Program-made: the position numbers and the translations under genes | Notes under the pieces: model-generated | Told to the model about the DNA's origin: nothing | The model's database searches: none | Seen by the model: only the letters and a program-made list of their open reading frames with translations | In this document: piece by piece, positions 1 through 64,000 of the stretch | Position numbering within the stretch: the stretch's first letter is position 1 | Layout of the letters: each line of letters opens with the position of its first letter | Source: Halobacterium hubeiense | GTDB lineage: Archaea; Halobacteriota; Halobacteria; Halobacteriales; Halobacteriaceae | Length of the DNA stretch: 64,000 nucleotides | Direction of reading: 5' to 3' | Assembly: GCF_001488575.1 (NCBI RefSeq) | Contig: NZ_LN831302.1 | Span: forward strand, 620,001-684,000

Positions 1-839
1 AACCCGCGGACGTACTCCACGAGAATCGTGCTGGCCGCGCCCAGCTCCGGGCGGATGTCCACGAAGTCGGCGTCCACGTCGTCGTTCGGCGGGTGGTGGT
101 CGACGACGATGTCCACGTCCGTCTCGGGGTCGAGCTGGTCGTTGACGCCGGGCGCGGAGTGGTCCACGAGCGCGATGGCGCCGAAGTCGAACTCCTCGCC
201 CGCGGTCACGTTCCGCACTTCGAGGTCGAGGAGGTTGACGAACGCGCGGTTCTCCTGGTGGGAGATCTCCCCGAAGTAACACGCCTCCGTTTCGACGCCG
301 AACTCCTCGGCGATGCGGGAGAGCCCGACCGCGGTCGCGATGGCGTCCGGGTCGGGGTTGTCGTGCATGAACACGCCCAGCGTCCCGTCGATGCCTTCGA
401 GCGTCGCCCGCAGCGCCTGCAGTTTCTCGCCGTCGTCGGCGGTCGCGACCGCCTCGACGTGGTCGAGCACCGCCGCGCCCGGGTCGACGACGCGGTCGGC
501 GACCGCGGCCAGCGCGTCGCGGTCCTCGGCGGTCGCCTCGAACCCGAGGTACGCCACGAGTTCGGCGTCCGGGTAGACCTCGCGGGCGGCCTCCGCGGCC
601 AGCCGGTTCGCGGCCGCGCCGTCGGTCGCCACCACGACCACGTCGACGTCGCGCTCCAGCCCGCTAATCTCGGCCGGGTCGGTGACGTCCCGGACCTCGG
701 CGGCGACCTTCTCGTTGCGCAGCGACTCCACGCGGCTCGCGTCGCCGTCCAGCACGAACAGCTCGCCGCGGCGCTGTGAGAGGTGCTCGACGACGGCGTG
801 GCCGGTCGTGCCGCAACCGAGCACGAGCCGAGAAACCAT
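1..839 (-). CDS. DHH-family phosphoesterase with N-terminal TrkA-like Rossmann domain (partial, 3' end outside window)
   Basis: About 279 residues are visible and the gene runs off the left edge. The N-terminus (MVSRLVLGCGTTGHAVVEHL) has a GxGxxG-type dinucleotide-binding fold like TrkA-N, spanning roughly residues 1-120. It is followed by a DHH phosphoesterase domain whose motif I reads HDNPDPDAIA (around residue 160), then a DHS motif and a DHHPP motif typical of motif III of the family. DHH proteins of this type are Mn-dependent exonucleases, oligoribonucleases or cyclic-dinucleotide phosphodiesterases; the TrkA-N plus DHH layout is frequent in haloarchaea, but its substrate is not known to me. 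It is transcribed in the same direction as nuoN, whose stop lies 58 bp upstream of this start, so it could be read from the nuo operon or on its own. Confidence 0.8.
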   Translation of the reverse strand, partial: MVSRLVLGCGTTGHAVVEHLSQRRGELFVLDGDASRVESLRNEKVAAEVRDVTDPAEISGLERDVDVVVVATDGAAANRLAAEAAREVYPDAELVAYLGFEATAEDRDALAAVADRVVDPGAAVLDHVEAVATADDGEKLQALRATLEGIDGTLGVFMHDNPDPDAIATAVGLSRIAEEFGVETEACYFGEISHQENRAFVNLLDLEVRNVTAGEEFDFGAIALVDHSAPGVNDQLDPETDVDIVVDHHPPNDDVDADFVDIRPELGAASTILVEYVRG

Positions 840-896
840 TCGTTGGCCCGTGATAACTTCCGAATCCGCTAAAAGGTACCGTTGTGCCCCGTTCGC

Positions 897-2381
897 TTAC
901 AGCGCGAACAGGACGTCGGCGGCGTGGACGGCGGTCTGCGCGACCGGGTCGAACGCCACCAGCAACACGACCGTCGCGACGGCGGCGGCGACGACGGCGG
1001 CGTACAGCCCCGTCGGCGTCCCGTCAAGCGAGAGGTCGTCGCTGGGGTCCTCGATCCAGATGGCTTTCACGACTCGCGAGTAGTAGAACAGCGACAGCGC
1101 GCTGTTGATGGCCGCGACGGCCGCGAGCCACGCGAAGCCAGCCTGCACCGTCCCCGCGAACAGCAGGTACTTCGAGAGGAAGCCGCCGCCGACCGGGAGG
1201 CCGGCGAGGCTGAACATGAACACGGTCATCGCGACGCACGCCACCGGAGCGCGGGTCGCGAGGCCGTTGTAGTCCTCGAACGTGCGGCCCACGTCCCAGT
1301 ACTCGACGAGCGCGACGAACAGGAACGCGCCCGTGTTCATGAAGCCGTAGACGAGCAGGTGGGTCATCGACGCGCCGAGCACCCACGAGTTCGCGTCCGC
1401 GGCGCCGCTCTGGAGCGCGGCCAGCCCCATCAGCACGTAGCCCGCGTGGCCGATCGAGGAGTACGCGAGCATCCGCTTGACTTCGTCTTGGGTGGCCGCC
1501 GCGAAGTTCCCGAGGGTCATCGTGACCACTGCGAGCGCGGCGAACAGGATCGACCAGTCGATGGCCACGGCGGACACGACGTCCAGCGGGAACGCGGTCG
1601 TGAACACGCGGAACGCGACCGCGAACCCGGCGGCCTTCGACGCCGACGAGAGGAACGCGCTAATCGGCGCGGGCGCGCCCTCGTAGGCCTCCGGCGCCCA
1701 GAAGTGGAACGGCACGGAGGCGGTCTTGTACGCGAAGCCGCCGGCGAGCATCAGGATGCCGAGCCCGAGCACGCCGCCGAACTGGTTGCCGGCGACCTCG
1801 GCGGCGATGTCGTCCAGCAGGAGCGTGCCCGTGGTGGCGTACACGAGACTGATGCCGTACGCCATCACCGCGGAGGACAGCGCGCCGATGAGGAAGTACT
1901 TCAGGCCGGCTTCGACGCTGCCGCGGTCGGTCTTCAGGAACGAGACGAGCGCGTACGACGGCAGGCTCGCCAGCTCCAGCGCGACGAACACGGTCACGAG
2001 GCTGTTGGCCGACGCCATCAGCGACATGCCGGTCGCCGCCAGCAACACCAGCGAGTAGTACTCGGAGACGTGGTCCTCGCCCTCGATGTAGTCGTAGCTG
2101 GCGACGACGACGAGCGTGGCGACGCTCGCGACGACGAACGCGAAGAACAGGCTCAACGCGTCCACGACGAGCGCGCCGTCGAACTGCACGAACCGGTAGT
2201 CGCCCGAGCCGGCCGAAAGGAACCACACCGCGGTCGCGGCGGCGGCGACGGTGCCGATGGCGCTCACCGACGCCAGCAGCCCGTTCTTCCGCGTGTCGGG
2301 CGCGACGATGTCGATGCCGAACAGCACGATGGCGGTCAGCCCGAGCAGAATCTGGGGCGTCAGCGGCGGCAGTTCCACCAT
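897..2381 (-). CDS. nuoN: NADH dehydrogenase-like complex subunit N
   Basis: Antiporter-like membrane subunit of the NDH-1-type respiratory complex, 494 residues with about 14 hydrophobic helices, the usual length for NuoN. The family motif KRMLAYSSIGHAGYVLMG lies around residues 295-312, and the conserved lysine-bearing helices of the proton channel family are present. It is the last gene of the nuo operon; its ATG shares one base with the nuoM stop (TGATG), so translation is probably coupled. It works in the cell membrane with NuoL and NuoM in proton (or sodium) pumping. Confidence 0.95.
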   Translation of the reverse strand: MVELPPLTPQILLGLTAIVLFGIDIVAPDTRKNGLLASVSAIGTVAAAATAVWFLSAGSGDYRFVQFDGALVVDALSLFFAFVVASVATLVVVASYDYIEGEDHVSEYYSLVLLAATGMSLMASANSLVTVFVALELASLPSYALVSFLKTDRGSVEAGLKYFLIGALSSAVMAYGISLVYATTGTLLLDDIAAEVAGNQFGGVLGLGILMLAGGFAYKTASVPFHFWAPEAYEGAPAPISAFLSSASKAAGFAVAFRVFTTAFPLDVVSAVAIDWSILFAALAVVTMTLGNFAAATQDEVKRMLAYSSIGHAGYVLMGLAALQSGAADANSWVLGASMTHLLVYGFMNTGAFLFVALVEYWDVGRTFEDYNGLATRAPVACVAMTVFMFSLAGLPVGGGFLSKYLLFAGTVQAGFAWLAAVAAINSALSLFYYSRVVKAIWIEDPSDDLSLDGTPTGLYAAVVAAAVATVVLLVAFDPVAQTAVHAADVLFAL

Positions 2382-3931
2382 CAGAGCTCACCCCCGGTGA
2401 GGAAGGCGGTTGCCTCCGGCAGCGAGTCCACCATCGGGTTGACCGCGTCCTGAATCATGCCATAGAACACCTCGGGCACCGTCCCGAGCACGACGACCAG
2501 CACCACCAGCACGACGATGGCGACCGCGTCGTGGGGCGCCGCGGGCACGATGTCGTAGTCCGTGTCCGCGCTGAACGGCCCGAAGAGGACGCGCTGCATC
2601 GCGAACAGCAGGTAGCCCGCGACGACGACGATGCCGAACATCGCCAGCGCCGTGAACAGCTGGGCGTACGGGAAGGTGGCGCTGAAGCCGCCGAGGAAGA
2701 TGAACAGCTCGCCGGCGAAGCCCGCCATCAGCGGCAGGCCCATGTAGCCGAACGCCGCGGCGACGAACACCGCGGCGGTCACCGGCATCTTGTCCGCGAT
2801 GCCGGAGAGGTCGCCGACCATGCGCGTGTGGGCGGCGTTGTAGATGACGCCGACGCACATGAACATCAGCCCCGAGATGAGGCCGTGGGCGACCATCTGG
2901 AAGGTCGCGCCGCCGAGCCCCCAGACGTTGTACGCCACGAGCCCGAGAAGCACGTACCCCATCGACGAGACGGAGGAGTACGCGACGATGCGCTTGAGGT
3001 CCTGCTGGGCGAGCGCGAGCATCGCGCCGTAAATCACCGACAGGACCGCCAACGCCGCGATGAGCACCGCGTAGTCGCGCGCGACGCCCGGCAGCAGCGT
3101 GAAGTTGAACCGCAGCAGCGCGTACGTCCCCATCTTCAGGAGCACCCCCGCCAGCATCACGGAGGCCGGCGTCGGGGCCTGCACGTGGGCGTCCGGCAGC
3201 CACGTGTGCAGCGGGACCATCGGGACCTTCACCGCGAACCCGATGAACATCGCGAAGAACGCGACGACCTTCAGCGTCTCCGCGCCGAGGCCGTACGTCG
3301 TCTGGAAGTTCCCGGCGTCGAGCGCGGCCGCGATGGCCGGCAGGTCCATCGTCTGGACCGGGAGCGCGAACACGAGCGCCACGAACCCGATGAACATCAG
3401 GAGGCTGGCGACGTTCGTGTACACGAAGAACTTGATGGCGGCGTACTTCCGCCGGGGGCCGCCCCAGATGCCGATGAGGAAGTACATCGGCACGAGCACG
3501 AACTCCCAGAACACGAACCACACGAAGAAGTCGAGCGCCGTGAACACGCCCAGGAGGCTCGCCAGCATGAACAGCATCAGCGAGTAGAACTGGCTCTGAC
3601 GCTCCTGAATCGGCGTCCACGCGCTCAGGATGGCCAGCGACGTCAGCAGCGTCGACAGCACGACCAGCGGCATGCTGATGCCGTCGAGGCCGACGTGCCA
3701 GTTGAGCGCGTACGGACCGACGCTGATCCACTTCGCGGTCGTCTCGAACGCCAGCGACCCGCTCTCGAAGAGCGCGTTGCCGCTGGCGTTGAACTGTGCG
3801 AACATCCAGAGACTCCCCGCGACGGGGAGCAGACTCAGGGCGAACGCCAGCTTGCCCGCCACCTTGTCGGGCGCGAGCATGACGGCGACCGCCGAAACCA
3901 ACGTGACGGCGATGAGTGCTTCAATCAACAT
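2381..3931 (-). CDS. nuoM: NADH dehydrogenase-like complex subunit M
   Basis: Second antiporter-like subunit of the complex, 516 residues and about 14 transmembrane segments. The strongly conserved block MVPLHTWLPDAHVQAPTPAS, with its HTWLPDAH signature, and the later KRIVAYSSVSSMGYVLLG block identify NuoM/NuoL-family proton-channel proteins, and the N-terminal QERQSQFYSLMLF segment is typical of NuoM. The start directly abuts the nuoL stop (no gap), and the stop overlaps the start of nuoN, so it is one link in a tight translational chain. Confidence 0.95.
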   Translation of the reverse strand: MLIEALIAVTLVSAVAVMLAPDKVAGKLAFALSLLPVAGSLWMFAQFNASGNALFESGSLAFETTAKWISVGPYALNWHVGLDGISMPLVVLSTLLTSLAILSAWTPIQERQSQFYSLMLFMLASLLGVFTALDFFVWFVFWEFVLVPMYFLIGIWGGPRRKYAAIKFFVYTNVASLLMFIGFVALVFALPVQTMDLPAIAAALDAGNFQTTYGLGAETLKVVAFFAMFIGFAVKVPMVPLHTWLPDAHVQAPTPASVMLAGVLLKMGTYALLRFNFTLLPGVARDYAVLIAALAVLSVIYGAMLALAQQDLKRIVAYSSVSSMGYVLLGLVAYNVWGLGGATFQMVAHGLISGLMFMCVGVIYNAAHTRMVGDLSGIADKMPVTAAVFVAAAFGYMGLPLMAGFAGELFIFLGGFSATFPYAQLFTALAMFGIVVVAGYLLFAMQRVLFGPFSADTDYDIVPAAPHDAVAIVVLVVLVVVLGTVPEVFYGMIQDAVNPMVDSLPEATAFLTGGEL

Positions 3932-6010
3932 TCAGAACCACCCCCCGAGGAGGCCGAAGGCCACCAGGAGGACGACCAGACTCAGCGTCAACAGGGCGGC
4001 GTAGTGCGTCACGAGGCCGTCCTGAATCCGCTTGATGCGGCTGCCGGCGAACAGGCTCACGCTGCTGACGCCGTTGACGACGCCGTCGACGATGCCCTGG
4101 TCGAAGGTGTCGGCGGCGCGGGCGAGCGGCAGCGTGACGCCCTCGGCGAGCCACACCTGGTACTCGTCCTGGTAGTAGTTGTTGTACAGTACGGTCTTGA
4201 CGCCGCCGAGCTTCTCGGTGTGCTCGGTCGGCGAGTCGACGTTGTACAGCACCCACGCGAGGCCGGCGCCGCCGAGCGCGAGCGCCAGCGAGACGGCGCC
4301 CGGAACGAGCGGGCCGATGTCCGCGGCGTGGTAGCCGGCGAAGTCCTCGAGCAGGTGGTGGTAGTGCTCGTAGCCGAGCGCGGCGAAGTCGCTGGCCTCC
4401 GGAATCACCAGCCACTGGTGGAGGAACTCGATGTGGCGGCCCGTGAGCTCCGCGACCGGCGTCATGTTCACGAGGCCGGTCGTCGCCGCCAGAATCCCGA
4501 GGACGACCAGCGGGAGCTTGACGTTCCAGCGGACGCCGTGGGGGTCGCGGGCGGTGTCGCTGCGGGCGTCGCCGTGGAAGGTGAGGAACACCATCCGGAA
4601 CGTGTAGAAGCCCGTGAAGAAGACCGCGAGCAGGCCCATCGCGTACGCGGCGAGCAGAATCGGGCTGTCGCCGGCGCCGTAGATGAGCGCCTCGTAGAGA
4701 ATCTCGTCCTTCGACCAGAAGCCGGAGAACGGCACGATGCCGGCCAGCGCGAGGCTGCCGGCGAGGAACGTGTAGTAGGTCACGGGCATCTTCTCCTTGA
4801 GGCCGCCCATGTCCCACATGTCCTCGTTGTGGTGCATCGCGATGATGACCGACCCGGCGCCGAGGAACAGCAGCGCCTTGAAGAACGCGTGGGTCATCAG
4901 GTGGAAGGTCGCGGCGATGTAGCCGCCGGTGCCGAGCCCGAGCATCATGTAGCCGTACTGGCTGATGGTGGAGTACGCCAGCACCTGCTTGAGCTCGTCC
5001 TTGACGACGCCCATCGACGCGGCGAACAGCGCGGTGAACCCGCCGACGAACGCGATAATCGCGAGGACGGTCGGGAGCAGCGCGTAGAAGCCGTACATGC
5101 GCGCGACGAGGTAGACGCCGGCCGCCACCATCGTCGCGGCGTGGATGAGCGCGGAGACGGGCGTCGGGCCCTCCATCGCGTCGGGGAGCCACGTGTGCAG
5201 CGGGAACTGCGCGGACTTGCCGACGACGCCGCCGAGCACGAGCAGGCCGAGAATCGCGAACCACGTCTGGGCCTTCATGCCGACGACGTCGAGGAACTGC
5301 GCGACGTGCTCGGGCATCGTGCCCTCGCCGCCCGCGGCCGCCAGCGCCTGCTCGGCGAGGTGCGGGAAGCTGTGGACGCCCTCGCCGACCGCGACGAACC
5401 GCGCGGTGCCGAACGTCGCGAGGATGCCGACGACGCCGATGAGGAAGAAGTAGTCCCCGAAGCGCGTCACGAGGAACGCCTTCTTCGCGGCGCTCGGCGG
5501 GCCGGGCTCCCGGAAGTGGAACCCGATGAGCAGGAACGAACAGAGGCCCACGAGCTCGAAGAACATGAACGCCATCAGGAGGTTGTCCGCGACGACGAAC
5601 GACAGCATCGAGAACGTGAACAGGCCGAGGCCGGCGTAGTACCGCGGGAGGCCAGTCTCGCCCTCGTCGTTCATGTACCCGAGGCTGAACACGTGCACGA
5701 GGACCGCGACCAGCGACACGATGACCAGCATCATCGCCGACAGCGGGTCGACGAGGACGCCGAAGTGGAGGCTGAACGTGTTCTGGCCGACGACCCACGT
5801 GTAGATGTCCTGTGCGTGGTAGCCGCCGCCGCTGACGGCGACGAACGCCCAGACGGACAACAGCAGCGACCCGGCGGTCGCGAGGATGCCGGGAATCGCG
5901 CCGCCCTTCGGCAGCAGCCGCGGCGCGAAGTGGCCGACGAGCAGTGCCACGAGGAAGGCGGCGAACGGTAGCAGCGGAATTGCCGGAGTGAGTTCAGTTG
6001 CGCCTACCAT
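3932..6010 (-). CDS. nuoL: NADH dehydrogenase-like complex subunit L
   Basis: Largest antiporter-like membrane subunit, 692 residues, the full length of a NuoL including the C-terminal region that forms the lateral helix in other complexes. FPLHTWLPDAMEGPTPVSAL (around residues 255-275) and KQVLAYSTISQYGYMMLG are family signatures. The C-terminal quarter (YNNYYQDEYQVWLAEG to the end) is the amphipathic/lateral-helix region. The gene starts 1 nt after nuoK and directly precedes nuoM. Membrane role: proton translocation driven by quinone reduction. Confidence 0.95.
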   Translation of the reverse strand: MVGATELTPAIPLLPFAAFLVALLVGHFAPRLLPKGGAIPGILATAGSLLLSVWAFVAVSGGGYHAQDIYTWVVGQNTFSLHFGVLVDPLSAMMLVIVSLVAVLVHVFSLGYMNDEGETGLPRYYAGLGLFTFSMLSFVVADNLLMAFMFFELVGLCSFLLIGFHFREPGPPSAAKKAFLVTRFGDYFFLIGVVGILATFGTARFVAVGEGVHSFPHLAEQALAAAGGEGTMPEHVAQFLDVVGMKAQTWFAILGLLVLGGVVGKSAQFPLHTWLPDAMEGPTPVSALIHAATMVAAGVYLVARMYGFYALLPTVLAIIAFVGGFTALFAASMGVVKDELKQVLAYSTISQYGYMMLGLGTGGYIAATFHLMTHAFFKALLFLGAGSVIIAMHHNEDMWDMGGLKEKMPVTYYTFLAGSLALAGIVPFSGFWSKDEILYEALIYGAGDSPILLAAYAMGLLAVFFTGFYTFRMVFLTFHGDARSDTARDPHGVRWNVKLPLVVLGILAATTGLVNMTPVAELTGRHIEFLHQWLVIPEASDFAALGYEHYHHLLEDFAGYHAADIGPLVPGAVSLALALGGAGLAWVLYNVDSPTEHTEKLGGVKTVLYNNYYQDEYQVWLAEGVTLPLARAADTFDQGIVDGVVNGVSSVSLFAGSRIKRIQDGLVTHYAALLTLSLVVLLVAFGLLGGWF

Positions 6011-6011
6011 C

Positions 6012-6317
6012 TTACCACCTCATCGTCGTCGCGTCGCGCACGTCGATGTCACCGAAGTTGCGGTACAACACGAGTACGATGCCGAGGCCGACGGCGACCT
6101 CCGCCGCGGCCAGCGCCATCACGAACAGGGCGAACACCTGCCCCGTGAGGTTCCCGTAGAAGTGCGAGAACGCCACGAGGTTGATGTTCGCGGAGTTCAG
6201 CATCAGCTCCACGCTGATGAGGAACATGAGCGCGTTCTCGCGCGTGAGCACGCCGAACACGCCCGTGCAGAACACGGCCGCGGACAACAGGAGGTAGTAC
6301 TCGACGGCGACGGCCAT
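6012..6317 (-). CDS. nuoK: NADH dehydrogenase-like complex subunit K
   Basis: Small three-helix membrane subunit of 101 residues, exactly the usual NuoK length. The motif ENALMFLISVELMLNSANIN contains the conserved intramembrane glutamates of the E-channel (ENALMFLISVELML). It lies between nuoJ2, with which it shares one base, and nuoL, from which it is separated by 1 nt. It helps form the proton path that links the quinone site to the antiporter subunits. Confidence 0.95.
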   Translation of the reverse strand: MAVAVEYYLLLSAAVFCTGVFGVLTRENALMFLISVELMLNSANINLVAFSHFYGNLTGQVFALFVMALAAAEVAVGLGIVLVLYRNFGDIDVRDATTMRW

Positions 6318-6631
6318 TACTCGCCGTCACCCCCTTCGTTGTCGCGGCTCGCGAGCAGCACCGACCCCTCCAGCGCGGCGTCCAACAGTAGCGCGACGAT
6401 GATGAACGCCGCGAGGAAGCTCTCGCTGGCGACCGTGTTCTCGGTCGCGACGTCCATCAGGCCCATCAGCGCGTAGCCGATGGTCGCCGTGACGTTCGCG
6501 TCGCCGGCGAAGCCGACCGCGCCCTCGAAGCCGGCGCCGAGGAACACGGCAGCGAGCACGGCGAACAGCGCCACCGCGACGATGCCCGTCACGAACGTCG
6601 ACGGGTCGCGCAGCCGTGGTCGCGTCGTCAT
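6317..6631 (-). CDS. nuoJ2: NADH dehydrogenase-like complex subunit J, second part
   Basis: A 104-residue membrane protein with two clear hydrophobic stretches (FVTGIVAVALFAVLAAVFLG and SFLAAFIIVALLLDAALEGS). It corresponds by position and size to the C-terminal half of bacterial NuoJ, which is split into two genes in haloarchaea. Its start overlaps the nuoJ1 stop in an ATGA arrangement. On sequence alone the match to NuoJ is weak; the assignment leans on the operon position between J1 and K. Confidence 0.85.
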   Translation of the reverse strand: MTTRPRLRDPSTFVTGIVAVALFAVLAAVFLGAGFEGAVGFAGDANVTATIGYALMGLMDVATENTVASESFLAAFIIVALLLDAALEGSVLLASRDNEGGDGE

Positions 6632-6897
6632 GCGTTAGTCACCTCTTCTGTACCTCCAGTTTGACGTGTGAGCATCACCGCGAACGTGATGAGGATGAGG
6701 ACGCCGCCGACGTAGACGAGAATCTGCATCGCGGCGACGAACTCCGCCTGTAGCATCACGTAGTGCACGGCGAAGCTCATCAGCGAGCCGCCGAGCAGCA
6801 GCGCGGAGTGCCACACGTCCCGCACCAGGACAGCGCCGAGACTGCACGCTACGGTGAGCAGCGCGAACAGCCCGAACGCGATTGTTTCGGTCGTCAT
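6628..6897 (-). CDS. nuoJ1: NADH dehydrogenase-like complex subunit J, first part
   Basis: An 89-residue membrane protein holding the best-conserved part of NuoJ: HYVMLQAEFVAAMQILVYVG followed by GVLILITFAVMLT, the helix 3 region with its pi-bulge in other complexes. I chose the ATG at 6897 because GGTGA lies 5 nt ahead of it; an in-frame GTG at 6906 would add three residues. The upstream gap to nuoI (about 58 nt) is the largest within the operon, and may hold an internal ribosome entry or processing site. The stop overlaps nuoJ2 (ATGA). Confidence 0.92.
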   Translation of the reverse strand: MTTETIAFGLFALLTVACSLGAVLVRDVWHSALLLGGSLMSFAVHYVMLQAEFVAAMQILVYVGGVLILITFAVMLTRQTGGTEEVTNA

Positions 6898-6955
6898 TTC
6901 AGTCACCTTGTGGTTCGCAAATACGCCCTTTGTAGGTTTCGAGACGGGCGCGGGC

Positions 6956-7417
6956 CTACTGGTAGTCGACCTCGCCTTCGCCTTCGCCGACCCACGCTCC
7001 CCGGTCGGGTTCGCGGGACGCCAGCGGGTCGAGGTCGTTGTACCACGGCACGTTCTTCAGCTGTTCCTTGTTGAACACGAGGTCGTGTTTCGTGTCCCCG
7101 GTGAACTCGAAGTTCTCCGTGAGGAGAATCGCGTCCACCGGACAGACCTCCTCGCAGAGCCGACAGTAGATGCACTGGCCGACGTGGAGGTTGTACTGCT
7201 CGCCGTTGCGCTGCTTGTCCGTCACGATCTGGATGGTGTCGTTCGGGCAGACGTTCTCGCACTGGCGACACCAGATGCAGCGTTCTTGGCTGAACTTGTG
7301 CACGCCGCGGAAGCGCGGACTGACTTCCGGCGCTTCCTCCGGGTACTCGACGGTGAACGTGTCACCGTCGAGGGCGTGTTTCATCGTCGTTGCCATCCCT
7401 TTGAGTAGTCCAATCAT
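6956..7417 (-). CDS. nuoI: NADH dehydrogenase-like complex subunit I (2x 4Fe-4S ferredoxin)
   Basis: The 153-residue peripheral subunit that carries clusters N6a and N6b. Two full CxxCxxCxxxCP motifs are visible: CIWCRQCENVCP with cysteines 47, 50, 53 and 57, and CIYCRLCEEVCP with cysteines 82, 85, 88 and 92. It passes electrons from the input side to NuoB. The start overlaps the nuoH stop by 4 nt. Because no NuoE/F/G genes exist nearby, NuoI may be the place where the electron donor (ferredoxin, F420H2 or another module) docks; that part is inference. Confidence 0.96.
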   Translation of the reverse strand: MIGLLKGMATTMKHALDGDTFTVEYPEEAPEVSPRFRGVHKFSQERCIWCRQCENVCPNDTIQIVTDKQRNGEQYNLHVGQCIYCRLCEEVCPVDAILLTENFEFTGDTKHDLVFNKEQLKNVPWYNDLDPLASREPDRGAWVGEGEGEVDYQ

Positions 7418-8466
7418 ATTCCGAGCACCCCGAGGATAACTGCGGTGAGCACGAGATTAGCAAAGGAGAGGACCAGCAGGCCCTTCCAGCCAATCTCGAT
7501 AATCTGGTCGATGCGCACGCGGGGGACCGCCGACCGGCACCACTGCGTGAACAGGAACACCGCCCAGATCTTGATGGTGAACCAGACGAACCCGGGGAGG
7601 AACGGTCCCGCCGGGCCGCCGAGGAACAGCGTCGCGATGATGGCGCCGCCGAGGAAGATGTGGACGAACTCGCCGAGGTAGAACAGCACGAAGTACACCG
7701 AGGAGTACTCGGTCTGGTAGCCACCGACGATTTCGGTCGGCGCTTCGGGCGTGTCGAAGGGGTTGCGGCCCACCTCCGCGAGGTTCGCCACCATGAACAG
7801 CACGAACGCGAACGGGTTGACGAACGCGAACCACGCCGGAATCCGGAGCCCGGCGATGGTCGTCAGTTCCGCGCTCTGGGCGGCGACGATTTCGCTCATC
7901 TGCAGCGACCCCGTGAACAGCACGACGGAGGCCGCGGTGACGACGAGCGGAATCTCGTAGGCGATGTTCTGTGCGACGGCCCGCAGGCCGCCGAGCAGGC
8001 TGTACTTGTTGTTCGACGCGTACCCGCCCATCAGGAGCCCGAGGCTCGCGATGGAGGCGACGGCGAACACGAACACCAGCCCCGTCTCGGGGTCGGCGAG
8101 GTGGATGCCGTTGCCCATCGGAATCACGGCGAAGCCGAGAATCGCCGAGCCCGCGAGCACGACCGGCGCGATGTCGTAGGCGGGCCGGTCGGAGCCCTCG
8201 GGGATGATGAGCTCCTTCGACAGCAGGCGGACCGCGTCGACGATGATGGTCCCCAGCCCCATCGGGCCGATGCGGTTGACGGAGACGCGGTCCGTGAACG
8301 CCGCGGTAATCTTCCGTTTCGCCCACGGGCCGGCGAACGCCGTCATCGTCAGCATGATGGTGCCGACGAGCGCCGCGCCGAGCAGCATCGACAACAGCTC
8401 CCCGGCGAAGCCGCCGATGCCGAGGATGTCGCTGATGGTGTCGGGGAGTGGCGTCGCCGTCGCCAT
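7414..8466 (-). CDS. nuoH: NADH dehydrogenase-like complex subunit H
   Basis: Membrane subunit of 350 residues and about 8 helices that forms the quinone chamber with NuoB and NuoCD. Characteristic blocks are RVSVNRIGPMG near residue 60, the loop EGSDRPAYDIAP, and GRNPFDTPEAPTEIVGGYQT, the NuoH signature around residues 230-255. It starts directly after nuoCD with no gap and overlaps nuoI by 4 nt. Confidence 0.96.
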   Translation of the reverse strand: MATATPLPDTISDILGIGGFAGELLSMLLGAALVGTIMLTMTAFAGPWAKRKITAAFTDRVSVNRIGPMGLGTIIVDAVRLLSKELIIPEGSDRPAYDIAPVVLAGSAILGFAVIPMGNGIHLADPETGLVFVFAVASIASLGLLMGGYASNNKYSLLGGLRAVAQNIAYEIPLVVTAASVVLFTGSLQMSEIVAAQSAELTTIAGLRIPAWFAFVNPFAFVLFMVANLAEVGRNPFDTPEAPTEIVGGYQTEYSSVYFVLFYLGEFVHIFLGGAIIATLFLGGPAGPFLPGFVWFTIKIWAVFLFTQWCRSAVPRVRIDQIIEIGWKGLLVLSFANLVLTAVILGVLGI

Positions 8467-10143
8467 CTACCTGTCCACCTCCCCGAGAATCACGTCGAGG
8501 CTGCCGAGCGTGGCGATGAGGTCCGGGATGTACTCGCCGGTGGACATCTCCTGGAGCGCGGAGAGGTTCGAGAACGCCGGGCTGCGAATCTTGAAGCGGC
8601 CGGGCTTCTCGGTGCCGTCCGCGCGGATGTAGATGCCGAGTTCGCCCTTCGCGCCCTCGACGGTGCGGTAGGTCTCCTTGCCGGCTTCCGGCTTGAGGGT
8701 GCGCGGGACGTTGGCCTGAATCTCGCGCTCGTCCTCCGGCCAGTCCTCCAGCAGGTCGACGCACTGCTCGATGATGCGGGCGGACTGCTCGATTTCGCGC
8801 ATCCGCACGAGGAGGCGCGCGAAGTTGTCGCCGCCGTCCTCGGTGACGACGTCCCACTCCAGCTCGTCGTAGTAGCCGTAGGGGTCGTCGCGGCGGACGT
8901 CGTAGTCGATGCCGGAGCCGCGGGCGACCGGGCCCGTGACGCCGTAGTCTTTTGCGACCTCGGGGTCGAGGTAGCCGGTGTCGACGCACCGCGACTGGAA
9001 GATCTCGTTCTCCGTGATGAGGTCGTGGTACTCGTCGAGCTTCGCCGGGAGGTCGTCGAGGAAGTCCCGGACGTTCTCGAAGTACTCCTCGCGGGGCTCG
9101 GGGATGTCCCAGACGACCCCGCCCAGTCGGAGGTAGTTGAACATCATGCGCTGGCCGGTGAGGTCCTCCAGGAGGTTCTGGACGATCTCCCGGTCCCGCA
9201 TGCCGTACATGAAGATGGCGGTGAAGTCGCCGTAGAGGTCCAGTGCGAACGTCGCAGTGGCGAGCAGGTGGCAGGCGATGCGGCACATCTCCGCGCCCAT
9301 CGTCCGGATGACCTGCGCGTACTCGGGGACCTCGATGTCCGCGAGGTCCTCGGCGGCGCGGGCGTACGCCCACTCGTTGATGATGCCGCCCGGGCCGTAG
9401 TCCCAGCGGTCGGGGTACGGCATAATCTGGTAGCGGTACGTCCCCTTCTGGGCCATCTGCTCCTCACAGCGGTGGAGGTAGCCGATGTCGGGGTTGACGT
9501 CCGCGACCTGCTCGCCGTCCAGCACCGTCTCGACGTGGAGGACGCCGTGCGTGGCGGGGTGGTGGGGACCGATGTTGAGGTACATCGTGTCCGAGTCCTC
9601 GCCGCCGCGGGCGTGGTCCTCCAGCGGGTTGGCGTTCTCCTCGAACGTGACAATCTGGGGCTTGTCCTGGTTGTAGTCCAGACCCAGGGGGTGGCCCTGC
9701 CACGTGTCGGGGAGGAGGATGCGTTCGAGGTTCGGATGGTCGTCGTACTCGATGCCGACGAGGTCGTAGGCCTCCCGCTCGTGCCAGTCGGCGGTGCGGA
9801 ACACGGGCGCCGCGCTCTCGCTGACCGGCTCCTCGCGGGAGGTCGGCACGACGACGCTGACCTCGTTGGTCGGGTCGTCGTACTGCTTGAGGTGGTAGAT
9901 GCTCTCGAAGCGGTCCTCGTGTTCCTCCGCGGTGACACACGAGAGGTGGTCGAAGCCGGCCTCCTCTCGAAGCGTCTGGAGGACGTCCTGGACGGCGTCC
10001 GCGCGGACGACGTACGCGTCGGCGTTGAGGTGCTGTTCGCGGTCGAGGACGTGGTCGCCGAGCAGCTCCTCGATGGCGTCACCGTCGACGTCGCCGGACT
10101 CGGTCGTCGGCGGTTCGGCGTTCCGTTCGTCGTACGTGCTCAT
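8467..10143 (-). CDS. nuoCD: NADH dehydrogenase-like complex fused subunit CD
   Basis: A 558-residue fusion of the 30-kDa (NuoC) and 49-kDa (NuoD) subunits. The N-terminal part up to about residue 165 has the NuoC signature EREAYDLVGIEYDDHPNLER followed by RILLPDTWQGHPL. The NuoD part starts near residue 180 with MYLNIGPHHPATHGVLH and includes DIGYLHRCEEQMAQ and RTMGAEMCRIACHLLA. The HPATHG histidine lies in the quinone site of the family. Fusion is common in several bacteria and haloarchaea. It overlaps nuoB by 4 nt and abuts nuoH. Confidence 0.96.
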   Translation of the reverse strand: MSTYDERNAEPPTTESGDVDGDAIEELLGDHVLDREQHLNADAYVVRADAVQDVLQTLREEAGFDHLSCVTAEEHEDRFESIYHLKQYDDPTNEVSVVVPTSREEPVSESAAPVFRTADWHEREAYDLVGIEYDDHPNLERILLPDTWQGHPLGLDYNQDKPQIVTFEENANPLEDHARGGEDSDTMYLNIGPHHPATHGVLHVETVLDGEQVADVNPDIGYLHRCEEQMAQKGTYRYQIMPYPDRWDYGPGGIINEWAYARAAEDLADIEVPEYAQVIRTMGAEMCRIACHLLATATFALDLYGDFTAIFMYGMRDREIVQNLLEDLTGQRMMFNYLRLGGVVWDIPEPREEYFENVRDFLDDLPAKLDEYHDLITENEIFQSRCVDTGYLDPEVAKDYGVTGPVARGSGIDYDVRRDDPYGYYDELEWDVVTEDGGDNFARLLVRMREIEQSARIIEQCVDLLEDWPEDEREIQANVPRTLKPEAGKETYRTVEGAKGELGIYIRADGTEKPGRFKIRSPAFSNLSALQEMSTGEYIPDLIATLGSLDVILGEVDR

Positions 10144-10847
10144 GGCGAATCAGCCCAGTTGTAGCGCATGACGAGCGTCTCCTCGTCGATGTCGTCTGCG
10201 AGCTTCTGGACCATCTCGTCGCGGTCGAGGTCCCCGAACTGTTCGAGCTCGTAGGGCTTGACCGTGACCGGCGAGGACTCGCCGTTGGCGATGCGTTCCT
10301 GGAGCTTCGCGACGCCGTAGACGAGCGCTTCGGGGCGGGGCGGGCAGCCGGGGATGTGGATGTCCACGGGGATGACCTCCTCGGCGCCCTTCACGACGTT
10401 GTACCCCTCCTGGAAGGGGCCGCCGGAGGCCGTGCAGTTGCCCATGCCGACGACGAACTTCGGCTCGGGCATCTGGTCGTAGACGCGCTTCATGCGCGGG
10501 GCGAACTTCGAGACGATAGTCCCCGGCACGATCATCACGTCGGCCTGCCGCGGGGACGCCCGCGGGACGCCGGCGTGGAAGCGGTCGAGGTCGTGTTTGA
10601 CCGAGTACGTGTGCATCATTTCGATGCTGCAGCAAGCGATACCGAACTGCAGCATGAACATGCTCGACCCCCGGACCCAGTTCATGAACTTGTCGAACTT
10701 CGTGAGGATGAACGGCGTCGAGCCGAACGCCTCCCGGAGTTTCGAGTTGAACCGGTTGTCGACGCCCTCCCCCATTCGGGCCTCGCGGGTGTCGGTCAGC
10801 GGTTCGCTGGCTCCCGTAATACTGTCGCGTGGTTGGTCACTGCTCAT
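10140..10847 (-). CDS. nuoB: NADH dehydrogenase-like complex subunit B (cluster N2)
   Basis: A 235-residue peripheral subunit that holds the terminal 4Fe-4S cluster N2. The four ligands are visible: the adjacent pair in FGIACCSIEMMH, the cysteine in VVGMGNCTASGGPF, and the one in IPGCPPRPEAL. The N-terminus (about 60 residues before the cluster) is longer than in many bacterial NuoB proteins. The start overlaps the end of nuoA by 11 nt, and the stop overlaps nuoCD by 4 nt. Confidence 0.96.
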   Translation of the reverse strand: MSSDQPRDSITGASEPLTDTREARMGEGVDNRFNSKLREAFGSTPFILTKFDKFMNWVRGSSMFMLQFGIACCSIEMMHTYSVKHDLDRFHAGVPRASPRQADVMIVPGTIVSKFAPRMKRVYDQMPEPKFVVGMGNCTASGGPFQEGYNVVKGAEEVIPVDIHIPGCPPRPEALVYGVAKLQERIANGESSPVTVKPYELEQFGDLDRDEMVQKLADDIDEETLVMRYNWADSP

Positions 10848-11241
10848 GTGGTTTTCCTCCGTGCCGCGGTGTTCGCACCCACCGAACGACGCCCTTGCGC
10901 CACGCCCACGCGAGGCCGACGACGAGCACGCCGATGAAGACGAGCATCGGCAGCAGCGCGCGCGTCAGGCCGGCGGACTGGACGGCGTCCTGGTAGATGA
11001 CGGTCCACGGGAAGATGAGAACGGTCTCGATGTCGAACACGAGGAACAGCAGCGCGACCATGTAGTACTGGATGTTGAACTGGACGCGCGCGTCCCCCGT
11101 CGGAACCTCGCCACTCTCGTAGGTGGCTCGCTTCCCTTGTTCAGGTACGGTCGGGCGCAACAACGAGGACACCGTCATCATCGTTACCGGGATGAGGATG
11201 CCCACGAGCGCCAACATACCGATGGCGATCCATGGATTCAT
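10837..11241 (-). CDS. nuoA: NADH dehydrogenase-like complex subunit A
   Basis: First gene of the operon; a 134-residue three-helix membrane subunit. The NuoA loop YESGEVPTGDARVQFNIQYY and the following ALLFLVFDIETVLIFPW segment (conserved D and E in the helix) are diagnostic. A TATA-like sequence (minus-strand GTTTATGG, complement of 11282-11289) lies about 45 nt upstream, and GGAG stands about a dozen bases before the ATG, so the operon message probably has a short leader. Confidence 0.95.
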   Translation of the reverse strand: MNPWIAIGMLALVGILIPVTMMTVSSLLRPTVPEQGKRATYESGEVPTGDARVQFNIQYYMVALLFLVFDIETVLIFPWTVIYQDAVQSAGLTRALLPMLVFIGVLVVGLAWAWRKGVVRWVRTPRHGGKPHEQ

Positions 11242-11375
11242 AGGAGTGTCTCCGTGACGAGCGGGAGTTTGGACCCCACGCCCATAAACGTTGATTTATG
11301 CCCGCACGGCCGCACGCGGCAGAATTTTGGCGTTTCAGGGCGACTGCGGCGTTCGGGCGTCGGGGAGGTGACTGG

Positions 11376-11987
11376 TCAGTCCCGGCTCGCCCGGAAGCCC
11401 GGCGTCCCGCGTTCGTGCAGTTCGCGGGACACGTCCGCGACCCCCTCGCTCTGGTCGGCGTGGAGGTCGCGGAGTCGCTGCGCGAGCTCGTCGTCGCCGG
11501 TCGCGAGGAACTGCGCGGCCGACAGCCCCGCATTGTAGGACTTGCCGGCGTCCACGGCCGTGATGGGGGCGCCCGTCGGCATCCCGATGACCGAGTCCAC
11601 GGACTTCTCCTGCACTGGGACGCCGACGACCGGAATCGGGTACGCCAGCGACGCGGTCATGTTCGGGAGGTCCGCGGACTTCCCGCCGGCGCCCGCGATG
11701 ATGACGTCGAGCCCGCGGTCGGCGGCGGTCTCCGCGTACGCGTACATCAGGTCCGGCGTCCGGTGCGCGGAGACGACCCACGACTCGAAGGAGTACCCCT
11801 CCGGTGGGTCGTCGTAGTCCGTGACTTCTGCGAACCCGAGGTCGACGAGCGCGTCGTGGGCGCCCGCCATCACGTCGAGGTCGCTGTCGCTGCCCATGAT
11901 AATCCCGACGTCGGGCGTCTGCTCGCTGGGGCGGTCCCGTGCGGCTTCCGATTCGAACAGCTCGACGAGGTCTGTGACTGTGGTCAT
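11376..11987 (-). CDS. purE: N5-carboxyaminoimidazole ribonucleotide mutase
   Basis: Purine biosynthesis enzyme that converts N5-CAIR to CAIR. The 203-residue protein shows GIIMGSDSDLDVM at about residues 30-42, the catalytic histidine block WVVSAHRTPDLM and IIAGAGGKSADLPNM. It carries an N-terminal extension of about 25 residues and a C-terminal tail. It is class I PurE, as expected from the adjacent purK. I chose the ATG at 11987, which forms an ATGA overlap with the purK stop; the open frame continues further upstream only as a shadow of purK. Confidence 0.95.
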   Translation of the reverse strand: MTTVTDLVELFESEAARDRPSEQTPDVGIIMGSDSDLDVMAGAHDALVDLGFAEVTDYDDPPEGYSFESWVVSAHRTPDLMYAYAETAADRGLDVIIAGAGGKSADLPNMTASLAYPIPVVGVPVQEKSVDSVIGMPTGAPITAVDAGKSYNAGLSAAQFLATGDDELAQRLRDLHADQSEGVADVSRELHERGTPGFRASRD

Positions 11988-13129
11988 TGGTTGAACGAGA
12001 GAGCGTCGCGGGCGGCGCGAGCGCGCATCAGGAGTTCGCCGCGGTCGTCGCCGACGACCGTCAGGTGGCCCATCTTCCGGAGCGGGCGGACGTCGCGCTT
12101 GCCGTACCAGTGGAGGGCGATGCGGTCGTCCCGCAGCGCGCTCGTCACGCCCGCCAGTTCGGCGGGGCGCTCCTCGGCGTCGGGGTCGCCGAGCACGTTC
12201 GCCATCACGGTCGGCTGGCGGAGCGTCGTGTCCCCGAGCGGGAGCCCGCAGAGCGCGCGGGCGAACTGCTCGAACTGCGAGGTGTGACAGCCCTCGATGG
12301 TGTAGTGCCCGGAGTTGTGCGGGCGGGGCGCCACCTCGTTGACGAGAATTCGGCCGTCGGCCTCGAACAGTTCGACGCCGAAGACGCCGCGGCCGTCCAG
12401 CGCGTCCAGCACGTTCTCGGCGACCGCAGTCGCGTCCTCGCGGACGCGCTCGCTGGTGCGCGCCGGCACGACCGACTCCCGGAGAATCTCTGCCTCGTGG
12501 ATGTTCTCCGCGACCGGGAACGCCGCCGTCTCGCCGTCGCCGCTGGCCGCGATGACCGACAGCTCGCGGTCGAAGTCCACGAGCTCCTCGGCGACCAGCC
12601 CGTCGAGGCCGTCGAAGGTCTCGCGGGCCTCCGCGACCGTCTCCACGGGCGCGTTCCCGCGGCCGTCGTAGCCGCCGGTGCGCTGTTTCAGCATCAGCGG
12701 TCGGCCGAACTCCTCGAAGGCGGCTTCGAGATCGTCGGCGTCGTTGACCGCGCGGAACGACGGGACGGGGACGCCGGCGTCCGCGAACGCTCGGTTCTGC
12801 ACGAGCTTGTCCTGAATCGTCTCCAGCGTCCCCGGCGAGGGGTGGACGGGCACGTCGTGTTCGTCGCCGACGTCCGCGAGCGCTTCGGGGTCCGCGAGCT
12901 CGATTTCGTACGTGAGCACGTCCGCGCGCTCGGCGAGCTCGCGGATGGCGTCGCGGTCGTCGAACTCGCCGACGATTTGGTCGGCGGCGGGCGGGCACGC
13001 CGGGCAGTCCGGCGTCGGGTCGAGGACGACCACCTCGACGCCCAGCGGGCTCGCGGCCTCCGCGAGCATCCGGCCGAGCTGGCCGCCGCCGACGACCCCG
13101 ACTGTCGCTCCGGGAACGGGTACCGTCAT
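11984..13129 (-). CDS. purK: N5-carboxyaminoimidazole ribonucleotide synthase
   Basis: ATP-grasp enzyme that makes N5-CAIR from AIR, bicarbonate and ATP. The 381-residue protein opens with GATVGVVGGGQLGRMLAEA, the PurK glycine-rich motif, and has the family segment LKQRTGGYDGRGN and NEVAPRPHNSGHYTIEG, whose residues bind metal and nucleotide. The ATG at 13129 is preferred over the GTG at 13132; a TATA-like CTTATGC box (complement of 13154-13160) lies about 27 nt upstream, which points to a leaderless transcript purK-purE. Confidence 0.95.
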   Translation of the reverse strand: MTVPVPGATVGVVGGGQLGRMLAEAASPLGVEVVVLDPTPDCPACPPAADQIVGEFDDRDAIRELAERADVLTYEIELADPEALADVGDEHDVPVHPSPGTLETIQDKLVQNRAFADAGVPVPSFRAVNDADDLEAAFEEFGRPLMLKQRTGGYDGRGNAPVETVAEARETFDGLDGLVAEELVDFDRELSVIAASGDGETAAFPVAENIHEAEILRESVVPARTSERVREDATAVAENVLDALDGRGVFGVELFEADGRILVNEVAPRPHNSGHYTIEGCHTSQFEQFARALCGLPLGDTTLRQPTVMANVLGDPDAEERPAELAGVTSALRDDRIALHWYGKRDVRPLRKMGHLTVVGDDRGELLMRARAARDALSFNQ

Positions 13130-13198
13130 CACCCGTGACTTCCGCCTACTCCTGCATAAGAATTGCCGAACCGGCCGACGAAGTATCCACGCCCGTGG

Positions 13199-14914
13199 TT
13201 ATTCAGGCTCGGCGAAGCCCGGTGCCTCCGTGTCCACGAAGACCACGATTACCGTGTCCGTCGCCGTGAGTTCGTACGTCCACCCCTCGTACTCGGCGCC
13301 GAGGTGCTCGCGGACGCCCCGGTAGTTCTTCGCCTCGGTCACGACGACCGGCGCGTCGGTGGTCGCCACGCTGCCGGTGACGTTCCCCGCTGTCGGTTCG
13401 GTCAGCCGCGTCGTGGAGTCGGTCACCGCGTCCGCGCGCTCGGTGTACCACGGCAGCGGCAGCCGATTGAACCAGTTCGTCCCCGCGACGCTGTCCGGGT
13501 CGGAGGCGTCGTACTCGCCGGTGACGTGGAAGTGACTGCCGTAGTAGAGCACGTCCGTCCCGTCGTTCTCGGGGGCGATGCGCTCGATTCGATCCAGCGT
13601 CGCACGCATGTCGCTGCCGGGTTGGCCGTACTGGACGAGCGCGTTCTCGTCGTCCTGCGGCATCAGGTACGACGTCTCCGCGGTGACGGCGCCCATCTGT
13701 CCGACCGCTGCGAGCAACACGAGCGCGGCGAGGGCGACGCCGACGCGGTCGTCGCTCCGGTAGGCCGACCGGCCGCGGTCTACGACCACGCGCACGCCGA
13801 CGGCCGCGGGAATCGCCAGCGGAACCACCGCGTGGACGACCGACCAGTGCCCGGAGATGTCCGTAATCGCGGGGTAGACGACGACCGACGCGACCGCCCA
13901 GTAGCCCGCGAACAGCACGAGGTCACGGGGCTCGTCGGCGACGTAGCGCTCCGCGAGGAAGCCGACGACCGCGGCGGCGACGAGCATCAGCGACGCCGCG
14001 CCGAGCGTCCGCAGCGCGTCCGCGAGGAACGCGACGTAGCTGTGCTGGCGGGAGGCGCTGCCGCTGACGCCCCACGTGCTCCAAAACTCCGTCCACGCGC
14101 CGGCCGTGCCGGCGGCGACGACGCCCGGCAGTTGTGTCGGGTTCGCGAGCGCGGTGTAGAACTCCGGGCGGGGCGCGTAGAAGACGACGACCACGACGAA
14201 GAACGCGAGTACGCCGCCCGCGATGGCGCGGCGCCACGCGAACAGTCCGCTGCCGACGCGCCGGAGGTTCTCGTGGAGCACGCGCTCGAAGGATTCGTCG
14301 CGCTTGCGCGCCGTGAACAGCTGTTCGTCCAACAGGAGCGCGCTCGCGCCGACGAACATCGCGACGTAGACGAGCGCGTTCTCCTTGGTCGTGAACGCCA
14401 GCCCGAGCACCGCGCCGGCGGCGACGAGGTAGCCGCCGCGGCGGGTGTCGAGCGCGCGCACCGCGAGGCCGAGCGCGGCGAAGCTGAACGCGGCGACGAG
14501 CACGTCACTGCGCATGAACCGCGAGTAGTAGACGAGCACGGGGTTGAGCGCGAGCAGGCCGGCCAGCGCTGCGACCTCCACGTCGTCGAGGCGCGCGCGG
14601 AACAGCCACGCCGTCGCCGGGAGGAGCGCGCCGACGACCGCGACCGGTGCGCGAGCCACGGCGTCACTGCTGCCGAAGACGCCGAACAACGACTCGTTGA
14701 CGTGGAAGAGGAACGGCCCGTGGACGATGGCGCGGTACGCCCACTCGCCGCTCGCGGCGTACTGGAGCACCCAGTAGCCGACGCGGGCCTCGTCCCAGTG
14801 GAAGATGCGGTCGCCGAGCGCGACGAACCGTAGCGCGAGCGCGGCCAGCACGGCGAGGCCGACTGCCAGCGCCGTGGTGCGGCGGCGTCCGAAGGAGGGC
14901 ATTTCGTTCGCCAA
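13199..14914 (-). CDS. Agl23-like flippase activity-associated membrane protein (TIGR03663 type)
   Basis: A 571-residue polytopic protein with about 11-13 helices in its first 400 residues and a C-terminal extracellular domain of about 150 residues. The first external loop has HWDEARVGYWVL, an acidic motif in the place used by GT-C (mannosyltransferase-like) enzymes. The overall pattern fits the haloarchaeal family known from Haloferax Agl23, which is linked to translocation of the lipid-linked N-glycan across the membrane; that role is taken from the family, and a glycosyltransferase function is an alternative. It is a single gene between purK and the divergent ribH. Confidence 0.75.
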   Translation of the reverse strand: MANEMPSFGRRRTTALAVGLAVLAALALRFVALGDRIFHWDEARVGYWVLQYAASGEWAYRAIVHGPFLFHVNESLFGVFGSSDAVARAPVAVVGALLPATAWLFRARLDDVEVAALAGLLALNPVLVYYSRFMRSDVLVAAFSFAALGLAVRALDTRRGGYLVAAGAVLGLAFTTKENALVYVAMFVGASALLLDEQLFTARKRDESFERVLHENLRRVGSGLFAWRRAIAGGVLAFFVVVVVFYAPRPEFYTALANPTQLPGVVAAGTAGAWTEFWSTWGVSGSASRQHSYVAFLADALRTLGAASLMLVAAAVVGFLAERYVADEPRDLVLFAGYWAVASVVVYPAITDISGHWSVVHAVVPLAIPAAVGVRVVVDRGRSAYRSDDRVGVALAALVLLAAVGQMGAVTAETSYLMPQDDENALVQYGQPGSDMRATLDRIERIAPENDGTDVLYYGSHFHVTGEYDASDPDSVAGTNWFNRLPLPWYTERADAVTDSTTRLTEPTAGNVTGSVATTDAPVVVTEAKNYRGVREHLGAEYEGWTYELTATDTVIVVFVDTEAPGFAEPE

Positions 14915-15000
14915 ACGGAACGGGGTGCATACAAACTTGTGGGTTCGCGGGAACTGTCCGTAACGGTAGGCCTTTATCCGCGCCGGGAGACCCCACGAGT

Positions 15001-15402
15001 ATGGTAGAGCTCGGGCTCGTCGTTGCGGAGTTCAACCGCAGCGTCACCGAACAGATGGAGACGGCGGCCGTCGAGACCGCCGACGACGCGGGCGCCGACG
15101 TCGTGGAGTTGGTCCGCGTGCCGGGCGCGTACGACGCGCCGCTGGCCGCCGACCGGCTCGCGCGCCGCGACGACGTCGACGCCGTCGCGGTCGTCGGCGC
15201 CATCGTCACGGGCGACACCGACCACGACGACGTCATCGCTCACGCGACCGCACAGAAGCTCACCGACGTCAGCCTCGACCGCGACACGCCGGTGGCGTTC
15301 GGCGTCGCGGGGCCGGGGATGTCGGGGGCGGAAGCCCGCGAACGCGTGCAGAAGGGCGCAGAGGCAGTAGACAGCGCGATTCACCTCGCGGAGGAACTCT
15401 AA
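15001..15402 (+). CDS. ribH: 6,7-dimethyl-8-ribityllumazine synthase
   Basis: Riboflavin biosynthesis enzyme, 133 residues, archaeal length. Visible signatures are VAEFNRSVTEQME at the N-terminus, RVPGAYDAPLAAD (phosphate/pyrimidinedione pocket), AIVTGDTDHDDVI with the catalytic histidine region, and PVAFGVAGPGMSG. A TATA-like CTTTATCC at about 14971-14978 sits 25-30 nt before the ATG, indicating a leaderless start. The aminotransferase gene follows after 1 nt. Confidence 0.95.
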   Translation: MVELGLVVAEFNRSVTEQMETAAVETADDAGADVVELVRVPGAYDAPLAADRLARRDDVDAVAVVGAIVTGDTDHDDVIAHATAQKLTDVSLDRDTPVAFGVAGPGMSGAEARERVQKGAEAVDSAIHLAEEL

Positions 15403-15403
15403 G

Positions 15404-16546
15404 ATGGACTTCACCGACAGGGTACGACGAGTCGAACCGAGCGCGACGCTCGCGGTCAGCAACCTCGCGAACGAACTGGAGGCCGAGGGCAAGGACGTCA
15501 TCGACCTCTCGGTCGGCGAACCGGACTTCGACACGCCGCAGAACGTCAAGGACGCCGCCGAGGACGCCCTCGAAGCCGGCGAGACCGGCTACACGTCCTC
15601 GAACGGCATCCCGGAGCTGCGGGAGGCCATCGCGGCGAAGCTCCGCGGCGACGGCATCGACTACGAGGCGGGCAACGTCATCGTGACGCCGGGCGCCAAG
15701 CAGGCGCTGTTCGAGACGTTCCAGGCGCTGGTCGACGACGGCGACGAGGTCGTCCTGCTGGACCCCGCGTGGGTGTCCTACGAGGCGATGGCGAAGATCG
15801 CGGGCGCCGACCTCTCCCGCGTGGACCTCTCGCCGCACGACTTCCAGCTGGAGCCGGCGCTGGACGAACTCGCCGCCACGATTTCCGACGACACCGAGCT
15901 GCTGGTCGTGAACTCGCCGAGCAACCCCACGGGCTCGGTGTACTCGCGGGAGGCCATGGAGGGCGTCCGCGACCTCGCCGTCGAGCACGACGTCACGGTC
16001 ATCTCCGACGAAATCTACCAGCACATCAACTACGGCCGCGAGCACGTCAGCCTCGCCGCCCTCGACGGGATGTTCGAGCGCACCGTCACCATCAACGGCT
16101 TCTCGAAGGCGTACGCGATGACCGGCTGGCGTCTGGGCTACCTCGCGGGACCCGAGGAGCTCATCGACCAGGCGGGGAAGGTGCACTCGCACTCCGTCTC
16201 GTCGGCGACGAACTTCGTCCAGCACGGCGGCGTCGAAGCCATCGAGAACACCGACGGGGCCGTCGAGGAGATGGTCGAGGCGTTCGAGTCCCGGAAAGAC
16301 CGCCTGCTGGAGCTGTTCGCCGAGCACGGCACGGACGTCCCCGAGCCGGACGGCGCGTTCTACGTGATGGTGCCCGTGGACGAGGACGACCAGCAGTGGT
16401 GTCAGGACGCCCTGAAGGACGCCCACGTCGCGACCGTCCCCGGGAGCGCGTTCGGTACGCCGGGCTACGCGCGCATCTCCTACGCGGCGAGTACGGAGCG
16501 CCTCGAAGAAGCCGTCGATCGCCTCGCCGAAGAAGGCTACCTGTAA
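15404..16546 (+). CDS. class I/II pyridoxal-phosphate aminotransferase (aspartate-type)
   Basis: A 380-residue fold-type I aminotransferase. The substrate-binding loop is LSVGEPDFDTPQNV, the cofactor pocket shows NSPSNPTGSVYS and ISDEIYQHINYG, and the PLP lysine is in NGFSKAYAMTGWRLGY at about residue 233. The C-terminal arginine region (GYARISYAAS) is also intact. Best matches by memory are archaeal AspC-type enzymes that act on aspartate or other amino acids with 2-oxoglutarate; exact specificity cannot be read from the sequence. It is co-transcribed with ribH (1-nt gap). Confidence 0.9.
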   Translation: MDFTDRVRRVEPSATLAVSNLANELEAEGKDVIDLSVGEPDFDTPQNVKDAAEDALEAGETGYTSSNGIPELREAIAAKLRGDGIDYEAGNVIVTPGAKQALFETFQALVDDGDEVVLLDPAWVSYEAMAKIAGADLSRVDLSPHDFQLEPALDELAATISDDTELLVVNSPSNPTGSVYSREAMEGVRDLAVEHDVTVISDEIYQHINYGREHVSLAALDGMFERTVTINGFSKAYAMTGWRLGYLAGPEELIDQAGKVHSHSVSSATNFVQHGGVEAIENTDGAVEEMVEAFESRKDRLLELFAEHGTDVPEPDGAFYVMVPVDEDDQQWCQDALKDAHVATVPGSAFGTPGYARISYAASTERLEEAVDRLAEEGYL

Positions 16547-16562
16547 CGCGACTGCCGTTCTT

Positions 16563-16988
16563 CTACCGTCCGCCGGCGGCGACGCCGGCGAACGCGACGA
16601 CTGCTAACTTGACGCCGGTGGCGACGCTGGTGGCGACGACGGCCGCGACGTCGAAGACGATACTCTGCGTGCTACCGCCGGTGAACGCGACCACGCCGAC
16701 GGACACGGCCAGCGCGGTCGTCGCCGCGGCCGCGAACGTCGCTGCCGCGAGCGTGGCGTCGTCGCGCTCGCTCGCGTGCGTCCCCGCCCAGTAGGCGACC
16801 CCGAACAGGAGTCCGTAGACGAGCACGAACGCGGCGAACCGGCCGCCCAGCGTGGCCCGCGTCAACAGTTGCGGCGTCACGTCGATAGGGAGTTCGACGA
16901 CGAGGAGCGTGACGTACCGCCGCAGGGTGACCGCGACGGCGACGACGGCGGCGACGGCGACGGTGACGAACGTTCTCGTGGAGGGCAT
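16563..16988 (-). CDS. small four-helix membrane protein of unknown function
   Basis: A 141-residue protein with about four hydrophobic helices; the second loop contains LLFGVAYWAGTHASERDD. No catalytic motif is visible and I do not recognise a family. It lies convergently behind the aminotransferase (17 bp between stops) and downstream of the glutamate dehydrogenase gene, and may be a conserved haloarchaeal membrane protein. Confidence 0.6.
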   Translation of the reverse strand: MPSTRTFVTVAVAAVVAVAVTLRRYVTLLVVELPIDVTPQLLTRATLGGRFAAFVLVYGLLFGVAYWAGTHASERDDATLAAATFAAAATTALAVSVGVVAFTGGSTQSIVFDVAAVVATSVATGVKLAVVAFAGVAAGGR

Positions 16989-17045
16989 GACGTCTGCGAG
17001 CGCGCCCGCCGCCCACTTCAGGATTTCGCGGGTTCTCGCGCGCCG

Positions 17046-18299
17046 CTACGGCCAGCTCCCGCTGCCCTCGTAGGCGTCGACGACGCGCTGGACGGCGACG
17101 ACGTACGCGGCCGTGCGGAGGTTCGGGAGGTCGTTGGCCTCGTAGGCGTCGATTATCGCGTCGAAGGCGTTCGTGATGACCGCCTCCAGCTCCTCGTTGA
17201 CGCGCTGTTCGGTCCACTGGAAGCGCTGGCGGTTCTGCACCCACTCGAAGTACGAGACGGTGACGCCGCCCGCGTTCGCGAGGATGTCCGGCACGACGTG
17301 GACGTTCTTCTCCGTGAGCACGTCGTCGGCGTCGGGCGTGAGCGGGCCGTTCGCGGCCTCCACGACCACGTCGGCCTGCACGTCGCGCGCGAGGTTGCCG
17401 TCGATGGCGTTCTCCAGCGCGGCTGGCACCAGCAGGTCCACGTCCAGCGTGAGCAGGTCGTCGTTGCCGAACTCCTCGGTGGCGCCGTCGTAGCCGGCGA
17501 CGCTGCCGGTCTCGCGCTTGAACTCCTTGACGTGGCGCGTGTCGAACCCCTCGGGGTTGTAGATGGCGCCCGAGGAGTCCGAGACGGCGACGACGTGCGC
17601 GCCGAGGTCTTCGAGCAGTCGCGCGGCGATGGAGCCGGCGTTTCCGTACCCCTGTACGGCGACGGTGGCCTCCGCCATCTCCTCGTCGAGGTAGTCGAAG
17701 ACCTCGCGGGCGGCGAACATCGTCGAGCGCCCGGTCGCCTCGACGCGGCCCCTGCTCCCGCCGTTCTCGAGGGCTTTCCCCGTGATGACGCCGGGCACGG
17801 TCGTGTTCTCCAGTTTCTCGTAGGTGTCTTTGATCCAGTTCATCTCCCGCTGGCCGGTGTTGACGTCCGGCGCGGGCACGTCCTTGTCCACGCCGATGAA
17901 CGGCCGAATCTCCTTGGCGAACGACCGCGTGATGCGTTCGAGTTCGCTCTCCGAGTACTCGCTGGGGTCCAGGGCGATGCCGCCCTTCCCGCCGCCGTAG
18001 GGAATGTCCACGACCGCCGTCTTGTACGCCATCCACCCGGAGAGCGCCTTCACCTCGTCGCGGGTGACGCCGGGGTGGTAGCGGATGCCGCCCTTGTAGG
18101 GGCCGCGGTCGCCGTTGAACTGCGAGCGGTACGCGTCGAACGTCTCGATGGTGCCGTCGTCCATCTCCACGGAGAGCGTGAGTTCGAGCACGCGCTCGGG
18201 CTGCTTGAGTCGGTCGAGGACGTCCGCTCGGACGTCGAGGTACTCGCCCGCGTCGTCGAGTTGCTCTTGGAGGCTCTCGAAGGGATTAGCGTCCGCCAT
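17046..18299 (-). CDS. gdhB: Glu/Leu/Phe/Val dehydrogenase (glutamate dehydrogenase)
   Basis: A 417-residue amino-acid dehydrogenase. The glutamate-site block [11 protein letters not shown] and the catalytic lysine segment [16 protein letters not shown] (residues about 100-117) are present, and the NAD(P) domain has [17 protein letters not shown], followed by [12 protein letters not shown]. It interconverts glutamate with 2-oxoglutarate and ammonium. I start at the ATG at 18299 (MADANPFE) rather than the upstream in-frame ATG at 18326, since the nine extra residues look unlike the family. The next gene upstream encodes a CitE-like lyase. Confidence 0.93.
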
Positions 18300-18357
18300 A
18301 CTCCGACCGACTCCAGCGCTCAGCAAAAGCGTGGCGGAACCCCCGCCGACCCGCTCG

Positions 18358-19218
18358 CTACGCGTCGCCGCTGCCGGCGGCCCGCGCCCGTTCGAGGATG
18401 CGTTCGGCCTGCGAGACCAGCGGCGCGTCTACCATCTCGCCGTCCACGCGGTACACGCCGTGGCCTGCCTCGTCGGCCTCTTGCTTGGCGTCGAGGACGC
18501 GCTCGGCCCACTCGACGTCCGCCTCGGCGGGCGTGAACGCGTCGTTGATGGGGGCGACCTGTCCGGGGTGAATCGCGAGCTTCCCGTCGAACCCCAGCTG
18601 GGCGGCGAACTCCGTCTCCTCGGCGAGCCCTTCCGTGTCCTCGATGTCCGTGTAGACGGTGTCGATGGCGTCCACGCCTGCGGCACTCGCCGCGAGCACG
18701 ACCTGCTCGCGCGCGTGCAGGACTTCCACGCCGTCGTCGGTCCGGGTCGCGCCGAGGTCCGCCGCGAGGTCCTCGGCGCCGAACACGAGCGCGTCCGTCG
18801 GCCCGGCGTCCGCGATTTCCTCGGCGTGCAGGACGCCGCGCGCGGACTCCACGAGCGCCAGCACGGGCACGTCGAACGCGCGCTCGTCGAGTAGCCGGCC
18901 GAGCGTCGTCACCTCGTCGGCGGACCGCGCTTTCGGGAGGACGACGGCGTCGAGGCGCGGGTTCTCACCGGCGAGCACCGTCTCCACGTCGTCGCCCGCG
19001 CCCGCCCCGATGGGGTTCACGCGCACGCACACCTCGCAGTCCGGGTCGAAGTCGGGGTCCGCGAGCACCGACTGGACGGCGGTCCGCGCCTCGGTCTTCC
19101 GCGCGGGGACGACCGCGTCTTCGAGGTCGAAGACGACGGTATCGGCGCCAGTCTCGGGCGCCTTCCGCAGTAACTCCGGCTGGTCGCCCGGCGAAAACAG
19201 AACGCTGCGTCGAGCCAT
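18358..19218 (-). CDS. HpcH/HpaI-type CoA ester lyase (CitE-like)
   Basis: A 286-residue TIM-barrel lyase of the citrate lyase beta / malyl-CoA lyase family. Active-site features in order are [13 protein letters not shown], the arginine in [20 protein letters not shown], the glutamate in [14 protein letters not shown] and the metal aspartate in [12 protein letters not shown]. Likely reactions are cleavage or synthesis of malyl-CoA, citramalyl-CoA or beta-methylmalyl-CoA. No citrate lyase alpha or gamma subunits are nearby, so it is not part of a classical citrate lyase. It is on the same strand as gdhB, 58 bp apart. Confidence 0.85.
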
Positions 19219-19248
19219 GCCGGGGGGTCGCCCCGGCTGCTTGTATGT

Positions 19249-20622
19249 CTATCGGCGCACGAGCAACGCGGCCGCGGCGGCGAGCGCGACGACCGCCGCG
19301 ACGGTCCCGAATCCGGGCGACGCCGACGGCGTCGATTCCTCGGTGGTTGCCGGCGGTTCCGCGGTCGCGGTCTCCGTCGGCTCCGCGGTCGCCGTGCTCG
19401 TCGACTCGGCCGTCTCGGTCGCAGTGGCCGTCGCCGTGTTCGCCGCGTCGATGTGGAGGTCCGCACTCACCTCCTCACCGCCACTCTGCGGGTTGACGTC
19501 GATGCCCACCGAGTAGTCGCCCGCGTCGGGGTTCTGGACGTCCTCGTAGACGACGATTATCTGGTCGCCCTCCTGTAGCTCGTAGTCGCCGTCCAGCCCG
19601 AGCGTCAGCGTCTCGCCGTCGTTGCTCCCGCTGACCTCGCCCAGCGAGGCCGCCAGCGAGCGGTCGATGGTGGCGTTCGAGTCGTTGTTCCCGCGGTCGA
19701 CGCCGATCTTCACGACGTCGCCCTGCCCGACGTTGCTCACGTCGGTCCCGGTCCCGCTGTAATTGATTTCCAGCCCGTTCCACGACGAGTCACCGATCTC
19801 GTTCCCGACGAGCGTGCCCACGGTGTGGGCCGCCGTCGCGCCCGCCTCGTTCGGCACCGAGCTAACCGACGGCTCGGTCTCGCTCACCGCGCCCGCCGGG
19901 TTCGGGTCGGGGGAGCTGATGTCGCCGTCACCACCGCTCGTCGTCGTGGGTGATTCGGTGGTGGATGATTCGGTGGTGGGTGATTCAGTAGTGGGTGATT
20001 CGGTGGTAGGTGATTCGGTGGTGGGTGATTCGGTGGTGGGTGATTCGGTGGTGGGTGATTCAGTAGTGGATGACTCGGTGGTGGTGGACGATTCAGTGGT
20101 GCTTGTCGTCGTTTCTTCCGAGATTGAGAGCGTTCCGGTTGCCGCTGGGGTACTACTCTGTTCGTTTATGTAGACATCAATTTCGTAGTCGCCCACGTCC
20201 GGATTCTGTACATCGTTGTACGACACGACAACTTGGTCTCCTTGAGCGAGATTGTAGTTGCCGAAGAGGTTAATCCCGAGCGTTTCATTGTTGTTTGAGA
20301 CGGAGACGTCGTCTATGTCGTCGAAGGCGCTAATGTTATCGCCGCCGTCGGCGGGGTTGATGTAGATTTCCGTGATGTCCCCCGAGCCGACTTCGCCCAC
20401 ATCAGCTCCGGTTCCACTGTAGTCGACTTGCAGTCCATTCCAAGAACTACCGCCGTCATCGCTGTCTGCGGTGGCTTTCACGGTGTGCTCCGTCGTTTCG
20501 CCTGGGCTATCTGAACTGGCCGAAATCGATCCTCCCGTCGCAGCAGTCGTTGCTCCGGCGAACATGGCTGCCGAGACGACCACGGCCACCAACACCCCCG
20601 CACGCACATAGTCACGTGGCAT
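19249..20622 (-). CDS. PGF-CTERM surface protein with two tandem domains and a Thr/Glu/Ser/Pro linker
   Basis: A 457-residue secreted protein. It has a signal peptide (VLVAVVVSAAMFAGATTAAT), two homologous domains of about 110 residues that both contain SSWNGL..YSGTG and YNDVQNPD/YEDVQNPD, a linker of nine or so TTESP pentapeptides between them, a second Thr/Glu/Ala-rich stalk, and a C-terminal PGFG motif, hydrophobic helix and LLVRR end. The last is the PGF-CTERM signal cut and lipidated by archaeosortase A in the family. Several N-x-S/T sites suggest N-glycosylation. The first domain uses more AT-rich codons than the second, as if one had been exchanged. It is a cell-surface protein of unknown ligand. 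Confidence 0.85.
   Translation of the reverse strand: MPRDYVRAGVLVAVVVSAAMFAGATTAATGGSISASSDSPGETTEHTVKATADSDDGGSSWNGLQVDYSGTGADVGEVGSGDITEIYINPADGGDNISAFDDIDDVSVSNNNETLGINLFGNYNLAQGDQVVVSYNDVQNPDVGDYEIDVYINEQSSTPAATGTLSISEETTTSTTESSTTTESSTTESPTTESPTTESPTTESPTTESPTTESPTTESSTTESPTTTSGGDGDISSPDPNPAGAVSETEPSVSSVPNEAGATAAHTVGTLVGNEIGDSSWNGLEINYSGTGTDVSNVGQGDVVKIGVDRGNNDSNATIDRSLAASLGEVSGSNDGETLTLGLDGDYELQEGDQIIVVYEDVQNPDAGDYSVGIDVNPQSGGEEVSADLHIDAANTATATATETAESTSTATAEPTETATAEPPATTEESTPSASPGFGTVAAVVALAAAAALLVRR
19951..20085. repeat. 15-bp coding minisatellite, nine units
   Basis: Nine consecutive 15-bp units of the type TGATTCGGTGGTGGG (plus strand) encode the TTESP linker of the surface protein on the minus strand. 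Units 5-7 are identical; units 3 and 8 share the variant TGATTCAGTAGTGG, and unit 9 is followed by a 3-bp insertion. The unit length keeps the frame, so gain or loss of units would only alter stalk length. Confidence 0.95.
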
Positions 20623-20733
20623 ACCTCGATGGACTGCCGCCTACTGAAAAAGGGTGGTGGCCGAAACGGCTCGTAAAAGCCTGACGGCCGCGTTTTCGGC
20701 GGTTTTAAGGATTGGGGCCGAGCGGGTTCGACC

Positions 20734-21198
20734 ATGGCGGGACGCTACTACGAGGGCTTCGAGGTCGGCGAGACCATCGAACACGAGAAGCGCCGCACTG
20801 TCTCCGAGGCGGACAACCAGCAGTTCTGCGACCTCACGATGAACCAGCAGCCGCTGCACCTCGACGAGGAGTTCGCCGCCGACACGCAGTTCGGCGAGCG
20901 CGTCGTCAACGGCCTCTACACGCTCAGCCTCGCAGTCGGGCTCACAATCCCGGACACCACCGACGGTACCATCGTCGCGAACCTCTCCTACGACGACGTC
21001 GAACATCCCGCGCCGGTGTTCCACGGCGACACGATTCGCGCGCAGTCCACGGTGACGGACAAGCGCGAGACCAGCGACGGCGAGCGCGGCGTCGTCACCT
21101 TCCACGTCGAGGCGTTCGCCGTGAACCGCGACGACGAACTGGTCTGCGAGTTCGACCGCACCGCACTCTCGCTGAAGCGCGAGCACGCCGCGGACTGA
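20734..21198 (+). CDS. MaoC-family hot-dog dehydratase
   Basis: A 154-residue single hot-dog protein of the MaoC / (R)-specific enoyl-CoA hydratase family. The catalytic segment is visible as TMNQQPLHLDEEFA followed by GERVVNGLYTLSLAVGL, corresponding to the D/N-x5-H motif, although the usual HG of the second part is NG here. It would hydrate an unsaturated acyl-CoA. A TATA-like GTTTTAAG at about 20701-20708 lies 26-33 nt before the ATG, so the message is probably leaderless. It is divergent from the surface protein gene; the CitE-like gene is on the far side of that gene. Confidence 0.85.
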   Translation: MAGRYYEGFEVGETIEHEKRRTVSEADNQQFCDLTMNQQPLHLDEEFAADTQFGERVVNGLYTLSLAVGLTIPDTTDGTIVANLSYDDVEHPAPVFHGDTIRAQSTVTDKRETSDGERGVVTFHVEAFAVNRDDELVCEFDRTALSLKREHAAD

Positions 21199-21200
21199 CC

Positions 21201-21611
21201 GTGACTGTCCGCGACCGCGCGCGACGACTCGGGGCTCGCGCGCCCGACCCGGGGACGCTCGCGCGCTGGGGACTCGGCGCGATGCTGCTCGCGGCGGGCG
21301 TCCACAAGCTCCTCGACCCCGCCGCGTGGGCCGTCTACGTCACCGGCTGGCTCGCGCCGTGGCTCGTCGTCTCGCCGGTGGCGTTCATGCTCGCGAACGG
21401 CGTGCTCGAGATCGGGTTCGCCGCGCTGCTGTTCGCGGACCGCTACATCGCGTTCGCGGCGCTGGTCGCGTCCGTCTCGCTGGCGGCGACTATCGCCTAC
21501 CTCGCCGTCGTCTGGGCGACGACCGGGCAGTTCGGGGACGTGATTGCGCGCGACGTCGGTCTCGTCGCCCTCGCGCTCGCGGTGCTCGTGGACGCGCTGC
21601 ACCGGGAGTGA
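21201..21611 (+). CDS. DoxX-like four-helix membrane protein
   Basis: A 136-residue membrane protein beginning with GTG, 2 nt after the maoC stop. It has four hydrophobic helices with the DoxX-type opening GLGAMLLAAGVHKLLDPAAW and ends with ALAVLVDALHRE. DoxX-family proteins are linked to redox and quinone stress, but no function can be deduced here. The GTG start is chosen because of the tight spacing with maoC; an ATG further on (21283) would lose part of the first helix. Confidence 0.7.
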   Translation: MTVRDRARRLGARAPDPGTLARWGLGAMLLAAGVHKLLDPAAWAVYVTGWLAPWLVVSPVAFMLANGVLEIGFAALLFADRYIAFAALVASVSLAATIAYLAVVWATTGQFGDVIARDVGLVALALAVLVDALHRE

Positions 21612-21672
21612 GCGGCGACCGTGCCGCCCGACCGGGGAAACTGCCTTAGTAAGAGGGTGCGTCGGGTGTCGT

Positions 21673-22047
21673 ATGTCTTCTTCCGAGAAGCCCACAGTCG
21701 AGGACGTGATGTCCACGCCGCTGGAGACGATTAGCCCGGATGCGACCGTCAGGGAGGCCGCCGAGCGGATGCGCGCGAAAGACATCAGCGCGCTCGTCGT
21801 GACGACGACGCCGCGCGCCATCGTCAGCAGCACGGACGTCCTCGACGCCGTCGCCGAAGGCGAGGACGTCGCCGAGTTGACGGTCCGGGACGTGATGACG
21901 ACCGACGTCGAGACCGCCGCGCCCGACCTCTACATGGAGGAGGTCGCCGCGATGATGACGACGTACGGCATCAAGCACCTCCCGGTTGTGGACGACGACT
22001 ACGTCGGGATGATTTCCTCGACGGACGTCACCGCGCACCTCTCGTAG
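21673..22047 (+). CDS. two-CBS-domain protein
   Basis: A 124-residue protein made only of two CBS motifs: residues about 8-60 (VEDVMSTPLETISPDATVRE) and 70-122 (VRDVMTTDVETAAPDLYMEE, then GIKHLPVVDDDYVGMISSTD). Stand-alone CBS pairs bind adenine nucleotides (AMP, ATP, SAM) and act as sensors for partner proteins. It ends 12 bp from the convergent stop of the carboxyltransferase gene. The partner is unknown. Confidence 0.9.
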   Translation: MSSSEKPTVEDVMSTPLETISPDATVREAAERMRAKDISALVVTTTPRAIVSSTDVLDAVAEGEDVAELTVRDVMTTDVETAAPDLYMEEVAAMMTTYGIKHLPVVDDDYVGMISSTDVTAHLS

Positions 22048-22059
22048 GCCGCCGGGGCC

Positions 22060-23838
22060 TCAGAGAATCGTGCCGTGCTTCTTCGAGGGCCGGTCTTTCT
22101 CGACGTCCTCGTAGAAGTCGAAGCGCGCCGCCAGCTCCGTGCGAAGCTCGGAGGGCGGGACGATTTCGTCGATGACCGTCTCGCTTGCCATCCGGTGGAC
22201 GTCGATGTCCTCGCGGTACTCCTCGCGGAGCTCCTGCTCGCGCTCGGCGCGCTCCTCGGGGTCGTCGATGTCGTTCAGCTTGTTCGCGTAGACGGCGTTG
22301 ATGGCGGCTTCCGGGCCCATGATGCCGATTTCGCCGGAGGGGAGCGCGATGGTGGATTCGGGGTCGTAGGCCGGTCCCGACATGGCGTAGATGCCGGCGC
22401 CGTAGGCCTTCCGCACGACCACCGACTGCTTGGGGACGGTGGCCTCGCTGGTGGCGTAAATCATCTTCTTGCCCTTCTCCAGAATCGCGTCCTGCTCGAC
22501 CTGCGAGCCCGCCATGAAGCCGGGCGTGTCGCAGAGGTAGAGCAGCGGAACGTTGTAGGCGTCGGACTTCCAGACGAACTCCGCGGCTTTCTCGGCGGCG
22601 TCCGGGAAGATGGCGCCCGCGCGCTCGGCGGGCTGGTTCGCGACGATGCCCACGGTGCGGCCGTCGATGCGCGCGTACCCCGTGAGAATCTCCTTGCCGT
22701 ACTCGGGCTTGAGTTCGAAGAATGAGTCGCCGTCCACGACGCGCTCGATGAGCTCGTGCATGTCGTACGCGCGGTTCGGGGACTCGGGAATCAGGCCGTC
22801 GATGCCCTCGGTGGGTTTCGCGGGCGGCTCGGCGGGCTGGCTCGGCGGTTTCTCGTCGCTGTTGTCCGGGAGGTACCCAATTAGGTCGGAGACGAGTTCG
22901 CGGGCGTGCTCCTCGTCGCGGGCGACGAGGTCCGCGCTCCCGGACTGACGGGCGTGCACCTCGGGGCCGCCGAGGTCCTGCATCTCGATTTCCTCGCCGG
23001 TCACCATCTTCACCATCCGCGGGCTCGCGATGGCCATCGCGGACATCCCCTCGACCATCACGGTGAAGTCCGCGAATACGGGCGTATAGGCGGCGCCGGC
23101 GATGCAGGGGCCGTACAGCACGCAGATCTGGGGGACGCGCCCGGAGAGCCGCGAGTGGTTGAAGTAGTACTTCCCGATGCCCTCGCGGTTCGCGAAGAAC
23201 CCGGACTGCTGGTCGATGCGACCGCCGGAGGAGTCCATCAGGTAGAGTACCGGCTGCCCGGTCTTGAGTGCGCGCTGCTGCATCCGGAGGAACTTCTCGA
23301 CGCCGCGCTCGGCCATCGACCCCGCCTTCACGGTGAAGTCGTTGGCCATGAAGTGGACGTCCCGCCCCTCGAAGTCCGCCGCCCCCGTGATGAGGCCGTC
23401 CGCGGGGAGGCGCGTGTCGGGGTCTGCCTCCTCGACGTCCGGGCTGTTCGGGTGCCACGAGTCGAAGTTCGCGAACCTCCCGTCCTCGAACAGGAGGTCG
23501 CCGTTGCCGTCCCCGCCCTCGTCGCCGAACCAGAGGTCGAGGCGGTCGCGCACGAACAGCTTGTCCTGCTCGCTCAGGCGCGCCTTGTACTTCTCGGGGC
23601 CGCCGTCGAGGATGTCCGCGATTTCCTCGCGCAGTCTCTCCTCGCGCTCGGTCGGCCCGAGTTCCCGCTCCGGTTCGGCGTCCTCCTCGGCGGCGGGCTC
23701 GGGCGCTTCGTGGACGGCCGCGGGCTCGTCGTCGTCGCCGAGGTACACCTCGACCTCGTCGGCGACGTGTTCGGCGAGCGCGGCGGCGACCGCGCGTGCT
23801 TCCTCTTCGGTCGCGCCGGCGCCGATTCGCACCTTCAT
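22060..23838 (-). CDS. acyl-CoA carboxylase carboxyltransferase with epsilon-like N-terminal domain
   Basis: A 592-residue biotin-dependent carboxyltransferase, longer than the usual 510-520. Residues about 110-592 form the crotonase-like alpha and beta halves, with GRDVHFMANDFTVKAGSM, LMDSSGGRIDQQSGFF, LYLCDTPGFMAGSQVEQ and KAYGAGIYAMSG. The first 70 residues (MKVRIGAGATEEEARAVAAA) plus an acidic linker resemble the small epsilon/PccX subunits of actinobacterial and haloarchaeal carboxylases, so this appears to be a fusion. Substrate is probably propionyl-CoA or acetyl-CoA; no biotin carboxylase gene is nearby. Start at the ATG 23838; an upstream in-frame start at 23865 adds nine unlikely residues. 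Confidence 0.85.
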   Translation of the reverse strand: MKVRIGAGATEEEARAVAAALAEHVADEVEVYLGDDDEPAAVHEAPEPAAEEDAEPERELGPTEREERLREEIADILDGGPEKYKARLSEQDKLFVRDRLDLWFGDEGGDGNGDLLFEDGRFANFDSWHPNSPDVEEADPDTRLPADGLITGAADFEGRDVHFMANDFTVKAGSMAERGVEKFLRMQQRALKTGQPVLYLMDSSGGRIDQQSGFFANREGIGKYYFNHSRLSGRVPQICVLYGPCIAGAAYTPVFADFTVMVEGMSAMAIASPRMVKMVTGEEIEMQDLGGPEVHARQSGSADLVARDEEHARELVSDLIGYLPDNSDEKPPSQPAEPPAKPTEGIDGLIPESPNRAYDMHELIERVVDGDSFFELKPEYGKEILTGYARIDGRTVGIVANQPAERAGAIFPDAAEKAAEFVWKSDAYNVPLLYLCDTPGFMAGSQVEQDAILEKGKKMIYATSEATVPKQSVVVRKAYGAGIYAMSGPAYDPESTIALPSGEIGIMGPEAAINAVYANKLNDIDDPEERAEREQELREEYREDIDVHRMASETVIDEIVPPSELRTELAARFDFYEDVEKDRPSKKHGTIL

Positions 23839-23935
23839 GGTCTTTCGTGAGTTGCACGGTGGCAAACCGTTTTCTCTTCGCCGCCCGCCGAATCGGCCAC
23901 AAAGATTACGTCCTCAGACAGAAAACAAATCCCGC

Positions 23936-24034
23936 ATGGGTCCCGTCGAACTGCTGTTGGCGCTGCTCCTGGTCGTCGTGTTCGCGGCGTTCGCGTACCT
24001 GCTCCCGCAGGTGTACGAGACGCTGCACTCGTAG
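23936..24034 (+). CDS. 32-residue single-pass membrane microprotein
   Basis: The reading frame MGPVELLLALLLVVVFAAFA and a short tail ending QVYETLHS encodes one hydrophobic helix and an amphipathic end. It sits alone in the divergent gap between the carboxyltransferase and the FAD oxidoreductase genes, with the AT-rich sequence AAAGATTACG about 30 nt upstream. No family recognised. The GC-rich, codon-typical sequence and the good membrane helix support it being real; its size makes it easy to miss in automated annotation. Confidence 0.55.
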   Translation: MGPVELLLALLLVVVFAAFAYLLPQVYETLHS

Positions 24035-24090
24035 CGCCAGCGCGGCCGCGGACCACCGGCGGCTAAGTTCCTCGCAGTCCATCCGCCGGT

Positions 24091-25116
24091 ATGAGCGACT
24101 CGCTGGCGGTCGTCGGCGCGGGCGCTGCGGGCGCCGCCGCCGCGTACCGGCTCCGCGACGCCGACCGCGACGCGACGGTGTTCGAGAAGTCCCGCGGCGT
24201 CACCGGCCGCGCGGCGACCCGGCGGCGCAACGGCTGTCGCTACGACCACGGCGCGAACTACGTCACTCCCGGCGACGGCCCGGTCGCGGACCTCGTGCGC
24301 GACCTCGGCGACGACGGCCGTCACGACATCGCCGAGCCGGTCTGGATGTTCGACGGCGCCGGGACCGTCGCGCCGGGCCGCGACAGCGGCGAGCCGAAGT
24401 GGACGTGGGCGGCCGGCATCACGCAACTCGGGAAGCGCCTGCTCGCGCGCACCGACGCGACGGTCCGCCGGGAGACGCGCGTCCGCTCGCTCGCTCGGAC
24501 GGCCGACGGCGGCTGGGCGCTCACGGACGCCGACGGGGAGACGTACGGGCCGTTCGGCGACGTCCTGCTGACGCCGCCGGCGCCCCAGACCGCCGACCTG
24601 CTCGCGGCGACGGACTGGGACGACGAGCGCCTCGCGGCCGCCCGGGACGCCGCGGCCGCAGTGCCGTACCGGAGCGTCGTCACCGCGGTCCTCCACTACC
24701 CGTTCGAACTCGACCGCGAGTGGTACGCGCTCGTCAACACGGACGACGACCACGACGTCGGCTGGCTCGCCCGCGAGTCCTGCAAGCCCGGACACGTCCC
24801 GGACGGCGAGAGCCTCCTCGTCGTCCAGATGGCGCCAGACTGGTCGGCGACACACTACGACGACCCGGACGGCGATCAGGTCGCGGCCGCCGCCGACCGG
24901 GTCGCCGCGCTGCTCGACGACGACCGCCTCCTCGACCCGGACTGGACGGACACGCAGGGCTGGCGGTACGCGCTCCCCGACGCCGCCGCCGAGCGCGAGC
25001 CACTGTCGGCGGTCGCAGACGCAGGCCTCCACTTCGCGGGCGACTGGGTCGCCGGCGAGGGCCGCGTCCACGCGGCCGTCGAGTCCGGGCTCGACGCCGC
25101 CGACCGGATTCGGTAA
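24091..25116 (+). CDS. FAD-dependent oxidoreductase (renalase / amine-oxidase-like)
   Basis: A 341-residue flavoprotein. The N-terminal Rossmann motif [20 protein letters not shown] is followed by the FAD-binding [14 protein letters not shown] and [13 protein letters not shown], as in NAD(P)-binding renalase-like oxidoreductases. The C-terminal FAD motif is [20 protein letters not shown]. The substrate is unknown; related proteins act on NAD(P)H isomers or amines. A possible TATA (GGCTAAG, about 24061-24067) 24-30 nt ahead of the ATG indicates a leaderless start. Confidence 0.85.
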
Positions 25117-25204
25117 CGGCGTCGCCGCGGGGCCGCGGTCGCACGCGCCCGGGCTCGACGCGACCACCACTATATTCAAGTGCGTTACAGCAAGACAGAG
25201 AGAC

Positions 25205-26344
25205 GTGTCTCGGTGCTCAGTCCCGCGTTCCGTCGTGGTCGCCGTCGTCGTCGCGCTCGCGGCGGCGAGCCCGGCGACGGCGCTCGCGGCCGGCACCGCC
25301 GACGCCGCCACGGTCGATTCGGGCGTCCTCTCGGTCGAGGTGACCGGGCCGGGCGCCGCGACCGAACGGGGCGGCGTCTACTACGTGTGGGCCGACGAAC
25401 CCGCGACCGTGCGGGTGACCGTCGGCGACTACCTCGGCGACTCCGCGACGTACTACGCCGACTACGACGTCCGGCTGACCGAGAGCCGCGAGGCCAGCTA
25501 CAGCGAGCAGGTCGACAGCTCGCTGGCCGTGACGACGGTGACGCTCGGCGAGCTGGCGACGACCGACGCCGACCTCACGCTCGAACCGCGCGAGGCGGAA
25601 CTCGAACCCGGCCGGCACACGCTGTACGCGACGATGTACAGCGCGAAGGCAAGCGGGAACTCCCGCCGCGACGACCGAGCAATCACGGTCCACGTCATCA
25701 ACAAGGGCGGCGACCTCGACGCCGACGGCCTCTCGAACGCGAACGAGCTCTCACTGGGGACCGACTTCCGCGACGACGACACGGACGGCGACGACCTCGA
25801 AGACGGCTCCGAGGTCCACCAGTTCGGCACCGACCCGACCGACCCCGACACGGACGACGACGGCGTCCGCGACGACCGGGAGGTCCGCGAGGGGACCGAC
25901 TACGGGAGCGCGGACACCGACGCCGACAGCCTCGACGACCGCTCGGAGCTCGCGGGCAACACGTCCGCTATCGACGCCGACGCCGACCTCGACGGCCTCC
26001 CGGACGCGCTCGAAGTCCAGCTCGGCACCGACCCCAACGACCGCGACACGGACGGCGACGGCCTCACTGACCTGACCGAGTACCGCGACACGGGCACGGA
26101 CCCGCTCGACGCGGACACGGACGGCGACGGCCTCGACGACGGCATCGAACTGCGGCGCTACGACTCGAACCCGACCGCGGTGGACTCGGACGCCGACGGG
26201 ATTCCGGACGGCGAGGAAGTGCTGCGCGGCACGGACCCCACGGTCCCGAACGACGCGGCGAACGCGGCCGTCGCCGACGAGGTCGTGCCGTTCGACTGGT
26301 CGGTGTACTACCCGGTGGCTCACCTCCAGCGCGCACTCACATGA
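25205..26344 (+). CDS. secreted protein with tandem thrombospondin type 3-like calcium repeats
   Basis: A 379-residue exported protein starting at GTG. A signal peptide ([20 protein letters not shown]) is followed by a beta-rich domain to about residue 160 and then six or seven repeats of the [10 protein letters not shown] type (for example [36 protein letters not shown]), acidic loops that bind calcium in thrombospondin type 3 and related repeats. A TATA-like CTATATTC at about 25169-25176 supports the start. Its last codons overlap the start of the next secreted protein (ATGA), so the two are probably translated together and work together at the surface. Confidence 0.85.
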
Positions 26345-28827
26345 CGCCGCGAACACTCCTCCTCGCCGCGCTCGTGGTGCTCGGCGCGGCCACTACCGGC
26401 GTCGCCGCGAGCGCCGTCGGGCCGGCCGCGCCTGCGGACGCGACAGCCGAGGCCGCGACGCCCGCAGCGGCACCGACGTACGTCGAAGGCAACGTGACAG
26501 AGAACACGACGTGGACGGCCGAGAACGGCCCGTACTACGTCGGTCGCGACCTCACGGTCACGGGGAACGCGACGCTCACCGTCGAACCCGGTACGCGCGT
26601 CAACGTCGGCGAGGAGGTCACGATTACCGTCGAGGGGAGCCTCGTCGCCGCCGGGACCGGCCTCGACCCGATTCAGTTCACGACCGCCGACTCCGCCTCG
26701 GACGCCGGCACCTGGCAGACCATCGAGTACGCCGGCGACGGCGACTCGACGCTCCGGCTGGAGCACGCCGTCGTCGAGCACGGCACGACCGCGATTACGG
26801 CCACGTCCAGCAAGGGGTCGATTCGGCTCGCCAACGCGACGGTCCGCGAGCACGTCCGAGACGGGCTCGCCGTGACGACCCGAGCGGGCGCGCCGTCGCT
26901 CCGGATTGCGGACAGCCGGTTCACCGACGTCGGGCGCGCCGGCGTCACTGTCGCGGTCCCCGAGACCGACCCCTACGCCGACGCGGCGCGGAACCTCCGC
27001 ATCGACGGGACGACGTTCGCGGACACCGGCGCCAGCGGCGTTCGCGTGCGCGCTCGAAAGATTTCGAACGTCCGGCTGACCGACGTTACCGTCGCCGGCG
27101 TCTCCGAAGCCGGCGTCGCGTTCGAGACCGAATCGACGGACGCGCGCCCGAAGACCACCAACGACCACGCCGTCGAGGACGTGCGGCTGAGGCGGGTCGC
27201 AGTCGAGAACGTCGGCGGAGACGGCGTCGCGTTCCGCGGCGGCGCGTTAGACGACGTTGACGTGCTGGACAGCGAGGTCCGGGGAGCGTCCGGGAGCGGG
27301 TTCCACGTGGACGCGGCGACCGACGCCGACGACGTGCGGTTCGCGCGCAACACCGTCGTCGACGCTCGGAACGGCCTCCGGGTCGCGCTCCGGCGGACGG
27401 CCGGCGGTATCCAGCACGTCTCGCTCGCCGTCGAGCGAAACGAGTTCTCCCAGAACGACCGCTACGGCCTCGACGCGACCGCGGAGTACGTCTTCGTGGA
27501 CGGGTTCGACGTGCGGAACAACACGCTCGCCGAGAACGGCGACGGCGGCGCGGCGTTCGGCACCCAGCAGGTCGATAACACCGTGTTTGCGGACAACGTC
27601 GTGCGCGAGAACGGCGGTTCGGGTATCTCCGTGTCTGCGATCCGCGTGCGCGGCGTGACCGTCCGCCGGAACCGCCTCGTCGGCAACGCCGATGACGGGC
27701 TCTCCGTTCGCGCGAGCGACCTGCTCGGCGGGGTGCGCGTGGGATTCAACGACGCGCTCGACAACGGCGAGTTCGGCGTCGAGGTCGCCGGCGAGCGAGC
27801 CGGTGCGACCACCGCGATTCACAACAACACGGTCGCGGCGAACGCGAACGGCGTGCGCGTCGCCGGCCCGACGCCGGCGCGGCTCGCGAACAACTCCGTG
27901 GTGTTGAACACCGCCGACCGGGAGCGCGCGGACGGCGGCCGCGACGCCGCCGCCGCGACCGGCGTGGTCGTCGAGAACGCGCCGAACGTCGAACTCCGCC
28001 ACAACGACGTCTACGGCCACATCGTCGGGCTGCGGAGCAGCCTCGACGGCGGCGAGGTCGTCGTCGCCGAGCGCAACTACTGGGGCGCCGCCTCGGGGCC
28101 GTACCACGAGACGCTCAATCCGGGCGGCGCGGGCGACGCGGTCGTGACCGACGCCGGGAAGGCCGACCCGGTGCCGTTCGCGAGTGAGCCGTTCGGGCCG
28201 CGCTACGAGCGCCCGACTGCGGTGCTCGCGGCCAACGAGACGACCGTTACGCCCGGCGAACCCGTCGAGTTCTCGGGGCGGCAGTCCACTGACGACGGCA
28301 CAATCACGCGCTACGACTTCGCCGTCGCCGGCCAGCGCCACGCCGGCGCGGCTGCGACGTACGCGACCTCGTTCGCGGAGCCGGGGACGTACGAGGTCTC
28401 GCTGGTCGTCGAGGACGAACTCGGCGTCGCCAGCCTCAACGACGCGACCGTGAACGTCACCGTCGAGCCCGCCGCGCGGACGACCCAGCCGACGACCGCG
28501 GCGACGACGACCGCGACGACAACCGCGCCCGAGCCCAGCGAGGGCGACGACTCGCTGCTGGCGAGCCTGCTCTCGCTGTGGGGCGGGCTGGGGGCGCTGT
28601 GCTACGCGGTCGCGCTCGCGCTCGGCGCCTACGGGACGTGGCTCTCCATCGGCGGCCGCGACCCGCCGGTCAGCGGGACGACGATTCACGCGCTCGCCGC
28701 TGCTGGCGTCCTCGTCTGGGCGGTCGCCGGCTTCCTCGGGGACGGCGCGCTGCTCACGTTCGCCGGCGGCGGCGCTGTCGCGTGGGGTGGCCTGACAGGA
28801 ATCGTCCTCGCGCTCGCGACGCGGTAG
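26341..28827 (+). CDS. secreted right-handed beta-helix protein with PKD domain and C-terminal membrane helices
   Basis: An 828-residue exported protein. After a signal peptide ([19 protein letters not shown]), residues about 45-620 hold repeated N-rich turns (such as [12 protein letters not shown] and [11 protein letters not shown]) that form a parallel beta-helix of the NosD / pectate lyase-like type. A PKD-like domain follows at about 630-705 ([20 protein letters not shown]), then a Thr-rich linker and about three hydrophobic helices at 735-828. It is thus likely a membrane-anchored surface protein binding or processing polysaccharide. It overlaps the calcium-repeat gene by 4 nt. No copper or nitrous oxide genes are nearby, so a NosD role in N2O reductase maturation is unlikely. 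Confidence 0.85.
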
Positions 28828-29619
28828 CTACTCGGCGTCGTTGAGGCGCCACGTGAAAATCGCCCGCAGCACGACGACGAGGCTGTTCGACTCGCCGCTC
28901 CCCCAGATGGCCGTCTCCGACTCCGGGGTCGAGGGCCGGCCGTTCTCGCCGTCCACGAGCACGCTCACGAGCGTCGTCTCGCCGTCGACCATCATGAGCC
29001 GGCCCGCGGGCGTGTCCGACCACATCCACAGCGACTCGAACAGCTCGGCGTCGGGCACCTCCCGCTGGATGCGGTCTTGGACGTCCGGCGACACGCCCGC
29101 CAGCTCGATGGCCACGCCGCGGCCCGCGGCGGCTTCGAGGGCGTCCACGACGTCCTCGGTGAGCAGCTCCCCGACGGTCATGTAGACGATGCGGTCCTCG
29201 GCGTTCTCGACGAACTCCAGCACGCGGTCGGTCACCGTCTCCCGGCCCGAGACCGTCCAGACGCCGCGCTGCTCGTCGCGGCGCTCTATCGGTTCGATCT
29301 CGTCCAGCGCTTCCGTGAGAACGGCCGTGCGGTGTCGCCACTCGCGTTCGACTTTCCCGCCGGTCGTCTCCGCGGAGATGGCCCAGAACTCCTTGGGCGT
29401 GGACTGCTGGACGTCGACGAGCCCGTGGCCGCGGAGCTCGTCGACGGCGTCGTAGACCCGCGTCCGGGGCACGTCCGCGACCCGGCTGACGTCCTTGGCG
29501 GTCCCGGTGCCGAGCCCGACGAGCGCGACGAACGTGCGCGCGGCGTACGTGCTCAGGCCGAACTGTTCGAGCTGTTCGATAGCGACAGCGCGCGCGTCGT
29601 CGGATGTATCAGGACTCAT
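28828..29619 (-). CDS. TrmB-family transcriptional regulator (first of divergent pair)
   Basis: A 263-residue regulator. The N-terminal winged helix (residues about 15-80) contains LEQFGLSTYAARTFVALV and the recognition segment VADVPRTRVYDAVDELRGHG, close to the second TrmB below. The C-terminal half is a PLD-like sensor fold (ENAEDRIVYMTVGELL, LMMVDGETTLVSVLV), usual for haloarchaeal TrmB/HVO_A type proteins. I start at ATG 29619; the open frame continues to 29934 but the extra sequence has no family likeness. It converges with the beta-helix gene. Confidence 0.88.
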   Translation of the reverse strand: MSPDTSDDARAVAIEQLEQFGLSTYAARTFVALVGLGTGTAKDVSRVADVPRTRVYDAVDELRGHGLVDVQQSTPKEFWAISAETTGGKVEREWRHRTAVLTEALDEIEPIERRDEQRGVWTVSGRETVTDRVLEFVENAEDRIVYMTVGELLTEDVVDALEAAAGRGVAIELAGVSPDVQDRIQREVPDAELFESLWMWSDTPAGRLMMVDGETTLVSVLVDGENGRPSTPESETAIWGSGESNSLVVVLRAIFTWRLNDAE

Positions 29620-29996
29620 GACGGTGCGTGTCCGCTCCGGAAACCCCGCTACGGAGGTAGCAGGGCTGGCACGCGGGGTTGTGGTTGGGACACAAGAGGG
29701 CCACGTGCTACTCGATGGGTAGGTAGCCGGCCGTATAATGATTTTGTGATTAATTGGGTGAATACCGTAGCCGCGGAGGAGTGATTCGAGACGCCGTTTA
29801 CTACCGGCCAGTGATTCTTCACTGTAAATATCACAAACTGGGCGCGGTGCTGTGGCGGAGCAGCGGCCTAACGGCCTGCTAGCTCGCCTCTGACACGCAC
29901 CGGCGAAACCGTAATCCTGGTAGTAACAACGCATATCCGTCGCGCACTGCTATCCCTCCGCTACCCCCGGGTTCTCCGGGCTGCGGGTTGGGACAC
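29620..29996. promoter_or_regulatory. divergent intergenic region between two TrmB genes, with repeated motifs
   Basis: This 377-bp stretch holds no convincing gene. A 12-nt direct repeat GGTTGGGACACA occurs at 29683-29694 and again at 29986-29997, where its last base is the A of the second TrmB start codon. An inverted pair TTTGTGAT (29743-29750) and ATCACAAA (29830-29837) brackets an AT-rich part with GTATAATG and TTAATTGG, and the palindrome AGTGATTCTTCACT lies at about 29810-29823. These are plausible operators for autoregulation or cross-regulation by the paralogous pair; this is inference. Confidence 0.5.
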
Positions 29997-30809
29997 ATGA
30001 CTACGAACGAGAACGCCGAGGAGGCCGTCGACGTCCTCCAAGAACTCGGCTTGAAAGAGTACGAAGCGAAGTGCTTCGTCGGGCTGACGCGGATTCCGAC
30101 GGGCACGGCGAAAAAGCTCAGCGAGGTCACGGACGTGCCGCGAACCCGGATTTACGACGCGATTCGGGTCCTGGAAGCACAGGGGCTGGTCGAAGTCCAG
30201 CACTCCAGCCCCCAGCAGTTCCGTGCCGTCCCCCTGTCGGAGGCCACCGAGACGCTGCGCGACCAGTACGAGTCCCGCGTCGAACAGCTCCGGGACGCGC
30301 TGGAAGCCGTCGAGAGCGTCGACAGCGAGACGGAGCCCTCGGTCCAGGAGGTGTGGACGCTCACTGGACAGACCGCGATTGCGAACCGCGCGAACCAGCT
30401 CGTCGCCGACGCCGACCGCGAAGTGGTGCTCGTGGTCGGCGACGACTCCCTGCTGACCGACGAGCTCGTCGCCCAGTTGAACGCCATCCCGGAGGGCGCC
30501 GACCTCGCCATCGGCGCCGTCTCGGCGTCCGCGCAGGCCGAGATTCAGGCCGCCGTCCCGGACGCGACCACGTTCATCTCTGGGCTGGAGTGGCTCCGCA
30601 GCGACCCCGACGCCGAACACGACGTCGCCATCGGCCGACTGCTCCTCGTGGACCGGTCGGCGTTCCTCGTGAGTTCCATCATGCCGGACACGCACACTGA
30701 GCAAGCCATCTTCGGCACCGGCGTCGGGAACGGGCTCGTCGTCCTCGCGCGCCGACTCATGGCGCAGGGGCTCGTGCCGAGCCGCGACCCCGGACAGGTC
30801 GGCGAGTAG
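29997..30809 (+). CDS. TrmB-family transcriptional regulator (second of divergent pair)
   Basis: A 270-residue paralogue of the divergent regulator. The helix-turn-helix shows LQELGLKEYEAKCFVGLT and VTDVPRTRIYDAIRVLEAQG, and the C-terminal half (ADREVVLVVGDDSLLTDELV, IGRLLLVDRSAFLVSSIMPD) is the same sensor type. I start at ATG 29997, which lies inside a repeated GGTTGGGACACA motif; a TTG at 29988 would add three residues. Such regulators commonly respond to sugars or redox/nutrient state; no nearby sugar transporter reveals the ligand. Confidence 0.88.
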   Translation: MTTNENAEEAVDVLQELGLKEYEAKCFVGLTRIPTGTAKKLSEVTDVPRTRIYDAIRVLEAQGLVEVQHSSPQQFRAVPLSEATETLRDQYESRVEQLRDALEAVESVDSETEPSVQEVWTLTGQTAIANRANQLVADADREVVLVVGDDSLLTDELVAQLNAIPEGADLAIGAVSASAQAEIQAAVPDATTFISGLEWLRSDPDAEHDVAIGRLLLVDRSAFLVSSIMPDTHTEQAIFGTGVGNGLVVLARRLMAQGLVPSRDPGQVGE

Positions 30810-30831
30810 CGTTCTACTCCCGGGCCCCGAG

Positions 30832-31146
30832 TTACAGGTCGGTCTGGACGTCGACGATGGTCTTCGCCGTCTCGAAGATATCGTCGGCGGCCAGGAACGC
30901 CTCCACGGAGTCGAACTCCGCGGGCTCGGTCGGAATCTGGAGTTCGAGCTCGTCGTCGTCGAGCCCGCCCGTGATTCGCGCCAGCGACTGCGTCCCGCCC
31001 GCCTGCACGTGAATCACCGCGTTCACGGTGTCGTCGTCGACCTGCACGTGTTGGATCTCCAGCGGGCCGTCCTGCCCGCCGTCCGCGTAGTGTATCACCG
31101 CGGGCACCGCGTCCATCTGCACGAGCTTCGTACCGAGTGTCGCCAT
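30832..31146 (-). CDS. conserved-looking hypothetical protein, 104 residues
   Basis: A small acidic soluble protein beginning MATLGTKLVQMDAVPAVIHY, with predicted alternating strands (PLEIQHVQVDDDTVNAVIHV) and a C-terminal helix ending TIVDVQTDL. It has no cysteines, no membrane helix and no known motif. I chose ATG 31146; the longer open frame to 31248 adds a low-complexity arginine-rich stretch. It is convergent with the TrmB gene and unrecognised. Confidence 0.65.
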   Translation of the reverse strand: MATLGTKLVQMDAVPAVIHYADGGQDGPLEIQHVQVDDDTVNAVIHVQAGGTQSLARITGGLDDDELELQIPTEPAEFDSVEAFLAADDIFETAKTIVDVQTDL

Positions 31147-31377
31147 ACTAGACACGGGCCGCACGGCCGGAAAAGCCGCGCGACTCGCGCCCCGCCTCCG
31201 AGCCCGGCTGCGTGGCTCGCCGCTCGCCCGCCGCCCCCCGAACGCCACCTGCTCGTCCGTCAGACAACCGGCTGCCGCCTGTCGGATTCGACGCCCGCCA
31301 CCGCAGTGGTTTTATTGCAGTCGATGGCAATCCGCGTGTAAGCGCTGACCAACTGTGTCACGCGTGTAACGAAAACT
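31147..31377. promoter_or_regulatory. divergent intergenic region upstream of pilin gene
   Basis: No gene is seen in this 231-bp gap. A TATA-like GGTTTTATTG at about 31309-31318 lies on the plus strand, about 60 nt before the pilin ATG, implying a leader of about 35-40 nt. For the hypothetical gene on the minus strand no obvious TATA is visible. Confidence 0.4.
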
Positions 31378-31803
31378 ATGAAAGTCAGCTTCGAGATTCC
31401 GGACTTCGACGAACGCGGCGTGTCGCCGGTCATCGGCGTCATCCTGATGGTCGCGATTACAGTCATCCTGGCTGCCGTCATCGCCAGCTTCGTACTCGGC
31501 TTCGGCGACTCCGTCAGCGAAAACGTACAGGCCGGCGCCGACGTCAGTCAGACCAACGACGGGAACGCAAGTGTGACGTGGATTAGTGAAGGAAATGCGG
31601 TTAACCTCAGTGTCTCCACGACTAGCACCGACACTAATGCCACTAGTGGCGTGAATCTCGCTGAAGTTGGGGACAGCGTGAAGGTATACAACACTGCGTC
31701 CGGCCCAATCTCTACCACGATTACGGTTACCGCGTACGGTGAGGGTGGTTCTCAGACTGTCGTCACTCAGGAAGAAGTCACACTCACGAACAGCACTGCG
31801 TAA
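31378..31803 (+). CDS. archaeal type IV pilin
   Basis: A 141-residue pilin-like protein. The class III signal is visible as [20 protein letters not shown]: cleavage by a PibD-type prepilin peptidase would follow the glycine, exposing VSPVIG and a hydrophobic assembly helix. The rest is a beta-rich, Asn/Thr/Ser-rich head with several N-x-S/T sequons (GNASVTW, NLSVSTT, TNSTA). The head is encoded by clearly more AT-rich codons than the N-terminus, from about base 31560 on, which suggests exchange of the variable domain. Haloarchaeal PilA-type proteins of this class serve adhesion. Confidence 0.88.
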
Positions 31804-31921
31804 CGAATCTGCGGCACCGTTTTGCGGATTTATCGACCCGTTAGCCGTAGCATCCAACAAACGGGCCGAGACATATCTCTCAATCTTGTTTCAACTCTCG
31901 CGTTCGCTCCTCGGAAAATGA

Positions 31922-31996
31922 TGGGCGCTGCAGGATTTGAACCCGCGGCGTCTTGGTCCGAAGCCAAGTGCTCTGTCCAAGCTGAGCTAAGCGCCC
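31922..31996 (-). tRNA. tRNA-Arg (anticodon TCG)
   Basis: A complete 75-nt cloverleaf on the minus strand: acceptor GGGCGCT paired with AGCGCCC, D-stem GCTC/GAGC, anticodon stem CTTGG/CCAAG with loop CTTCGGA, and T-arm GCGGG-TTCAAAT-CCTGC. The anticodon TCG reads CGA codons. The discriminator is A and the 3' CCA is not encoded. There is no sign of an intron. Confidence 0.97.
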
Positions 31997-32102
31997 GGCA
32001 CGCCAACGTAGACGGAGGTCGGTTTTAAACCCCGTGATTCGGGGTGGTGCGGGTTCGGTCGTATCGCCTCCTTTATTCGGGGTGGTCCGCGTAGGCGTGG
32101 GT

Positions 32103-32942
32103 ATGAGCGTGGCGGGGACAGTTCGAGGGCTGGTGGAGCTCACGCGGCCGGTGAACACGGTCGCGGCGGGCGCGTTGACGTTCATCGGGGCGTTCGTCGC
32201 TGGCGGGGCGTTCGCGGAGCCGGTGGCGACGGCGGCCGCGGTGGGGGCGACGTGGTTCGCGACGGCGGCGGGGATGGCGATTAACGACTACTTCGACCGG
32301 GAAATCGACCGCATCAACAACCCGGAGCGCGCGATTCCGCGGGGGGCGGTGTCGGCCCGGGGCGCGCTGGCGTTCAGCCTCGCGCTGTTCGCGGGTGCGG
32401 TGGCGCTGGCGCTGTTGTTGCCGCCGCTGGCGCTGGGCATCGCGGCGGTGAACCTCCTCGGGCTGGTGACGTACACGGAGTACTTCAAGGGGCTGCCGGG
32501 CGCGGGGAACGCGCTGGTGGCGTACCTCGTGGGGAGCACGTTCTTGTTCGGCGCGGCCGCGGTCGGCGACCCGCTGGCGGGCGGCGTGCTCGCGGTGCTG
32601 GCGGCGCTGTCGACGTTCACGCGCGAGGTCATCAAAGACGTCGAGGACGTGGCGGGGGACCGCGAGGAGGGACTGCGAACGCTCCCCATCGTGATGGGGG
32701 AGCGGCGTGCGCTCGTCCTCGGGACAGTCCTGTTGATCGTCGCGGTGCTGGCGAGTCCGGTGCCGTACCTCGCGGGGACGTTCGGCGTCTGGTACCTGGT
32801 CGTCGTGGTGCCGGCGGACGCGGTGATGCTGGCGGCGGCGTACCGGAGCTTCGACGACCCGGAGGCGGGCCAGCAACTCCTGAAGGCCGGGACGTTCGTC
32901 GCCGCTGTGGCGTTCGTCGCGGGTCGGCTGGCCGCCCCGTGA
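32103..32942 (+). CDS. digeranylgeranylglyceryl-phosphate synthase (UbiA family)
   Basis: Membrane prenyltransferase that adds the second geranylgeranyl chain in archaeal lipid synthesis. The 279-residue protein has about eight or nine helices and both aspartate-rich motifs of the UbiA family: AINDYFDREIDRINNPERAI (N61, D65, D69) and EVIKDVEDVAGDREEG at about residue 180. The size, the NxxxDxxxD motif and the DGGGP-type context fit EC 2.5.1.42; another UbiA prenyl-transfer reaction is less likely. I chose the ATG at 32103. Promoter: CTCCTTTATTCGG (about 32068-32080) places a TATA box about 27 nt before the start. Confidence 0.88.
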   Translation: MSVAGTVRGLVELTRPVNTVAAGALTFIGAFVAGGAFAEPVATAAAVGATWFATAAGMAINDYFDREIDRINNPERAIPRGAVSARGALAFSLALFAGAVALALLLPPLALGIAAVNLLGLVTYTEYFKGLPGAGNALVAYLVGSTFLFGAAAVGDPLAGGVLAVLAALSTFTREVIKDVEDVAGDREEGLRTLPIVMGERRALVLGTVLLIVAVLASPVPYLAGTFGVWYLVVVVPADAVMLAAAYRSFDDPEAGQQLLKAGTFVAAVAFVAGRLAAP

Positions 32943-33062
32943 GGCGGCCAATCAAAAGGAATTTAAGCGAATCAGCATATCTTTCGGGCAGATGAGAACG
33001 GGGGAGTACCACTCGTCGCCGTGCAACTCCCCGGTCGCAGTAGGGACGCGAGGGGGAGCATA

Positions 33063-33710
33063 ATGTACGAGCTTGGCGCGGCCTTCTCGGACGTGGACGT
33101 CGAGCCGGGAACGAATGTCCTCGTGGAGGGGCCGCCGATGAGCGGCAAGCGCGACCTCGGGTTCGAGGTTCTCGCGACCGGTGCCCGCGACGGTGAGGGG
33201 TCTATCGTCGTGTCGACGAAGGACAGCGCCGAGCGCGTCATCGAGGACTTCGCCGAGCACGTCGGCGACACCGAGCCGCTGCTGGGCGTCGTCGACTGCG
33301 TCACGAAACAGCAGGGGATGGGGACGGCGACCGAGTCAGAGCTCGTCCGGTACGCGTCCTCGCCGGTGGACCTGACGGGCATCGGTATCGAGCTCTCCGA
33401 GCTGCTGCGCGCGCTCTACCAGCAGCGCGGCGTCACCCGCAACCGCATCCTCCTGCACTCGCTGTCGACGCTGCTGATGTACTCGGACCTCCAGACGGTG
33501 TTCCGGTTCCTGCACGTGTTCACGGGGCGCGTGCAGTCCGCGGACGCCCTCGGCGTGTTCGTCGTCGACTCCAGCGCCCACGACGAGCAGACGGTGAGCA
33601 CGCTCAAGCAGCTGTTCGACGGCATCGTCACGCTCCGCGAGCGCGAGGACGGCGGCTTCGAGGCGCGGCTCGTCGGCATCGAGGACGGCACCGGCTGGCG
33701 CGACCTGTAG
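33063..33710 (+). CDS. RAD55/KaiC-like ATPase-fold protein (first of two paralogues)
   Basis: A 215-residue RecA-fold protein. The N-terminal P-loop is GPPMSGKRDLGF (residues 23-34), where the usual S/T after GK is R; the later segments LLGVVDCVTKQQG, DLTGIGIELSELL, RILLHSLSTLLMY and LGVFVVDSSAHDEQTVSTLK are the same as in its paralogue at 37808. Haloarchaeal proteins of this type (HTR-like or RAD55-like) are thought to act in signalling rather than recombination. The region upstream (32943-33062) has an AT-rich AAAAGGAATTTAAGCG at about 32954-32969, a likely TATA. Confidence 0.85.
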   Translation: MYELGAAFSDVDVEPGTNVLVEGPPMSGKRDLGFEVLATGARDGEGSIVVSTKDSAERVIEDFAEHVGDTEPLLGVVDCVTKQQGMGTATESELVRYASSPVDLTGIGIELSELLRALYQQRGVTRNRILLHSLSTLLMYSDLQTVFRFLHVFTGRVQSADALGVFVVDSSAHDEQTVSTLKQLFDGIVTLREREDGGFEARLVGIEDGTGWRDL

Positions 33711-33741
33711 CTTTTTCGCCGCGGCCGCCCAACGAGCGCGT

Positions 33742-34152
33742 ATGCCCGTCGAATCCGACGCGGAACTCGCCGAGATTCTGGAGTACGACCACGTCGCCGT
33801 CGTCGGGTGTTCCTCGACGCCGGGGAAGGACGCCCACGACGTGCCGCAGTACCTGCTGGACCACGGCTACGACGTGATTCCCGTGAACCCGTACGCCGAC
33901 GAAATCTTCGGCCGGGCGGCGTACGACTCGCTGGCCGACGTCGACGAGCAGGTGGACGTGGTGGACGTGTTCCGGCCCAGCGAGGAGGTCGCGGGCATCG
34001 TCGACGAAGCGATCGCGCGCGACGACGTGCAGGTCGTGTGGACGCAACTGGGCATTAAGGACGACGACGCCGCCCGGCGCGCCGAGGACGCGGGACTACG
34101 CGTCGTCCAGGACAAGTGCATCAAAGTCGAACACGGTCGCTTGAGGGCCTGA
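33742..34152 (+). CDS. CoA-binding Rossmann protein
   Basis: A 136-residue CoA-binding (YccU-like) protein. It shows VAVVGCSSTPGKDAHDVPQY at the N-terminus, then GYDVIPVNPYADEIFGR and WTQLGIKDDDAARRAEDAG, all family signatures of the small CoA-binding domain. The partner and substrate are unknown. It follows the RAD55-like gene by 31 bp on the same strand. Confidence 0.9.
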   Translation: MPVESDAELAEILEYDHVAVVGCSSTPGKDAHDVPQYLLDHGYDVIPVNPYADEIFGRAAYDSLADVDEQVDVVDVFRPSEEVAGIVDEAIARDDVQVVWTQLGIKDDDAARRAEDAGLRVVQDKCIKVEHGRLRA

Positions 34153-34809
34153 CTACTGCATCTGACCGCCTTCCTCGTGGGGCTGGATGACGACGAACCC
34201 TTCGTTGCCGGTGAACTCCATCTGGACGGACTCACCGGAGGTCTGCCCGATTTCGAACGCCTTGTTCACGGAGAACGACGGCGAGAGCGCGTCGCTCCAC
34301 GCCACGGTCGCGTCGGGGTCGGTCTTCACGGGCGGTTCGAGGACCAGCGGGTCGCCGTGGGTCGTGATGGCGACCTCGCCCGGGCCGGTGAGATAGACGT
34401 TCGTCAGGCCGCCGGCGGCTGCGCCGGAGAGGCTGCCGATGGTGCTGATCTCGTAGTCGACGCCGGCGTCGAACGCGAGCACGTCGTTGCCGTTGACCGA
34501 GACGGACTCGCCGTCGTCGAGGTCCAGAATCTGGACTTTCTTGCTGCGGTCGGCGACGTAGAGGTAGCCGGTGCCTTCCGCGACCATCACGGGCGTCCCC
34601 TCGCTGGTCACCGCTTCCTTGACGAAGCCGGTGAGCCCGCCCTCGGCGCTTGACTTCCCGGTGAACGTCAACTCGCCGGTGTAGCTGACCATCGAGCCGG
34701 CGCGAATCATCACGCTGCCGTCCACGGGGATGCCGAGGAGGCGGTTGTTCTCCTTGCGGAAGCCGTCGGCGTCGGCGTCGGCGGCCTGTGGGAGGGTCGA
34801 GATGTCCAT
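34153..34809 (-). CDS. AIM24-family protein
   Basis: A 218-residue all-beta protein of the AIM24 (DUF124) family. Diagnostic stretches are VMIRAGSMVSYTGELTFTGK, KEAVTSEGTPVMVAEGTGYL and LSGAAAGGLTNVYLTGPGEVAI. In this family the fold forms trimers on or near membranes, but function is not settled. It ends exactly where the convergent CoA-binding gene ends (adjacent stops with no gap). Confidence 0.9.
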   Translation of the reverse strand: MDISTLPQAADADADGFRKENNRLLGIPVDGSVMIRAGSMVSYTGELTFTGKSSAEGGLTGFVKEAVTSEGTPVMVAEGTGYLYVADRSKKVQILDLDDGESVSVNGNDVLAFDAGVDYEISTIGSLSGAAAGGLTNVYLTGPGEVAITTHGDPLVLEPPVKTDPDATVAWSDALSPSFSVNKAFEIGQTSGESVQMEFTGNEGFVVIQPHEEGGQMQ

Positions 34810-34884
34810 TCTACCGCGTCGGTTCTCGACGGGCGCCGTTGTGGGTTTCGCCCGGTCGCGCGCGCTGCGAACGCGGCCGCGGCG

Positions 34885-35865
34885 TCACCCCTCCCACTCC
34901 TCGTAGCTGCCGTAGACGCCCTTCGAGAGGTAGCGCTCGCTGGAGTCCGGGAAGACGGTGACGACGCAGTCGTGGGGGAGGGCGAGGTCGCCGGCCGCCG
35001 CGCGCTCGGCGACGTCCAGCGCCGCCAGGCAGTTCGCCGCGGAGCTGGACGCGACCAGTTGGCCCTCCTCTGCGGCGAGCCGCTGCATCTCGGCGTGGGT
35101 GTCCTCGTCGGGAATCTGGACGACGTCGTCCACGAACTCGGGGTCGAACAGCTCGTTCGTCGAGGGGTCGTGGGTGCCGATGCCCTCGGTCTTGTACTCG
35201 CCCTGTTCGACGTCCCGGCCCTTCGTGGTCGCGTACAGCGACCCCTTCGGTTCGACGGCCGTGACGTGCAACTCGGGGACCTGCTCGCGGAGGTACCGGC
35301 CCGTGCCCATCAGCGTGCCCGCGGTGCCACAGCCGGCGACGAGCGCGCCGACCTCACCGTCGAGCGCCTCGCCGATTTCGGGGCCGGTGGTCTCGTAGTG
35401 GGCTTCCGGGTTCAGGGGGTTCGAGAACTGCTGGGGGACGACCGCGTCGTCGAGTTCGTCGGCGAGCTCGTGGGCGCGGTCGATGGCGCCGCCCATCCCG
35501 TCCTCGGTGGGGGTGTTGATGACGTCCGCACCGAGCGCGCGCATCAGCTGCTGTTTCTCGACGCTGAAGCGCTCGGGCACGACGAACACCGCGTCGACGC
35601 CGAGCTGGCCGGCGGCGACCGCGAACCCGATGCCGGTGTTGCCGGCGGTCGGCTCCACAATAGTCCCCCCGTCGGGGAGTTCGCCGGAGTCCAGCATCTG
35701 TTCGAGCATGTACTTCCCGATGCGGTCTTTCACGCTCGCCCCGGGGTTGAACGACTCCAGTTTCGCGTACACCGGGACGTCGTCCGGCGACGCGGCGACG
35801 CGCACGAGCGGCGTCTCGCCGATCGTCTCCAGCACCGAGTCCAGCGGCCTCCGGTGGGTGGTCAT
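34885..35865 (-). CDS. cysK: cysteine synthase-family PLP enzyme
   Basis: A 326-residue fold-type II PLP enzyme. The PLP lysine is in NPGASVKDRIGKYML at about residue 46; the phosphate-binding and substrate loop is EPTAGNTGIGFAV; VAGCGTAGTLMGTGRYL binds the cofactor phosphate; and the C-terminal region has VVTVFPDSSERYLSKGVYG, a strong CysK/CBS-like end. It makes cysteine from O-acetylserine (or O-phosphoserine) and sulfide. The exact donor is not visible. Confidence 0.9.
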   Translation of the reverse strand: MTTHRRPLDSVLETIGETPLVRVAASPDDVPVYAKLESFNPGASVKDRIGKYMLEQMLDSGELPDGGTIVEPTAGNTGIGFAVAAGQLGVDAVFVVPERFSVEKQQLMRALGADVINTPTEDGMGGAIDRAHELADELDDAVVPQQFSNPLNPEAHYETTGPEIGEALDGEVGALVAGCGTAGTLMGTGRYLREQVPELHVTAVEPKGSLYATTKGRDVEQGEYKTEGIGTHDPSTNELFDPEFVDDVVQIPDEDTHAEMQRLAAEEGQLVASSSAANCLAALDVAERAAAGDLALPHDCVVTVFPDSSERYLSKGVYGSYEEWEG

Positions 35866-35892
35866 CTCGCCGGAAATTCTTGCCGGCGTTCT

Positions 35893-36189
35893 TTAGTCGT
35901 TGCCATCCGCACCGTCGCTGCCGCTGTCTGTCACACCGGCGCTCGCGGCCTCGGCGTCGGCCTCGCCGACGACGGCTTCGACGTCCACGCCCTCCTTCTC
36001 GGCGAGCGCTTCCACGAGCGCGCGCTGCTCGGCGAGCTCGGCTTCGAGCTCGGCGACGCGGCCGTGGGTGTCCTCGACGGTCTCGGTCAGGTCGTTGACC
36101 TGCTCGCGGAGCCGCTCGAAGCGCTCGTAGAGCTTGTCCGCCATCTCCGTGACTTTCTGGAGCTTCTTCGCGGTCGAGCCGAATCCCAT
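35893..36189 (-). CDS. small coiled-coil protein
   Basis: A 98-residue protein with a long heptad-rich helix (residues about 8-70: KLQKVTEMADKLYERFERLR and ETVEDTHGRVAELEAELAEQ) and an acidic, disordered tail DSGSDGADGND. Similar short coiled-coil proteins recur in haloarchaea; the function is unknown. It lies between cysK and the synthetase-like gene, all on the minus strand. Confidence 0.75.
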   Translation of the reverse strand: MGFGSTAKKLQKVTEMADKLYERFERLREQVNDLTETVEDTHGRVAELEAELAEQRALVEALAEKEGVDVEAVVGEADAEAASAGVTDSGSDGADGND

Positions 36190-36253
36190 GGACGCGAGTA
36201 GACGTTCGTCCGGGATGACCGTTTCCCTCGGTCGCAGCGCCGGCGGCCGCCCG

Positions 36254-37303
36254 CTACGCCGGCCACGCCGCCGCGAGGTCCGCGAGGAAGTCCGCGTACG
36301 CCTCGACGGCGGCGTCCCACTCCTCGCCGCCCGCCCGGCAGGCGTCCGCCAGCTCGTCGAGGCGCTTGCCGTCGTGCTCGGAGACCAGGCACAGCATCTG
36401 GTAGACGGTGGACTCGGCGGGCGTCGCGCCGTCGTCGGCCTCGCGGACGAGTCGCCGGACCTCCCCGGGCGCCATCTCCATCGTGATGCCCGACCCCGGA
36501 ATCGTCTTCGCCATCTTCGGGTAGCCGTCCAGCCCCGGGACCATGCGCGTGAACAGCCCCTCGAAGGCGGGCTCGAACGGCGTCTTCGCCGCGTAGTAGT
36601 CGTTCGCGAGCGCGAGCGCGTGCTCGTCGACGCCGAGCACGAACACCGTCTGGTCGTAGCCGCCGGCGACCGTCGGATGGAGGAAGTCGGCGAGACAGAG
36701 CAGTTCCGCCGTCCGGCTCCCGAAGTCGGTGCTGCCGGTCGCGTCCGCGGGCGGCTGCTGGTCGTCGTCGTAGGCCGCGCGCACCCGCCGCACCCACTCG
36801 GTCGACTCCGCGTCGAACTCGGGGCCGTCCTCGAACTCGACGTGCGGCGCCAGCCGGAACGCCGTCTGCATCACGCCGCGGTCGTCGTACTGCGTGCGCA
36901 CCTCGCCGCCGTACCCGATTCGGTCGAGGAACGTCCGGTAGTCGTCGGCGAGGTCGCGGACCGCGTCGAGGTCGCGGCCGTCGCTGGCGTACTTCTCGTA
37001 GTCCGCGAGCAGGAACTGCGCGTCGAAGCCCGCCTCGTGGAAGCGCTTCACGGCGTACATCTGCCCGAGCGTGCCGACGTGCGGCGGCCCGGTGAGCCCC
37101 GCGCTCGCGACGAACAGCGTGTCGCGGTCACCCGCCTGCCGGAGCGCGTCGGCGTCGGTCGCCGCGACGAACGCGCGGTCCACCAGCGACGCCGACAGCG
37201 ACCCGATGTCGACGTCCGGGCGGTCGTAGCCGAACTCCTCGCGCACGGCCTCGTAGTGATCACGTAGGGCGGACACGTCCGGCGATTCCGCCGCCCGCTC
37301 CAA
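36254..37303 (-). CDS. class I aminoacyl-tRNA synthetase-like protein (TyrRS/TrpRS type)
   Basis: A 349-residue class Ic synthetase-fold protein. The HIGH equivalent is GLTGPPHVGTLGQM (residues about 67-80) and the KMSKS equivalent is KMAKTIPGSGI; between them DQTVFVLGVDEHALALANDY contains the helix that contacts the substrate. The size fits archaeal TyrRS or a short TrpRS. Haloarchaea are often annotated with a second TrpRS of this kind. Whether it charges tRNA-Tyr, tRNA-Trp or is a paralogue with another role cannot be told from sequence. Confidence 0.8.
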   Translation of the reverse strand: MERAAESPDVSALRDHYEAVREEFGYDRPDVDIGSLSASLVDRAFVAATDADALRQAGDRDTLFVASAGLTGPPHVGTLGQMYAVKRFHEAGFDAQFLLADYEKYASDGRDLDAVRDLADDYRTFLDRIGYGGEVRTQYDDRGVMQTAFRLAPHVEFEDGPEFDAESTEWVRRVRAAYDDDQQPPADATGSTDFGSRTAELLCLADFLHPTVAGGYDQTVFVLGVDEHALALANDYYAAKTPFEPAFEGLFTRMVPGLDGYPKMAKTIPGSGITMEMAPGEVRRLVREADDGATPAESTVYQMLCLVSEHDGKRLDELADACRAGGEEWDAAVEAYADFLADLAAAWPA

Positions 37304-37357
37304 AGTGTTAACGCGCTACGCGGTACCGAGCGACAAACGACGCGTCCCGAAAGGCCC

Positions 37358-37364
37358 TTAAGAG
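37358..37364 (+). promoter_or_regulatory. TATA box of the 7S RNA
   Basis: CTTAAGA lies 27-33 nt upstream of the predicted 7S RNA start at 37391, the standard archaeal TATA distance, and is preceded by a purine-rich GAAAG that may serve as BRE. Confidence 0.6.
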
Positions 37365-37390
37365 GGAGTCATCTACGTGAAAGTGGACTA

Positions 37391-37693
37391 GGCCGGGCGG
37401 TTTGGCCCCGCCCCTTCCCGCGAGATAGTCATCAGCGGGGGCCGAAATCCGGGGGCGTCCGGTCGACCCGTCCGGGCCCCGGAAGCCAACGTGGAAGCCT
37501 CGTCCTTCGGGGACGGCGGTCCGCGGCGCGCACCTGCAGGGGTGTCGTCGTCGCGGTTCGACGGTGCCACTCCGTCAGGCACGGAAGTGAGCAGCGGAGC
37601 ACCGAACGCTCGTCGCTCGGAGGGTCGCGGGGTGGAGAAGGCGACCGGGACTACCCGGGCAGGAACGCCGGGCCACCTCGGCCCGTCCGTCAT
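37391..37693 (+). ncRNA. ffs: signal recognition particle (7S) RNA
   Basis: The archaeal SRP RNA, about 303 nt, which with SRP54 and SRP19 targets nascent membrane proteins. The conserved helix 8 with the SRP54-binding internal loops is visible at 37574-37600: GTCAGGC, then ACGGAAGTGAGCAGCGGAGC. The 5' end GCCGGGCGG can pair with 3' CCGTCCG at about 37683-37690, closing helix 1. The Alu-side 5' domain is the GC-rich portion 37391-37500. The ends are inferred from pairing and from the TATA box; they may be off by a few bases. T-rich TACCTTTTCC follows at 37701-37710. Confidence 0.88.
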
Positions 37694-37710
37694 TCATACG
37701 TACCTTTTCC

Positions 37711-37735
37711 AGTCGCGAGCCGTCGGCTCGCGACT
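37711..37735. repeat. 25-bp perfect hairpin downstream of the 7S RNA
   Basis: Arms AGTCGCGAGCC and GGCTCGCGACT (11 bp, perfect) enclose a 3-nt loop GTC. It lies 18 nt past the end of the 7S RNA and after the T-rich stretch, so it is not the usual archaeal T-run terminator by itself. It may be an interspersed palindromic element or a 3' boundary for the opposite RAD55-like gene. Confidence 0.8.
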
Positions 37736-37807
37736 GCAAAATCTACGCTAAAAGCGCACAGCGGCGGCGCTACGAGCCGTGCCGAGTTCCAGTTCGCGCC
37801 GCGAGCG

Positions 37808-38455
37808 CTACTCCGTCACTTCGAAGTCCACCCACCCGCGGGGCTGGTCGGGGATGCCGCGGGCGCGCAACTGCTGGCCGGTCTCGGTCTCGCGGACGTC
37901 GAGGCGCGCCGAGCAGAACTGCGTAATCGTGCTCACGGTCTGCTCGTCGTGCATCCCGGGGTCGATGCAGAACACGCCGACGCCGTCCACGGCGTCGATG
38001 CGGCCGACGAGCGTGTGCACGAACCGCGAGACGGTCTTGAGGTCGCCGAACGACAGCAGCGTGGACACCGAGAACAGGCCGGTGCGCACGCGCTCGACGC
38101 CGGACTCCCGGAACGTCCGGTAGACGTCCGAGTAGCGCATCCCGATGCCGGTCAGGTCCGACGGCCCCGACACCGACAGCACCTGCGCGGGGACGTTCTG
38201 GTCGTCGTCGCCCACGCAGTCGAGGATGGCCGCCCGGTCCTCGTCGAGTTCGAACCCGCTGCGTGCCCAGTCGTCGGCGATGCGGCCGGCGCGCTGGTTC
38301 GTGCTGACGAGAATCGCGCCCTCCTCGGGCGGCCCGGAGAGCATCCGGAACGCGAGGTGGCGCGTGCCCGCGTGGGACGGCCCGGCGACGAGCACGGTCG
38401 TTCCCGGTCGCAGCGACTCCAGCGGCAACCCCTCGAAGGTGTAGTCGTCAGTCAT
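37808..38455 (-). CDS. RAD55/KaiC-like ATPase-fold protein (second paralogue, degenerate P-loop)
   Basis: A 215-residue protein, the same length as its paralogue at 33063 and sharing DLTGIGMRYSDV, TGLFSVSTLLSFGDLKTVSR and MHDEQTVSTITQF. In place of a Walker A motif it has GPSHAGTRHLAF (residues 25-36), which lacks the essential lysine, so ATP hydrolysis is doubtful. I start at the ATG at 38455 (MTDDYTFEG); a GTG at 38462-38464 would add three residues. It overlaps the preceding receiver-GAF gene by 8 nt, which implies coupled translation and joint signalling. Confidence 0.85.
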   Translation of the reverse strand: MTDDYTFEGLPLESLRPGTTVLVAGPSHAGTRHLAFRMLSGPPEEGAILVSTNQRAGRIADDWARSGFELDEDRAAILDCVGDDDQNVPAQVLSVSGPSDLTGIGMRYSDVYRTFRESGVERVRTGLFSVSTLLSFGDLKTVSRFVHTLVGRIDAVDGVGVFCIDPGMHDEQTVSTITQFCSARLDVRETETGQQLRARGIPDQPRGWVDFEVTE

Positions 38456-39326
38456 CACCGTCACCTCCGTCGGCGTCGCGGATGCGCCGGCGCAGCGTCA
38501 ACTGCTCCATCGCCTCGTCGCCGAGCAGCGACAGCAGCTCGCGGTCGCGTTCGTCGAAGCCCCGGGGCTGGTCGTCGTAGATGCAGAACGTCCCGATGGC
38601 TCGTCCCTCGGGAGTCACGAGCGGCGCGCTCGCGTAGAACCGGATGTTCGCCGCCGCCAGCCCCTCGTTGTCCGCGAAGCGCGGGTCGTCCTGTACGTCC
38701 TCGACGACGGTCACGCCGTCGTCCAGAATCGCGTACGTGCAGACGGTATCCTCGCGGTCCATCGGGTCGAAGCTGACGCCGTGACACGACAGGAACTCCT
38801 CGGTGTGGGCGTCGATGACGCCGACCGCGGCGGCGTCGACGCCGAACAGCGCGGTCGCCAGTTCGGTCAGCCGGTCCAGCGACGAGCCGAGTTCCGCGGG
38901 GTCGGCGGCGTACTGTTCGAGCGCGGCGACCCGCGCGCCCTCGTCCTCGGGGAGCGGGTACGCGGTCTGACTGCGGAACGCGAGCGCGTGCTCGACCACC
39001 GAGACGAGTTCGTCGTGGTCGTCGTCCTTGCGCACGTACTCCGCGACGACGTCGCCGAACGCGCCGGTGTCGACGTCGTCCAGCGGGGTCGCCGTGAACA
39101 GCACGCACGCCGCGTCGGGGTAGCGCTCGCGCGCCGTCTCCACGAGTTCGAGGCCGGTGCCGTCGGGGAGGGCGTGCTCGGTGACCACGCACTCGACGAC
39201 GTGCTCGCCGAGCGCCTCGTGCGCCCCGGCCAGCGACTCGGCCTCGACGACGCCGAAGCCGGCGTCCGCGAGCGCGGCCGCCGTGCGCTCGCGGGCTGGC
39301 GTCTCGGGGTCCACGCAGAGAATCAT
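38448..39326 (-). CDS. receiver-GAF signalling protein with Asp-to-Glu receiver
   Basis: A 292-residue protein. Residues 1-115 form a CheY-like receiver with conserved FTATP threonine and VRKDDD lysine, but at the phosphorylation site the block ECVVTEHALPDGTGLEL has glutamate 50 where aspartate is expected. Residues about 140-275 are a GAF domain (ELATALFGVDAAAVGVIDAH, YASAPLVTPEGRAIGTFCIY). There is no kinase or DNA-binding domain. The TATA-like TTTTAC, complement of about 39351-39358, is 27 nt before the ATG. It likely senses a small molecule or light/redox state and acts with the coupled RAD55-like protein. Confidence 0.88.
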   Translation of the reverse strand: MILCVDPETPARERTAAALADAGFGVVEAESLAGAHEALGEHVVECVVTEHALPDGTGLELVETARERYPDAACVLFTATPLDDVDTGAFGDVVAEYVRKDDDHDELVSVVEHALAFRSQTAYPLPEDEGARVAALEQYAADPAELGSSLDRLTELATALFGVDAAAVGVIDAHTEEFLSCHGVSFDPMDREDTVCTYAILDDGVTVVEDVQDDPRFADNEGLAAANIRFYASAPLVTPEGRAIGTFCIYDDQPRGFDERDRELLSLLGDEAMEQLTLRRRIRDADGGDGDD

Positions 39327-39476
39327 ACGCTCTGTATACTGTGCGGCCCCGTAAAATTTCGTGCTTGCTGGCGCCGTTCGACCCCTCGAAGCCGTTGGCT
39401 CGTCATCACGTCAACGGACGTACTGGTACTCGCGGCGACGGGAGTCGCGCAGAAGAGTGGCAGACGGCGCGGTCGG

Positions 39477-40346
39477 CTATTCGAGGTGGTCGGTCGCCGG
39501 CGACCCCGAAATCTCGACCTCGCCGTTCAGGGTGCGAATCGGGTACGGGATGTCGATACCCGCCTCGTCGAAGCGCTCCTTGACCGACTGGACGTACTCG
39601 CTGCGGGTCTTCACGAAGTCCGACCGCGAGGGGTTGGCGATCCAGAACCGGGACTTGAGTCCGACGTAGGAGTCACCGAGTTCGGTCAGCCGCACGGTCA
39701 CGCCGGGGTCGTCGAGGATGTTCTCGTGGGCTTCGGCCTCCTCGACGATGATTTCGGTGGCCTCGTCGATGTCATCGTCGTAGCCGATGCCGAACAGGAA
39801 CTGCTGGCGGAGCTTGTCCTTCGCCACCGGGTTCTTGATGACGCCGTCCGTGAGATTCGAGTTCGGCACCGTCAGCAGTTCGTTGTCGAACGTGCGCACG
39901 CGGGTGACGCGGAGGCTGATGTCCTCGACGACGCCGGCGTTGTCGTCCCACTCGATCCAGTCGTCGACGCGGAACGGCTCGTCCGTGTAGATGAACACGC
40001 CCGCGACGAAGTTCTGGATGACGTCCTGCATCGCGAACCCGACGGCGAGCGTCGCCGCGGCGGCGATGGTCGCGAGGCTCGTCAGGAAGTTCCCGTAGCC
40101 CGCGAACCCGAACGCCACCGAGATGGCGACGAAGACGATGGCGAAGTTCACGAGCCGCTGGAGCGGCTTGCGGGCGTGCGAGTCGAGGTCGCGGCGGCGG
40201 AGCACGCGGTCGAACAGCGGCCGCACCACCGCCTTCCCGACGAGGTAGATGGCGGCGAACGCCGCGACGAAGTAGAGGAACTGCGTGATTGCGCCCGCGT
40301 ACTGCGGCACGAGGTCCTCGATGAACGGCAGCGGCTCCACTGGCAT
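39477..40346 (-). CDS. MscS-family mechanosensitive channel
   Basis: A 289-residue small-conductance mechanosensitive channel with about three transmembrane helices followed by the cytosolic beta domain. The pore-lining TM3 is seen in FLTSLATIAAAATLAVGFAM followed by QDVIQNFVAGVFI; the beta domain has the VPNSNLTDGVIKN signature. It releases solutes at osmotic down-shock, important for halophiles. The start overlaps the stop of the YhbY gene by one base. Confidence 0.93.
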   Translation of the reverse strand: MPVEPLPFIEDLVPQYAGAITQFLYFVAAFAAIYLVGKAVVRPLFDRVLRRRDLDSHARKPLQRLVNFAIVFVAISVAFGFAGYGNFLTSLATIAAAATLAVGFAMQDVIQNFVAGVFIYTDEPFRVDDWIEWDDNAGVVEDISLRVTRVRTFDNELLTVPNSNLTDGVIKNPVAKDKLRQQFLFGIGYDDDIDEATEIIVEEAEAHENILDDPGVTVRLTELGDSYVGLKSRFWIANPSRSDFVKTRSEYVQSVKERFDEAGIDIPYPIRTLNGEVEISGSPATDHLE

Positions 40347-40588
40347 TACTGGTACACCGCCGTGTTGCCCCGCGTCTCGACGACCTCGCCGTCGGAGAGG
40401 TCCGCCAGCTCGTCCGCGAGCTCCTCGGTGGAGCCGTCGCCGCGCGCCGACCGCAGGAACTTCACTTTCACGACGTCCCGGTCGTCCAGTTGGTCCGAGA
40501 GTTCGTCCGCGACCGCGTCCACGCCCGCCTTCCCCACCCAGACCGTGACGTCGGCCTCGTGGGCTTGCTTCGCTAGGTCCTCGCTCAT
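40346..40588 (-). CDS. YhbY/CRM-domain RNA-binding protein
   Basis: An 80-residue protein of the CRS1-YhbY family, a small alpha/beta RNA-binding fold. Visible features are VTVWVGKAGVDAVADELSDQ and DVVKVKFLRSA, with the GxxG-like loop WVGKAG. In bacteria YhbY binds pre-50S subunits; the archaeal role is taken to be in rRNA or RNase P-related processing. It lies between rnp4 and mscS on one strand. Confidence 0.85.
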   Translation of the reverse strand: MSEDLAKQAHEADVTVWVGKAGVDAVADELSDQLDDRDVVKVKFLRSARGDGSTEELADELADLSDGEVVETRGNTAVYQ

Positions 40589-40641
40589 GTTCTACAGACA
40601 GTTCAGGGCGCGAGGCTTTGAAACTTGTTGCATCGCCGCCG

Positions 40642-40917
40642 CTACTCGTAGGGGTACCGAGACTGGTGGCCGCAGTCGCAGGTGACGACGACGTGGCCGT
40701 CCCGCGTGCGGACGCGGGCGTTGCGGCCGGGAATCAGGTAGGCGTCGCAGGCGTCGCAGGTGAACCGCCGGAACTCGCAGGGAAACTGGAGCCGGTTGCG
40801 TTCCGCGAGCCGGTGCGCCAGCCGGACGTACTCGCGGGCGCGGTCGTCGTCGCCGGCCCGCGCCGCTCGCCGCGCGAGGGCGTGCAGTCGCTCGATTCGC
40901 TCCGCCGCGATGGACAT
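40642..40917 (-). CDS. rnp4: ribonuclease P protein component 4
   Basis: A 91-residue Rpr2/Rpp21 homologue. Two N-terminal helices (RIERLHALARRAARAGDDDR, EYVRLAHRLAERNRLQFP) precede a zinc ribbon: TCDACDAYLIPG with two cysteines and VTCDCGHQSRYPYE with two more. It is part of the archaeal RNase P holoenzyme that makes tRNA 5' ends. The YhbY-like gene follows by 53 nt on the same strand. Confidence 0.93.
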   Translation of the reverse strand: MSIAAERIERLHALARRAARAGDDDRAREYVRLAHRLAERNRLQFPCEFRRFTCDACDAYLIPGRNARVRTRDGHVVVTCDCGHQSRYPYE

Positions 40918-40990
40918 GTCTACGGGCAGGCGCGGCCGCCCGAAGACAGTTCCGGTAGGGTTATCGGCGACGGTCGGTTTGCGTCGGGTA

Positions 40991-42079
40991 ATGCGGGCGC
41001 TGAACTACCTCGAGTTCGAGGACCGCCTCCGCGGGGGCATCGTGACGGCGACGCGCCAGCAGCGCAAGGCCCTCGCGACGACGGACGTCGAGGTGGTGGA
41101 GACGCCGTGGCGCGCCGGCAACCCGGTGCAGTCGCTGGGCACGCTGTTCGCCGGCGAGGGCTACTTCGCCGAGTACGACGTCGCGCACTGCAACCTCGTC
41201 GGGCCGGGCAGCGTCGCGGTCGCCCGGCACGCCAAGCGAAACGACATTCCGCTCGTGTTGCACGCGCACGTCACGAAGGAAGACTTCGCGGAGTCGTTCC
41301 GGGGGTCGTCGACGGTCGCTCCCGCGCTGGAACCGTACCTGCGGTGGTTCTACTCGCAGGCCGACCTCGTGGTCTGCCCCAGCGAGTACACGCGCGGCGT
41401 CCTCGAATCCTACCCCGTGGACGCGCCGATAAAGCAGCTCTCGAACGGCGTGGACGTCGAGAGTCTGGAGGGCTACGACCAGTTCCGCGAGGACACCCGC
41501 GAGCGCTTCGACCTCGACGGCATGGTCGTGTACGCGGTCGGCGAGGTGTTCGAGCGCAAGGGCCTCACGACGTTCTGCGAGCTCGCGAAGGCCACCGACT
41601 ACGACTTCGCGTGGTTCGGTCCCTACGACGAGGGGCCGCAGGCAGGCAAAGCCACGAAGAAGTGGGTGAACAATCCGCCCGAGAACGTGACGTTCACGGG
41701 CTACATGGAGGACAAGCGCGCGGCGTTCGGCGCGGGCGACGTCTACCTCTTCCCCGCGAAAGTCGAGAACCAGGGCATCGCCGTGCTGGAGGCGATGGCC
41801 TGCGGGAAGCCCGTGGTCCTCAGGGACATCGACGTGTTCCGGGAGTTCTTCGCGGACGGCGAGGACTGCCTGATGTGCTCGACGTTCGAGGAGTTCCGCG
41901 AGGCCCTCGAACGGCTCGCCGACGACCCCGAGTTGCGGGAGCGCCTCGGCGAGAACGCCCGGGAGACCGCCGAGTCACACAGCCTCGACCGCGTCGGCGA
42001 CGAACTCGAAGCCGCGTACCGCGACCTCGCCGACGGCGTGCCCCCCGAGTCCGTCGCGGCCGGCGACGCGGAGGGGTAG
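40991..42079 (+). CDS. GT4-type glycosyltransferase
   Basis: A 362-residue GT-B fold glycosyltransferase. The start MRALNYLEFEDRLRGGIVTA gives the N-terminal Rossmann part with GGI loop; the C-terminal donor domain includes VVYAVGEVFERKGLTTF and the EX7E motif in KVENQGIAVLEAMACGKPVV. Donor and acceptor are not known. The next glycosyltransferase begins 1 nt downstream, so the two probably act in one glycolipid or glycan pathway. Confidence 0.9.
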   Translation: MRALNYLEFEDRLRGGIVTATRQQRKALATTDVEVVETPWRAGNPVQSLGTLFAGEGYFAEYDVAHCNLVGPGSVAVARHAKRNDIPLVLHAHVTKEDFAESFRGSSTVAPALEPYLRWFYSQADLVVCPSEYTRGVLESYPVDAPIKQLSNGVDVESLEGYDQFREDTRERFDLDGMVVYAVGEVFERKGLTTFCELAKATDYDFAWFGPYDEGPQAGKATKKWVNNPPENVTFTGYMEDKRAAFGAGDVYLFPAKVENQGIAVLEAMACGKPVVLRDIDVFREFFADGEDCLMCSTFEEFREALERLADDPELRERLGENARETAESHSLDRVGDELEAAYRDLADGVPPESVAAGDAEG

Positions 42080-42080
42080 C

Positions 42081-43190
42081 GTGAGCGAGGAGCTGCCGAC
42101 CGTCGCGGCGTTCACGGACTCCTATCTGCCGACGGTCAACGGCGTCACGTACACGGTCTCGACGTGGCACGACCGCTGGCAGTCCCGCGGCGGCGAGATG
42201 CCGGTCGTCTACCCGCGCGCGGACTACGACGCCGGCCCCGGCGAGTACGGCGTCCCGAGCCTGCGATTTCCGTTCTACGAGGGCTACCGGATGGCGCTCC
42301 CGCGCACCCCGGGCGCCGTCGCCGCCCTCGACGTGGATGTCGTGCACGCGCACACACCGTTCGGCCTCGGGCTCGCCGGCCTGCGGTTCGCGCGCAAGCA
42401 CGACCTGCCGTTCGTCGCGTCCTACCACACGCCCACGGCCGAGTACGCCAACTACGTCGTCCCCGACGCGGCGACGGGCGTGGTCCGACGCGCCAGCGAG
42501 GCCTGGGAGCGGTGGTTCCTCGACCACGCCGACCTCGTGTTGACGCCGAGCGAGCGCACCCGCGACCACGTCTGGGACCTCGGCGTCGACGCGCCCGTCG
42601 AACCGCTCCCGAACGGCGTGGACGTCCGGACGTTCCGGCCGGTCGATACCGCCGATTTCCTCGCGCGCCACGACCTCCCCGCGGACGAGCCGCTGGTCGG
42701 CTACACGGGCCGCCACGGCTACGAGAAGTGCCTCTCGGACCTGCTCGCGGCAGCGGAGGGACTGGACGCGACGGTCGTCTTCGGCGGGGACGGTCCCGCC
42801 CGCGACGACCTCGAAGCCGAAGCCCGCGAACGCGGCGTTGACGCGCGCTTCTTGGGGTTCCTCGACCGCGAGGAACTCCCGGCGTTCTACTCCGCGCTGG
42901 ACGCGTTCGCGTTCCCGAGTCCCGTCGAGACGGAGGGACTGGTCGCGCTGGAGGCCAACGCCTGCGGGACGCCCGTGGCGGGCGTGAACGCCGGCGCGCT
43001 CGCGGAGACCATCGACGACGGCGAGACCGGCTACCACTACGAGCGCGGCGACGTCGACGGCTTCCGCGCAGCCATCGAGCGCACGCTCGACGAGCGCGAG
43101 CGCCTCGCGGGGAACTGTCTGTCGCGCCGCGAAGAGATTAGCGTCGAACGCGCAATCGACGAGTTAGAAGAGCTGTACCGCGGCCTCTAG
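42081..43190 (+). CDS. GT4-type glycosyltransferase (diacylglycerol glycosyltransferase-like)
   Basis: A 369-residue enzyme starting at GTG. The N-terminal TDSYLPTVNGVTYTVSTWHD and VVHAHTPFGLGLAGL are hallmarks of the lipid glucosyltransferase/PimB-like GT4 group, and the donor motif PSPVETEGLVALEANACGTP carries the two catalytic-region glutamates. A role in archaeal glycolipid head-group synthesis is plausible but inferred. Its TAG stop lies inside a CTAG shared with the convergent gly-rich gene. Confidence 0.9.
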   Translation: MSEELPTVAAFTDSYLPTVNGVTYTVSTWHDRWQSRGGEMPVVYPRADYDAGPGEYGVPSLRFPFYEGYRMALPRTPGAVAALDVDVVHAHTPFGLGLAGLRFARKHDLPFVASYHTPTAEYANYVVPDAATGVVRRASEAWERWFLDHADLVLTPSERTRDHVWDLGVDAPVEPLPNGVDVRTFRPVDTADFLARHDLPADEPLVGYTGRHGYEKCLSDLLAAAEGLDATVVFGGDGPARDDLEAEARERGVDARFLGFLDREELPAFYSALDAFAFPSPVETEGLVALEANACGTPVAGVNAGALAETIDDGETGYHYERGDVDGFRAAIERTLDERERLAGNCLSRREEISVERAIDELEELYRGL

Positions 43191-43591
43191 TCTTCGAGCG
43201 CGTTCGCGATGCGGTCGAGCTTGTTGTTCGTGCGCTCCAGTTCCTTGCGGAGCTGTTCGAGCTCGCGCTCGACCTTCTCGCTGGTGCCGCCCTCGGACTC
43301 CTCGCCGCGGCCGCCGCCCATGCCGGGCGGGCCGCCACCGCCGCCCATCATGCCGCCCATCATCTGCGCGAACGGGTTGCCGCCGCCACCGCCGCCGCCC
43401 ATGCCGGGCGGACCGCCACCGCCGCCCATCGCTTCTTCCATGCGCTCGCGGGGGCCGCCCTCGCCGTCCTCGCCCTCGTCGCGTTCCTGCGCGCGCTCCT
43501 GGCGGATTTCCTCGACGCGCTCTCGGAAGGACTTCTCCTCCCCGTCGTCGCCGTTCTCGCCCTCGGCTGTCTCGGGTTCGTCGTCTGCCAT
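43187..43591 (-). CDS. acidic Gly/Met-rich protein with C-terminal coiled coil
   Basis: A 134-residue low-complexity protein: acidic N-terminus, a charged helix (RERVEEIRQERAQERDEGED), a central glycine/methionine/proline stretch (residues about 55-97, GGNPFAQMMGGMMGG) and a C-terminal coiled coil with SEKVERELEQLRKELERTNN. It resembles parts of haloarchaeal phase or scaffold-type proteins but I recognise no family. The stop codon overlaps that of the glycosyltransferase gene on the other strand. Confidence 0.7.
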   Translation of the reverse strand: MADDEPETAEGENGDDGEEKSFRERVEEIRQERAQERDEGEDGEGGPRERMEEAMGGGGGPPGMGGGGGGGNPFAQMMGGMMGGGGGPPGMGGGRGEESEGGTSEKVERELEQLRKELERTNNKLDRIANALED

Positions 43592-43651
43592 ACCAACGGG
43601 TTCATCGCCCGCACTGAAAAAAGCCGCTTTCCACCACGCGCCTCGCCGGCG

Positions 43652-44467
43652 CTAGAACGCGCCGAGACTCGACTGCCGGTCCCGGTCGCTCGCGCCCTCG
43701 GTGACGTCGTAGCCCACGAGGTCGCGCATGTCCACGGCGTACGTCGTCCCGCCGCGCTCCAGCGCGAGCACGCGCCCCTTCGTCCCGAGCACGGTCCCGG
43801 TGGCCATCGTCTCCGCGACGGGGCGGCTATCGAAGGCCAGCCCGTAGTCGAAGTCGAAGCGCTCGATAGGGTCGTACTCGGCAACGAGCGCGTTCCACGC
43901 CGCCTCGTCCACGCGCTCGGCGAACCCCCGGATTTTGGTGGGAACGCGCACGCGGTCGGGAATCTCGTCGGCGATGCCGTACTCGATTTGCCGCGCGCGC
44001 TTGCCGTCCTCGACCGTCCGGACGTGGGCCGCGCGGTCCGCGCCCTGCTCGCGCAGGCGCGTGTCCAGCCGCCACGAGCGCGTCACGCCCACCTTGAACG
44101 TGTCCGGCGCGAACGCCGCCAGGTAGATTGCGTGTTCCTCGTGGCACGACTCCAGCGGCATCGCGCAGTTCCCGATGCAGCGCGCGCACGGCCACGTGGA
44201 CGTGTGCTCGTCGCAGTACGGCGCGTCCGCGTTCCCGCAGGCCTCGTGGACGTCCTCAGAACACTCTGTGTTCTGATGGGCTGGGGAAGACGACTCAGTC
44301 GTCTTCCCAACGCCCTCGTCCGTGGCGCCCGCGCAGTGCCGCTCGCCGAGCGTGTACGCCAGCGACTCGCCCGCCAGCAGCGGCACGCGCTCGACTGTCC
44401 CGCTGTCGGCAACCCGGAGCGCGGCCGGCCCCTCGCCGGGCGTCGTCTCGTACCCCACAATCTGCAC
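43652..44467 (-). CDS. DUF2797 protein with in-frame palindromic insertion
   Basis: A 271-residue DUF2797-type protein. The cysteine cluster GERHCAG, then ACGNADAPYC, WPCARCIGNCAMPLESC gives likely zinc ligands; the second half, YLAAFAPDTFKVGVTRSWRL and RLREQGADRAAHV, has GIY-YIG-like features that some DUF2797 members show. Between the first cysteine motif and the next (residues about 53-72, VGKTTESSSPAHQNTECSED) about 20 extra residues are encoded by two back-to-back hairpins, which look like an inserted element that kept the frame. Confidence 0.8.
   Translation of the reverse strand: MQIVGYETTPGEGPAALRVADSGTVERVPLLAGESLAYTLGERHCAGATDEGVGKTTESSSPAHQNTECSEDVHEACGNADAPYCDEHTSTWPCARCIGNCAMPLESCHEEHAIYLAAFAPDTFKVGVTRSWRLDTRLREQGADRAAHVRTVEDGKRARQIEYGIADEIPDRVRVPTKIRGFAERVDEAAWNALVAEYDPIERFDFDYGLAFDSRPVAETMATGTVLGTKGRVLALERGGTTYAVDMRDLVGYDVTEGASDRDRQSSLGAF
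44256..44308. repeat. double-hairpin palindromic element inside the DUF2797 gene
   Basis: First hairpin: arms TCAGAACAC and GTGTTCTGA with loop TCT (44256-44276). Second hairpin: arms GGGAAGACGACT and AGTCGTCTTCCC with a one-base loop (44284-44308). The two are separated by TGGGCTG. The element with its edges is about 60 bp, divisible by three, and disrupts an otherwise regular cysteine motif in the protein. It looks like a small interspersed palindromic repeat, but a second copy in this window was not seen. Confidence 0.75.
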
Positions 44468-44517
44468 GCTCGCGAGTACGCCGCTCCCGAATAAAGCGGT
44501 GGCGTTCGCCGCCCGAT

Positions 44518-44538
44518 GACGTGCGTGTCACCGGGTGG
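44518..44538. promoter_or_regulatory. 21-bp element upstream of the VOC operon (copy 1)
   Basis: The sequence from 44518 to 44538 matches 46866-46886 at 18 of 21 positions; the shared core is GCGTGTCACC followed by GGTGG. It lies about 20 nt upstream of the TATA-like GCTTATCC (44556-44563), which itself is about 27 nt before the VOC ATG at 44587. Overlapping it is an inverted repeat CGGGTG/CACCCG at about 44532-44551. This is a typical place for an archaeal activator or repressor. Confidence 0.6.
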
Positions 44539-44586
44539 CGTCGACACCCGCGAGCGCTTATCCGGACGGGCCGCCTAGGTGGCGTC

Positions 44587-45201
44587 ATGGCAGACGAATC
44601 CATTCCCGTCTCCGCAGAGGCCCCCGACAGCCCGTTCCAGACGACGGGCACCGACCACATCACCATCTGGGGGAGCAACGCCGAGGACACCATCGCGTTC
44701 TACCGCGACATGCTCGGGATGCCGCTCGTGCTCCGACAGCCGAACCTCGACGACCCCTCGCAGACGCACCTGTTCTTCGACACCGGCGACGGCCGCATCC
44801 TCACCGTCTTCGTCAGCGACGACCGCGCGTCGAACCGCGGCCGCATCCGCACGCAGACCGGCAGCGTCCACCACCTCTCCTTCTCCATCGCGGCGGAGGA
44901 CTTCGAGGACGTGATGGAGGCGCTCGAAGAAGCCGGCCACGGCTACAACGTCTTCGACCGCGGCATCTTCTTCTCGCTGTACACGCAGGACAACAACGGC
45001 CTCATCATCGAGCTCTCCGCGGACAAGTACGACATCCCGGACGACCGCCGCGGCGAGGTGCTGGCGACCGCCCAGCGCCTCCGCGAGGAGGACGGCGCGG
45101 ATTTCGCCGAGGACCGCCACATGAAGCAGGCCCTCGAAGAGCTCGGCCTCGACGCCGAGCCCGCGGACCTCCCGGACGCCTCCACGGGCGTCGGCTACTG
45201 A
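44587..45201 (+). CDS. VOC-family protein (glyoxalase/dioxygenase fold)
   Basis: A 204-residue protein with a two-module VOC domain at residues about 20-150: TDHITIWGSNAEDTIAFYRD, then HHLSFSIAAEDFEDVMEALE and a C-terminal metal glutamate in NGLIIELSADKYD. Candidate metal ligands are H23, H98 and the terminal E. A C-terminal helix-rich tail of about 50 residues follows. It may be an extradiol-type dioxygenase or isomerase. It starts a transcript with the second VOC gene and the hydrolase. Confidence 0.85.
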   Translation: MADESIPVSAEAPDSPFQTTGTDHITIWGSNAEDTIAFYRDMLGMPLVLRQPNLDDPSQTHLFFDTGDGRILTVFVSDDRASNRGRIRTQTGSVHHLSFSIAAEDFEDVMEALEEAGHGYNVFDRGIFFSLYTQDNNGLIIELSADKYDIPDDRRGEVLATAQRLREEDGADFAEDRHMKQALEELGLDAEPADLPDASTGVGY

Positions 45202-45223
45202 ACGCTCCCCGGTTTCCCAATTC

Positions 45224-46177
45224 GTGCTCACTGACACGCCCGGCATCCACCACGTCACCGGCCTCGTCGAGTCCGCCCAGCGCAACGTCGACTTCTACGT
45301 CGGCGTCCTCGGCCTGCGGCTCGTCAAGCGCACGGTCAACCAGAACGACATGCTGCGCTACCACCTCTTCTACGGGAACGAGACCGGCGACCCCGGGACC
45401 GTGCTGACGTGCTTCCCGTACCCCAACGAGGCGCCGGGCCGCGTCGGCAAACCACAGATTTCGGCGGTGGCGTTCGTCGTCCCCGAGGGCTCGCTGCCGT
45501 ACTGGCGCGGCCGCCTCGCCGCCCACGGCGTGGACGCAATCGGGACCGACGCCCGGTTCGACGACCGCGTGCTGCGCTTCACCGACCCGGACGGCACGAA
45601 CGTCGAACTCGTCGAGGGTGATGCGCCCGTCGAGCCGTGGACCGGCGGCTCCGTCCCCGAGGCGTACGCGATTCGGGGCGTGCACAGCGTCACCGCGCTC
45701 CCGACGAACCCCTACACGACCGGCGCGCTGCTGGAGACGCTGGGCTTCGAACTCGTGGGCGAGGAGCGCACGCGCGACGAGACCCGGATTCGCTACGAGG
45801 CCGACGGCGAGTACGCCACCGTCATCGACCTGCTCGACCGCCCGACCACGGAGTTCGGCCGCGAGGGCACGGGCTCGATTCAGCACGTCGCCGTCCGTGC
45901 CGAGAGCGTCGAGGAGCTGTACGAGTGGCACAGCTTCCTCCGGGAGCGCGACTACGACGTCTCGCGCGTGCACGACCGGTACTTCTTCCACTCGCTGTAC
46001 GTCCGCGAGCCCGGCGGCATCCTCTTCGAACTCGCCACCGAGAAGCCCGGGCTCGCGTTCGAGGCGGACGTCGGCGACCTCGGGGAGTCGCTGGCGCTGC
46101 CCGACCAGTTCGTCGAGGACCGCGACCTCATCGAGCGCCAGCTGCCCCCGCTGTCGGTCCCGTACCTGGATGACTGA
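45224..46177 (+). CDS. VOC-family ring-cleaving dioxygenase-like protein (MhqO/MhqE-like)
   Basis: A 317-residue, GTG-started protein with two VOC domains. The N-terminal part begins PGIHHVTGLVESAQRNVDFY and LGLRLVKRTVNQ, as in the LinE/MhqO/MhqE hydroquinone-specific group; the second half has RGVHSVTALPTNPYTTGALL and PGGILFELATEKPG. The ligands are likely H10, H217-region and E297-region. Related proteins in Bacillus cleave or bind quinone-like aromatics. It overlaps the hydrolase gene by 8 nt. Confidence 0.88.
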   Translation: MLTDTPGIHHVTGLVESAQRNVDFYVGVLGLRLVKRTVNQNDMLRYHLFYGNETGDPGTVLTCFPYPNEAPGRVGKPQISAVAFVVPEGSLPYWRGRLAAHGVDAIGTDARFDDRVLRFTDPDGTNVELVEGDAPVEPWTGGSVPEAYAIRGVHSVTALPTNPYTTGALLETLGFELVGEERTRDETRIRYEADGEYATVIDLLDRPTTEFGREGTGSIQHVAVRAESVEELYEWHSFLRERDYDVSRVHDRYFFHSLYVREPGGILFELATEKPGLAFEADVGDLGESLALPDQFVEDRDLIERQLPPLSVPYLDD

Positions 46178-46823
46178 CGGCGACCCGCACGCCGACCAGC
46201 CGGTCGTCACTGCGGGCGCACCAGCCTCTGTAGCGGACGCCGTGGTCGTCCTGCTGCACGGCCGCGGCGCGACCGCGCAGGGCGTCGTGAACCTCGCGGA
46301 GCCGCTGTACCGCCACGGCGTGACGTTCGTCGCGCCCGACGCCGCGCGCAGCCGGTGGTATCCGTACTCGTCGTTCGCGCCAGTCGAGCGAAACGAGCCA
46401 CACGTCTCGTCGGCGCTCGCGGCCGTCGACCGCGTCCTTGCCGACGTGCACGAGTGGGACGTGGCTATCGAGGACGTGGTCCTGTTCGGGTTCTCGCAGG
46501 GCGCGTTTCTCGCCAGCGAGTACGCCGCGCGCAACCCCCGCAGGTACGGCGGCGTCGCGGCGTTGAGCGGCGGCCTGCTCGGCGAAACCGTCGATGCCAG
46601 CGGCTACACGGGGTCGCTGGACGGCGCGCCGGTCTTCCTCGGCGTCGGTGACGACGACCCGAACGTCCCCGTCGAGCGCGTCCACGAGACCCGCGAGGTC
46701 TTCGAGGCCCTCGACGGAACTGTCACCGAGCGCGTCTACGAGGGCGTCGGCCACGAGGTCACGGACGACGAGTTCGCGGTCGTTGGGTCGTGGCTCGACG
46801 GCATCGTGGGCGAGACGGACTGA
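46170..46823 (+). CDS. alpha/beta hydrolase (phospholipase/carboxylesterase, MhqD-like)
   Basis: A 217-residue hydrolase. The oxyanion turn VVVLLHGRGATAQGV, the nucleophile elbow LFGFSQGAFLASEYA (serine at about 111), the acid DDDPNVPVERV and the catalytic histidine in VYEGVGHEVTDDE form a complete triad. It belongs to the carboxylesterase group that includes the Bacillus MhqD protein, encoded next to a VOC dioxygenase. It overlaps the VOC stop and ends the first transcript of the locus. Confidence 0.88.
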   Translation: MTDGDPHADQPVVTAGAPASVADAVVVLLHGRGATAQGVVNLAEPLYRHGVTFVAPDAARSRWYPYSSFAPVERNEPHVSSALAAVDRVLADVHEWDVAIEDVVLFGFSQGAFLASEYAARNPRRYGGVAALSGGLLGETVDASGYTGSLDGAPVFLGVGDDDPNVPVERVHETREVFEALDGTVTERVYEGVGHEVTDDEFAVVGSWLDGIVGETD

Positions 46824-46865
46824 GGAACGATTCTGTGGGTCGTCGCGGCCGTCCGAGCAGTCGGC

Positions 46866-46886
46866 GACACGCGTGTCACCCGGTGG
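46866..46886. promoter_or_regulatory. 21-bp element upstream of the DoxX transcript (copy 2)
   Basis: Near-identical to the element at 44518-44538 (18 of 21). Here its first 12 bases make a perfect palindrome GACACGCGTGTC (46866-46877). A TATA-like TACAAGTA (46905-46912) stands about 20 nt downstream and 27-30 nt before the GTG at 46939, the same spacing as in the first copy. A short hairpin GGTTC/GAACC (46913-46928) follows. Confidence 0.6.
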
Positions 46887-46938
46887 CCCGAGTATCGCCA
46901 AACGTACAAGTAGGTTCCGCGACGAACCAAGTAACGTT

Positions 46939-47022
46939 GTGAAAGCTACTATCCAGACGACAGCCAACGCGGCTGCATCGCTCGACGACCACACCGGCCT
47001 CGACGCGGAGGTGACGGCCTGA
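46939..47022 (+). CDS. 27-residue leader peptide before DoxX
   Basis: The frame starts GTG at about the predicted transcription start (leaderless position) and encodes VKATIQTTANAAASLDDHTG plus seven residues; its TGA stop overlaps the doxX ATG as ATGATGG-like TGATGG. This arrangement couples its translation to doxX. No homologue is recognised and it may simply be a translational leader. Confidence 0.45.
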   Translation: MKATIQTTANAAASLDDHTGLDAEVTA

Positions 47023-47429
47023 TGGCGGCCGCCGACCTCCTCCTGCTGGTCGCGCGCGTGCTGTTCGGCGGCGTGCTCGCGTTCATGGGCCTCAATCACT
47101 TCATGCAGCTAGAAGGGATGACCGGCTACGCCCAGCACAAGGGCCTGCCGGCGCCGAAGCTCTCGGTGCTGGCCTCCGGCGCGGTGCTCGTGCTGGGCGG
47201 CCTCTCGGTCGCCACCGGCGTCCTGCCGGTCGTCGGCGCCGTCGCGCTCGCGGCGTTCCTCGTGGTCTCCGCGCTCACGATGCACGACTTCTGGGCGGTC
47301 CCCGAGGACCAACAGCAGGACGAGATGACCGGCTTCCTGAAGAACGCCGCCCTCGCCGGCGGCGCGCTCGCCATCGCGGCGTCCGCCACGACCGGCTGGG
47401 CGTACAGCGTCGGTCTCACGCTCTTCTAG
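47022..47429 (+). CDS. DoxX-family membrane protein (MhqP-like)
   Basis: A 135-residue four-helix membrane protein with the DoxX signature LLVARVLFGGVLAFMGLNHF at the N-terminus and LNHFMQLEGMTGYAQHKGLP. DoxX proteins are connected with thiosulfate:quinone or quinone reduction; Bacillus MhqP of the quinone-stress regulon is of this family. The shared promoter element and the neighbouring VOC/hydrolase genes support a role in electrophile or quinone defence. It ends the locus. Confidence 0.85.
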   Translation: MAAADLLLLVARVLFGGVLAFMGLNHFMQLEGMTGYAQHKGLPAPKLSVLASGAVLVLGGLSVATGVLPVVGAVALAAFLVVSALTMHDFWAVPEDQQQDEMTGFLKNAALAGGALAIAASATTGWAYSVGLTLF

Positions 47430-47807
47430 CGGCCCCTGAGACGACGCGCCCGTTCGCCGGGTAGACGCGGTTTTTGCCAGATTCTCCAGTGAAATTATAT
47501 TTGTTTCGCGCGTGGGACGCGTGCACGCGCTGTTTATCGAAGAGAATTGGACGAATAGAGGAAAAGAAATCTGATTAGTTTAGAATATTGTTGGTTCGTC
47601 CTTATACACTCACTATACTACTATCACGATGCCATTCGATTAGGCGTTTATACGTTAGCCTTTTGTATGGAAGCGTGGTGTCCAGCGATGTGACGGATTC
47701 AATGCCCGAACGTGGAGTAATCTCATCGATTAGTGGTCGTATTCTGCAAGAATTGCACAGTCCGGTGAACGGAATCTCGGTGCGCGGGCGCCCGGAGGGG
47801 GTCGCCG
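47430..47807. promoter_or_regulatory. AT-richer 378-bp intergenic region and long leader of amt
   Basis: This region is much richer in A/T than its surroundings. GCGGTTTTTGCC at about 47468-47479 may end the doxX message. Two TATA-like boxes are visible on the plus strand: CTTATACA (about 47599-47606) and GTTTATAC (47646-47653). Either would give a 5' leader of over 100 nt before amt, unusual among haloarchaeal leaderless messages. A short palindrome GCGTGCACGC lies at about 47518-47527. Confidence 0.5.
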
Positions 47808-47815
47808 ATGCTTGA
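47702..47815 (+). CDS. 37-residue upstream ORF overlapping amt start
   Basis: The frame MPERGVISSISGRILQELHS and a further 17 residues ends 8 nt inside amt (stop 47813-47815, amt start 47808). It sits on the long leader and could couple translation to amt. No family is known; codon usage is mixed and it may be chance. Confidence 0.35.
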   Translation: MPERGVISSISGRILQELHSPVNGISVRGRPEGVADA

Positions 47816-49190
47816 GGGAGCGCTCCTCGCGCAGGCGGACCCGGCGTCCGTCGTCAGCGGCGTCAACACGGTCTGGACGCTCGTGGTCTGCTTCCTCATC
47901 TTCTTCATGCAGCCCGGCTTCGCGCTGCTGGAGGCGGGGCAGGTGCGGGCGAAGAACGTCGCCAACGTCCTGATGAAGAACCTCATGGACTGGGGGATGG
48001 GCGTGCTCGTGTTCTTCGTGCTCGGGCTCGGCGTCTACGGCATCGCGGGCGCGGTCACCACGCCTGACCTCGCAGTGAGCGTCTCCGGGGCGTTCTCGTA
48101 CATCAACGACCCGAGCGCGTGGATCGGCTCGTACCTGTTCAGCGCCGTGTTCGCGATGACCGCCGCGACCATCGTCAGCGGGGCGGTCGCCGAGCGCATC
48201 AAGTTCAAGGCGTACATCTTCTACTCCATCGGCCTCACGGCGTTCATCTACCCGGTCATCGCCGGGTTCGCGTGGGGCGGCAACGGTCTGCTGTCCAGCG
48301 CCGGCTACCTCGGACAGGCCATCGGCGTCGGCTTCCAGGACTTCGCGGGCGCGACCGTCGTCCACATGCTCGGCGGCGTCGCCGGCCTCGTCGGCGCGTA
48401 CATGGTCGGCCCGCGCCGCGGCCGCTACGACTCCGAAGGCAACAGCCAGCCGATTCCCGGTCACTCCATCACGCTGGCCGTGCTCGGGACGTTCATCCTC
48501 GCGTTCGGCTGGTACGGCTTCAACGTCGGCACGCAGGCCGCGGTGCTCAGCGTCACGGACGGCGCGCTCGCGTTCAACGGTGACGCGCTCGGCCGCGTCG
48601 CGCTGAACACCACCCTCGGCATGGGCGGCGGCGCGGTCGCCGCCGCGCTCGTGACCGGCTGGTCGGACGGCAAGCCCGACCCGCTGTTCACCGCCAGCGG
48701 CCTGCTCGCCGGTCTCGTCGCGGTCACGGGCGCCGTCCCCCACGTCACGTGGTACGGCGGCCTCATCCTCGGCATCATCGGCGGCGCGCAGGCGCCCATC
48801 GTCTACCGGTGGGTCACGGACAAGCTCAAAATCGACGACGTCGCGGCCGTCTTCCCCGTCCACGGGAGCGCGGGCGCAATCGGCACGCTGCTGATTCCGG
48901 TGTTCGCGGTCGACGGCTTCTCGGCCTCGCAGCTCGCGATGCAGGCGGCCGGCATCGCCGTCATCGTCGTCTGGACGGTCGTCACGACGGCAATCGTGTT
49001 CAAAATCGCGGATGTCGTCGTCGGACTGCGCCCCGACGAGGACGACGAGGACATCGGGCTCGACCGCAGCGAACACGGGTACACGGCGTACCCCGAGTTC
49101 GTGGACACCGCCGGCGACGGCGGCGTCACGGTCACCAGCGGGGACAGTGCTATGGCTACCGACGGCAGTGGGGTGAACGAAGATGACTGA
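47808..49190 (+). CDS. amt: ammonium transporter
   Basis: A 460-residue Amt channel with 11 predicted helices. Twin pore histidines are in [17 protein letters not shown] (about residue 185) and [16 protein letters not shown] (about 348). Other signatures are [20 protein letters not shown] at residues 30-50 and [12 protein letters not shown]. The start is ATG 47808. It imports ammonium and is regulated by the P-II protein from the next gene, which overlaps it by 8 nt. Confidence 0.95.
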
Positions 49191-49536
49191 AAGCGACATC
49201 GAACTCGTGATTGCGGTTATCCGGCCGGACAAGCTCTCGGAAGCGAAGCAGGCGCTGGCGGAGGTCGGCGCGCCCAGTCTCACTGTCTCGGACGTGAGCG
49301 GGCGCGGCAGCCAGCCCGCGATGACCGAGCAGTGGCGCGGCGAGGAGTACACGGTGGACCTCCACCAGAAGGTGAAAATCGAAATCGTCGTCGCAGACAT
49401 CGACGCCGAAGACGTCGCGGAGGCGCTCAGCGACGCCGCCCACACGGGCGAGCCGGGCGACGGCAAGATATTCATCGTCCCGGTCTCGGAGGCCTACCAG
49501 ATTCGCACCGGCGAGACGGGCGTCGACGCGGTCTGA
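49183..49536 (+). CDS. glnK: nitrogen regulatory protein P-II
   Basis: A 117-residue P-II protein. The T-loop reads [20 protein letters not shown] and keeps the tyrosine (Y51-equivalent) that is uridylylated or contacted in the family; [14 protein letters not shown] is the B-loop. It senses ATP/ADP and 2-oxoglutarate and blocks Amt when nitrogen is ample. It overlaps the amt stop, a universal archaeal pairing. Confidence 0.95.
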
Positions 49537-49660
49537 CGCGCGCACCGCCACCGATTTTCTCGCGCAACCCGCCCGAAGCAGCGGCCATTGGCAAATACTA
49601 CCACGTCGAACGAGCGTTATTTATCCCTCCGTGTCTGAGCGTACCACGAGAGACTCACAC

Positions 49661-50917
49661 ATGGACGCGAACGCAACAGTAGAACGCGGACTCCGGGCCG
49701 CGCGCGGCAGTCCCGGCGCGGCCGTCGTCTGGACGGTCGCGGCCGTCCTCTTCGTGGACCTGCTCGCGAAGCTCGCGGGCGTCTCCCTCGGTCCCTTCGA
49801 GACGCCGTGGTTCGCCCTCTGGTTCGGCGGGGACGTTCCACTCAGTCAGGCCGCGGGCCTGGCGTGGGACGGCGTCGTCATCGGCGCCGTCGTCGGCCTC
49901 GCGAGCATCGGCCTGTCGCTGACGTACAGCATCCTCAACTTCGCGAACTTCGCGCACGGCGACTACCTCACCGTGGGCGCGTTCTCCGGGTGGGCGGTCA
50001 CGTACGTCATCGCCGGCGTCGGCGGCCTGCTCGCGCTCACCGAGTCCGCCGTCAACGCCGTCACCGGCCTCGGGCAGTCCCGCCTCGGGGACGCCGACCT
50101 CGTCTCGCTCGTCCTGCTCCAGACGCCGCCGCTGGACGCCGGCGCGAACATCTGGCTGTCCCCGATAGCCATCGTCCTCGGGCTCGTGGTCGCGGTCGCG
50201 GTGACCGTCGTGGTCGCGCTCGTGCTCGACCGCTTCGTCTACCGGCCGATGCGGGATGCCGACGGCATCTCGCTGCTCATCGCGTCCATCGGCGTGGCGT
50301 TCATGCTCCGGTACTTCGTCGCGTTCGTGTTCGGGAACAACCGCCGCATCGTCACCTCCACCGACCAGCTCCCGTCGCTGAACGTCGCGGAGGCGGTGAC
50401 GGACGCGCTGCCGTTCCTCGGCCCGGCCCGCGGCTCCATCATCGTCGACCTCCACGAGGTCACGCTCGTCGTCGTCGCGGCGCTGCTGATGGTCGGCCTC
50501 CACGTCCTCCTCCAGCAGACGAAACTCGGGAAGGCGATGCGCGCGATGGCGGACAACCGCGCGCTCGCGCAAGTCACCGGCATCCCGACCGAGCGCGTCA
50601 TCAAGTCCACGTGGCTCATCGGCGCCGGACTGACGGGCGCCGCCGGCTACCTGCTCGTGCTCTCGCAGGGCGGACTCGGCTTCCAGACCGGCTGGCTGCT
50701 GTTGTTGCTCATCTTCGCGGCGGTCATCATGGGCGGCATCGGCTCCATCTACGGCGCCATCGCCGGCGGGCTCGTTATCGGGCTCGCGAGCCGGCTGTCG
50801 CTGGTCTGGCTGCAGGGCGACCTCTCGTCGTTCGCGCGCCCGACCGCGTTCGCGCTCATGATTCTCATTCTCCTCTTCCGGCCGTCGGGCATCTTCGGCG
50901 GGGTGAAGACCGCATGA
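49661..50917 (+). CDS. livH: branched-chain amino acid-type ABC transporter permease LivH
   Basis: A 418-residue permease with about nine or ten helices. The LivH signature is clear in VVGLASIGLSLTYSILNFAN and GDYLTVGAFSGW, and KLGKAMRAMADNRALAQVTG is the EAA-like loop that docks the ATPase. The N-terminal extension and a large loop (QSRLGDADLVSLVLLQTPP) make it longer than bacterial LivH. The ATG at 49661 follows TATA-like GTTATTTATCC (about 49616-49626). Substrates may be branched-chain amino acids, urea or short amides. Confidence 0.92.
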   Translation: MDANATVERGLRAARGSPGAAVVWTVAAVLFVDLLAKLAGVSLGPFETPWFALWFGGDVPLSQAAGLAWDGVVIGAVVGLASIGLSLTYSILNFANFAHGDYLTVGAFSGWAVTYVIAGVGGLLALTESAVNAVTGLGQSRLGDADLVSLVLLQTPPLDAGANIWLSPIAIVLGLVVAVAVTVVVALVLDRFVYRPMRDADGISLLIASIGVAFMLRYFVAFVFGNNRRIVTSTDQLPSLNVAEAVTDALPFLGPARGSIIVDLHEVTLVVVAALLMVGLHVLLQQTKLGKAMRAMADNRALAQVTGIPTERVIKSTWLIGAGLTGAAGYLLVLSQGGLGFQTGWLLLLLIFAAVIMGGIGSIYGAIAGGLVIGLASRLSLVWLQGDLSSFARPTAFALMILILLFRPSGIFGGVKTA

Positions 50918-52230
50918 GCGAGTCAGCCACGCGGAACGCACTCGACCCGCTGCGGACCCTGTTCGCGCGCGACGCCGCGAAAGTCACCGCGATGTTCCTC
51001 GGCATCTGGGCGCTGTTCTACGCGTTCGGCCTCGCGCTCGGCTACGGGAACAACGGCCTGCTCGCGCTCGTGCGCCGCGTGACGTTCCTGTCGGCGGTGT
51101 ACGGCATCGTCGTGCTCGCGCTGAACATCCAGTGGGGGTACGCGGGCCTGTTCAACATCGGCGTCGCGGGGTTCATGGCGGTCGGCGCGTACACCGCCGC
51201 GATGCTCTCCAGCGCGCCGTCCGGGATGCCGCCCGGCCTCGGGCTGCCGCTGCCCGTCGGCATCCTCGGCGGGATGCTCGCGGCGACCGTCGTCGGGCTG
51301 GTCGCGGCGCTGCCCGCGCTCCGCCTGAAAGCCGACTACCTCGCCATCGTCACGGTCGCGCTCTCGGAAATCATCCGCATCGTCTACAACACGCCCGCGT
51401 TCGCCGACATCACGGGCGGCGCGAGCGGGTTCGACAACCTCCCGACGAGTCCCGTCAACACGCTGCTGTTGCGCGACCCGACGAGTACCATCTCGGAACC
51501 GACCGCGGTCGGGTCGGTGGTGTTCTCCCTCTTCGAGCAGTTCGGCATCCAGCGGTTCACCGCCATCAACACCGTCTACACGGTCGGCGTGCTGGTGGCG
51601 CTGCTCGTCGTCTACCTGATTCTGGAGCGCACCGGGAAGTCCCCGTACGGCCGCGTGCTGAAGGCCATCCGCGAGGACGAGACCGCCGCGCAGTCGCTGG
51701 GCAAGGACACCCAGAACTTCAAGGTGCGCGCGTTCGCGCTCGGCTGCGGGCTGATGGGGCTGGCGGGCATTCTCTGGTTCGCGATGGGACCGCGCGCGTC
51801 GATTACGCCGACGACGTTCCGCCCGAACATCACGTTCTACATCTTCATCGCGCTCATCATCGGCGGCGCCGGCTCGAACACGGGGAGCGTGCTCGGCGGC
51901 GCGCTGTTCGCCAGCCTGCTGTTCGAGGCGCCGCCGGTCGTCCGCAACATCATCACGGACGCCTTCGACGTCTCCGCGGACCCCGCGAACCTCGTGGAGG
52001 CGCTGGCGCCCATCGTCAGCGGCAACCTCGCGCCGCTGGCGGGGTTCCTGTTGAACAACATCGACACGCTCCGGTTCATGGGCATGGGGCTGTTGCTCGT
52101 GGTGCTCGTCCAGCGCCGTCCCGACGGCCTGCTCGGCGCGCGCAAGGAGACCGCCGCCGGCGTCTCGCTGGCCGCGGACACGCGCCCGGGCGGTCAGTCC
52201 GCCGCGAACGGGGGTGACGACGATGAGTGA
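50914..52230 (+). CDS. livM: branched-chain amino acid-type ABC transporter permease LivM
   Basis: A 438-residue permease, partner of LivH, with about ten helices. Signature segments are WGYAGLFNIGVAGFMAVGAY and GRVLKAIREDETAAQSLGKD, the docking loop, then LWFAMGPRASITPTTF. It starts by overlapping livH by 4 nt (ATGA) and overlaps the ATG of livG by 8 nt, so the set is translated as one unit. Confidence 0.93.
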   Translation: MSESATRNALDPLRTLFARDAAKVTAMFLGIWALFYAFGLALGYGNNGLLALVRRVTFLSAVYGIVVLALNIQWGYAGLFNIGVAGFMAVGAYTAAMLSSAPSGMPPGLGLPLPVGILGGMLAATVVGLVAALPALRLKADYLAIVTVALSEIIRIVYNTPAFADITGGASGFDNLPTSPVNTLLLRDPTSTISEPTAVGSVVFSLFEQFGIQRFTAINTVYTVGVLVALLVVYLILERTGKSPYGRVLKAIREDETAAQSLGKDTQNFKVRAFALGCGLMGLAGILWFAMGPRASITPTTFRPNITFYIFIALIIGGAGSNTGSVLGGALFASLLFEAPPVVRNIITDAFDVSADPANLVEALAPIVSGNLAPLAGFLLNNIDTLRFMGMGLLLVVLVQRRPDGLLGARKETAAGVSLAADTRPGGQSAANGGDDDE

Positions 52231-53113
52231 CGCCGGCAACGACATCGCCGACGCCGAAGTCCCGGAGGACGTAGACGTTCCCGAGGACCTCGAACCCGAG
52301 AGCGCCGACTCCGAAATCGAGGAGGGCGCGAAGGAGGTTCCCCGCGGCCTCCCGCTGCGCGTCGAGGGGCTGCGCAAGGAGTTCGGGGGCATCACCGCCG
52401 TCGATGGCGCGTCCTTCGAGGTCGAGGAGGGGTCGCTGACGGGGCTCATCGGGCCGAACGGCGCGGGGAAGTCCACGACGTTCAACTGCATCACGGGCGT
52501 CCACGAGCCGACCGCCGGCGACGTCTACTTCCGCGGCGAGGAAATCACGGGACTGCAGCCCCACGAGGTCGCCCAGCGCGGGCTCGTGCGGACGTTCCAG
52601 ATTGCGCGCGAACTCGACGAGATGACCGTCCTCGAGAACGTGATGCTCGCGCCGGGCGGGCAGAAGGGCGAGTCCATCGCGCGCTCGGTCGTCCCGGGGC
52701 TGCGCGGCGGCGTCGTCGACCAGGAACGCGACCTCCGCGAGGAGGCCTGGGAGACCCTAGAGTTCTTCGAGCTCGACCACCTCGCGACCGAGTACGCCGG
52801 CAACCTCTCGGGCGGCCAGCGCAAGCTCCTCGAACTGGCGCGCGCGCTGATGACCGACCCCGACGTGATGTTGCTGGACGAGCCGTTCGCGGGCGTCAAC
52901 CCCACGCTGGAGGAGAAGCTCCTCGACCGCATCCACGACCTCCGAGAGCAGGGGCTGACGTTCCTGCTCGTCGAACACGACATGGACCTCATCATGGAGA
53001 ACTGCGAGCACGTCGTCGTCATGCACCAGGGGCGGGTCCTCGACGAGGGGCCGCCCGCACAGATACAGGACAACGAGGAAGTCATCGAGGCCTACCTCGG
53101 GGGGAACGTATGA
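52223..53113 (+). CDS. livG: ABC transporter ATP-binding protein LivG
   Basis: A 296-residue ATPase. Walker A is LIGPNGAGKSTTFNCITG (residues about 77-94), the ABC signature is GNLSGGQRKLLELARALM, Walker B is PDVMLLDEPFAGVNPTLEEK and the switch histidine lies in LLVEHDMDLIMENC. A 45-residue acidic N-terminal extension is typical of haloarchaeal members. ATG 52223 is preferred to the GTG at 52214. Confidence 0.95.
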   Translation: MSDAGNDIADAEVPEDVDVPEDLEPESADSEIEEGAKEVPRGLPLRVEGLRKEFGGITAVDGASFEVEEGSLTGLIGPNGAGKSTTFNCITGVHEPTAGDVYFRGEEITGLQPHEVAQRGLVRTFQIARELDEMTVLENVMLAPGGQKGESIARSVVPGLRGGVVDQERDLREEAWETLEFFELDHLATEYAGNLSGGQRKLLELARALMTDPDVMLLDEPFAGVNPTLEEKLLDRIHDLREQGLTFLLVEHDMDLIMENCEHVVVMHQGRVLDEGPPAQIQDNEEVIEAYLGGNV

Positions 53114-53859
53114 GCGAGCACGCCTCCCGCGAGTCGGCGCTCCCGGACGACGAGACCGGCATCCTCGCGGTCCGCGACCTCGACGCCGGCTACGGCGACC
53201 TCCAAGTGCTGTCTGACGTGGCGCTGGACGTCCGCGACGGCGAGTACGTCACCATCGTCGGGCCGAACGGCGCCGGGAAGTCCACCGTGATGAAGTCCGT
53301 CTTCGGGCTGACGACGTACATGGGCGGCTCGATTACGTTCCAGGACGCGCCAATTCACGAGCTCCCGCCCGAGGAAATCATCCACGAGGGCATCGGCTAC
53401 GTCCCCCAGAACGAGAACGTCTTCGCGGGGCTGTCCGTGCGCGAGAACCTCGAGATGGGCGCGTACATCCTCGACGACGTGCCCGAGCAGCGGATTCGCT
53501 CCGTCTACGAGCGCTTCCCGATTCTCGAAGAGCGCGCCACCCAGAAGGCGGGGTCGCTGTCGGGCGGCCAACAGCAGATGCTGGCGATGGGGCGCGCGCT
53601 GATGCTCGACCCCGACCTGTTGATGCTGGACGAGCCCTCGGCGGGGCTGGCGCCGGACCTCGTCGACGAGATGTTCGACCGCATCGACCGCATCAACGAC
53701 GACGGCACCTCCGTGCTGATGGTCGAGCAGAACGCCAAGGAGGCGCTGCGCCGCTGCGACCGCGGCTACGTCCTCGTCAACGGCGAGAACAGTTACATGG
53801 ACGACGGCGACGCCCTCCTCGACGACGAGGAGGTCCGCCGAGAGTTCCTCGGCGGCTGA
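53110..53859 (+). CDS. livF: ABC transporter ATP-binding protein LivF
   Basis: A 249-residue ATPase, the second one of the LivHMGF system. Walker A is TIVGPNGAGKSTVMKSVFGL, the signature SLSGGQQQMLAMGRALML, Walker B PDLLMLDEPSAGLAPDLV and the final histidine switch is replaced by VEQNAKEALRRC with Q, the normal LivF form. Overlap with livG is 4 nt. The binding protein gene is 3 kb downstream on the other strand. Confidence 0.95.
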   Translation: MSEHASRESALPDDETGILAVRDLDAGYGDLQVLSDVALDVRDGEYVTIVGPNGAGKSTVMKSVFGLTTYMGGSITFQDAPIHELPPEEIIHEGIGYVPQNENVFAGLSVRENLEMGAYILDDVPEQRIRSVYERFPILEERATQKAGSLSGGQQQMLAMGRALMLDPDLLMLDEPSAGLAPDLVDEMFDRIDRINDDGTSVLMVEQNAKEALRRCDRGYVLVNGENSYMDDGDALLDDEEVRREFLGG

Positions 53860-53860
53860 G

Positions 53861-54874
53861 TCAGGCCGTCACGACCGTCGAACCGGTTCCGGTCTGTCCG
53901 CCGGACGAGCCCGCGGGTGCCGCGGGCGCGCCCGCTTCTTTGTCGCCGGTGACGAGGAACGCAGCGACGTTGCTCGCGAGCACGTCGTTGTCGCCCTCCG
54001 TCGCGGCGCCCGACGTCAGGAAGTCGGTGTCCCCGACGGCGAGCACGTTCCCGTTGCGCGCGGCGACGGCGTACGACCCCTCGTCGCGGGTCGAGGACAG
54101 CGACACGCCGCTGGCCGTCAGCACGGGCGAGGCGCCCCCGCCGGTGGTCACGGGCGTGGCGTCGGTGAGGATTGCGTCCCCGACGCCGTCGGCGACGCCG
54201 CTGTCACCGCCCGCGTACACGGACTGGAAGTTGTTCGCGTTCTCGGCCATGTCGTAGAGGTAGCCGTCGCCGAACGACACGCCGAACGACGCCGCGAGGT
54301 TCGCCGGCTGCCCGGACGCGGACACGGAGCTGCTCGACGTCAGTCCGGGTATCGAGACGGTCGAGGTCGTGCTCGTGGTCGTCGGCGGCTCCGCCGCGAG
54401 CAGGACGCGACCGCCCGCGTCGGCGAACGCTTCCACGCCCGCCACCTCGTTCGACGAGTACGACGTCGCGGGGCTGGCGACGACGAGCGCGTCCGCGCCG
54501 CGCAGCGTCTCGTTGAACGCGGCGCCGGGCTCGGCGCCGATGGTGCTCGACGACCCGCCGCCGAACAGCTGGACCTCGTGGCCGGCGGCGACGAGCGCGT
54601 CCACGAACGGCTGGAGGGAGTTCTCGCTGACGCCGTTGCCGTGGCTCACGTCGATGACCACGGTCTTGGACTCGTCGCCGGCGGGCGCAGTGACGCTCCC
54701 GCTGTCGTCGATTGGCTCGGCGACGAGTTCGTTTGCGTCGTAGGCGGGCGCGGACGGCGCTTCGGACTGCGTGGGCGAGTCCAGCAGGAACCCGCCCGCG
54801 AACGCCGCCGCGACGACGACCGCCGCGACGACGGCGACGACCGCGACCGAGCGTGCGACCTCACGCGCTCGCAT
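53861..54874 (-). CDS. membrane-anchored DUF4350-like protein
   Basis: A 337-residue protein with one N-terminal helix (VAVVAVVAAVVVAAAFAGGF) and a large external domain. The segment TVVIDVSHGNGVSENSLQPF, then GADALVVASPATSYSSNEVA and GGRVLLAAEP form a Rossmann-like region of the GATase/DUF4350 type, and VLAVGDTDFLTSGAATEGDN is the usual second block. A Gly/Ala/Thr tail ends the protein. It shares 14 bp with the S49 peptidase gene and forms an operon with it and a lipoprotein. Confidence 0.75.
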   Translation of the reverse strand: MRAREVARSVAVVAVVAAVVVAAAFAGGFLLDSPTQSEAPSAPAYDANELVAEPIDDSGSVTAPAGDESKTVVIDVSHGNGVSENSLQPFVDALVAAGHEVQLFGGGSSSTIGAEPGAAFNETLRGADALVVASPATSYSSNEVAGVEAFADAGGRVLLAAEPPTTTSTTSTVSIPGLTSSSSVSASGQPANLAASFGVSFGDGYLYDMAENANNFQSVYAGGDSGVADGVGDAILTDATPVTTGGGASPVLTASGVSLSSTRDEGSYAVAARNGNVLAVGDTDFLTSGAATEGDNDVLASNVAAFLVTGDKEAGAPAAPAGSSGGQTGTGSTVVTA

Positions 54875-55784
54875 TCGCGGTCACCCCCGTCTCGTTGGCG
54901 GCCGCGTCCGTCTCGATTGTCCCGTGCAGCATCAGGTACTGGACGGTGTCGACGCCGCGGTACTCGAACACCTGCTCGGTGGTCGCGTCCGCGGACTCGC
55001 CGTCGGTCGCGAGCCCGAGCTGGGAGAGCACCGACGGCTGCGGGGCTTCCATCCGCACCACGTCGTAGTCGCTGAGGCCGGCGTCGTCGGCGGCGGCCGA
55101 GATGGCCGTGTCGATGCCGCCGATTTCGTCGGCGAGCCCGTTCTGCACGCCGTTGGCGCCGGCGTACACCTTCGCGTGCGAGACCTCCTCGCGGGTCAGC
55201 TCGATGCGGTCGCCGCGCTCGGCGAACACGGAGCCGACGAACGCGCGGCGCAGCGTCTCGACGCGCTGGCGGACCTCGTCGGGCGTCGAGCCGCTGCCCT
55301 TGTCGGGACCGGTCACGACCTCGCCGGCGGGCAGGCCGCCGGAGGGGAGGGTGGCGCGCACGCCGATGCTCCCGACGACCGAGGCGGGCGTGACGTAGAT
55401 GTCATCGGCGGGCGCGGCGGCGTAGTACGACCCGGACGCCGCGGTGCCGGTGACGCTCGCGACGACGGGCATCTCGCCGGCGGTGCGCTTCACCGCGAGG
55501 TAGAGCTGTTCGCTCGCGGACGCGGTGCCGCCGGGGCTGTCCACGTCGAGGACGACCGCCTGAACGGAGTCGTTCTGCCGGGCTTCCCGGAGGTCGTCGA
55601 CGACCGCGCTCGCGGAGTCGCCCGTGATGGAGCCGTGCAGTTCCACGACCGCGACCGTGCCGTCGGGCTCGGTCGCGTACCCCCACGCCTGGGGCGCGAA
55701 CGCGACGCCGACGACCACGCCGACGACGACGAGCACGAGGGTCACCCCGCGCACGCTACCGCGGGCGGCGTCGGCTCCAGTCAC
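54861..55784 (-). CDS. sppA: signal peptide peptidase SppA-type S49 protease
   Basis: A 307-residue membrane protease, one N-terminal helix, GTG start overlapping the lipoprotein stop (GTGA). Catalytic serine S117 is in VTGTAASGSYYAAAPADD and the lysine K162 in VVTGPDKGSGSTPDE, the SppA dyad. The substrate strand is VQAVVLDVDSPGGTASASEQ and VVGSIGV is conserved as well. It degrades cleaved signal peptides or membrane proteins outside the cell. A DUF4350-like gene follows. Confidence 0.92.
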   Translation of the reverse strand: MTGADAARGSVRGVTLVLVVVGVVVGVAFAPQAWGYATEPDGTVAVVELHGSITGDSASAVVDDLREARQNDSVQAVVLDVDSPGGTASASEQLYLAVKRTAGEMPVVASVTGTAASGSYYAAAPADDIYVTPASVVGSIGVRATLPSGGLPAGEVVTGPDKGSGSTPDEVRQRVETLRRAFVGSVFAERGDRIELTREEVSHAKVYAGANGVQNGLADEIGGIDTAISAAADDAGLSDYDVVRMEAPQPSVLSQLGLATDGESADATTEQVFEYRGVDTVQYLMLHGTIETDAAANETGVTANASA

Positions 55785-56425
55785 GCCGCCACCTCCGCGC
55801 TCGCGGACGCGTTCTCGACGAGCGTCACGTCGTCGTACGTGACCGTCACCGAGGCGGGCTGGCCGCCGTCGGTCGTCCACGACGTGACGAACTTCAGTGG
55901 GACCTCGCGGTCGAGATCGACCCAGACGGTCCGGGAGACGTTCGCCGCGTCGCCGGTCGCGTTCTCGTGGGGTTCGAGTTCGAGGACCGCCGTCTGGTGG
56001 CTGTCGTAGCTGGTCACGCGCTCGACGGTGACGTTGCTCGTGCGCACGAGCGTCTCCGCGAGTGCGCCGTAGCCGGCGGGCGTCGCGGGGCTGCCGGCGC
56101 CCGCGCCGGCGTCGAACACCGGGCCGCCGTCGGCGGACTCGGTGACGGTCTCACCGGCGCGTGGCCCGGTCCTGTACGTTATCTCTCGTTGTTCGCCGCG
56201 GACGCTGACGGCTGCGCGGGCTTCCGTGGTCGAGTCGCCGACTTCGACCGTGCGGGTGACCGTCGCGTCGTAGCCGTCCAGGGCGGCGTATCGCTGTTCG
56301 ACCGCGTCTCCGACTGCGGCGGCGTCGACGGAGCCGTCGGCGGAGAGCCCGCCGATGCAGCCCGCAGTCAGGGAGACGACGACGAGGGCGGTCGCTGCCG
56401 CCACTCGCATTCGTGTAGCTTGCAT
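55781..56425 (-). CDS. LolA-like lipoprotein
   Basis: A 214-residue lipoprotein. The lipobox is VVSLTAGCIGG with cysteine 23 as the lipidated residue. The rest is rich in beta-strands such as YAALDGYDATVTRTVEVGDS and VWVDLDREVPLKFVTSW, typical of outer-surface LolA/LppX-like folds found in haloarchaea. It begins an operon with sppA and the DUF4350-like gene. Its role is unknown. Confidence 0.8.
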   Translation of the reverse strand: MQATRMRVAAATALVVVSLTAGCIGGLSADGSVDAAAVGDAVEQRYAALDGYDATVTRTVEVGDSTTEARAAVSVRGEQREITYRTGPRAGETVTESADGGPVFDAGAGAGSPATPAGYGALAETLVRTSNVTVERVTSYDSHQTAVLELEPHENATGDAANVSRTVWVDLDREVPLKFVTSWTTDGGQPASVTVTYDDVTLVENASASAEVAA

Positions 56426-56524
56426 AACTCTCCGCGGGGACGTTCCGTAGGCACTGACAAAACACGCCGGTGGCGTTTGCAGGCCGAGAGAATCCGTCGC
56501 GTCGAAAAACGAGTGGTCGCGGCG

Positions 56525-57757
56525 TTACGCCGAGAACTGAATCTCGTCGAGCGTCTCGATGCCGCCGCCCTCCTGGAAGCCGAAGTACTCGTAGGTCGCG
56601 GCCTTCAGGTCGCCGTTGTCGTCGAAGTCGACGGCGCTGGACGCGCCCGAGTACTGGATTTCCGTGCCGTCGGCGGCCATCGAGAGGCCGTCCGCGAGGG
56701 TGCTGGGCGTGACCTCCTCGCCGCCGGGGTTCGCGATGGCCTGCATCTCCTCGGCGATGGCGGTGCCGGTGTTCTCCCCGGCCGCGGCGTTCGCGAGCAG
56801 GCAGACCGCGGTGGCGTCGAACGCCTGCGACGTGAACACGCCCGGTTCTTCGCCGTACTCGGACTGGTACTGCTCGTCGAAGTAGTCCCGGCCCGGCCCG
56901 GCCGCCAGCGGCGCGGTGCCGGTGACGTTGTCCAGCGGGTTGCCGACGTCCGCGGGGAGGCTCGCGGACCGCATCCCGTCCGTGACGAGAATCGGGACGT
57001 CCGTGTCGAAGTCCGAGTAGAAGTCCCGGAACAGCTGGATGCCGCTCTCGGGGTAGCCGATGACGACGACGACGTCGGGGTTGTCGTTGAGCGCCTGCGA
57101 GATGCGCGAGCTGTACGACGACTGGCCCTTCTGGAAGGAGACCTCCTGGGCGACCTGCCCGTCCTGGTCCTGGAACGCCGTGTTGAAGCTATCGGCGAGC
57201 AGCTGGCCGTAGGAGTTGTTCACGTACATCGTCGCCGCCGTCGACGCCTGGTGTTGTTCGACGGCGACCTGCGCGAGCACTTCGCCCTGCAGGGCGTCCG
57301 TCGGCGGCGTGCGGAAGATGAGGCCGTTGTCTTCGAGGTCGGTGATGGCCGGGGACGTGCTCGCGGGCGAGCAGCCGACCATCCCCGAGGGGATGAAGAC
57401 GTTCTCGGCGACGGCGATGGTGACCTCCGAGGACGCCGCGCCCGTGACCGCGGGGTAGCTGCCGTTGCGCAGCGTCTGCGCCGCGGACTGGCCGGCGTTG
57501 GGGTCGGTCTGGGTGTCCTGCACGGAGAAGTCCAGTTCGAAGTCCGTCTCGCCCTCCAGCAGCGTCTGCGGGAGGACGGCGCCGTCGCGAATCGGGCCGC
57601 CGAGGTCCGCGAGGTCGCCGGTCGTCGGCAGGAGGACGCCCTGCTTTATCGTTCTCCCGCTTCCGCCGTCGCCGCCCCCGGTACAGCCCGCGAGGCCGGC
57701 GATACCTGCGGCGCCGAGGCCGCGAATCACGTCGCGTCGATTGACTCGTGATGGCAT
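56525..57757 (-). CDS. livK: ABC transporter substrate-binding lipoprotein (LivK-type)
   Basis: A 410-residue periplasmic-type binding protein. The N-terminus NRRDVIRGLGAAGIAGLAGC is a Tat signal with lipobox, used widely in haloarchaea. The body is a type I Leu/Ile/Val-receptor fold: IKQGVLLPTTGDLADLGGPI, VTGAASSEVTIAVAENV and VVVVIGYPESGIQLFRDF. A TATA box 24-30 nt before ATG 57757 fixes the start and makes it leaderless; the open frame begins further upstream. It must serve the livHMGF transporter, from which it is separated by an unrelated operon. Confidence 0.92.
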   Translation of the reverse strand: MPSRVNRRDVIRGLGAAGIAGLAGCTGGGDGGSGRTIKQGVLLPTTGDLADLGGPIRDGAVLPQTLLEGETDFELDFSVQDTQTDPNAGQSAAQTLRNGSYPAVTGAASSEVTIAVAENVFIPSGMVGCSPASTSPAITDLEDNGLIFRTPPTDALQGEVLAQVAVEQHQASTAATMYVNNSYGQLLADSFNTAFQDQDGQVAQEVSFQKGQSSYSSRISQALNDNPDVVVVIGYPESGIQLFRDFYSDFDTDVPILVTDGMRSASLPADVGNPLDNVTGTAPLAAGPGRDYFDEQYQSEYGEEPGVFTSQAFDATAVCLLANAAAGENTGTAIAEEMQAIANPGGEEVTPSTLADGLSMAADGTEIQYSGASSAVDFDDNGDLKAATYEYFGFQEGGGIETLDEIQFSA

Positions 57758-57780
57758 ACCACGCATTAGCACGCAACTGG

Positions 57781-57787
57781 TATAAAT
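57781..57787 (-). promoter_or_regulatory. TATA box of the livK gene
   Basis: Plus-strand TATAAAT (ATTTATA on the gene strand) lies 24-30 nt before the ATG at 57757. This makes the upstream in-frame ATGs at 57766 and 57805 unlikely and shows a leaderless transcript. Confidence 0.7.
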
Positions 57788-57936
57788 GGATTCCGGACAC
57801 GTCACCTTTCACCGAGCGTGCGGCGGAATTACGCGGGGTTCAGGCTCGCAACGCGTCGTATTGGAAACGGCGGAACCGCGTTGTTCCGCGTCCGAGTGGT
57901 CAGCATCCTTTTGGTCGCGCCCGGCGACGGTGCCGT

Positions 57937-59334
57937 ATGGAACCGACGAAGTTTCTGTTCGTCTCCGCGGACGCCGCGCTCATCGGCGACGTGGCGTGGC
58001 AGGTCCGCGAGGAAGGCCACGACGTGAAGTACTACATCGAGGCCGACTCCGACAAGGAAATCGCGGACGGCTTCGTGCCGAAGACCGACGATTGGGAGGC
58101 GGAGGTTGAGTGGGCCGACGTCATCGTCTTCGACGATATCTGGGTCGGCAGCGACGTTGGGACGGGAGCGATTGCGGAGGAACTGCGCGCGGACGGCCAC
58201 GCGGTCGTCGGCGGCACGCCCAACACCGACCGGCTGGAGGAGGACCGCGGGTACGCGATGGAAGTGTTAGAGGAGAACGGCGTGAATACCATCGACCACG
58301 AGGAGTTCACGGACTTCCAAGCGGGCATCCAGCACGTCAAGGAGAACCCCGGGCCGTACGTCGTGAAGCCGCTCGGCGAGGTCCAGAACGTCAAGCGCCT
58401 GCTGTACGTCGGCAACGACGACGACGGCAGCGACGTCGTGGACGTCCTGCGCGCCTACGAGAAGGCGTGGGGCCACCGGATGAAGGGGTTCCAGCTCCAG
58501 CGCAAGGTCGAGGGCGTCGAGGTCGCCGTCTGCGGGTTCTTCAACGGGAACGAGTTCGTCGAGCCGGTGAACTTCAACTTCGAGCACAAGCGCCTGTTCC
58601 CCGGCAACATCGGCCCCTCGACGGGCGAGATGGGGACGAGCATGTTCTGGTCGCGGCGCAACGACCTCTTCGAGCGCACGCTCGGCCGCATGGAGGGGTG
58701 GCTCGCCGACGAGGGCTACGTCGGCAGTATCGACCTCAACTGCATCGTCAACGACACCGGCGTCTATCCTCTCGAATTTACGCCGCGGTTCGGCTACCCC
58801 ACCATCACCCTCCAAGAGGAGGCCATCGAGTCCTCGACCGGGGAGTTCTTCGCGGCGCTCGCGAACGGCCGCGACCCCGAGTTCGAGGTCCACGACGGCT
58901 ACCAGGTCGGCGTGCGCGTGGTGCTGCCGCCGTTCCCGTTCGACGACGAGGCGACCTACGACGAGAACTCGCGGAACGCCGCTATCGTCTTCGACTCCGA
59001 CGCGGACGGCGGCGCGACCACGCCGCCGCCCGGCGTCCACATCGAGGACGCCAAGTGCGTGTCGCTGCGCGACACGGAGTCCGGGAGCGGGGAGCCCTGC
59101 GACCCGCGAGCGCGCGTGGATGGACAGTGGCGCGTCGCCGGCGAGTCCGGGATGCCACTGGTCGTGACCGGGAAGGGGGAGACGATGCGGGAAGCCCAGG
59201 CACAGGCCTACGAGCGCGTCGAGGACGTGCTCATCCCGAACCTCTACTACCGCGACGACATCGGCGATCGCTGGGTGGAAGGCGACGGCGACCGCCTGCA
59301 GGCGTGGGACTACCTCGGGCCCGCCGACGAGTAG
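57937..59334 (+). CDS. PurD-like ATP-grasp enzyme
   Basis: A 465-residue ATP-grasp enzyme resembling phosphoribosylamine-glycine ligase. The N-terminal domain is FLFVSADAALIGDVAWQVRE; the ATP-grasp core has GPYVVKPLGEVQNVKRLLYV, VEGVEVAVCGFFNGNEFVEP and the metal site YVGSIDLNCIVNDTGVYPLE followed by FTPRFGYPT. The C-terminal part ends in GKGETMREAQAQAYERVEDV. It may be the archaeal PurD proper or a paralogue, because the N-terminal domain differs from classical PurD. It is not near the purK-purE genes. A TATA-like run CATCCTTTTGG (about 57903-57913) lies upstream. Confidence 0.75.
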   Translation: MEPTKFLFVSADAALIGDVAWQVREEGHDVKYYIEADSDKEIADGFVPKTDDWEAEVEWADVIVFDDIWVGSDVGTGAIAEELRADGHAVVGGTPNTDRLEEDRGYAMEVLEENGVNTIDHEEFTDFQAGIQHVKENPGPYVVKPLGEVQNVKRLLYVGNDDDGSDVVDVLRAYEKAWGHRMKGFQLQRKVEGVEVAVCGFFNGNEFVEPVNFNFEHKRLFPGNIGPSTGEMGTSMFWSRRNDLFERTLGRMEGWLADEGYVGSIDLNCIVNDTGVYPLEFTPRFGYPTITLQEEAIESSTGEFFAALANGRDPEFEVHDGYQVGVRVVLPPFPFDDEATYDENSRNAAIVFDSDADGGATTPPPGVHIEDAKCVSLRDTESGSGEPCDPRARVDGQWRVAGESGMPLVVTGKGETMREAQAQAYERVEDVLIPNLYYRDDIGDRWVEGDGDRLQAWDYLGPADE

Positions 59335-59340
59335 CCCGAT

Positions 59341-60198
59341 TCAGCCGTCCGGCCATACCGCGAGCAGGCCGTCCGGAAACTGCGCGAGCGTCGGCGCGGC
59401 GTCGTTCCCGAACGCGGTGTGGACGAACGCCTGCCAGAGCACGCGCTCGGCGTACGGCCGCGAGTCGAGGTCCACTCCCAACTCCGCGGCGACCGCGTCC
59501 TCGGTGACGTTCGGCCCCGGTTCGACGTCCAGCGCGCGCGGCGCGTCGTCGAGGTCGAGGCCGAACGACGGGAACAGCCGGTAGGTCGCGTCCACCGCGG
59601 GGTGGTAGAACGTCCGCTCGCCCGGATATCGGACGGACAGCACGGGCTCTGCGGTCGCCGTCTCCCCGTCCGGGAGTTCGACCCGCCGCTCGCCGAGCGG
59701 GAGTTCGCGGCGCTGTCCGCGCGCCACGCGGTAGCGGTCGCCGGCGGCTGTGACGACCGCTTCGTCTCCGGACACGCGTTCGATAGTCACGTCGGGAGCC
59801 ACGCCCGTCGCGAGTTCGGCTTCCGTCGAGTCGCCGCCGACCGTCCCCTCCACGACGACCGTGCGGCCGTCGTCGGCCGTCAGCGCGGGTGAGATCGGCT
59901 CTCCGTCGCCCGCCGGCTGGACGCGGTACGGCGTCGCGCAGACGTGGCTCCACTCGCCGGCGGGGGGCGCGGCGGCGTCCAGCACCGGCCGCCAGTAGAA
60001 GACGCGAGCTTCCTCCCCGCACGTGTAGGGGACGGCGTCGGGGAAGAAGCCGCCGCCGAACCGCGTCGCCTCCAGCCCCCGGTGTTCGAGGACGGCTTCG
60101 AGGTACCGGACGTTCCGCCGGACCGGCGCGCGGCGGTCGTCGGCGGTCGCGGGCGTCCACTCGACGCCCGCGCCGGAGTCGCGCATGGAGGAGTCCAT
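59341..60198 (-). CDS. hypothetical protein, 285 residues
   Basis: A soluble protein starting MDSSMRDSGAGVEWTPATAD with the segment RNVRYLEAVLEHRGLEATRF and the cysteine-containing FFPDAVPYTCGEEARVFYWR. The middle is beta-rich (ATAEPVLSVRYPGERTFYHP), and the C-terminus includes LWQAFVHTAFGNDAAPTLAQ. No domain is recognised. The start could also be at 60186 (MRDSGAG). It is divergent from the polytopic membrane gene at 60328 and convergent with the PurD-like gene. Confidence 0.6.
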   Translation of the reverse strand: MDSSMRDSGAGVEWTPATADDRRAPVRRNVRYLEAVLEHRGLEATRFGGGFFPDAVPYTCGEEARVFYWRPVLDAAAPPAGEWSHVCATPYRVQPAGDGEPISPALTADDGRTVVVEGTVGGDSTEAELATGVAPDVTIERVSGDEAVVTAAGDRYRVARGQRRELPLGERRVELPDGETATAEPVLSVRYPGERTFYHPAVDATYRLFPSFGLDLDDAPRALDVEPGPNVTEDAVAAELGVDLDSRPYAERVLWQAFVHTAFGNDAAPTLAQFPDGLLAVWPDG

Positions 60199-60279
60199 CG
60201 CCGCGACGTAGGCCGCGAGCGGGCATAGGCCTGCGTCCGCAGATGTTCGGTGTGGCACACCCGCACGTCCGCGGAGTCG

Positions 60280-60287
60280 AATATATT
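60280..60287 (+). promoter_or_regulatory. TATA box of the polytopic membrane protein gene
   Basis: AATATATT sits 40-48 nt before the GTG at 60328, leaving a transcription start at about 60310 and a leader under 20 nt. An upstream GTG at 60250 in the same frame lies ahead of this box and is thus unlikely to be the start. Confidence 0.6.
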
Positions 60288-60327
60288 CGACAGAGGTGTC
60301 TCCGTCGCGCGGGTCGTCGTCCCGCCC

Positions 60328-61503
60328 GTGGCAGCGACTGGCTCCGGCGTCGGGCGGTGGACGCGGCTGTTCACGCTCGCGGGCGTCGCCTTCCTCCTGC
60401 TCTGGCGAGTCGGCCTGCTCGCGGGCGTCCCCGCCGGGAGCGCCGTCGAACTCGCCGTGCTCGGGTTCGTGCTCCACGTCGTCTTCGGGCACGCGTACCT
60501 GCTCGTGCCCGCGTACTTCGGCCGCGTCCACCGCTCTAGCCACCTCCCCGGCGTCCACCTCGCGCTCGCCGCCTCCGGGACGCTACTGCTCGCGGCGAGC
60601 CACTTCTCTGCGACGCCGGACGGCACGCGACTCGCGGGCGCGCTGTTGTGGGCGGCCGGCGTCGCGGTGTTCGTCGGGTCGCTGGCGCGGTCGCTTCGCG
60701 GCGTCGCCCGGGACCCGTTCGCGGACGCCTCGAACCTCGCCGAGCGCGCCGCCGTGCTCGCCGTCCCCGTCCCGTTCGTGTACCTCGCCGCCGGGTCGTA
60801 CGACCTGCTCGCCGCGCAGACCGCCGCACCGCGCCTGCTCGCGGCGTCGCCCGCCGGCGTCTCCCACCTGTTCGCCGCGGGCGTCGCCGCGCTCCTCGTG
60901 TTCGCGCTCGGCGTGCGTCTGCTCCCGCGGTTCCTCGGCGTGGACCCGCTCGCGGCGCCCTCGGTCTTCGTCCTCGTCGCGGGGAGCGTCGGCCCCGGCC
61001 TGCTCGCCGCCTCGCTGTGGGGTGGCTGGCTGTTCCGCGCCGCCGCGGCCGTCGAGGGCGCGGCCGTCGTGGCGTTCTTCGCGCACGCGGTGGTGCTGTT
61101 CGCTCGCTCGGACCGCCGGCGCGTCGGTCTCTCCGGCATCCTCGCTGGCCTCGCGGCGGGCGCGGTCGCCGTCCTCGTCGCGGGCGGCGTCGCCGCCGGC
61201 TGGCTCTCACCGGCCCGCATCGAGGGGCACGTCGCGCTCGTGCTCGGGGGCTTTCTGGCCGTCACCGTCGCGGGGTTCCTCGTCCAGTTCTACCCGCCGA
61301 GCGTCGCCGACGCCAGGGGCGCCAGTGAGTCGACGACGCGGGCCGCGCTCGCCGCGCTGCTCGGCGGTGCGGCGGTCGAAGCGAGCGGTCTCGCGCTCGG
61401 AATCTCCGCGCTGGCGAGCGCGGGCCGTGCACTCGCCGCGGCGGGCTCGGTCGCCCTCGCGTTCGTCCTCGCCGCGGTCGTCGCCGCGCTGGAGGCGCGC
61501 TGA
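60328..61503 (+). CDS. polytopic membrane protein with conserved histidines
   Basis: A 391-residue protein with about 12 helices, start GTG 60328 (reason: TATA box at 60280). Histidines are placed inside or beside helices, for example VLHVVFGHAYLLVPAYFGRV, GVSHLFAAGVAALL and RIEGHVALVLGGFLAV. This could indicate haem or metal binding, as in haem-copper oxidase-like or NnrS-like proteins, but I cannot assign it. It is followed by CopD-like, TusA-like and FmdE-like genes on the same strand. Confidence 0.6.
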   Translation: MAATGSGVGRWTRLFTLAGVAFLLLWRVGLLAGVPAGSAVELAVLGFVLHVVFGHAYLLVPAYFGRVHRSSHLPGVHLALAASGTLLLAASHFSATPDGTRLAGALLWAAGVAVFVGSLARSLRGVARDPFADASNLAERAAVLAVPVPFVYLAAGSYDLLAAQTAAPRLLAASPAGVSHLFAAGVAALLVFALGVRLLPRFLGVDPLAAPSVFVLVAGSVGPGLLAASLWGGWLFRAAAAVEGAAVVAFFAHAVVLFARSDRRRVGLSGILAGLAAGAVAVLVAGGVAAGWLSPARIEGHVALVLGGFLAVTVAGFLVQFYPPSVADARGASESTTRAALAALLGGAAVEASGLALGISALASAGRALAAAGSVALAFVLAAVVAALEAR

Positions 61504-61576
61504 CCCCGACCGAACATGTCCGCGCACAGCCCTTAGTTTAGGTGTGCCTAACTCCCGGTGAGGTGTTCCAGTCGCG

Positions 61577-62527
61577 ATGGCAGACGTGACCCACGAGCAG
61601 GCCGGCACAGTCGCCGACGAACTCTTCGACAAGTACCTCCTCCCGAAAGCCGCGCTCACCGTCATCCTCGCGGCGTCGCTGGTCGGCACCGCGCTGACCC
61701 TCGACCTCGCGGGCCAGTGGTCGCCGCTGGTCGCGCTCGCCAAGTGGGGGTACTTCGTCGCGCTCGGCGTCCTGCTCGGCGGCCTGCTCTGGAAGCACGG
61801 CTTCGTCCGCCCCGGCGACGTGGACGCCGCCGCGGACTACTGCGCGGAGATGTACCGGCGCTTCGACCGCATCGCGGTCGGCGCGCTCGCCGTGGTCGCC
61901 GTCGCGGGCGTCGCACTGCTCACCGTCGCCTACGCCGACGCGCCGCTCGCGCTCCGCGGCGGCCTCGCCGGCGCGCTCGCGCTCACCCTCGGCGCCGGCG
62001 CCGTCGATACCTACGACGACGCGCCCGTCCCCGAGCGCTTCCGCACGACAGCGGGCGTCCTCGCGCTCGCCGGCGCGGTGCTCGCCGTCGCGCTGTCCGC
62101 CGCCGCCGACGTCGCACTCGCCGGCGGTGGGGCCGTCCCGACGGCCTCCCGCGCCGTCCACCTGCTCGCGTTCGCGGCGTGGGTCGGCGGCGCCGTCTGG
62201 AACATCTTCGTCGCCGTGCCGACCGGCCAGCTCCGGCCGACCCCGCCGGTCGTCCGGGCCGCCGGCGAGCAGCTCGAACGCTTCCGCTGGACGGTGCGGT
62301 TCGTCATCCCGACGCTCGTCGCGACCGGCGTCTTCCAGTCCGTGGACGTGCTCGGCACCAGCCCCGGCACGTACGTCGGGACGACCGCCGGGCTCGCGGT
62401 GCTCGCGAAGCTCGGGTTCGTCGCGGTCCTGTTCGCCATCTTCCTCGCGTGCCCGATGTGGCGCGCGTGCTCGCCCATCGACGGCGTCTGCGACCTCGCG
62501 GAGATGGACGGGGAGGTGGGCGACTGA
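61577..62527 (+). CDS. CopD-like membrane protein
   Basis: A 316-residue membrane protein with about eight helices of the CopD (copper resistance D) type: YLLPKAALTVILAASLVGTA, AVHLLAFAAWVGGAVWNIFV with the conserved histidine and GG-W segment, and FLACPMWRACSPIDGVC, a cysteine cluster at the C-terminus. CopD proteins are implicated in copper uptake into or across membranes. The stop shares bases with the TusA-like start (TGATG). The cysteines at the end may bind metal. Confidence 0.75.
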   Translation: MADVTHEQAGTVADELFDKYLLPKAALTVILAASLVGTALTLDLAGQWSPLVALAKWGYFVALGVLLGGLLWKHGFVRPGDVDAAADYCAEMYRRFDRIAVGALAVVAVAGVALLTVAYADAPLALRGGLAGALALTLGAGAVDTYDDAPVPERFRTTAGVLALAGAVLAVALSAAADVALAGGGAVPTASRAVHLLAFAAWVGGAVWNIFVAVPTGQLRPTPPVVRAAGEQLERFRWTVRFVIPTLVATGVFQSVDVLGTSPGTYVGTTAGLAVLAKLGFVAVLFAIFLACPMWRACSPIDGVCDLAEMDGEVGD

Positions 62528-62808
62528 TGCCCGACCTCGACGTCCCCGACACCGAGCCCGACGTCGACCCCGACCGCACCGTGGACAACCGCGGCCGCGG
62601 CTGCGCGAACGGCATCGTGCGCGTCCAGCGCGCGCTCGAAGACCTTCCGCCGGGGTCGGTGCTGGAGATTCAGAGCACCGACCGCCGCGCGAAGACCGAG
62701 TACCCGAAGCTCGCCGCCGAGACCCCCCACGAACTGCTCGCCGTCGTCGAGAGCCGGCGGCGCGTCCTCCGCAAGCAGTACACCACCTACCTCGAAATCC
62801 ATGAGTGA
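62527..62808 (+). CDS. TusA-like sulfur carrier/sulfurtransferase
   Basis: A 93-residue TusA/SirA-fold protein. The cysteine is in TVDNRGRGCANGIVRVQRAL at about residue 26; the usual CPxP motif is here C-A-N-G. The C-terminal TusA part is DLPPGSVLEIQSTDRRAKTE and TPHELLAVVESRRR. The cysteine could carry a persulfide to a partner, perhaps the FmdE-like protein next door. It overlaps the following gene by 8 nt. Confidence 0.75.
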   Translation: MPDLDVPDTEPDVDPDRTVDNRGRGCANGIVRVQRALEDLPPGSVLEIQSTDRRAKTEYPKLAAETPHELLAVVESRRRVLRKQYTTYLEIHE

Positions 62809-63496
62809 CCTCGTCGACCCCGACACTGACCCGACACCGAGACGCGGCACCGAGCGCACGAACTTCCAGCACCTCGCGGACGCCGACCCCATCGCGGTCC
62901 GGGACCCGCTCGCGGAGGTGCTCGGCGTCGTCCCCGAGGGCGACCCGCTGGTCGTCGGCTTCCCCGAGGTCGTGCTCGCCGCGGGCCACGCTTGTCCCGC
63001 CGTCGCGGGCGCCTACCGCGCGACCCAGCTTGCGCTCGACGACCTCTACCCCGACGACCTCCCTGTCCGCAGCGATGTCGCCGTCGAGGTCGGCGGCGAG
63101 CCCGACGACCACGGCCTCGGCCCGATGGCGAACGTCGTCAGTCACGTCACCGGCGCCGACCGCGAAACTGGGTTCACTGGTTTCGGCGGCTACGGCGGCC
63201 GCGAGAACCTCCTCTCCTTTACCGACCTCGACGGCCCCGGGCGCACGTTCGCGTTCCACCGCCTCGACACCGACGACAGCGTCCGCGTCTCGTTCGCGCC
63301 GGGCGCCGTCGGGATGTCGCCGCCGGGCGCGGACGGCGGCAGCGTCACGGACCTGATTCCGAAACTGGTCGCCGGCGAGGCCTCGGCGGCCGAGCGCCAG
63401 CGGTTCTACGACCAGTGGCACAACCGCGTCCAGCGCGTCCTGCGCGCGTCCCCCGGCGAGGACAGCCCCTTCACGCTCCAGCACCCACAGAACTGA
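62801..63496 (+). CDS. FmdE-like metal-binding protein
   Basis: A 231-residue protein with an FmdE-like core: LVVGFPEVVLAAGHACPAVA (histidine and cysteine pair), AYRATQLALDDLYPDDLP and GLGPMANVVSHVTGAD. FmdE domains occur with molybdenum enzymes and metal or sulfur trafficking; here the sequence is followed by a C-terminal tail (RQRFYDQWHNRVQRVL). It overlaps the TusA-like gene, so the two are probably co-produced. The match to FmdE is moderate. Confidence 0.6.
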   Translation: MSDLVDPDTDPTPRRGTERTNFQHLADADPIAVRDPLAEVLGVVPEGDPLVVGFPEVVLAAGHACPAVAGAYRATQLALDDLYPDDLPVRSDVAVEVGGEPDDHGLGPMANVVSHVTGADRETGFTGFGGYGGRENLLSFTDLDGPGRTFAFHRLDTDDSVRVSFAPGAVGMSPPGADGGSVTDLIPKLVAGEASAAERQRFYDQWHNRVQRVLRASPGEDSPFTLQHPQN

Positions 63497-63573
63497 CCGA
63501 CCGTTCACTCCGAAGCGTTTCACCCGCGCCGTGACTACAAACAACTAAGTTGTCGTCCGCGGTCGGTTCCCGC

Positions 63574-64000
63574 ATGGGCAGTCTGCGACGACACGTGCCG
63601 GTCGCGGTCGTCGTCGGGTTCGCGGTCGCCCTGCTCGCCGTCTCGGCGGCCCACCACGCCACCGAAATCGAGCACATCAACCACACGGGCGGGCCGCTGT
63701 CCGCGTTCGTCGTCGACGCCATCCCCGCCGCGTTGCTCCTCGTCGCCGGCTACTGGCTGCACGGCGCCGACGTGGACGCCGACGCCCGCTGGCTCGTCGC
63801 GGCGTGGTCGATGGCCGGCAGCGCGCTCTTCACCAGCGTCACCGTGCTCACCGTCGCGATTCGCGAGTTCGAGGGCCGGAACGTCGTCGAACCCGTGTTC
63901 CCGATGCTCGTGGACGCGGGCGTCGGCGCCGTCGCCGGCTTCGCCGCGGGCGTCTTCTACGTCCGCGCGCGCCGCGACGCCGAACGCGCCGCCCGCGCCA
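63574..64000 (+). CDS. four-helix membrane protein, partial (possible sensor histidine kinase)
   Basis: About 142 residues are visible; the gene runs off the right edge. Four helices are evident: VPVAVVVGFAVALLAVSAAH, FVVDAIPAALLLVAGYWLHG, WLVAAWSMAGSALFTSVTVL and LVDAGVGAVAGFAAGVFYVR, and the sequence continues with a charged helix (RARRDAERAARA). Haloarchaeal sensor kinases often start this way, but no kinase domain is inside the window. Upstream, CAACTAAGTTG at 63542-63552 is a short palindrome near the expected TATA position. Confidence 0.6.
   Translation, partial: MGSLRRHVPVAVVVGFAVALLAVSAAHHATEIEHINHTGGPLSAFVVDAIPAALLLVAGYWLHGADVDADARWLVAAWSMAGSALFTSVTVLTVAIREFEGRNVVEPVFPMLVDAGVGAVAGFAAGVFYVRARRDAERAARA

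Follow-up and report, generated by a model that had tools for sequence, protein, structure and literature searches.

A paired-hairpin insert in a DUF2797 gene of Halobacterium hubeiense as one copy of a dispersed haloarchaeal repeat family

How did two adjacent hairpins come to lie in frame within a gene for a DUF2797 protein, and is the segment they occupy part of that protein or a guest in it? The gene is located in a stretch of 64,000 nt of the Halobacterium hubeiense genome (the window), and the initial annotation had taken the hairpins for a small, mobile palindromic repeat able to spread into coding sequence. Both hairpins are present on the plus strand where it had placed them. The first (44256-44276) closes a 3-nt loop with 9 bp of perfect pairing, its arms at 44256-44264 and 44268-44276. 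The second (44284-44308) is a perfect palindrome whose two complementary 12-nt arms flank a single base; it folds into 11 bp with a 3-nt loop. Folded as single-stranded DNA, the segment reaches -25.6 kcal/mol compared with -9.3 +/- 1.9 for shuffles (z = -8.4, 0/200), RNA folding is also strong (z = -6.9), and the palindrome pattern gives no matches in shuffled windows. The proposed size of about 60 bp, the reading frame and the addition of about 20 residues all hold, whereas the proposed extent of 44256-44308 was slightly too narrow, as the insert proper runs from 44252 to 44311 (Table 1). A covariance model matches the element at 44312-44252 with 60 bits. Read in the direction of the host gene, from window position 44311 down to 44252, the insert is GTT-GGGAAGACGAC tga GTCGTCTTCCC-CAGCCCA-TCAGAACAC aga GTGTTCTGA-GGAC, and its 60 nt encode VGKTTESSSPAHQNTECSED, 20 residues added to the DUF2797 protein.

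Table 1 Features of the insert and its host gene, in window coordinates.
Feature	Position	Strand	Basis or remark
Complete element, GTT - hairpin A - CAGCCCA - hairpin B - GGAC, 60 nt	44252..44311	(-)	Boundaries from empty sites and family alignment; covariance model match
Left terminal GTT	44309..44311	(-)	Left end CGTT in 107/128 copies, CGTC in 13/128; C is the target's last base
Hairpin A, GGGAAGACGAC-TGA-GTCGTCTTCCC, 11 bp + 3-nt loop	44284..44308	(-)	Stem varies and covaries among copies
Linker CAGCCCA, conserved, joining hairpins A and B	44277..44283	(-)	
Hairpin B, TCAGAACAC-AGA-GTGTTCTGA, 9 bp + 3-nt loop	44256..44276	(-)	Inner stem pairs covary
Right terminal GGAC, similar to target RRC	44252..44255	(-)	After hairpin B in 125/126 copies
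Target GGC, directly upstream of insertion, consensus RRC^G	44312..44314	(-)	Flanks of 128 copies; empty site GAGGGCG|TCC in L235
Host gene, DUF2797 protein, 271 aa, insert in frame after DEG	43652..44467	(-)	Pfam match to DUF2797

Orthologues of the DUF2797 protein are present in 35 of 40 related genomes. The 20-residue insert is found only in H. hubeiense (G000) and one sister species (G010), and all other readable orthologues in the genus and family are without it (alignment rows L249, L252 and L255, misread or partial, were left out of the count). In these orthologues the equivalent of DEG runs directly into VHEAC... It had been predicted that removal of the insert would rejoin DEG with a cysteine motif, and precisely this junction, DEG-VHEACGN.DAPYC, occurs in a sister species (L235), in which the uninterrupted form reads ATDEGVHEACGNEDAPYC. 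The nucleotide sequence of the empty site is GAGGGCG|TCCACGAGG; with the insert in place it becomes GAGGGCG|TT...GGACG|TCCACGAGG.

Precise empty sites were recovered at seven places: DUF2797, LplA, NAD kinase and the loci L007, L074, L089 and L059. For LplA the sister sequence is GGC|ATCGAC and the filled one GGC|GTT..GGAC|ATCGAC, and for L074 the corresponding sequences are GAC|AGCC and GAC|CTT..GGAC|AGCC. As a base other than G follows the target in these two cases, they fix the cut at RRC^N, and hence there is no target duplication. The site of L089 is empty in a genome with 97% identical flanks, which makes this insertion recent. From such presence and absence in aligned genomes, we infer that the element moves.

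By the family alignment, the two hairpins and the 7-nt linker form one conserved unit whose ends are defined and whose target has a consensus, which the initial annotation had not recognised. The flanks of 128 copies read R R C | G T T on the left and GGAC on the right, where the next base is mostly G, and the C of the RRC target is present in 125 of them. GGAC follows hairpin B in 125/126 copies when counted with a motif without GGAC; most of these loci were retrieved by a pattern containing GGAC, and it is also present in 21/22 copies from a GGAC-free search. A hairpin of at least 6 bp lies directly upstream of hairpin B in 148/158 copies, compared with 90/790 random positions. Across the stems, 98.6% of cells are paired, with 68 double-change cells compared with 20.3 in shuffles (0/500); six of the nine hairpin-B pairs are fixed by the search pattern and uninformative here, and hairpin A lies outside that pattern. 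Family stems are 9-11 bp long and start with a C-G, G-C or T-A pair, the loop is 3 nt, and the tails are CAG and TGG. The two ends carry two different hairpins, and terminal inverted repeats are absent.

Some copies with matching flanks have inverted hairpin loops (L054/L091, GCTGTGC and GCACAGC with TGT/ACA; L005/L064, TTT/AAA), which suggests that one arm was copied onto the other, possibly a trace of template switching within the hairpin. In G004, six intergenic arrays (L077, L080, L083, L084, L086 and L088) have at least four hairpins followed by a repeated GACGAAGTAAGCAC.. sequence, which suggests a larger composite repeat.

The distribution of these sequences supports the insert being one copy of a class-wide, dispersed haloarchaeal repeat family. 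Neither outcome that would have overturned the initial annotation, the 20 residues in distant orthologues or a lack of further copies, was seen: exact-pattern copies number seven in the H. hubeiense genome (at unrelated sites, the DUF2797 copy included) and 19 in G004, and haloarchaeal genomes contain over 100 stretches. The covariance model gives 16 matches in the H. hubeiense genome, more distant copies among them and at least one extra match in the window that is a reverse-strand echo of the DUF2797 copy. The pattern TCAGAAN(3-16)TTCTGAGGAC is present in 8/13 genomes of the genus with 0 control matches, and CAGCCCATCAGAA..TTCTGA in 43 of 146 sampled genomes of the order, representing 24 of 56 genera. 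A scan of named genomes gave at least 118 stretches with the element pattern; among the matches listed, all are from haloarchaea (Natrinema, Natrialba, Haloarcula, Halorussus, Haloferax, Halobacterium and others) except for a single bacterial match with unrelated flanks. The copy in Halobacterium sp. KA-4 (L189) matches the G011 copy L058. The exact 25-nt hairpin pattern has 0 matches in genome contigs because the stems vary. Viral contigs and phage records gave 0 element matches, a similarity search of plasmids gave a single partial match in Natrinema, Rfam contained nothing relevant to the element, and a literature search for the element sequence, archaeal REPs or in-frame palindromes found no published description.

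Copies inside genes were called by a codon-usage test on their flanks, a conservative classifier that gave 24 coding copies at 22 independent sites. All 24 use one strand and one frame (RRC GTT ... GAG GAC GNN), compared with 31.9% expected from RRCG positions in haloarchaeal ORFs. The length is divisible by three at 19/22 independent coding sites compared with 18/64 non-coding sites (p = 2e-6). Together with the precise empty sites, the statistics on strand, frame and length support the original view of a small mobile palindromic repeat that colonises coding sequence. By Pfam, the hosts include DUF2797, NAD kinase, LplA, Trm56, MinD/ParA, a DUF255 thioredoxin protein and TrpB (PALP), as well as an ABC ATPase, PEBP, a UvrD-like helicase, acyl-CoA dehydrogenase, fibrillarin and NadC. 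The insert-bearing TrpB can be aligned over its full length with tryptophan synthases of solved structure, and these show a gap at the insert. Two element copies can occur within one protein (G004; L089), and a four-hairpin form is found in frame in a DR2241-type iron-sulphur protein (L055, ~1501) and in TruD (L068, ~1501, minus). The frame is broken at three coding sites (L061, L137 and L214), as expected if insertion is frame-blind and selection filters later.

Frame-breaking lengths in coding or likely coding DNA were seen in L061, L087, L137 and L214 and include a truncated macro-domain-like protein in G007. A 54-nt copy (L065, ~1501, in G002) lies in frame in an apparent intein, named from its sequence, of the DNA polymerase II large subunit and looks like a mobile element within a mobile element.

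In tnpB genes with weak codon bias, copies of 57 or 60 nt recur at a single site in reverse orientation, and the strand rule is therefore strong, not absolute. This antisense site was seen in several genera with different covarying stems (L127, L128, L130, L158, L161, L185, L202, L211, L222 and L224). An IS605-type element of G008 occurs in three copies (L327, L328 and L329), one without the hairpin pair and two with the pair in frame in tnpB; the insert was thus amplified along with its host transposon.

Single-strand transposition of the IS200/IS605 type has a recognisable signature, namely a fixed target 5' of the element, no target duplication, a right end similar to the target, and subterminal hairpins. 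The element has the RRC^ target, no duplication, the target-like GGAC right end and subterminal hairpins. With somewhat better than even confidence, we favour a non-autonomous element with fixed ends and an RRC target, moved in trans by an HUH (Y1) transposase of the IS200/IS605 type, of which selection keeps the harmless in-frame copies. This reading takes the family, its ends, its target consensus, the empty sites, the covarying hairpins and the single reading frame in genes as observed above, and adds movement as single-stranded DNA by an HUH (Y1) enzyme, to which the anatomy points. The compact hairpin pair (GTT...GGAC) would be excised and pasted as single-stranded DNA, in trans, by an IS200/IS605-type Y1 transposase, and would insert 3' of RRC without duplicating the target. 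The candidate transposase would recognise both hairpins, cutting on the left 3' of RRC and on the right 3' of GGAC. The insertion step itself would be blind to reading frame, and purifying selection would purge disruptive copies, leaving genic survivors with a length divisible by three and one frame. The peptide encoded by the surviving frame (about VRKTTESSSAAHQNAKRSED) would be hydrophilic and free of stops, and would lie where conserved proteins tolerate it.

In the search for a mobiliser, 14 tnpB loci of H. hubeiense were read together with the ends of IS605-type elements that are duplicated within the genus, and no transposase was found there whose own element has matching ends. These loci and ends give no support to a parent transposon in this genome. 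Among archaeal Y1 enzymes, only the IS200 subclass has been reported (PMC6006769). Across 146 genomes, the presence of a Y1 transposase is not associated with the presence of copies (23/43 vs 54/103, Fisher p = 1). Within the genus, copy number correlates loosely with the number of Y1 genes (rho 0.65, p = 0.016; 0.55, p = 0.06 without G004), a relation that is confounded by mobilome size. The wide variation in stem sequence fits poorly with one sequence-specific hairpin reader. It is a real possibility, to which we give less than even weight, that these are class-wide archaeal selfish hairpin pairs, partly within genes and independent of known transposases. They would then be the archaeal counterpart of the Rickettsia palindromes that code for protein, either evolved separately or related only very anciently, and selection on the element would have shaped a peptide frame that is harmless when translated.

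We are doubtful that the element is a terminal-only PATE, that is, the fused ends of a core-less IS605-type transposon, as in Haloquadratum, still moved by the enzyme of that transposon. The PATEs of Haloquadratum walsbyi have near-terminal palindromes and no inverted repeats or target duplications, are too short to code, with a form as short as 52 bp, and have a fixed oligonucleotide at the target (PMC3119063). The element shares all of this, including haloarchaeal hosts: it is small, its palindromes are near-terminal without terminal inverted repeats, its target is not duplicated (GGC|ATCGAC and GAC|AGCC, empty vs filled), and many of its copies lie in or adjoin tnpB genes. However, PATE palindromes match the ends of IS605-type transposons (PMC3119063), whereas no IS605-type element examined in the genus, at the 14 tnpB loci or among duplicated elements, has the ends of our element. 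The copies near tnpB are mostly inside the gene, in either orientation, and are thus targets rather than element ends, and a single core deletion leaves the recurrent two-hairpin form of many genera and the four-hairpin form unexplained. Spread over many genera with covarying hairpins also sets the element apart from PATEs, as does residence in frame in many conserved genes, which the consulted passages of PMC3119063 do not mention. We do not file it as a PATE because no parent with its ends was found at the loci examined, even though it fits most of the PATE description.

REPINs, which are GTAG-tagged and have RAYT transposases, are inverted pairs of short hairpins moved as one unit; the element is likewise an inverted short-hairpin pair acting as a unit, but the GTAG tag is absent. 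CGTC-tagged REPs have an unpaired terminal CGTC tag (variants TGTC or CCTC) and a consensus stem of 8-9 bp starting with A-T pairs, a loop of 4-5 and a CCA tail (PMC3733652). Their pairs, RPE-4 and RPE-6 included, resemble the element in the inverted hairpins with outer CGTY tags, stems of about 8-9 bp, in-frame copies of 20-30 residues and no known dedicated transposase (PMC3733652). That the element is an archaeal branch of this superfamily, an inverted REP pair with its tags outside, nevertheless seems to us rather improbable. Its left end reads CGTT or CGTC (107/128 and 13/128) and its right end CGTCC on the reverse strand, 148/158 copies are pairs with the tags outside, and intragenic in-frame copies add about 20 residues, sometimes two per gene (L089). 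On the other hand, CGTC repeats have been reported from five bacterial phyla only (PMC3733652), the stem starts, the loop (3 rather than 4-5) and the tails depart from the consensus, and the spacer is shorter than in most pairs. Moreover, the CGTC in the element shares bases with the RRC^G target, to which the outermost base at either end belongs, and the likeness is one of tags and organisation rather than of demonstrated sequence homology. We do not file the element among CGTC-tagged REPs because its stem, loop and tail are off consensus. The coding palindromes known from nematomorph mitochondria (PMC6649704) are also perfect inverted repeats in translated sequence, but they lack the dispersal, fixed ends and target of a mobile family. 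An RNA-level element, such as a small archaeal intron, removed from the mRNA with the protein unchanged, would suit the strong RNA hairpins and the few frame-breaking coding copies; it is very improbable, as the length divisible by three and the one open frame of coding copies speak for translation of the insert, and the flanks past RRC and GGAC-G have no conserved splice context. An ancestral segment of the DUF2797 protein, or a palindrome arisen by chance through local mutation, would be compatible with its presence at one position in two species, but is refuted by the insert-free orthologues and by the same sequence at many unrelated sites, and we give it next to no credence. The element is therefore filed as most like haloarchaeal PATEs and CGTC-tagged REP pairs/RPEs, yet a member of neither.

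Protein-coding palindromic elements were first described as a peculiarity of Rickettsia and later as a feature of bacterial REPs. A class-wide archaeal family implies that this habit is not confined to bacteria. The defined 54-60-nt insertions in TrpB, fibrillarin, NadC, TruD, MinD and others, for several of which the empty site is known, constitute clean natural experiments, and the cost of a 20-residue insertion is measurable in genetically tractable haloarchaea. Who moves REP-like elements without a RAYT becomes a question that can be put to the test in organisms where candidate enzymes are few. For genome annotation, the element explains odd lineage-specific insertions of 18-20 residues in haloarchaeal proteins.
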